From IMG/VR virus record IMGVR_UViG_3300012924_000203, positions 1 to 25,779 of that record: 25,779 bases of DNA, one strand, 5' to 3'. Position 1 is the first letter of the stretch; each line of letters opens with the position of its first letter. The translations under genes were made by a program, and so were the position numbers. Source of the stretch: a virus. The notes below the pieces were generated by a model. That model made no database searches, had not been told where the DNA came from, and saw only the letters and a program-made list of their open reading frames with translations. Below, piece by piece: positions 1 to 25,779 of this stretch.

Positions 1-1
1 G

Positions 2-373
2 ACGAAGGCGGCCAGCGATCATGTGTGGCGGCCGGACGGCGGGCCGCGGGCAGCAGAATATATCGCAGACTTCACGATCTGCTGTAATCGGGCGCTCGAA
101 GGGCCAGAATGGGCCAGCAGAAAGATACTCTGCAGACTATACTACTTGGCGCTGACGCCTTACGAGCAGACACGGCACTTCATGGGCATCAGAGAGGACG
201 TCTGGGTCAAGTGGACAGAAGAGATTCGGGATCGAGCAGGCAAGCAGGTGATGATGCGCGGGCTGTTTCCGGCGCGGGCATATTTCGGCGAGAGATCAAG
301 ACCCAGGAGGGAAAATGCAGCGACGAGACTTCTTAATCAAAGCAGCACCATTGGCGATGGCGCCATTCGTTAA
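2..373 (+). CDS. 5'-truncated small HTH-like protein, possible late-gene regulator
   Basis: The reading frame is open to the window edge, so the true start may lie upstream; a GTG at 23 is the first internal start candidate (116 aa), without a convincing ribosome binding site. No family is recognised with certainty. Counting from that GTG, residues 45-70 (LTPYEQTRHFMGI then VWVKWTEEI) look like a helix-turn-helix, followed by a Gly-Leu-Phe-Pro-x-x-x-Tyr-Phe stretch. This general layout occurs in small phage regulators of the antiterminator Q or sigma-region-4 type. The last 20 residues overlap the next gene and look like shadow sequence. Its place just ahead of a promoter-terminator pair and the terminase operon supports a regulatory role. 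That role is inference; the open frame is seen directly. Confidence 0.5.
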   Translation, partial: TKAASDHVWRPDGGPRAAEYIADFTICCNRALEGPEWASRKILCRLYYLALTPYEQTRHFMGIREDVWVKWTEEIRDRAGKQVMMRGLFPARAYFGERSRPRRENAATRLLNQSSTIGDGAIR

Positions 374-686
374 GATACCGTTTGATGGCAAAGAGCTTGA
401 TGCGGTGGAAGTGGGGAAGCGGAAATTCCTGATTTTCGTTGATGTTTCCGCGATTAACGTTGAGGCAATGGGCGATGTTGAATGGCCGGAAGGTTGGCAG
501 GATGTGGATGCTCTCTTTATTCCCGTTCGCTGCCGAGCAGGCAAGTCGGTTCAAGAATGCCTCCAGTTGGTGGAGCAGTTCGAAGACAAGAGTGAGCCGC
601 GAGAAATCAGCGTTCCCAAAGGCAAGACGCTCGGGGAACATTTGAGAGACACGGATATTGCATTTCTAGGCACATTGCAAAAATAG
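315..686 (+). CDS. Hypothetical 123-aa protein with twin-arginine-like N-terminus
   Basis: ATG at 315 is preceded by AGGAGG (305-310) with short spacing. The N-terminus MQRRDFLIKAA has the R-R-x-F-L core of Tat signal peptides (residues 3-7). A short hydrophobic stretch follows (APLAMAPFV, residues 11-19), shorter than most Tat h-regions. The rest is a small alpha/beta-type domain with a hydrophobic strand at KFLIFVDVSA and a helix around residues 75-90, holding two cysteines. No catalytic motif or family is recognised. It overlaps the upstream gene by 59 nt and ends just before the promoter at 691. It could be an exported moron-type protein, or a cytoplasmic protein whose arginine pair is coincidental; no signal cleavage site is obvious. 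Confidence 0.6.
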   Translation: MQRRDFLIKAAPLAMAPFVKIPFDGKELDAVEVGKRKFLIFVDVSAINVEAMGDVEWPEGWQDVDALFIPVRCRAGKSVQECLQLVEQFEDKSEPREISVPKGKTLGEHLRDTDIAFLGTLQK

Positions 687-690
687 TTCG

Positions 691-718
691 TTGACATTCA
701 CTCATTGACGTATATTGT
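691..718 (+). promoter_or_regulatory. Putative sigma70-type promoter ahead of the late operon
   Basis: A perfect TTGACA (691-696) is followed after 16 nt by TATTGT (713-718). TATATT at 711-716 fits the -10 consensus better but at a short 14-nt spacing. A second TTGAC starts at 705, giving two direct copies 14 nt apart that could be an operator. The segment is clearly A/T-richer than the flanking genes and lies in the only long gap of the window. Transcription would start near 725, leaving a leader of about 105 nt before the terminator. Confidence 0.45.
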
Positions 719-724
719 AGACTT

Positions 725-829
725 ATCAAAAGTCGTCGCTACTTGAAATGGCGGCGATTTACTCCGACAACCGAGAACACACCCCACGGCGTCCACTTTC
801 CCTCAGGAGATGGACGCCGTTTTGATTTT
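725..829 (+). ncRNA. Putative structured leader RNA / attenuated transcript
   Basis: If the promoter at 691-718 is used, the first roughly 105 nt of RNA would hold two hairpins. The first pairs 732-739 with 751-758 (8 bp including two G-U pairs, 11-nt loop). The second is the terminator stem at 786-820. No supported open reading frame lies inside. The RNA could be a small stable transcript or a leader at which late transcription is switched. The pairing is seen in the sequence; transcription is inferred. Confidence 0.3.
786..829 (+). terminator. Rho-independent terminator upstream of the terminase genes
   Basis: ACGGCGTCCA (786-795) pairs perfectly over 10 bp with TGGACGCCGT (811-820) around a 15-nt loop, and a T-rich run (TTTTGATTTT, 820-829) follows at once. 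It lies upstream of terS, about 60 nt downstream of the expected transcription start. It would therefore cut short transcripts from the local promoter as well as read-through from the upstream genes, unless antiterminated. Confidence 0.8.
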
Positions 830-860
830 GCGCGCGAATCTCTAAAGTAGAGCAGGATAG

Positions 861-1181
861 ATGGCCAAAGGAATTAAGACAGGCGGTCGGAAAAAGGGCG
901 TTGTCAACAAGAAGACGCGCAGTTTTCTGGAAGCGCAATCGCAATTGCAAGAGCGGTTTGACCGCGAACTCTGCAAGAAGTTTGGCGCAGGAACGAAGCT
1001 CGACGCGCTAATTGAGACGTTGGTGAAGAACGCGATCTTGGGCGACAGCGAATCGATTCGCGTGGTGATGGACCGCTGGGCTGGACGACCGAAGCAGGAC
1101 ATTGGATTGACGGCGCCGGGCGGCGGTACGATTACCATCATTTCAGAGATCCCAAGGCCTGACCGTGGCAACGGCAGTTAG
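861..1181 (+). CDS. terS: Terminase small subunit-like protein
   Basis: This 106-aa protein begins with a basic GxKxGGRKKGVVNKKTR segment (residues 4-20). A helical region follows (roughly 22-75), then MDRWAGRPKQ near residues 74-83. An N-terminal GRxKGxxNKKT and a later (L/M)DRxxGxPxQ are typical of phage small terminase / DUF5681-type proteins. The gene lies directly before terL and overlaps it by 17 nt. In such phages the small subunit binds the packaging site on the DNA concatemer and hands it to the large subunit. The protein is shorter than many TerS, so most of it may be the DNA-binding and oligomerisation core. The assignment rests on motif and position. Confidence 0.7.
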   Translation: MAKGIKTGGRKKGVVNKKTRSFLEAQSQLQERFDRELCKKFGAGTKLDALIETLVKNAILGDSESIRVVMDRWAGRPKQDIGLTAPGGGTITIISEIPRPDRGNGS

Positions 1182-2703
1182 CGGGATACGGACTTACAAG
1201 CCTTTCCCACGGCAAGCAGAGTTTCATCGGTGCCCGGCGAAGTACCGTTTGTTCGGCGGGGCGGCGGGCCCCGGTAAAACCGCTGCGATTCTTTGGGAAG
1301 CAATTCAGCAGAATTGGGAAGTACCCAAGAGCACCAATTTGCTCTTGCGGCGGACCTTGGGGCAGCTTGAGGATTCACTGCTCAAGGAGTTCCATAAAAG
1401 CGTGCCTTGGCGGGAGATGGGCGCGACTTACAATGACCAGAAGCACAGAGTATTCTGGCCGAATGGTTCAGTGACGCGGTTTGGATATTGCGAGAACGAG
1501 AACGATGTTTTTCAATATCAAGGTGCGGAGTATCTGTTCATCGGGCTCGATGAACTGACGCACTTCACGCTGAAGCAATGGCAGTTTCTTACGAGCCGTA
1601 ATCGGCACCCTGGGCAGTTTGCGACGATGGCTGGGGCGACAAACCCCGGCAACATCGGGCATGCGTGGGTCAAGGCGCTTTTCATTGATAAGGTTCCGGC
1701 TCCCGGCATGGACGAGCCGGATAAGTACGATCCGACCGATTATGCGTTCATTCGCGCGCTGATCGCGGACAACCCGATTTACGCGAATGATGCGAACTAC
1801 TTGAAGACTTTGGATGGTCTCGGTAAGGCATTGCGTACCGCGATGCTTGAGGGATTGTGGGATCAGTTCGCTGGGCAGTATTTCGACAACTTCAGCATTG
1901 ACCGTCACGTAGCGAAGCGGCAAGGCGCGGACCTGGTTGCCAAGGTCTTCAATAAAGAGGGTCAGCGTGTCGGTGAGCGGCTTTACCGGATCGATTGTCA
2001 TTGGACCGGAACTTCTTGGGTGCGCGCGCCGTGGGCGAAGTGGATTTCGCTTGATTGGGGCAGACAGCATCCTGCAGCGGTCTACTGGCATGGGACGGCG
2101 CCGGATGGGCGGCACATCACTTACAGGGAATGGGTGCAACCCGGCTTAACGCCGCGGATGCTGGGAGCGGGGATCGTTGAGCGAAGTATTGACAGCGAAG
2201 GACGCCCGGAAGCAATTCAGCAATTTTTTGTCAGCCCTGATGCAAACCAGGATCGCACCGGTCAGTCAACAATCTTTGAACAGATCCGAGAGCAGACTTC
2301 TACGAATCGTAGACTCCCGGAGCCAGTCGAGGCTAGTGATGACCGGGTTGCGGGGTGGCAACTTCTCTATACGCTTTTTGAAGATGATGGACTACTCATC
2401 GCTGAGAACTGCCCAAAACTAATCGAGTGTTTGCCGATCCTGATTCACGATCAGAAAAAAGTGGAAGACGTCAAGAAGGTTGATGGCGACGATCCGGCGG
2501 ACGCCGAGCGGTATGGATTGTATTCGCGGTTGGGTGCGGCAAGAATTCCGGTGGAAGCAAGAGCCGCTGCGGTAGTCGAAGGCGTAAAAGATAACACTGC
2601 GCGGGCCTTCATCCTGGACCGCTTCTATGAAGAAGAGTCCGCGAAGAATAAGCCTATCCCAGTTGGGCGCCGGCATGGCGCACGCAAAAAGTTTGGTTTG
2701 TAA
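1165..2703 (+). CDS. terL: Terminase large subunit (packaging ATPase/nuclease)
   Basis: This 512-aa protein starts at GTG 1165, inside the end of terS. The ATPase domain has Walker A GGAAGPGKT (31-39), Walker B YLFIGLDE (123-130, acidic pair D129-E130) and a coupling motif GATNPG (157-162). The RNase H-like nuclease domain shows D297 in ISLDWG, D359 in VSPDANQD and a C-terminal acidic cluster DDPADAERY with D446. These are the three positions expected for metal binding. All motifs are intact and the length is normal, so the enzyme should be active. It would cut concatemeric DNA and drive it through the portal into the prohead. It is the clearest marker that this is a tailed-phage genome. Confidence 0.96.
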   Translation: MATAVSGIRTYKPFPRQAEFHRCPAKYRLFGGAAGPGKTAAILWEAIQQNWEVPKSTNLLLRRTLGQLEDSLLKEFHKSVPWREMGATYNDQKHRVFWPNGSVTRFGYCENENDVFQYQGAEYLFIGLDELTHFTLKQWQFLTSRNRHPGQFATMAGATNPGNIGHAWVKALFIDKVPAPGMDEPDKYDPTDYAFIRALIADNPIYANDANYLKTLDGLGKALRTAMLEGLWDQFAGQYFDNFSIDRHVAKRQGADLVAKVFNKEGQRVGERLYRIDCHWTGTSWVRAPWAKWISLDWGRQHPAAVYWHGTAPDGRHITYREWVQPGLTPRMLGAGIVERSIDSEGRPEAIQQFFVSPDANQDRTGQSTIFEQIREQTSTNRRLPEPVEASDDRVAGWQLLYTLFEDDGLLIAENCPKLIECLPILIHDQKKVEDVKKVDGDDPADAERYGLYSRLGAARIPVEARAAAVVEGVKDNTARAFILDRFYEEESAKNKPIPVGRRHGARKKFGL

Positions 2704-2717
2704 AAGGGAGAACAGAG

Positions 2718-4436
2718 ATGCGATCACTGAAATGGATCTTCGGACTGATACTGGTGGCGTTTGCGCCGCTCATGGCCTTTGGCCAAGCCAACGTGTCTTA
2801 CGAAATGGGCGAACGCGATGCGCAACAGTTCGCTTATGGTTATGGTGCGGTACCCGGAGCCTCTGTGGCGCTGGGCAATACCACTACGGGTACGCAGACC
2901 GTAACGGTCTGTCCTGCTTACCGGGCGCTGGGCGATGGCCGAGTAATTCAGATTTTCTCCAGCACTCCGCCGACTCCGGTTGGATTTGACATTGGCTTTG
3001 CCACCGCTGAGACGGTGACGCCGACTTCGGTGAGCTTACTGGCACCGGGCGCGGTTTCTGGCGTAGGCGCGGAGCAAGCGTGCGCGCAGATTACTGGAAC
3101 GTTCAATCAGTTGCATGCGCCAAGCCAGAATCCTTATCAGGTACGCAGCGGAAGTTTCGGACTGCAAGAAGCTATCAATGATGCTGGCCGCTCCGGCGGC
3201 TCGGTGGCCATTGGGCCGTATTGGGGCGGGACAAATGCGATCCTGACGGCTGCCGTGGTGCTGCCCGGCGTTCCGTTCATCGATAAACGCTACGGCGTTA
3301 CGACTTACTGGGCTCCGGTTGGCGGAGCGACCGCACTGGCGACACCTGCAACGTTGATTGCTGCCACCGCTGGCTTCGGCGTGAATGGCGCCAACTTTAC
3401 GAGCGGTTCCTATACCGGGAGCAATACGTACATTGCGTGCATCGCATACGTTGACATCATGGGGCAGGAAGGGCCGTGCTCTGCGTCTTTCACGATTGCG
3501 ACTTCCGGCGCGTTGACAACTGACCAGATTGGCTTCACCGCACCCGCAGCCTCGACGGGGGCGGTCGGTTACACTATTTACATCACACTGACCGGCGGGG
3601 CTTATACTTCGGCTTACAAAGTTCCTCTGGTTTCGCAGCCTGCCGCGATCGGATCGTATCCTGCGTCCAACGGTGTCTGCGCGCTAACGCAAGTCGAGGC
3701 CATTACCCCGGCTTGCGCCGTGTCCAATTCCACTTATGGCCAGTCTGGCTCTGGCGCTGTAGTTTCCGCGCTCACCCTCAACACCTCTCCGATCAATCCC
3801 CAAGCCAGCATCGTTTCGACCACTTCCATTTTCGTTCCGAATCCTGGCGGCCGCACGACTTACACTTATCGTCCGGGCAGTCACATTGGGACTTTGGGAT
3901 TGCCAACAGCATCGCTTGCGTTCCCGGTGTCTGGCAGCGCAGCGACTACCGTTCCCACGGTTGTGGGAACCATCAATCTTCCTCCGGGATTCATGAACTT
4001 CCTTGGGCGGACGATTGAAGTCTGTGGCCGCGCTGGTATCACCACCGGTTCAACCACAACGATTGCGAAAATCTCTTTCCAGTGGGATTCGATGGGCCAG
4101 AATACTGCTGGCGCTGGCGTAACTATTGGCGCTCTGGCAGTCACTCCCGCCACTGCATTCGCTACCACGGAAATGGATAATTTCTGTGAGACTTTCCAGA
4201 CCACCGTAACCTCTGCTACCGCTACCGGCGGATCCATCAACACGGCAGGCGGCTACATCGCGACGAGCGGCGTATCTGCCGCGGCGGCGGGGCAAGCGGC
4301 CGGCGGAGATGCGCTGACCGGCGCAACCGGTTCTCTGAATCTTGCGGCTGACGCGCGAATCAATATCGTATACACGCACACCACCGGGACGTTTGCTCCG
4401 ACGTTGCAAAACCTGACCGTCAAAGTCATCGACTAA
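2718..4436 (+). CDS. Sec-exported beta-rich protein with Fn3-like module
   Basis: ATG 2718 follows AAGGGAG at 7 nt. Residues 1-22 form a clear Sec signal peptide: MRSLK, a hydrophobic core, and likely cleavage after AFG (22/23). The 550-residue mature part is rich in Thr, Ser, Gly, Ala and Val, as in beta-sandwich or fibre proteins. Around residues 230-300 is a module with the line GAVGYTIYI (281-289) that recurs in the 1463-aa protein at 12743. Several spaced cysteines could form disulfides after export. No enzyme motif is visible. It lies between terL and the portal, where small accessory genes are common but a long exported protein is not expected. It may be an adhesin, a surface protein, or a virion appendage with an unusual assembly route. 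Confidence 0.75.
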   Translation: MRSLKWIFGLILVAFAPLMAFGQANVSYEMGERDAQQFAYGYGAVPGASVALGNTTTGTQTVTVCPAYRALGDGRVIQIFSSTPPTPVGFDIGFATAETVTPTSVSLLAPGAVSGVGAEQACAQITGTFNQLHAPSQNPYQVRSGSFGLQEAINDAGRSGGSVAIGPYWGGTNAILTAAVVLPGVPFIDKRYGVTTYWAPVGGATALATPATLIAATAGFGVNGANFTSGSYTGSNTYIACIAYVDIMGQEGPCSASFTIATSGALTTDQIGFTAPAASTGAVGYTIYITLTGGAYTSAYKVPLVSQPAAIGSYPASNGVCALTQVEAITPACAVSNSTYGQSGSGAVVSALTLNTSPINPQASIVSTTSIFVPNPGGRTTYTYRPGSHIGTLGLPTASLAFPVSGSAATTVPTVVGTINLPPGFMNFLGRTIEVCGRAGITTGSTTTIAKISFQWDSMGQNTAGAGVTIGALAVTPATAFATTEMDNFCETFQTTVTSATATGGSINTAGGYIATSGVSAAAAGQAAGGDALTGATGSLNLAADARINIVYTHTTGTFAPTLQNLTVKVID

Positions 4437-4437
4437 C

Positions 4438-4749
4438 GTGGGCTGGTTTCTCAAATACTGGCAAGGTCTTTGGACTTCCACTGAGACCCTGCTGCTTCGA
4501 GAAGAACTGAAGCGCACACAGGAAACCTGTTTGGTTCTCGAAGATGAGAACGAAACATTGCGCAAAGACTTACGCGCGGCGGTGAACAATCTGCTATCCG
4601 AAGCGGGAGTAGCTCCGCTTCCGGGTAATGGAACGATTAAGCCGCCAGAACGCAAACTGGCTCATCGGCATTTGACTTGGCAGCAAAAGCAACGGTTATA
4701 CGCGCACCAAACGAAACCGCTGACGCCGGTGGCGAAGGAGAATGACTAA
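4438..4749 (+). CDS. Hypothetical small coiled-coil protein
   Basis: GTG 4438 comes one base after the preceding stop. The 103-aa product opens with an aromatic segment MGWFLKYWQGLW that may lie on a membrane surface but is too polar and short for a clear transmembrane span. A strongly heptad-like, charged helix follows at about residues 16-55 (LLLREELKRTQE..LVLEDENETLRKDL). The C-terminal half is basic and rich in His and Gln. No family is recognised. The next gene starts immediately after the stop, so both are probably co-translated. A coiled coil next to a small lipoprotein gene raises an inner-membrane spanin reading, but the missing membrane anchor argues against it. Confidence 0.65.
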   Translation: MGWFLKYWQGLWTSTETLLLREELKRTQETCLVLEDENETLRKDLRAAVNNLLSEAGVAPLPGNGTIKPPERKLAHRHLTWQQKQRLYAHQTKPLTPVAKEND

Positions 4750-5007
4750 ATGGACCACGAAGGAATTGGCGGAGCGCTGGGGCGATTCAACAAGACCTTG
4801 GAGCACAACGAGCCCGAAGGCGACGAAAAGGAAGAGAAGCCTGAAGGTGGCGGCGAAGGCAAAGGCCACACGTTCCACGTGCACAAGCACACTGACGGCA
4901 AGCATCACCTGACCGTTCACGGCGAGCATGGGCGGTTGATGCATCACTCGGAACACGGAAGTTTGGAAGAAGCTGCGGACGAAATGAAACAGCATGGTGG
5001 CGAGTAA
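4750..5007 (+). CDS. Histidine-rich small protein
   Basis: ATG 4750 directly follows the upstream TAA. The 85-aa protein has an acidic, Gly/Glu/Lys-rich first half. Its second half holds 11 histidines within about 31 residues (roughly 40-70), in alternating patterns such as HTFHVHKH and HLTVHGEH. These alternate like exposed beta strands and end in a short helix (SLEEAADEMKQH). Fourteen of 85 residues are His. Small His-rich proteins occur in phage late regions, but no function is established to my knowledge. Binding of transition metal is a reasonable guess from composition alone. The gene overlaps the following lipoprotein gene by 14 nt. Confidence 0.65.
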   Translation: MDHEGIGGALGRFNKTLEHNEPEGDEKEEKPEGGGEGKGHTFHVHKHTDGKHHLTVHGEHGRLMHHSEHGSLEEAADEMKQHGGE

Positions 5008-5218
5008 AGCCCTATTCTCCATGATGATGATCTTCTGCGTCTGTGGCTGTAGTGCGGTCAGAAAGAGCGTGGTACAGATTCCTGGGTGTAAAGGCCAAGT
5101 CTACATGGGGCCGAATTGCTATCAGCAGCCCATTCCTGGCGGAATCGAGATTCGCTGTCCGGACAGCACCATCAAATATGTTTGTAAGGTAGGCAAGCAG
5201 GATGCCAGCCAAAAGTAA
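4994..5218 (+). CDS. Small predicted lipoprotein with four mature cysteines
   Basis: ATG 4994 lies within the end of the His-rich gene. The 74-aa product has a lipoprotein signal peptide: a short N-region with Lys5, a hydrophobic core (ALFSMMMIFCV) and a lipobox-like VCGC with Cys19 as the lipidated residue, then Ser at +2, which would favour outer-membrane sorting in a diderm host. The mature part of about 55 residues has four further cysteines in a compact basic domain (IPGCKG, GPNCYQ, IRCPD, YVCKV), suggesting two disulfides. It could be an outer-membrane spanin-like lysis protein or a superinfection-exclusion lipoprotein. No inner-membrane spanin partner is evident next to it, so the role stays open. 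Confidence 0.65.
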   Translation: MVASKALFSMMMIFCVCGCSAVRKSVVQIPGCKGQVYMGPNCYQQPIPGGIEIRCPDSTIKYVCKVGKQDASQK

Positions 5219-5369
5219 GGCGCAGCAGCAGGTCATGGCGATTGCAGAGCATCACCCAGAAAAGCTGTACAAGAAAAACCGTGAACTGCTGAAATTAAGC
5301 CATTCGCAGTTGCACGATTTTGCCAGTACCCCTCGAAAAGATTTGCCGAAGAAAAAGAAGGAGAGCTAA
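5202..5369 (+). CDS. Small basic DUF3008-like protein
   Basis: This is a 55-aa reading frame from ATG 5202 to TAA 5367-5369, overlapping the lipoprotein gene by 17 nt. It begins MPAKSKAQQQVMAIAEHHP and has QLHDFASTPRKDLP before a Lys-rich end. From memory this matches a widespread small family (DUF3008 type) whose members begin MPAKSxAQQ and carry a similar (Q/E)LxDFAST..K.LP segment. The function of that family is not known to me. It is probably cytosolic, basic and helical. AAGGAG near its 3' end serves as the ribosome binding site of the following gene, which fits a compact co-translated cluster. Confidence 0.7.
   Translation: MPAKSKAQQQVMAIAEHHPEKLYKKNRELLKLSHSQLHDFASTPRKDLPKKKKES
5358..5363 (+). 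promoter_or_regulatory. Ribosome binding site that fixes a TTG start at 5371
   Basis: AAGGAG at 5358-5363 lies 7 nt before TTG 5371. This is the best-placed Shine-Dalgarno site for the following gene and supports TTG 5371 over an in-frame GTG at 5320, which lies inside the preceding gene. Confidence 0.65.
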
Positions 5370-5370
5370 C

Positions 5371-5778
5371 TTGAGTATCGAACTGAAAGCTACCGCTGAA
5401 CTGAGTCACCGATACAACGATGCGAAAGGCAAACCACTGCCGCATCCGATCACTTCGCTGGTAGTTTTAGGCGAACTGCTTCCGCCGATCCCGATTCAGC
5501 ATCACATCTTGGCTTCGCTACTGGATGAGGACAATCCGCCAAAGGTGGATGTGGAATTCAAGAACGTCAACGGCGTGCTAACTTTCTCAGTGACCTTCGA
5601 GCACGAAGGCGACGTCGTCGCTTCCGGCAAGGAAGCGCATGACCTTGAAAAAGAGGCTGCTAACTACATCCCGCCGATCACCGTCGAAGCGTTGATTGAA
5701 CGCAAGAAGCAGGCTGCCGCTGTGCAAGCGAAGGCTGTGGAAGAAGCCAAAAAGGCTACCGAAGCCGCAAAGAAATAA
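5371..5778 (+). CDS. Hypothetical protein with helical Ala/Lys-rich tail
   Basis: TTG 5371 is chosen because of the strong AAGGAG at 5358-5363 and because the sequence before it reads like shadow of the upstream gene. The 135-aa product starts MSIELKATAELSHRYND. It has a hydrophobic ITSLVVLGELLPPIP segment, then a beta-rich middle with KVDVEFKNVNGVLTFSVTF. From about residue 105 to the end it forms a charged Ala/Lys/Glu helix (ERKKQAAAVQAKAVEEAKKA). No family is recognised. It sits immediately before the portal gene. A head-assembly accessory role is possible from position only. Confidence 0.65.
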   Translation: MSIELKATAELSHRYNDAKGKPLPHPITSLVVLGELLPPIPIQHHILASLLDEDNPPKVDVEFKNVNGVLTFSVTFEHEGDVVASGKEAHDLEKEAANYIPPITVEALIERKKQAAAVQAKAVEEAKKATEAAKK

Positions 5779-5785
5779 CTGACCA

Positions 5786-8266
5786 GTGGCGATCGGCGAA
5801 CTACTTTCGGGCATCAAGGAAAAGGTTTCTGGCCTGTTTCAGCAGAAAGAACCGGCCAAGCCTGCTACCCAGGACGGCAATGCTCCATCACAAGCCGGGC
5901 TGACCGAACTGCAAAAAGAACTCGGTCCGAATTACGAGAAGCTGAAGACCTTGCGGCCGAAAATTGTGTCTGCTCTTCAGCAACTGGTGATCGAATACCG
6001 GCTGGACGGGCAATACTCCCAGCGGCTGCGGATCCTGCGTACGCGATATGCGCGGCTGTTCTGGCAAGGTATTCAGTACGCGATGCTGAATGCCGGGAAT
6101 AACGATTTCGATTTCGCGACGGCAACTTCCGGGCTGCAGCTTGGCACGAATCTGGACGATGATCCGACCGGGCAGCGATTCGAGTATGTGACCAATCTTT
6201 ATCAGGCGCGCGGCATGAGCTTCATCGCGCTGGTGAGTCAGGACATTCCCAGTTGGGTGTCTTACCCGAAGTCTCGGGAATCGCAAGAAGACATCACGTT
6301 TGCAAAAGCGGCTTTTGATGTAGGCGACCTGATCGAGCGGAACAACGATCCGTACACCGGATTGCAGACAATCAGCAAGTACCTGTTCACTGATGGCATG
6401 TGCGTGCAGTACTGGCGCTACGTGCTGGATGGGGAACGTTTCGGCTACAAGACGATGCCAGTGCAAGGCACTCGCGAAGTGGTAGTCGACGGCCAGCGCA
6501 TGACTGTGCCGAGTGAAGACGGCGAAGAACAGATTCCGAACGGGCAGGAAGTGGTGAGTTACGGCGGAGTGCTGGAATGGATGGTTCCAGTATTCGCCGA
6601 TGACTTCTACGAATGTCCGTACGTGCAGTGGGCGCGGGAACCGCATCGCGCAAAACTGAAGGCTGCTTTCCCGCACGCAGCGAAAGAGATTGAAGCCAAC
6701 GCAGGACTAACGTCCGATCAGGTGTATGAACGCATTTCACGCTTGGGCGTGAAGATGAACATATCGTTTCTGACGCCGGGCGATGCGTTGGAAATGCTGC
6801 CGACGTTTACTTCGACGTGGTTCAGAAAGTGGGCGTTCAAGCGGTTTGATGATGAAAAACTGGTGGCCGAACTGGAAGAACTCTTTCCGAAAGGTTGCTA
6901 TGTAGATTTCGCTGGCTTCGAATATTGCCAGAGCCGCAGCGAAAGCATGAACGACCATATCCGCGTGATGCACGCAATGCCGGGCGACGGGCAGAATCGG
7001 CCAGCGGTCGGCGATTGCTTGATCGACGTGCAAGAGCGGTACAACACGCTGTCGAATCTGCAGGCGGAGACCTACGAATACGGCATTCCGCCGATTTATG
7101 CGGATTCGCAGGTTCTAGACTTTGATTCGCTGGCTAATCAGACGGCCGAGCCTGCAGTACATTTTCCGGCGCGCGCACGTCCTGGCATGGCTTTGGCTGA
7201 TGGGTTTTACGCTCCTGACCCGGCAAAAGAGCCGGTCACGCTCCTGCAGACGATGCAAGAGTTGATTGGTCCGGTTTCAGACTTCTTGACTGGGCTGTTC
7301 AACGCCGCCACCGGCGGGCCGATGGAGGGTGTAGCAGGAAAGACGATGGGCGGGTATGAGATTGCCCGCGACCAGTCGCTTGGCCGGATCGGGATGATTT
7401 ACCGGCGAATCAAAGATTTCTACGTCGACGGAATCGGTTTGGGAGTGGAAATATTCCGGAAAAGCCGTCCGGAGGACGTGGAAGTATCGTTTCCCGGTGA
7501 GCATCAAGAAGAAAAAGCCAAGTGGATCAGACTAGGCGAGCTCAAAGGCAACATCATGATCGAGCCGGAAGCGGATGAAAGCTTTCCGCGGCTCAAGAGC
7601 CAGCAGCGGTCAGTGCTGGAATCGATGCTAGCCAACGCGGCGACCATGCCGCCTGAATTCCTGAAGCTGTTCGATAGTTCCGAGAATCAGGCGTATGTAA
7701 AAAACATCTTGGGGCTTTCGGAATTGAAGTTGACCGGGGAAGATGCCGCGCTGCTGGCCATGCGGCTGATTCAACGGTTACTGAAAGATGGTCCGTTTCA
7801 AGGTCCACCACTGCCGCAAATGGGCCAGGATGGACAGGTTGCGGTGATTCAGCCGCCACCGATGGCGACGATTCAGGTTGACCCGATACTGGCGCTGAAC
7901 GCTGAATTTATCGGCGCCATGTTGGACAAGATCGTGGAGTGGGCCGGAGAAGATTCCGGGCGCACGGAAGCGGACACCAATCCCAAGGGATACCAGAACG
8001 TATTCCTGTACGCGAAACAGTTGAGCGCAATCGTGCAGCAGGCACAGCAAGCGGCACAGCCAAAGATTCCGCCTAAACCGCCAAGCATGAGTATCGCAGT
8101 GGACAAACTGCCACCCGGGCCGCAGTCACAAGCGCTGGCGATGGATGGAATTCAGGCTGACCCGATGGAGTTGGCTGCGCAGCAAGAGCAGACGCGACAA
8201 GACAAAGCAAACGAGTTGCAAGCGAAGCTGGCGAATAAGAAGCCGGCAGAAACCGCAGGAGTGTAA
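5786..8266 (+). CDS. Portal protein
   Basis: GTG 5786 opens an 826-aa protein whose length and position (after terminase, before scaffold and capsid) match the large portal proteins of short-tailed phages. The body is mixed alpha/beta with many conserved-looking aromatic segments, for example TISKYLFTDGMCVQYWRY near residue 200. The C-terminal part is helical and, from about 750, rich in Gln, Ala and Lys, as expected for a barrel/crown extension. Portals form a dodecameric ring at one vertex, through which the terminase packs DNA and to which the tail attaches. No single diagnostic catalytic motif exists for this family, so the call rests on length, synteny and general sequence character. It ends in a TAATG overlap with the next gene. 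Confidence 0.82.
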   Translation: MAIGELLSGIKEKVSGLFQQKEPAKPATQDGNAPSQAGLTELQKELGPNYEKLKTLRPKIVSALQQLVIEYRLDGQYSQRLRILRTRYARLFWQGIQYAMLNAGNNDFDFATATSGLQLGTNLDDDPTGQRFEYVTNLYQARGMSFIALVSQDIPSWVSYPKSRESQEDITFAKAAFDVGDLIERNNDPYTGLQTISKYLFTDGMCVQYWRYVLDGERFGYKTMPVQGTREVVVDGQRMTVPSEDGEEQIPNGQEVVSYGGVLEWMVPVFADDFYECPYVQWAREPHRAKLKAAFPHAAKEIEANAGLTSDQVYERISRLGVKMNISFLTPGDALEMLPTFTSTWFRKWAFKRFDDEKLVAELEELFPKGCYVDFAGFEYCQSRSESMNDHIRVMHAMPGDGQNRPAVGDCLIDVQERYNTLSNLQAETYEYGIPPIYADSQVLDFDSLANQTAEPAVHFPARARPGMALADGFYAPDPAKEPVTLLQTMQELIGPVSDFLTGLFNAATGGPMEGVAGKTMGGYEIARDQSLGRIGMIYRRIKDFYVDGIGLGVEIFRKSRPEDVEVSFPGEHQEEKAKWIRLGELKGNIMIEPEADESFPRLKSQQRSVLESMLANAATMPPEFLKLFDSSENQAYVKNILGLSELKLTGEDAALLAMRLIQRLLKDGPFQGPPLPQMGQDGQVAVIQPPPMATIQVDPILALNAEFIGAMLDKIVEWAGEDSGRTEADTNPKGYQNVFLYAKQLSAIVQQAQQAAQPKIPPKPPSMSIAVDKLPPGPQSQALAMDGIQADPMELAAQQEQTRQDKANELQAKLANKKPAETAGV

Positions 8267-9666
8267 TGTTGAATCGTTTCAAATTTTTTGGCTCACGTCC
8301 CATTTTCTACTTTGCGGAACCTGTAGCGGCCGCAGGTGGCGGAGGTGATGCTGGCGGCGGTGGAGCAGCGGCCGGTGGTGGAGCTGCAGGAGGTTCAGGA
8401 GGCGGTGCGGCCAGTGCGCCACAGAGTGACGTTGATTTCCTTTCGGCGCCGGATGCCGCAGCGGTGCCCGACAAGGGCGCGGAAGCAGCCGCACCGGAAA
8501 AGGTTGCCGCAAAAGAAGGCGATGCGGCCGCGGAAGAGATAAACATCTCCGCTCTCGAAGAAGCACAGCCGGAATGGCTGGCAAAAATTACCGATGAAGG
8601 CGCCAAGAGTGAAGTGCAAAAGCTCTTGGAGTTGCAAAAGTCCTTCGCTGACAAGTTCAAGGACGCTCCGGAAGAACTGTTCAAGGATCTGCCTGGTGGC
8701 CGCGAGCAGTTAACTGCGCTGCAGACCCTTTCGAAAGAAGTTGGCGAACTGGACGAACACATCGCGGCGAATACGCCGGAAAGCAATGCGATTGTGGTCG
8801 GCAGGTACTTGGGTGAAGCTCCCGATAAAGGGATGGGGCTATTCCGCGCTGGCGCGCAGCACCTGGCCAAGAGCAATCCGGAAGGATGGCAGCAGTTAGG
8901 GAATGAGATTCTAGCTTCGACGCTGCAAGCGGCTGGGATTGGTATCGATCCGACCGGGCTGATAACCGCCATCTCCGAAATGCGGCAGGCAGTGCAAGCC
9001 GATGACGGCGAAGCGTTCGGCAAGGCCGCTAGCAAACTTCTTGGCGCTCCGAAAGCGGAAGCGAAGCCCGACGCGAATCTCGAGCGAGCGCGCACTGAAA
9101 CCGCGCAAGCAAAAGAGACGCTGACCAAGGCGCAGACCGAATCTTGGCGGTTTAGGAACGATCGCAGTAGTCAAAAAGTCGATACGCACATCGTGACTGA
9201 AGCTGGGAAGCTGCTGGCTAAAGTTCTACCGGCGGCGATTTCCGAAAAGGATCGCGCTTCGCTGCGCAGCGATATTCAAGCGGAAGTGATGTCGCAGTTG
9301 GTATCGAATAAATTCGAAGCGGCCAAGGTGCTGCAGTTGATTGGCTACTCCACGCCGGACGGCAAAGGCGGTTTCGATTACTCGAAGGTGAATCTGGGGG
9401 CAACCCAAGAAAACTGGGATCAGGCTGAAAAGATGATTCTAGCGAACTTGACGCCCAAGATGATTTCGCAGGCAACCGCGAAAATCGTTTCGCAGTGGTC
9501 CAAGGACCGCGCAGCCAGCAACAAAGAAGCGCGGGAAAAAGCGAAGAGTGTGGCGGCAAAGCCGGATGTCGGCGGAGGTAAGGCGGCTGCTGGCGGAAAA
9601 GCAAAGCCGCCGTTGAGCAAAGAGCAGTTCCTGAAGATGACCGACGAAGAATTTTTGGCTTATTGA
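8266..9666 (+). CDS. Probable capsid scaffolding protein
   Basis: ATG 8266 shares its first base with the portal stop codon. The 466-aa product lies between portal and capsid, the standard scaffold position. It starts with an aromatic peptide FKFFGSRPIFYFAEP (residues 5-19), followed by a Gly/Ala-only linker (about 22-50) and an Ala/Glu-rich region. Long charged helices with coiled-coil character follow (around 130-160 and 270-300). The C-terminus is a basic Gly/Ala/Lys linker and a final short helical peptide SKEQFLKMTDEEFLAY, which resembles the capsid-binding tails of scaffolds in concept. No protease motif (Ser-His or Ser-Lys pair) was recognised, so it is more likely a scaffold without a fused protease. 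Confidence 0.7.
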   Translation: MLNRFKFFGSRPIFYFAEPVAAAGGGGDAGGGGAAAGGGAAGGSGGGAASAPQSDVDFLSAPDAAAVPDKGAEAAAPEKVAAKEGDAAAEEINISALEEAQPEWLAKITDEGAKSEVQKLLELQKSFADKFKDAPEELFKDLPGGREQLTALQTLSKEVGELDEHIAANTPESNAIVVGRYLGEAPDKGMGLFRAGAQHLAKSNPEGWQQLGNEILASTLQAAGIGIDPTGLITAISEMRQAVQADDGEAFGKAASKLLGAPKAEAKPDANLERARTETAQAKETLTKAQTESWRFRNDRSSQKVDTHIVTEAGKLLAKVLPAAISEKDRASLRSDIQAEVMSQLVSNKFEAAKVLQLIGYSTPDGKGGFDYSKVNLGATQENWDQAEKMILANLTPKMISQATAKIVSQWSKDRAASNKEAREKAKSVAAKPDVGGGKAAAGGKAKPPLSKEQFLKMTDEEFLAY

Positions 9667-9707
9667 GTTTTTGAGTTAACAGATTAAGAGGATAGGAGCA
9701 ACAGACT

Positions 9708-10988
9708 ATGGCACCGCAATCGAATGCGCAGTTGGTGGCCGCACAGATCGAACGCATCGAGCCGAAAGTGGAATTGCTATACGAACGTGGCGACGACCTT
9801 CTGGTGATGATCGGCAAGACCGATTCCACTAAAGTCTCTTCGCGTGCGATGCGCATTGTGCTGCAGATTACCGCAGGCGGCAAGGGCGGATCGTATAACG
9901 CCGACGGCGGAGACATGGGGCGCGGGTCGGGCGAAAGCTACGACGTGGCGACGGTGTCGCCAGTCTTCAAGAAGATGTCTTTCGAGCAAACCAATTTGGC
10001 GGAATGGGCAACTGCCAGCGACGAACAGTCTATCGTTAACGCCGCGTCGAAAATCGTTTCGAACTCCATGGACCAGTTCCGCGCCTACGAAGACAAACTG
10101 CTGAATGCCACGGCGTCATTCTCACTGGGCAGCATCGGCTCGATTGCCGGAACCGTGCTGACCATGACGGTGCCCACCGGCGCGCTGCTGGTTTACGAAA
10201 ACCAGGAAGTGCAGGTCTATGACAGCACGCAGACCGTCAATCGCTCGGCGAACGCTGGGATGGTGACAACCGTACTGGCTACCGACCCTCAGACCACGCA
10301 AGCCGTGGTCGTCGACCAGTTGCCTCCAGGTACGATTGCTGGTGACGTGCTGATGAGCGCAGGGCTGATTGGGGCCAATCCGGTGGATCTGTTCCCCGTG
10401 AAGTATCACCAGAGCGCAGCGACGACGGGCGTCTGGCAGAATCTGAATCGTGCGACCTACCCTTACAAGCTGGCCAGCTCCCGCGTCAACGGAAACAACG
10501 GCGCATTGGTGCCCATGCAGCCGGAACTGTGCATCAACAAAATTCGAATTGGCATCGGCATCAAGAAAGTCAAAAAACTCATCGCGTACATGCCATTACA
10601 ACAGAAGCATGGGTGGGATCAACTGGCGACCACGGTGCAGATCATTGATCGCGCCAAGCATGAAACTGGCGAAAGCGTGGACATGAATCCGACCAGCTAC
10701 CAGAATTACAATGCTGGGAACATGCACGGTGTTCCGATCAAGCTGGGACAGAACGCAGATCAGACGCGCGTGGATTTTCTAGACCTCGCAGTGTGGTGCC
10801 GCGCGACCATGAACGAGCCAGGCTTCCTGAAAGGCCGCGACGGCAAAATGTGGTTCCGGATTTACGGCGCTTCCGGCGGTATCGCGACGGCGGAGCAGTT
10901 CCACATCATCCACAATTTCCAAGTCTGCAACCGCAACCCGCGCGCTGGCGGATTCATTGATCAATTGGCTCGTCCGGCCGGTTACTAA
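9708..10988 (+). CDS. Major capsid protein, HK97-fold type
   Basis: ATG 9708 follows AGGAG (9694-9698). The 426-aa product has the length and order of a major capsid protein. It has an N-terminal helical arm (residues 5-30), then a region on Thr/Lys/Ser-rich strands (about 35-70) that could be the E-loop. A long mixed domain holds a Thr/Val-rich insertion (around 145-205), and the end is aromatic with AGGFIDQLARPAGY. It has few cysteines, unlike the exported proteins of this window. It would assemble on the scaffold around the portal to form the icosahedral head. The call is made from synteny and overall character; no sequence search was possible. Confidence 0.82.
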   Translation: MAPQSNAQLVAAQIERIEPKVELLYERGDDLLVMIGKTDSTKVSSRAMRIVLQITAGGKGGSYNADGGDMGRGSGESYDVATVSPVFKKMSFEQTNLAEWATASDEQSIVNAASKIVSNSMDQFRAYEDKLLNATASFSLGSIGSIAGTVLTMTVPTGALLVYENQEVQVYDSTQTVNRSANAGMVTTVLATDPQTTQAVVVDQLPPGTIAGDVLMSAGLIGANPVDLFPVKYHQSAATTGVWQNLNRATYPYKLASSRVNGNNGALVPMQPELCINKIRIGIGIKKVKKLIAYMPLQQKHGWDQLATTVQIIDRAKHETGESVDMNPTSYQNYNAGNMHGVPIKLGQNADQTRVDFLDLAVWCRATMNEPGFLKGRDGKMWFRIYGASGGIATAEQFHIIHNFQVCNRNPRAGGFIDQLARPAGY

Positions 10989-11011
10989 GAAATATCAGTT
11001 ATCTATTCTCT

Positions 11012-11018
11012 AAGGTGG
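11012..11018 (+). promoter_or_regulatory. Ribosome binding site that selects ATG 11027
   Basis: AAGGTGG at 11012-11018, one mismatch from AAGGAGG, lies 8 nt before ATG 11027. It overlaps the alternative GTG at 11015, which therefore cannot use it. This favours the shorter, 80-residue product. Confidence 0.55.
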
Positions 11019-11026
11019 TGGCTGTT

Positions 11027-11269
11027 ATGGCTTCCGGCGCCGTGCTGCAACCTGAATACATTCCCCGCCCTGGCGGGATTTCAAATCAACACCGGGGCGA
11101 AGCCATCACCAGTCCCTGGAGGGGAATTGGTGTGCTTTACGTACGCGAAGATGCCGGCGGACTGATCGAATTCCGCGTGCTCTACGAGAGCCAAGTATCC
11201 GATGCGGTAAAAACCGAAATGGCTGCGCGTTTCGGAGTGGGCGCAATTGAATGGAAAGTATGCAGTTGA
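11027..11269 (+). CDS. Hypothetical small protein downstream of the capsid gene
   Basis: ATG 11027 is preferred over an in-frame GTG at 11015 because AAGGTGG is correctly spaced only for the ATG. The 80-aa product begins MASGAVLQPEYIPRPGG. It has an Ile-Gly-Val-Leu-Tyr-Val strand followed by Glu/Asp/Gly and Ile-Glu-Phe-Arg-Val-Leu-Tyr, then a helix with AVKTEMAARFGVGAIEWK. This strand-turn-strand-helix layout suggests a compact alpha/beta domain. No family is recognised. It follows the capsid gene after 38 nt and is probably part of the same head operon. Confidence 0.6.
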   Translation: MASGAVLQPEYIPRPGGISNQHRGEAITSPWRGIGVLYVREDAGGLIEFRVLYESQVSDAVKTEMAARFGVGAIEWKVCS

Positions 11270-11278
11270 ACAATCATC

Positions 11279-11911
11279 GTGATTAAGCGCCGGATACAGG
11301 TACTTCGAGAGGTTTATGACACTCCCGCATGGGCTGAAGCCGAAATGCTTCGCATGGGCGGGCGCAATCGCTTTGGCGACCCTAACCTGCGAGTGGTATG
11401 GAGTAATTCACGGCTCGGGTGGATTGGTGGAAAGCATGAAGACCGCGACGATGAAGGGAACCTGATTCGTGAGGTTCTCACCATTCGCAGGATGCCGAAA
11501 TATCCAGTTGAGGATCGCTGGATAGTGGAGCAATGGAAGCCTCCAGAGTTTTACGGGAGTCCAGAAGCTTGGTTCAGGAAAACCACAGAGTTCGACGAGG
11601 GGAATATCCCTCAGCTAGGTCCGTATCCGCATCGCGGCGACTATCAGTTGGTTTCCACGCTGGAAACAGCAGCGGGAGAGTTCGAACAGTTAAGCGTTGA
11701 ACTTCTCGAAGACATTGCGACCGCATTCCGCATAAAAGAAGAGCTGCGATTGAAGCGTGAAGCAAGTGAGTTGGCCGACCAGCAGGCATTTAGAGACGAG
11801 AAGTCGGCCATTGAGAAGCAGAAACAAAAGCAAATTGCTGACGACGAAGAGTGGGCAAAGAACGAGATGCGTTCTCCGCTCTTTATTCAGCCGGCAGTCA
11901 CCGTTTTATAA
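11279..11911 (+). CDS. Hypothetical protein of the head-connector region
   Basis: GTG 11279 begins a 210-aa protein; no strong ribosome binding site is visible, so coupling from the previous stop at 11267-11269 is likely. The first 120 residues are rich in Arg, Trp and Pro with mixed strands (LRVVWSNSRLGWIGG, EDRWIVEQWKPPEFYG). Residues about 130-195 form a strongly charged helix (EELRLKREASELADQQAF and EKQKQKQIADDEEW), likely coiled coil. No known domain is recognised. Its position two genes after the capsid is where head-tail connectors or head-completion proteins usually lie, but the sequence itself does not show this. Confidence 0.65.
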   Translation: MIKRRIQVLREVYDTPAWAEAEMLRMGGRNRFGDPNLRVVWSNSRLGWIGGKHEDRDDEGNLIREVLTIRRMPKYPVEDRWIVEQWKPPEFYGSPEAWFRKTTEFDEGNIPQLGPYPHRGDYQLVSTLETAAGEFEQLSVELLEDIATAFRIKEELRLKREASELADQQAFRDEKSAIEKQKQKQIADDEEWAKNEMRSPLFIQPAVTVL

Positions 11912-11926
11912 ACAAGGAGATGTCGA

Positions 11927-12736
11927 ATGAAGTTGGGCACGCAGATTCCGATTTACGCTCCAGTTCTGCCAATCGAATTGCCGGAAGAGTCCGCCACGCT
12001 GGTGAATATCACCGAAGCCGCATTCCGCGGCGAGCGAACTTATGGCGTGTACACAATTTGCGGAGTTGGCCGCTGCAAATGCGATCCAAGTGATGTTAAT
12101 CGCTGCCTTACAGGCGAAGGCTACATCCTGAAAGTCATTCACCCGCGGCGCGGGATGATCGACATGGGCGACAATAACTGGACCGCCAAAAAACCAGGAC
12201 AGACTAGCCCGGACCTGAAAAACGTTCAGCAATTCGTGATTAAGGCTGAAGATATTGCCAGCGACCTGGTACGCGAGTGGCGTTCGGAGCTCACTGGCAT
12301 TGGTGGGGCGGTCAGCAGTCAGGTGGATGGCCAGTCAATCAGCGGTTTTACTGGCGTGTTTCTGGCGGATGGCGCGCGGCCAACCGAAGATGAATTGCAA
12401 CTGGCGCGCCGGCTGTTGTCGGAATGCGATCAGCAGTTGGTGGCCGCAGCTCACAGCGATTGGGATCAGTTCCACGAACCCAAGAGCATTCACGATAGTT
12501 GGAAGCGCGCAGCGCGGCGGCTGGGTGTCGATGCTCCATGGTTGTACAGCGTGGTGGACAAAACATCGCTTCCGGATTGCCCATCCTGCGGATCGAAGCT
12601 ATTGACCAGTACGGCGACCGTTTGCGCGACTTGTCACCGCGACGTTATGCCGCAGAACGCTTCAGAACGTCCGGAAAACGACGCACCAAAAAAGCATAGG
12701 GGTAGCTCCAAAAGGATACAAACGGCGGCGGCGTGA
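11927..12736 (+). CDS. Protein with C-terminal zinc ribbon and N-terminal Cys cluster
   Basis: ATG 11927 follows AAGGAG at 7 nt. The 269-aa product carries a clear zinc-ribbon pattern C-x2-C-x11-C-x2-C (C218, C221, C233, C236: CPSCGSK... CATCHRD). A second group of cysteines lies near the N-terminus (C45, C50, C52, C60: CGVGRCKCDP...NRC). The middle, with VREWRSELTGI, DELQLARRLLSECDQQLV and DSWKRAARRLGV, is helical. The C-terminus is basic and unstructured. No signal peptide is present, so the cysteines probably bind metal in the cytoplasm, in contrast to the exported proteins downstream. The family is unknown to me. It could be a head-region structural protein or a nucleic-acid-binding accessory. 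Confidence 0.7.
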   Translation: MKLGTQIPIYAPVLPIELPEESATLVNITEAAFRGERTYGVYTICGVGRCKCDPSDVNRCLTGEGYILKVIHPRRGMIDMGDNNWTAKKPGQTSPDLKNVQQFVIKAEDIASDLVREWRSELTGIGGAVSSQVDGQSISGFTGVFLADGARPTEDELQLARRLLSECDQQLVAAAHSDWDQFHEPKSIHDSWKRAARRLGVDAPWLYSVVDKTSLPDCPSCGSKLLTSTATVCATCHRDVMPQNASERPENDAPKKHRGSSKRIQTAAA

Positions 12737-12742
12737 GAACCT

Positions 12743-15700
12743 GTGACCAAATGGCTCAAACTTTCTTTTCTGGCGCTGTGCTTCTTTTTCTTCGCTAACC
12801 ATGCCTCCGCGCAGGGCGCGCTGTACCACAATATCGCTTGGCGTTACACGCCAGCCGGAGCATTTCCTGCCGGCGGCGCCACGGTAACCATTTGCACTTC
12901 CACCGCCACCGGCGCTCCTTGCACTCCCAAACTTACCATCTACCAAGACTCCGCACTCAGTATCCCCGTAGCTAATCCTCTCGCACAATGCACTTCCTCT
13001 CCACAGGTAGGTTGTATCGACAACCTCGGCAATTTTGCGTTTTACATGAGTCAAGGTCCGCTGACTTACACTATTTCCGGAGCCGGGCTCACCCCTTACG
13101 GTCCAATCCCTGATTCCGCGATTGCGGCGAGTGGAGTTTCTGGAACTTTGCCCAATAGCAGCATCGCTTGCGCTCCTTCACTCAGTTTTCCGGCCAGCGC
13201 CAACGCTTCTTATGGCGTAACGCTGAATTGCAACGTGACTTCCTCTGTGGTGACGGGATCCCCAGCCAACGGCAATCTTTTGAGTTTGACGCTGCTCGAA
13301 GCGGCACCTGGCGGTTGGACGTTCGCGTTTCCGGGCAACTTTGTTTTCCCAGTGGGCTACACGTTCGATACGGTGGCCACGCATACTAATGCGCTGACCT
13401 TCAAATACGATTCTGTCGGAGCAGTGTGGAACCTGATTTCAAATAGTGGCAGCGGCGGCGGAGCCACGCCGGCCGGACCAACGGGAACGCTGCAGTGCAC
13501 CAACGGAAGTATTCTGACCGCCTGCGGCGCGGTGGATGATGGAACTAATTTCACGCTGAGTCGAGATTTTATCGCGCAAGGGCCGAATCCTTTGGGCATC
13601 GATGTTCGCACCAAAGGGGCAAAGTTTAACGGCAGCGCGGCCACCACGGGCACCATGACCGCCGGACTGGCGACCGCGACACTCGGCGCGGCACAAACTT
13701 TCGTGAACGGTGAAGGTATCACCTTAGTGGGTGCAGGAACAACGCTGGCGCTATCGACGCCCTCTGCGCCGACAGTGCTGGCAGCCGATCCCACTTATAT
13801 GCTAGGAACTAATCACGTCGTTGCCAATCCCGCTGGAAATACTTCCGCTGCTTATTCGATCCGCGCAATGTCGATTGACGGTCAGATTACCCCGGCCAGC
13901 GCCACGACCACAATCAGCAATCAACAGCCGACGCTTGGCCGGATATCAGTTGCCGTCACGACATGGACGCGCGCAAACAACATATTGACTGTGACCACGG
14001 CTTCGCCGCATACAATGGTTCAGTTCAGCTACGTGATGTTCACTGGCGACCCGAACTTGGAAGGCGCTTGGAACGTCACAACCGTTCCAGACAACACCCA
14101 CATCACGCTTACGCAGAATCAGGACACTCGCAACGGCGCATCTGCCGCGATGGCCGCTGGCGTGACGCCAACGCTTTATTACTGGCACTGCAATCACATT
14201 ACGTGGAGTCCGGTCACTAACGCTTTCCGGTACATGATCTATCGCGGGGCAACACTAATTGGTATCAGTTACCCGGAAAATGCCGCGGTGAACAATACCG
14301 CAATCTACGATTCTTTCGATGATTTTGGCTCCGGCCTTACCGTTGCGCCGCCCGTTCCCGCTTGGTGGCCGACAGCGCCAAACACGACAGGGTACAACGG
14401 CAACTTGACGACTACGATTCTATCTGGCGCCGGCACGACTACAGTCACGTTGAACGCGACGGCAGGCAGCAATACAACGGCGGCACAGTTTGTGCACGAT
14501 GATGCTGCACCAATCCGGGCGGCTGCATTGGTGGCGCAAGCGCACAACGAAAGCATTTACATCCCGGTCGGGGATTTTACAACGCAATCCTTCGCCATCC
14601 AATCGGTGCTAACTCTCGGCGATACCGGGCCGATCAGCATCATCCAGGCAGGGAACCTCGCCCTCAATGACACTGTTTATTTCACTGGCGGACATACGGT
14701 CACCTGGAATGGCTTCCCGGAGAATCCGCAAAATAATCCGACAACTGGGTTTCAGGCTTTTCCGCAGGTGTTTGTAGGCAATGCTATTCCGGGAATCTAT
14801 CTGCGGGCCGTAGGCGCCAACAAATTTGCAAATTTAAGTGTGAACGTCTCTGGTGTGAACGGCGTCGGGATGGTCGTGGACGGCGGCTCGATTCCTACGG
14901 CCATCTTCAGCCACATGCAGTTTGGTTCCTCTGGTGCCACCAATTACTTTGCCAAGCATCAAGTATTCCGCGTAAACAATGGAGGCGGAAGCGGCTTTTA
15001 CTGGAGCTACCCGGTCTTTTCTGGAGGTGTCGCGCAGGGAACGATTGAGCCATCGCCGTTAATGATGTTTGAAGGTCAGGGCGGCGAAATTATGTCGATG
15101 GATCACGTCGAACTACTGGAAGGCACGATTTCGATTGCCAACACCAATGTCCTGAATCTTCACGTTGATGAGGTTGACGATAACGGCGCGGATATGCCGA
15201 TTTTTAATTTCGTCGATACCAATGGCAGTGGGACGCTCACTCTGGCCGTGGACATCAGCAATGTGATTGATGATACATCGGCCAGGCCAGTGGTCAATTA
15301 TGGCGGCAATACCCAAGGCTACATTCGGCTGTCAGGCGTTCAAGGGCAAGCTGGTGGGTATCCATCCGTCGTGGGACCTGGTGGTGTTGCGGTAGCCTGC
15401 CAAGGGGAGAGAACTGTCTGCTTTGGTGGTCTTGGGCAGAACATGGGCACCCACCGCGGCTTGATGGGAGCGTTCGGAATCGACGGTATCACGGTAACCA
15501 ATTCCGGCACAGCATACGGCGTCTACCAGGACGCACACCTAGCTCTGTCTCCGGCGTTCACTGGCTTCGTTTACAATCTTCCGCAGACTAGCGTAACCTG
15601 TGCGACCAGCGGGGCGGGAACGGCGAATGGAGTAAAGTTAATTCAAGTTGGTCCGGTGTTTGGACCAAACAATGCCGAGGGCGCGCTCTCGAACGTCTGC

Positions 15701-17134
15701 ACGACCGGCAATCTTGTCAACCAAGGCGTGCTGATTTCGTGGCCGCAAGTGGCTGGCGCGGTTGGTTACGACATTTACATCAACGCCGCGCGCTTGCAGT
15801 GTGCAGTTCCTGGCTTTAGCGGATTAACCCTTAGCACGACGTGGACTGGCACAACGCCGTGCGGAAATTCCACACCCTTGCTGCCGATGGGCGGACCGAC
15901 ATCGTTTTCGCTTGCCGCGCTCTATTCGCCAGCGATTAAAATCGCTTCTGGTAACGGTGGCGGAACGCTGACGCAAACGTTTCCGACGGCGACGGCGGAT
16001 CGCGCTATAACCTGGCAGGACGCCGGCGGCGTTGTTCCCATGCTGGGCGTAGCACAGAACTGGACCGCGCTGCAAACATTCAGTTCAGGGATTACCGGCA
16101 CGGGCTCAGTGGGCACGCTGACCGAACTGCTAAATCAGATCACCGCCGCTACCGCAACCAACACCATTGCCAACGGGAATAACCCGCAACTTTGGAATTG
16201 GGCGCAAACTTCAAATACACAATCCGGCATGACCTTTGGCGAGACTTCCGCGGCCACTGGTGGGACGCTGGGGAACCAGTATGGAGTGAAGTTTGTAGGC
16301 CTCGCCGGGTCCACCGCGGTCCCAGTGAATATAACTAGTTCGCTGACTGGCTCGCAGACTTTGCCAACGCTGCACATCACGCCAACGTGGAACACGTCTG
16401 GCGTGGTGGCTGGGGCAATCTTGGTCAACGTCACCAATACCGCATCGGGAACTGGTTCGCTATTGGCCGACCTTCAGATTGGCGGGACATCACAGTGGAA
16501 ACTAGATAAGGCTGGGAATACGACTCAGCTTGGCTCGGGCTCATTTGGCTCCGGCGCTCCAGCCTGTACCGCGGGAACGGCGGGAGCATTGTGTCTACAA
16601 GAAGGCACGGACACCACCAATGTTTCCGGCGCTTCGGTCATCGATGCCAATTCGACAACCCACGAATTCACCGCGTGCACCAACGGCAGCACCACTTGCG
16701 GAATGCTGGAACGGATTCAGCCGACGGTCATCCACCAAACCGCCAAAGTAGCGGCGATCTCTACGGCGACGCTGTGTGCTTCAGCGGCGGGAGCTTGCAA
16801 CGTTGCCGGACAGTACCACGTCCATTACGACTTCATCGAAACGGGAACGGCTTGCGGTACTCCGGGCACCGGCGGCGTCACTTTTCTGCTGACTTGGACC
16901 GATAGCAACGCGACGGTGCATTCGGCGGTCTCGCTGGGCATGGACGATGCCTCAGCCATCAACTCGGTTTCGCAGACTTTCCACTTCCAGACGACTTTGG
17001 CGGCGGCGTGGGCTTCGGGAGACTTCAACATTTCAACCAGCGGAGCGGTGATCCAGTACGCAACCGGATACACCGCCTGCGGAGTAGGGACGGGAACGTA
17101 CCAGCTTGACGCCGTGGTGACGCGACTGCAATGA
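12743..17134 (+). CDS. Giant Sec-exported tailspike-like protein (split beta-helix entry, Fn3-like modules)
   Basis: This 1463-aa protein starts at GTG 12743. Residues 1-23 form a clear Sec signal peptide ending ASA/QG. Residues 24-115 resemble the N-terminal domain of many phage fibres (TIYQDSALSIPVANPL then GNFAFYMSQGPLTYTISGAG). GIDVRTKGAKFNG (285-297) looks like the start of a tailspike pectate-lyase beta-helix. Its usual continuation, DDAAPIRAA...IYIPVGDF (586-612), appears only about 300 residues later, after an inserted beta-rich segment. Similar tyrosine-centred lines occur near 497 (AFRYMIYRG) and 1006 (AVGYDIYI). The last 140 residues are a beta-sandwich-like end domain. Many cysteine pairs are spaced 8-11 residues apart. 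It is probably a receptor-binding or polysaccharide-degrading protein; the export signal is unusual. Confidence 0.8.
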   Translation: MTKWLKLSFLALCFFFFANHASAQGALYHNIAWRYTPAGAFPAGGATVTICTSTATGAPCTPKLTIYQDSALSIPVANPLAQCTSSPQVGCIDNLGNFAFYMSQGPLTYTISGAGLTPYGPIPDSAIAASGVSGTLPNSSIACAPSLSFPASANASYGVTLNCNVTSSVVTGSPANGNLLSLTLLEAAPGGWTFAFPGNFVFPVGYTFDTVATHTNALTFKYDSVGAVWNLISNSGSGGGATPAGPTGTLQCTNGSILTACGAVDDGTNFTLSRDFIAQGPNPLGIDVRTKGAKFNGSAATTGTMTAGLATATLGAAQTFVNGEGITLVGAGTTLALSTPSAPTVLAADPTYMLGTNHVVANPAGNTSAAYSIRAMSIDGQITPASATTTISNQQPTLGRISVAVTTWTRANNILTVTTASPHTMVQFSYVMFTGDPNLEGAWNVTTVPDNTHITLTQNQDTRNGASAAMAAGVTPTLYYWHCNHITWSPVTNAFRYMIYRGATLIGISYPENAAVNNTAIYDSFDDFGSGLTVAPPVPAWWPTAPNTTGYNGNLTTTILSGAGTTTVTLNATAGSNTTAAQFVHDDAAPIRAAALVAQAHNESIYIPVGDFTTQSFAIQSVLTLGDTGPISIIQAGNLALNDTVYFTGGHTVTWNGFPENPQNNPTTGFQAFPQVFVGNAIPGIYLRAVGANKFANLSVNVSGVNGVGMVVDGGSIPTAIFSHMQFGSSGATNYFAKHQVFRVNNGGGSGFYWSYPVFSGGVAQGTIEPSPLMMFEGQGGEIMSMDHVELLEGTISIANTNVLNLHVDEVDDNGADMPIFNFVDTNGSGTLTLAVDISNVIDDTSARPVVNYGGNTQGYIRLSGVQGQAGGYPSVVGPGGVAVACQGERTVCFGGLGQNMGTHRGLMGAFGIDGITVTNSGTAYGVYQDAHLALSPAFTGFVYNLPQTSVTCATSGAGTANGVKLIQVGPVFGPNNAEGALSNVCTTGNLVNQGVLISWPQVAGAVGYDIYINAARLQCAVPGFSGLTLSTTWTGTTPCGNSTPLLPMGGPTSFSLAALYSPAIKIASGNGGGTLTQTFPTATADRAITWQDAGGVVPMLGVAQNWTALQTFSSGITGTGSVGTLTELLNQITAATATNTIANGNNPQLWNWAQTSNTQSGMTFGETSAATGGTLGNQYGVKFVGLAGSTAVPVNITSSLTGSQTLPTLHITPTWNTSGVVAGAILVNVTNTASGTGSLLADLQIGGTSQWKLDKAGNTTQLGSGSFGSGAPACTAGTAGALCLQEGTDTTNVSGASVIDANSTTHEFTACTNGSTTCGMLERIQPTVIHQTAKVAAISTATLCASAAGACNVAGQYHVHYDFIETGTACGTPGTGGVTFLLTWTDSNATVHSAVSLGMDDASAINSVSQTFHFQTTLAAAWASGDFNISTSGAVIQYATGYTACGVGTGTYQLDAVVTRLQ

Positions 17135-19239
17135 AACGGCTAGCCTTACTTTTCCTGCTGACCTTACTGGGCGCGATACCGGCGTTCGGCTCGGGCGCAT
17201 GCCCGGCGGCGGCAAATTATTACGATCCTGTACTGAAAACGTTCACGGCCACACTATCCAGCCTGAACGTCACGGGTTGCTGGTTCATCGACTTCACTGG
17301 CGGGGCAGATACCAACACGGGAGTTGACGAAGCCCACCCGTGGAAGCACGTCAAGGGAATGGTTGGCGCGGCCTCGACGGCTCTCGCTCACACTCCGGTT
17401 GCTGGAGATGGATTTATCTTCAAGGGTGGCGTGACCTGGGATCAGACCATTGGACGCTGGGATTTGACTGGTTCTGGCAACTCTTCCAATCCCATTTACT
17501 ATGGAATTGACCTGACGTGGTTCACTGGCGGCTCATTTACCCGGCCAATCTTCAGCGCCGGCGGGGTGGCCAACACTTACGATTCCAACACCCAGGATTT
17601 CATCAGCGGATTCAATAACCGGCCGATCAACTACGTCATTTGGGACGACACGGAGTTTACTGGATTATTTCTAATTCCAAACACCAATCCGTGTTCTGGT
17701 GGCGGTGGAACCACTTCTTGCGGCTACACCAACAATTTCTCCGGCACCAACTGGATGGTTCTCAGAACGTATACGCACAACGTTGGCCATGCGCCGTGGG
17801 CCAAAGAAATCTGCGTGAACGCGGCCACTTGCACCACGCAGGGAAACAACTCTCCACAATCCGTTCTAGTAACTTCGTTGTCAACGAGCAGCGTCACAAA
17901 TCAGTTTAGCTGCGTTGGCTGCGATTTCGTGGCGGCGGGATTTGCCGCCAACAATGGGCCGTATGCCTCCGGCGGATTTAGTAATGGCGGGAACAATGGA
18001 TTTTTTCATGTCACCGCAGTGACCACGACGACGATGACCGTTTCGACTTCGCCGGTCACTGAGGATACGGGCTATGTCACTCCCGGAATGACGCTGGTCA
18101 CGGAAGGGCCGGACACTAGCGCCGGCGTAATGGTGATCGGAACATCGAACATCGGCAATCACCTGAACGGGTTTGCACCCGGAGTAACTACGGCGGGGTT
18201 TCCGTTCAAGTATAACGTCATCGACAATCAGGACGGTTACGGAGACACCACCAATGGCCCAACGAACGCCTGCTGCCGGGGAACACTGCCCAACAGCAGC
18301 GACACTTCGCTGAACGTTTGCCGCTGGATTGCAGATTGCCATAATGCGTCCAATTCCACCGGGACCGTGGTCTCTTTTCACGACAACCGGGTGGACAATC
18401 TCTATCGCTCTTTCGATCCCGGCGACCATGAAAACTGCTACGAGGAAAATAACACCAGTTCCGGCTCTTCAACGCTTTTCTATGGGAATTACATCGAATG
18501 CGGCGACGACCCATCGAGCGCGGTGCAGTCTTGGAGCATTGGCGTTTCGGCAGGTGGAAACGTCTATGGCTTCAACAATGTATTCCCGCAAAATTCAGTC
18601 GCGCTAGTGAATGGCTCAACCACTTCCAGTGGCGGAACGATTTTCATCTATCAGAACACCGTGGCTTGCGGGCACGGAACGCCGACCAGCTCCTGCGTGA
18701 AGCTGAATGGCGCGATGAATTACAACGTGCAGAACAATTTCTGGATTACCGACAATAGCGGCGGTGGCGGAACAGCGGGCATATTCACTGGTTCAACTAC
18801 CGGCTCGGTGACCACAGCCCCGGCCTTCAGCATTACTTGCGCTGGTGGGGCGCAGACTAACAAGGGCGGCGTACAGATTTGCGCGCCAGTCGGCTCCGGG
18901 AACGGTATCGGGAACCTGAACTACACCCAGACATATTCCTACGCTCCGCTGGACGCGACCGCAGCTACCACAGTCGGGATCGGCTCGGACATCACTTCGT
19001 TTTGCGCGACGATCACGGGGTTGGATGCTGCGGCAGGGGTGGCCTGCGCATTAGATACGACCTATGGTCCGGCTTACGATTCAGTGAATCATAAAGTGAC
19101 CGGATTAGCGCGGACTGCACTGGCGCGCACCTTGGCGGCGCCGCGCAACGGAGCTTATGAGCAAGCCGCACCGACAGGGTTTGGTGGAACACTGCTACTG
19201 CCAGGAATCAAAATTGTGGGACCGGTGACAATTCAATGA
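17131..19239 (+). CDS. Sec-exported right-handed beta-helix protein
   Basis: ATG 17131 overlaps the previous stop (ATGA). The 702-aa product has a signal peptide (residues 1-20, AFG/SG). The mature N-terminus carries FIDFTGGADTNTGVDEAHPWKH and later GDGFIFKGGVTW. From memory this pattern opens many secreted right-handed beta-helix proteins of soil bacteria. The middle shows repeated Asn-rich turns typical of parallel beta-helices, such as NRVDNLYRS, YGNYIECGDD and YNVQNNFWITDN. It has over 15 cysteines, often paired (CSGGGGTTSC, CVNAATC, CVGC). It could bind or cleave host surface polysaccharide; active-site residues cannot be named. Operon coupling ties it to the giant protein upstream. Confidence 0.78.
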   Translation: MKRLALLFLLTLLGAIPAFGSGACPAAANYYDPVLKTFTATLSSLNVTGCWFIDFTGGADTNTGVDEAHPWKHVKGMVGAASTALAHTPVAGDGFIFKGGVTWDQTIGRWDLTGSGNSSNPIYYGIDLTWFTGGSFTRPIFSAGGVANTYDSNTQDFISGFNNRPINYVIWDDTEFTGLFLIPNTNPCSGGGGTTSCGYTNNFSGTNWMVLRTYTHNVGHAPWAKEICVNAATCTTQGNNSPQSVLVTSLSTSSVTNQFSCVGCDFVAAGFAANNGPYASGGFSNGGNNGFFHVTAVTTTTMTVSTSPVTEDTGYVTPGMTLVTEGPDTSAGVMVIGTSNIGNHLNGFAPGVTTAGFPFKYNVIDNQDGYGDTTNGPTNACCRGTLPNSSDTSLNVCRWIADCHNASNSTGTVVSFHDNRVDNLYRSFDPGDHENCYEENNTSSGSSTLFYGNYIECGDDPSSAVQSWSIGVSAGGNVYGFNNVFPQNSVALVNGSTTSSGGTIFIYQNTVACGHGTPTSSCVKLNGAMNYNVQNNFWITDNSGGGGTAGIFTGSTTGSVTTAPAFSITCAGGAQTNKGGVQICAPVGSGNGIGNLNYTQTYSYAPLDATAATTVGIGSDITSFCATITGLDAAAGVACALDTTYGPAYDSVNHKVTGLARTALARTLAAPRNGAYEQAAPTGFGGTLLLPGIKIVGPVTIQ

Positions 19240-19667
19240 AACGAATATTTCTCAGCCTTCTACTGATTTTTGGCCAGCCGGTTTACAACGCTGCGCCTCC
19301 ACAATCGCTCAACTCCGGCGACGTGGCAACCGTTTGGAGTGCGGAGACACCAACTCCTGGAACAGGCAATGCCGCGGCCAGCCAGCAAGTCGCGTTGACG
19401 ATTAAGGGAAGCCGTGCAGGTTCCCCGTTCAGTGTGGATGGGCAATTCAGTGCAGCGCCGGGAGCCTTTGAGGTTGACGTGCAAGTGTCGGCCACGGATT
19501 CGGATACTTCTTATCAGACTTGCTCGAATTGCAACATTACCACTGTAGACGCGACCAATCAGACTTTCCATTTGGACGCAGTGCAGGTCAACGCGAAATT
19601 CGCGCGGCTGTTGATGCGTACCAGAACGAATAGCGTCACGATCACGGCAAAAATCACAGGCGGGTAG
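19236..19667 (+). CDS. Small Sec-exported beta-sandwich-like protein
   Basis: ATG 19236 overlaps the previous stop (ATGA). The 143-aa product starts MKRIFLSLLLIFG and has a plausible but weaker Sec signal peptide, with cleavage near residue 19. The mature part of about 120 residues is rich in Ser, Thr and Val with alternating strands (QVALTIKGS, FEVDVQVSATDSD, ARLLMRTRTNSVTITAKITG). It ends in the sort of beta-sandwich seen in small virion appendage proteins. One CSNC pair is present. No catalytic motif is visible. It lies fourth of five in the exported-protein count of the window and is translationally coupled to both neighbours. Confidence 0.7.
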   Translation: MKRIFLSLLLIFGQPVYNAAPPQSLNSGDVATVWSAETPTPGTGNAAASQQVALTIKGSRAGSPFSVDGQFSAAPGAFEVDVQVSATDSDTSYQTCSNCNITTVDATNQTFHLDAVQVNAKFARLLMRTRTNSVTITAKITGG

Positions 19668-19668
19668 C

Positions 19669-20643
19669 ATGAAAAAGATAGCGATCATCGCGCTCCTACT
19701 GGCAGCGCTCAGTGGAACTGCGTTCGGACAAACTCCGAATGGGGCTTACACTTCTCCGAGTACAGCAAGTGGCAGCGGCACATCCGGACTACTGACCGTG
19801 GTGGCAGCGAAGACCGCCAGTTATCCCGGGGTGACTGGCGATTTCTCGACTGCAACCACTCCTCCCGGTTACATCCCGTTCGCGGTGACTGTGGAGAACC
19901 AGACCTACATTTTGCCAGCAACCGCTCCGGCGCTGGTGGGCGCTTGCGTGGTGATCGAGAATCTTCCCAGCTCGGCACCAAACTACATTCAAATTTTAAC
20001 TGGCGGCGCCAGGACCCTAGACACCGTGGCGTATGCTGCAGCCCCAGGCTGGCCACTTGCTCCCGGCCAATCCATGCGAATCTGCACGGATAGCGCGGCC
20101 ACCAACTACGTCTCAGAGCGCGGGAACAGCGCGGCACTGCCAGCGTTCACCAACGCGGTAGCTCCGACGTGGATCCCCACGTTTGTAGGCGGCAACTCCA
20201 ATACGCCAACTACCAATTTGGTGCCTCAAGTAATTAAAGTGGTTCTCCACGACTATACCCCCATTTCCAAAATTCAAGTTTGGATCTCCACTGGGCAAGC
20301 AGGTGCCAATTGTGATTTTGGAATTTTCGATCTGAATTCCGCCAAGCTCAGCGCGATGGGTAGCACGGCATGTACTGCTAGCGGTGCGATTGGAGGAACA
20401 GCTACATCCAGCGTGATTCTACCTCCAGGACCATATTTCATCGCTGGATGCACCACGAACAACACGGTGGCTTGGTTTGGTCCGATTAATAATGCAATTT
20501 CAGCCGTGATGACCAACTTGGGAACTTCCAATTTCGGTACAGCGGCAAACTTATGTACGGCGGTGACCAGTGCCTTGCCCGCAAACCTTGGAGCAATTAC
20601 CAACAACAACGCCGTGCAGCCTCCGGGCTTAATCGTGCAATAA
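19669..20643 (+). CDS. Sec-exported fibre-like beta-sandwich protein
   Basis: ATG 19669 lies one base after the previous stop. The 324-aa product has a textbook Sec signal peptide (MKKIAIIALLLAALSGTAFG/QT, cleavage near 20/21). The mature N-terminal domain (about 25-145) has a fibre-type beta pattern, YIPFAVTVENQTYILPA followed by VVIENLPSS. The second domain (about 155-265) has KIQVWISTGQAGANCDFGIFD and VILPPGPYFIAGC, typical of small beta-sandwich modules in phage fibres and surface proteins. Six or more cysteines are spread through the mature part. The function is probably carbohydrate or surface binding, by analogy only. A strong ribosome site after its stop starts the next, non-exported gene. 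Confidence 0.75.
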   Translation: MKKIAIIALLLAALSGTAFGQTPNGAYTSPSTASGSGTSGLLTVVAAKTASYPGVTGDFSTATTPPGYIPFAVTVENQTYILPATAPALVGACVVIENLPSSAPNYIQILTGGARTLDTVAYAAAPGWPLAPGQSMRICTDSAATNYVSERGNSAALPAFTNAVAPTWIPTFVGGNSNTPTTNLVPQVIKVVLHDYTPISKIQVWISTGQAGANCDFGIFDLNSAKLSAMGSTACTASGAIGGTATSSVILPPGPYFIAGCTTNNTVAWFGPINNAISAVMTNLGTSNFGTAANLCTAVTSALPANLGAITNNNAVQPPGLIVQ

Positions 20644-20658
20644 AAAGGAGCATCAGAA

Positions 20659-21024
20659 ATGCCAATCACTCTCGCAGTAAGCGGTATTGGGCATGGCAAC
20701 AACCAATTCCGGATCGGTGTCACACTCACCTTCACAGGAAACTATCCGACGGGCGGCGATACCGTAGATTTGACCACGATCCTCGGAGCGTCCGACGATG
20801 TTGGTGTGGCTGTTTTCAGCGCTCTTCCGGTCTACGTCGATCCGGCACTGGGCGGCGGATACGGAGCGGAATTCATTCCGGGAAGCGCGCTCAATAACTG
20901 CAAGCTCAAGGTCTTCAGCGCGCCGGGCACGGAACTGGCCGCAGGCTCTTACGCAGCCAACGCCGCACTGCTGGCCGCTTCGCTGAACAACAGTTTGGAC
21001 ATGGTCTTCGACAAACTACTGTAA
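20659..21024 (+). CDS. Small virion structural-type protein
   Basis: ATG 20659 follows AAGGAG (20645-20650) at 8 nt, the strongest ribosome site near the exported cluster. The 121-aa product begins MPITLAVSGIGHGNNQFRIGVTL without a signal peptide. Its pattern (LTFTGNYPTGGDTVDLTTI, then PVYVDPALGGGYGAEFIPGS, then LKVFSAPGTELAAGSY) resembles small minor virion proteins that recur in many phage genomes with a G(N/S)YxTGGDTVD line; the precise role is not known to me. This gene marks the return from exported to cytoplasmic products. Confidence 0.68.
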   Translation: MPITLAVSGIGHGNNQFRIGVTLTFTGNYPTGGDTVDLTTILGASDDVGVAVFSALPVYVDPALGGGYGAEFIPGSALNNCKLKVFSAPGTELAAGSYAANAALLAASLNNSLDMVFDKLL

Positions 21025-21582
21025 ATGTTACGGCTACCACACCTCGGCGCCATCGAAGGCAAAGACGCTTTCATGGGACTAACGATCCGCGCGTTGATGA
21101 ATGCCGTGAATTATTTTGGTACGGTTCACGGCACCGACCCGACTGGGAAATATCCTGCTCCCGATGCGCCGACGCGCTTGGACGTTTCAGCATCCAACGG
21201 ATTTTTCGATGCGGTGATTACCGTCGCGGCTCCGATACGCGGAGAAGAGTACTGGCTGGAGTGGGACACCACACCTGGTTTTCTGGCGCCGCGGCAGATC
21301 CACCTGGTTGCTTCGCGCAACTGGTATGGTTCACTCGGGAATCTGACTCTCTACTGGCGCGCGGCCGCGCAGTTTGTGGGCTCGGACCTGAGCGCATGGA
21401 CGGTTTACGGCGGCGCGACACCAATAGCGGTAGTCGGCGGCGGAGCCGCTGGACCGGTGCCCATGCCGACTTCCGGAAGCGGAGCGGGAGTGGGGCTCGG
21501 TGCCAATCCATTCCCACCTGTGGGAGTCGGCCGCGGACCGCTGGGGCAAGGTTTGCAAATCGGCAAGCGGTTTACCGCGTGA
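21025..21582 (+). CDS. Virion-type protein with Fn3-like domain and Gly/Pro-rich tail
   Basis: ATG 21025 follows directly on the preceding TAA. The 185-aa product has an N-terminal helical stretch (IRALMNAVNYFG). A beta-sandwich follows at about residues 50-135 with an Fn3-like strand pattern (APTRLDVSASNGFFDAVIT, EEYWLEWDTT, LTLYWRAAAQFVGSDLSAWT). The C-terminus, from about 138, is Gly/Pro/Ala-rich. No signal peptide is present. It ends in a GTGA overlap with the HTH gene. A role in the appendage or neck is possible, since such small Fn3-like proteins accompany fibre genes, but nothing in the sequence proves it. Confidence 0.68.
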   Translation: MLRLPHLGAIEGKDAFMGLTIRALMNAVNYFGTVHGTDPTGKYPAPDAPTRLDVSASNGFFDAVITVAAPIRGEEYWLEWDTTPGFLAPRQIHLVASRNWYGSLGNLTLYWRAAAQFVGSDLSAWTVYGGATPIAVVGGGAAGPVPMPTSGSGAGVGLGANPFPPVGVGRGPLGQGLQIGKRFTA

Positions 21583-22121
21583 ACCACTTTGGTCAACGGT
21601 TACTGGATTTGCGCAATGTCCGGAAGTTGAAGCCTTCGGATCTTGCGGTCAGCAGAACGTTTTTAAGCCGGGTGGAAAACGAACGGTTGCTGGCTTCGCT
21701 GGGATTTATCGAGAGGCTTTGTCAAGCCTACGGGATCGGGCTGGGCAGGCTGTTTGCTTCGGAAGAGGATTTCGAAGCAATGCTGGCCTTGGAAGAAGAG
21801 TTTGTTGAGGCGGTGAAACCATTCTTGAAGAAGTTGAACGCAGAGCAGCGCAAACAGATTCTGGCCACACTGGAAGCGGCTCCGAAGGCAGCGAAGCGGG
21901 GCCGACGAGCGTGCGATCGTATAAAGAAAGTGACCTTCGGCGAATCCAAGAAATACACGCCGCAAACGGTTTCGAGTTCCAATTCCCCGATTTATCCGAT
22001 GGAGTGTTCGCCATCAACGCCGTCGCCGAGGACCGCGATGGAATCGCGCAGGTTGCAGCGTTTCTCAAAATTACAGCCGAAAGTTACCTGTTCCTCGATC
22101 GAGAGTTCGCTGATCCACTGA
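21579..22121 (+). CDS. XRE-type helix-turn-helix regulator
   Basis: GTG 21579 overlaps the previous stop (GTGA). The 180-residue product has an XRE/Cro-C1 HTH near residues 4-46: FGQRLLDLRNVRKL, SDLAVSRTFLSRVENERL, then SLGFIERLCQAYGIGLGRLF. A helical region follows (EAMLALEEEFVEAVKPFL, LNAEQRKQILATLEAAP) and a basic KAAKRGRR near residue 110. The last 70 residues are Ser/Pro/Arg-rich and lie over the next gene in another frame, so they look like read-through rather than a domain. A DNA-binding regulator inside the virion block is unexpected. It may control the block, or form a pair with the GNAT-like gene that follows. Confidence 0.7.
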   Translation: MNHFGQRLLDLRNVRKLKPSDLAVSRTFLSRVENERLLASLGFIERLCQAYGIGLGRLFASEEDFEAMLALEEEFVEAVKPFLKKLNAEQRKQILATLEAAPKAAKRGRRACDRIKKVTFGESKKYTPQTVSSSNSPIYPMECSPSTPSPRTAMESRRLQRFSKLQPKVTCSSIESSLIH

Positions 22122-22318
22122 CGCGCTGGAAAACGCTTTTGCGGGTGCATGAAGAGATTCGCCGCAAGGCAGCGGAAGCGGGATTGAGTGAAGTTACCTG
22201 CTGGTTGCCGCCGAATCTTCCGAAAGCGTTTCATCGCAGGCTGGAGAAACTGGGATGGCAAATCGAACCCCAAAACTGGACAAGGGCGGCATTTCATATC
22301 CGGAAAGCCGTTCTCTAA
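21911..22318 (+). CDS. GNAT-like acetyltransferase-family protein
   Basis: GTG 21911 starts a 135-aa protein. MRSYKESDLRRIQEIHAANG, FAINAVAEDRDGIAQVAAFLK, TAESYLFLD and a C-terminal FHRRLEKLGWQ follow the order of GNAT proteins: first strand and helix, strands 2 to 4, then the final KLGF-like motif. From memory, similar small GNAT-like proteins with FQFPDL and W(I/L)PP segments are frequent in phage late regions. The usual acetyl-CoA loop (Q/R-x-x-G-x-G/A) is not evident, so activity is uncertain. It overlaps the HTH gene by 211 nt in the -1 frame and the next membrane protein gene by 64 nt. The substrate is unknown. Confidence 0.68.
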   Translation: MRSYKESDLRRIQEIHAANGFEFQFPDLSDGVFAINAVAEDRDGIAQVAAFLKITAESYLFLDREFADPLTRWKTLLRVHEEIRRKAAEAGLSEVTCWLPPNLPKAFHRRLEKLGWQIEPQNWTRAAFHIRKAVL

Positions 22319-22416
22319 TTGGGTACATCGTGTTGTTTGTGGCGTTCCTAGTGAGCGTGGGATTTATCGCATACATGGCGGTAGACGTCGCGAACAAGTT
22401 GATTGAGGGCAAGTAA
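22255..22416 (+). CDS. 53-aa single-span membrane protein
   Basis: This short frame runs from ATG 22255 to TAA 22414-22416. GGAG at 22243-22246 lies 8 nt before the ATG. The product starts with a basic, polar N-terminus (MANRTPKLDKGGISYPESRS). One transmembrane helix of about 21 residues follows, LIGYIVLFVAFLVSVGFIAY, then a short MAVDVANKLIEGK tail. It overlaps the GNAT-like gene by 64 nt and ends 2 nt before the next ATG. It could be a small holin-like lysis protein or a membrane anchor for DNA ejection. No endolysin is nearby, so lysis is only one option. Confidence 0.65.
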   Translation: MANRTPKLDKGGISYPESRSLIGYIVLFVAFLVSVGFIAYMAVDVANKLIEGK

Positions 22417-22418
22417 TA

Positions 22419-22955
22419 ATGGGGCGCGCACAACAAGCTGCGGTTCAGGGACAAGGGAACAATTTACTCAATACTGAGAACACCAACGCTGCCACTACGG
22501 GCGGAGCAGCGACCGCAGGGCTGTTGGCGCAGCAGAAAAATCCGGGCTACACGCCTGGGGAAGAAACTTCGATCACTGGAGCGACGGAAGGTGGAATCGG
22601 GGCGGCATACGGTTCGGCTTCGGAAGGCGTTGCTAACCGCGCGGCGCGGACCAACAATGCTGGCGGATTGACTTCGACGCAAGACGCGCTGGCGCGGCAA
22701 AGGATGATTACTTCCGGCAACTTGGCGGACCAGAATGCGACGAACGCTGCAAACGTGAGGATCGCGGGAACCAACACCGCCAACGCTGGACTTGCAAGTC
22801 TTTTCGGTCACAATCTCGCGGGTGCAAATACAACTCTAGGAACTCTGGCCGGAAACGCAAAGACTCCCGGTTTCTGGGATACGCTGGGAAGCTCATTCGC
22901 CCAAGGATTAGGATCGTCGGCTGGCTCAGGTGCTGGCGGAATGGCGTTCGGATAA
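22419..22955 (+). CDS. Ala/Gly/Asn-rich probable internal virion protein
   Basis: ATG 22419 lies 2 nt after the stop of the small membrane protein. The 178-aa product is dominated by Ala, Gly, Asn, Thr and Gln, with stretches such as NAATTGGAATAGLLAQQK, AYGSASEGVANRAART and TGSGAGG-like turns at the end. A central region (LTSTQDALARQRMITSGNLADQ) is helical. Such low-complexity, Ala/Gln-rich proteins before larger ones are typical of podovirus ejection or core proteins, which enter the cell with the DNA. The final residues (FWDTLGSSFAQGLG) could be an amphipathic helix. The assignment rests on composition and position only. Confidence 0.62.
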   Translation: MGRAQQAAVQGQGNNLLNTENTNAATTGGAATAGLLAQQKNPGYTPGEETSITGATEGGIGAAYGSASEGVANRAARTNNAGGLTSTQDALARQRMITSGNLADQNATNAANVRIAGTNTANAGLASLFGHNLAGANTTLGTLAGNAKTPGFWDTLGSSFAQGLGSSAGSGAGGMAFG

Positions 22956-22959
22956 AATT

Positions 22960-24414
22960 ATGGAAACCATGCCACCAGTAGCGTTTGACGAAACGGAAGA
23001 GGATCGCAAACGCCGCGCGGCAGCCATGCCTCCGGTTCAGCCGGAGCCGTTCAAGCCCGGTTCGCTTCCTTACAAACTCACGGTTGGCGCGACCAGTCAG
23101 CCAAACATTCCGCAGAAAATGCCTCCGGTTACGATTCCTGCTCCTGAGCTTGGCGCGCCCGCACAGCCACAAACGACGCCGCTAGGCGGTCAGACTATGC
23201 CTCCGGTGCAACCGGCTCCTGCGGAGCGTTCTCAGCCGTTAGAGCCCCATCCGGGAATGCCTCCAGTAACCCAGACTGCTATTCCGGGGCCGGGTAAAGC
23301 AGAAATGGCGCAACCCGAAGCGAATGCCATGCCGCCGGTCACAACCGGACCAGCGCAACAGCAATTCAAGGATTTGGCTGCACAAGGACCGCCGCAACCA
23401 AAGTGGTGGCAGCGAGCACTGGAAATTGCCGGTAGCGTTGCTCCCTTTGGATTGGCGATTGAGAAGCAGTTACCGCAGACGCCTATCGGATACAACGCCA
23501 AACTAAATCAAGCCGGAGTGCGCGCAGCCAAAGAGCAATCGCTGGAAGAAGGCGAACAAAAGATTCGGTCCGCGCCAGCAGAAGCGGAATTGAAACGGCG
23601 AAACGTCGAAAGTGAAATTTCTGCCCGTGGCAATAAAGATGAATCCGCGCTTGCAAAAATCGGCATGAAGCGCGATGCGAACGGAGAAATCGTTCCTGAT
23701 GAAAACTCCGAAGTGTTCAAGGGGCAGCAAGCCAAAATCACCACAGGGGAAGAAACCGCCAAACAACTGAATTCGCTGCGCGAAGCGCAAAAGGAATTGG
23801 CGACTGCGCGCACTGAAGTTGAAAGAGCAAAGAACGATCCGAATTCTCCGGCTTTCAAAGCAGCAAATCAAAGACTGATTCAAGCGCAGCGGGCGCACGA
23901 AATTGCGGCGCAAAATCTAGGACTACACCAACAGGAATTCGCGAACAAGTTGCACGAGCAGGACTTGGTTAAGCCATCCGGCCAGTCGCAGAGCCGTGGT
24001 AGTGCGGCGCAATCTGTTATCAATCTTCTGCCGGGACTTGAAGCTAGTGTGCGAAAGAATGCCGGAAGTATGGGGCCGCTGATGGGCCGGTTGGCAAAGG
24101 GCGAAATTGCCATCGGTAACGTTCCGCCGGATGTGGCCGAACTTTATTCCGCGATGAAGAGTTTTTATGCCTTACAGCCAGCAGTGCATGGATTCCGCAA
24201 CGCTGAATTCGTGAAGGACTTCGAGCACGCTTTGGGCACACTGGAGCGCGATCCGGAGGCTTTTATCGCTGGCATGAAGGGATTGAAACCGACATTGGAG
24301 TCGGTTGCGAACGAAGGAAAGACATTTCACAAGCGCATCGTGGAAGGCGAGGCACCTCCAGCTTCCGGTGGCAAATCTGCTGTGTGGAATCCGAAAACTG
24401 GAAAGTATGAATAA
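22960..24414 (+). CDS. Pro-rich MPPV-repeat and coiled-coil probable internal virion protein
   Basis: ATG 22960, 4 nt after the previous stop, is chosen over GTG 22930, which would add ten residues overlapping the previous gene. The 484-aa product has a Pro/Gln-rich first 130 residues with six MPPV tetrapeptides (residues 4, 23, 54, 80, 100, 124). A tryptophan-bearing amphipathic stretch follows (WWQRALEIAGSVAPFG, near 149-164). A long charged helical region of about 170-330 has coiled-coil character (RAAKEQSLEEGEQKIRSA, LNSLREAQKELATARTEV). The C-terminal part (about 350-470) is mixed and more globular. It is likely an ejection or internal core protein. The next gene starts in a TAATG overlap. 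Confidence 0.65.
   Translation: METMPPVAFDETEEDRKRRAAAMPPVQPEPFKPGSLPYKLTVGATSQPNIPQKMPPVTIPAPELGAPAQPQTTPLGGQTMPPVQPAPAERSQPLEPHPGMPPVTQTAIPGPGKAEMAQPEANAMPPVTTGPAQQQFKDLAAQGPPQPKWWQRALEIAGSVAPFGLAIEKQLPQTPIGYNAKLNQAGVRAAKEQSLEEGEQKIRSAPAEAELKRRNVESEISARGNKDESALAKIGMKRDANGEIVPDENSEVFKGQQAKITTGEETAKQLNSLREAQKELATARTEVERAKNDPNSPAFKAANQRLIQAQRAHEIAAQNLGLHQQEFANKLHEQDLVKPSGQSQSRGSAAQSVINLLPGLEASVRKNAGSMGPLMGRLAKGEIAIGNVPPDVAELYSAMKSFYALQPAVHGFRNAEFVKDFEHALGTLERDPEAFIAGMKGLKPTLESVANEGKTFHKRIVEGEAPPASGGKSAVWNPKTGKYE
22969..23340 (+). repeat. Six MPPV peptide motifs in the N-terminal part of an internal protein
   Basis: The tetrapeptide Met-Pro-Pro-Val occurs six times at intervals of 19 to 31 residues. 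The six copies use different codons for Pro-Pro-Val (cca cca gta, cct ccg gtt twice, cct ccg gtg, cct cca gta, ccg ccg gtc), and the sequence between copies is unrelated. They are therefore not a recent DNA tandem duplication; the peptide itself appears to be conserved. Confidence 0.75.
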
Positions 24415-25779
24415 TGCCTGACGAACCACAGGGACAACAATACGACACTTCGCAACTGGATGAAGTGCAGCATCCGACTCTCGGGCCGCTGAAATTTCCA
24501 AAAGCGATGCCGCCAGAAGAGCGGAATGCCTCCATCGACAGAATGCTTAAGGCGCAGCCTGCGCAGAGCAAGACTCCAGAAAATAGCGAAGAATCAAAAC
24601 CCGGATTTTTCGAGCGGGCATCAAAGTTTATCAGTAGCCGTTTACAGCCACCGGAGCCCGGATCATATTCAGGTCCAGAATATCTGCGGAACGCGAAACC
24701 TTCGGAATACCGAAATCCCCGGACTGGCTCCGTCGCTTCACGATTCGAGCCGACCGCCGATGCGGCGAAAGTCCTTGAAGAGCAAGAGACCGGAAACCTT
24801 GCAAACGTAGCGAAAACTGGAAAGCAGTTGCCACATGCGGGATTCAATCGGTCCGCGCTTGATGCGCTGAAAAGTGTTTCCGGGATGGCTGAGAGTGCAA
24901 CTTCCCCGAAGTCGGTGGGCTTAGGATTGGGTTTGGCTACGGTTCCCGAGATTGTTGGTCCAGCGATGGTTGCACATGGTTCCTACGAAGGGATCAAGCA
25001 TGCCCCAGGTGCTCTCAAAGGAAATCCGGAAGAGGCAGAGAAGTCCCTAAGTGGCTTCTCTGAAGCCGCTGGCGGCGGCGCGGCGACTACTGGCGCATTT
25101 GAGGGCGGAATCGGTGACACCAATCTCGCGCGATTGAGTAAGACCGCAGTGCGGTCAGCGCGGGAAACTGTTGGCCATCAACTCCCTCCACAAGAGGCGG
25201 CAACGCCTCGCCCGGAAGGCGCTTTCCAGCCTGCGCGCAATAGCACGCCAAAAGAAGTTTTGGATCACGCCACGCAAGAAGGAATTAACCTGACACCATT
25301 CCAGGCATCGGAAGGGAAACTGGCGGGAAAACTGCAACTGGCCGGGGAACACGGAATTGTCGGCGGTCAGCCGCTGGAAACTGCGATGAATGCGGAACGG
25401 GCAAAGTTCGGTTCGGCGGTCAATAAGTTCAGCGAGCGCGTCGATCCGACCCGGCTTGGAATTTCCGAAGAGGCGGCAGGCGAGGCAATCAAGCAATCCA
25501 CTGAAACAGCAAAGAGCGTTGCGCACGAAAACGCCTCGAATAATTACAAGCAGATCGACTACTTGATGAAGGAACCAGTCGAGCCGAAACCGATTTCCGA
25601 CAAGTGGAACGAAGTGCGGGAATCCCTGCCACTGGGAGCGGAAGAGCAGATTCTGGCGCAGGCGCCGCGCAACATGCGCGCGGTAGTGGAGGATTTGCTA
25701 TCTGGAAAGCCGGAAGGATTTAAGCCGACTTTCGAGCAGGGAATTCAGTTGCGAAAGTTCTTTCGCGATCTGGGCGAGA
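24414..25779 (+). CDS. Large probable internal/ejection protein, 3'-truncated by the window
   Basis: ATG 24414 shares a base with the previous stop (TAATG), and the frame stays open to the window end (at least 455 residues), so the stop lies beyond it. The first 130 residues are polar and Pro/Ser-rich, starting MPDEPQGQQYDTSQLDE, and include KAMPPEERN, close to the MPPV motif of the preceding protein. A hydrophobic Gly-rich segment (about 168-188, VGLGLGLATVPEIVGPAMVA) may contact membrane. The remainder is helical and charged (ESMxx-type turns, EAAGEAIKQSTETAKSVAHE). Large helical proteins at this position in short-tailed phages usually belong to the ejected core. No lysozyme or polymerase motif is seen in the visible part. 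Confidence 0.65.
   Translation, partial: MPDEPQGQQYDTSQLDEVQHPTLGPLKFPKAMPPEERNASIDRMLKAQPAQSKTPENSEESKPGFFERASKFISSRLQPPEPGSYSGPEYLRNAKPSEYRNPRTGSVASRFEPTADAAKVLEEQETGNLANVAKTGKQLPHAGFNRSALDALKSVSGMAESATSPKSVGLGLGLATVPEIVGPAMVAHGSYEGIKHAPGALKGNPEEAEKSLSGFSEAAGGGAATTGAFEGGIGDTNLARLSKTAVRSARETVGHQLPPQEAATPRPEGAFQPARNSTPKEVLDHATQEGINLTPFQASEGKLAGKLQLAGEHGIVGGQPLETAMNAERAKFGSAVNKFSERVDPTRLGISEEAAGEAIKQSTETAKSVAHENASNNYKQIDYLMKEPVEPKPISDKWNEVRESLPLGAEEQILAQAPRNMRAVVEDLLSGKPEGFKPTFEQGIQLRKFFRDLGE

Follow-up and report, generated by a model that had tools for sequence, protein, structure and literature searches.

Predicted signal peptides on tail spike-like proteins of a probable podovirus-like phage of Acidobacteriota and of related chromosomal elements

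Assembly of tailed phages is regarded as a cytoplasmic process, and a tail spike that carries a signal for export from that compartment raises the question of whether, and where, it could join a virion. A gene of this kind (12743; genes are named here by their first position) lies in the window, the whole stretch of viral DNA that was analyzed, which is a complete IMG/VR record of 25,779 bp, linear and a fragment. A preliminary description of this DNA had drawn attention to four coupled tail-appendage-like genes, each with a Sec signal peptide, and to the conflict between export and cytoplasmic assembly. That conflict is real, because the signal peptide is conserved in all of the 12743 homologues found among the relatives defined by their portal genes.

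Signal peptides were called with a rule that required a positively charged n-region, an uncharged h-region with a mean KD of at least 1.8, and small residues at positions -1 and -3; all assignments in this study are rule based and were scored at the first start of each open reading frame. Four of the 87 window open reading frames of at least 80 amino acids passed (12743, 17131, 19669, and 2718), whereas only 0.14% of shuffled proteins did so, and none of the packaging and head proteins of the window met the rule. The coordinates and coupling of the four-gene block were confirmed exactly, with the first three genes overlapping as ATGA and the fourth starting after 1 nucleotide (Table 1). The signal peptides were clear for three of these genes; 19236 lacks a clean cleavage site, since the proposed A/A site has a tyrosine at -3 and the best-scoring site is poor. 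The block is also not the full set, as a fifth gene, 2718, had been overlooked.

Table 1. Features of the window, with the signal peptide (SP) and first mature residues separated by a slash
Feature	Position	Strand	Details
Terminase large subunit	1165..2703	+	phrog_979, E=2e-41; Terminase_3
Fifth SP-bearing appendage-like protein, 572 aa	2718..4436	+	SP MRSLKWIFGLILVAFAPLMAFG/QANV; between terminase and portal
Portal	5786..8266	+	Homology and position; basis of relative search and tree
Major capsid protein (MCP)	9708..10988	+	phrog_14242
Large tailspike-type protein, 1463 aa, GTG start	12743..17134	+	SP MTKWLKLSFLALCFFFFANHASA/QGAL; 40 homologues; BFVD fold match
Spike signal peptide, 23 codons	12743..12811	+	SP rule, homologue alignment
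Mature N-terminal domain of spike (A3 region), proposed attachment domain	12812..13201	+	
Cys-rich protein, 702 aa, 19 Cys	17131..19239	+	SP MKRLALLFLLTLLGAIPAFG/SGAC
Beta protein, 143 aa, SP-like hydrophobic N-terminal extension	19236..19667	+	MKRIFLSLLLIFGQ, no clean site
Beta protein, 324 aa	19669..20643	+	SP MKKIAIIALLLAALSGTAFG/QTPN; weak phrog_25864, E=0.004
Virion-gene family member without SP	20659..21024	+	Adjoins spike in relatives

Scans of viral contigs with the single proteins 12743, 17131, and 19669 gave no match, and tblastn searches of 50,697 phage records revealed no relatives, with one weak match to a Nocardia phage. Relatives were reached only via the terminase, MCP, and portal. 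Searching with the portal alignment yielded 100 viral contigs (80 were retained for analysis) together with 22 bacterial genome loci. Because all 22 bacterial loci with a related portal came from genomes titled Acidobacteria, Terriglobia, or Ca. Acidiferrum, the host phylum of the window is probably Acidobacteriota.

Homologues of 12743 were present in 40 of these portal-defined loci. The window spike and all 40 homologues have a hydrophobic segment followed by A or G at -1 and by Q at +1; the pattern used to find the mature start presupposes [AG]/QG, but it missed no family member. The signal peptide regions themselves can hardly be aligned (median amino acid identity, 12.5%; nucleotide difference, 62%), whereas the next 100 residues share 45% amino acid identity, and pN/pS was 0.76 in the signal peptide compared to 0.12 in the N-terminal domain. 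Despite this drift, 34 of 39 spikes passed a fixed signal peptide test, a proportion that fell to 5% when 40% random drift was simulated, and no signal peptide was found among approximately 370 to 380 control proteins (terminase, portal, MCP, and five smaller families). Because the spikes stay signal peptide-like while the controls do not score, the comparison provides strong evidence that the 12743 family is under selection for signal peptide function. Further stretches from genomes positive for the N-terminal domain alignment (A3) had the same signal peptide and mature N-terminus in 38 of 40 cases. One exception (L177) was not readable in frame, and the other, in G300 (L196; L218:15620-16140 onward), is a 171-amino-acid N-domain protein that lacks both the signal peptide and the Cys pair described below and lies directly upstream of a signal peptide-bearing spike body. 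Thus, export of the spike, which had been treated as special to a single phage gene block, appears to be a trait of the whole family; what is private to the window is the four-gene arrangement.

The signal peptide is likewise strongly supported for the 2718 family, homologues of which were found in seven loci (L018, L024, L025, L026, L040, L063, and L109), in the same terminase-portal interval in L018, L024, and L025. All six homologues with intact 5' ends carry a signal peptide. The predicted signal peptides of 17131 and 19669 are supported by the rule, and neither protein has a homologue anywhere searched, including viral contigs and phage records; no family match was found for 17131 either. 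For 19236 a signal peptide is doubtful. Its 16 homologues, and more found in a further search, start at approximately window residue 15 with MPxYxN or MPAYSN, that is, after the hydrophobic segment, so that the h-region is an extension of 13 to 14 amino acids seen in this window alone. No start codon is present in the window at the position that matches the homologue starts. The refuting observation named in the preliminary description, close homologues without the hydrophobic segment, was therefore made for 19236 and was not made for 12743 or 2718.

The description of these genes as tail-appendage-like holds for 12743, is not established for 17131, and applies weakly to 19669. Of 28 homologues of 12743, 3 to 5 each matched PHROG families of tail spikes and tail fibers; the homologues also matched families of exopolysaccharide depolymerases (best PHROG E value, 4e-9), and Pfam searches returned Pect-lyase_RHGA_epim in 7 of 28 and CarboxypepD_reg in 14 of 28. 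An AlphaFold model of residues 24 to 660 of the window spike was good from approximately model residue 260 onward, and its top match in BFVD was a TSP1-type tailspike (E=2.1e-11); in the PDB it matched phage endosialidases at E=0.016, which is below significance. The N-terminal domain was modeled poorly (pLDDT, 65). A P22 head-binding fold was considered for this domain, but with this poor model Foldseek gave no significant PDB match (E values of 0.4 to 0.9 for SpyCatcher, carboxypeptidase-D-like domains, and domains of phage tail tips or necks), and the best PDB profile match was a tailspike head-binding domain (7eeq) at E=0.063. The sole family match of the domain was CarboxypepD_reg, which is common in secreted proteins. 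A generic host-secreted domain was considered and rejected, as the domain occurs in one copy per genome and is tied to virion genes.

Column identity is 60% in the N-terminal domain (A3) and 25% in the variable body (over alignment A4). Anchored receptor-binding proteins usually combine a conserved N-terminal domain with a variable body, and the sequences are consistent with that role. The mature N-terminus is mostly QGSRKDDIVF, and Q1, G2, and a Cys pair (C28/C37) are invariant in the 30-row A3 alignment. Mean Cys content is 1.57% in the spike, 0.62% in the hub protein, and 0.03% in the MCP, but Cys content alone is not decisive because the portal and terminase are also near 1%; only the invariant Cys pair is persuasive.

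The best explanation of the window is that it is a piece of a podovirus-like phage of Acidobacteriota. A small-terminase-like gene, the terminase, the portal, a scaffold-like gene, and the MCP gene form a single plus-strand block; Pfam and NCBIfam searches of the window proteins gave nothing usable. A podovirus type is suggested because the connector of the relatives is SU10-adaptor-like. Hub and connector genes were found in every relative of sufficient length, but their profiles had no match in the window (12737-20658, 21024-21025), though neighboring genes were found. The signal peptide block of the window occupies the position of the connector in the relative G004, and the hub and connector of the window may lie beyond position 25,779. 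A small protein with a Tat-like motif, starting MQRRDFLIKAAPLAMA, is encoded at 315-686, and a search for homologues found none. A small Cys-rich protein at 4994-5218 has a hydrophobic N-terminus ending CVCGC/SAV, which is lipoprotein-like, and could be an outer spanin. An XRE-like helix-turn-helix remnant or small regulator lies amid virion genes at 21583-21924 and is followed by a GNAT acetyltransferase-like gene that is kept in relatives.

Most relatives of the window are not free phages; they are a single-copy chromosomal element. Within the order of Ca. Acidiferrum (Ca. Acidiferrales), the spike domain was found in 48 of 95 genomes and the portal in 50 of 95, nearly always in one copy; in a set of 396 genomes from across the phylum, 3 carried the spike. 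When 22 genomes were searched with A3, 17 of the 18 positive genomes had one match, and the matches mostly adjoined the portal. At least 10 of 17 elements examined lie beside the same host genes, with MOSC on the left and NAD synthase and an IDH-like gene on the right, and in 7 genomes MCP distances followed those of the adjacent NAD synthase (Mantel r=0.79, p=0.0008). An ordinary prophage is an unlikely explanation of the copies in metagenome-assembled genomes because the locus is fixed and no integrase was found inside the chromosomal elements among the matches listed. The elements retain Caudoviricete-derived genes for the terminase, portal, MCP, connector, and SLT endolysin, together with the hub, the spike, and a spanin-like gene. 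In the portal tree, the window, G004, L018, L024, L025, and L026 fall outside the chromosomal clade on long branches. G004 has a DNA methylase and probable recombination genes and L025 an integrase-like gene, and both look like true phages. The signal peptide-bearing spike is found in free phages and chromosomal elements alike and is therefore older than domestication.

It is very probable that the spikes are exported. Whether they then dock on the virion is, in our estimate, close to an even question, and the same applies to the sequence of export, disulfide bonding in the periplasm, and docking on particles at lysis. In such a pathway, the spike 12743 and at least three further proteins (2718, 17131, and 19669) would be made as Sec precursors, and host signal peptidase I would cut them after A or G, before Q or S. 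The spikes would fold outside the cytoplasm, where cysteines can pair, while heads and the tail core would assemble in the cytoplasm. A holin/endolysin/spanin cassette would open the cell, and particles would meet a stock of finished spikes, which would attach via the strongly conserved mature N-terminal domain at or after lysis and leave the variable body to bind or trim surface polysaccharide. In G004, the signal peptide-bearing spike gene is directly upstream of genes for small membrane proteins and of endolysin-like and spanin-like genes. P22 particles can be completed in vitro, according to the passage of PMC2989905 that cites Israel et al. 1967. Of the options that the preliminary description had listed, the best fit is that the spikes are added in the periplasm or upon release.

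The chief alternative is that these proteins never join the particle and serve instead as surface adhesins or as secreted enzymes active on polysaccharide, clearing slime or excluding competitors; they would be produced before or during lysis, or by a host that carries the element. Signal peptides ordinarily signify secretion, the N-terminal domain resembles CarboxypepD_reg, and a tailspike-like fold is found in WceF, a bacterial enzyme that Pantoea secretes by means of a Tat signal (PMC7949094). In addition, a signal peptide-bearing spike occurs in an integrase-bearing stretch of G252 that has no head genes. However, the spike is a single-copy gene tied to virion genes, mostly beside the portal; its conserved N-terminus and variable body follow the anchored-spike pattern; and it was kept in free phages and fixed elements alike. 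Secretion without attachment thus seems rather unlikely, though it is the alternative to be taken most seriously. It is also conceivable that the hydrophobic N-terminus targets the inner membrane and is cleaved late or not at all, serving as a pick-up anchor or a membrane-active tail part. The long, strongly hydrophobic cores of the spikes (maximum 10-residue KD, 1.9 to 3.8) and the hydrophobic N-terminus of 19236 without a good cleavage site would suit such a role, but a plain anchor needs neither the AxA/Q or AxG/Q c-region nor the mature Q-G, which are invariant in 30 rows, and the signal peptides of host secreted proteins that adjoin the elements have the same kind of end, A/QQ. Membrane anchoring is accordingly considered improbable. 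That the signal peptides are artefacts of wrong starts or chance hydrophobic stretches, as might be thought from the 19236 homologues without the segment and from several spike homologues with more than one possible start codon, is very improbable and largely refuted for 12743 and 2718, given the rarity of such segments in shuffled and control proteins and their presence in every spike homologue despite 62% nucleotide divergence.

To our knowledge, the known podophage tailspikes (P22 gp9, TSP1-type, and the K1F and phi92 endosialidases) lack a signal peptide, and both their synthesis and their attachment take place in the cytoplasm. The 12743 product shares with them its large size, a conserved N-terminal domain, a variable beta-rich body, matches to sugar-active families, and the fold of the body. 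No prior description of secreted or signal peptide-bearing tail spikes was found in the open-access literature, so novelty is claimed provisionally. Signal peptide-bearing phage endolysins are already known (fOg44-type and J5a-clade; PMC8878798); these are likewise late phage proteins with a Sec signal peptide that act outside the cytoplasm at lysis, but they are lysis enzymes and not virion appendages. WceF of Pantoea stewartii is likewise a tailspike-like trimeric beta-helix enzyme with an export signal peptide but differs in being encoded by a gene of a bacterial exopolysaccharide operon, in using a Tat signal, and in having no adjoining virion genes (PMC7949094). The conserved export signal implies either that virion completion takes place outside the cytoplasm or that the gene most like a spike in this family encodes no part of the virion; either outcome is testable and would alter the annotation of such genes. 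Spikes stabilized by cysteines could suit soil.

By the definition in PMC9662315, the Ca. Acidiferrales elements are candidates for gene transfer agent-like elements, in an abundant, hard-to-culture soil phylum. The comparison applies to the chromosomal relatives and excludes the window, which is outside the chromosomal clade on the portal tree. With gene transfer agents such as RcGTA, BaGTA, and BhGTA, the elements share virion genes at a fixed host locus, restriction to an order, and the lack of an integrase among the matches listed inside them, and their divergence may track that of the host; for the elements, packaging and transfer of host DNA are putative, and exported spikes are not known to be described for those agents. 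No description of acidobacterial gene transfer agents was found in the open-access literature, and novelty is provisional here too. We tentatively suggest, as a possibility for which the odds are somewhat unfavorable, that a tailed-phage family and a domesticated gene transfer agent-like element of an Acidobacteriota order make a two-compartment particle, in which a cytoplasmic head and tail core and periplasmic, disulfide-bonded spikes are joined only at lysis. The element loci are L136-L155 and L198-L217 (G008, G012, G016, G025, G010, G013, G022, G446, G478, G470, and others), and many IMG/VR "viral" contigs of the chromosomal clade are probably pieces of the element. The G252 stretch (L221; G252:C1:713800-717300) has its signal peptide-bearing spike, with an A3 domain, near an integrase-like gene on a contig the size of a complete chromosome; no head genes were seen in the stretch read, which is possibly a satellite or a decayed prophage. 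The element of G012 also encodes a retropepsin-like aspartyl protease (L139:4547-5023; PF13650, E=3e-6).
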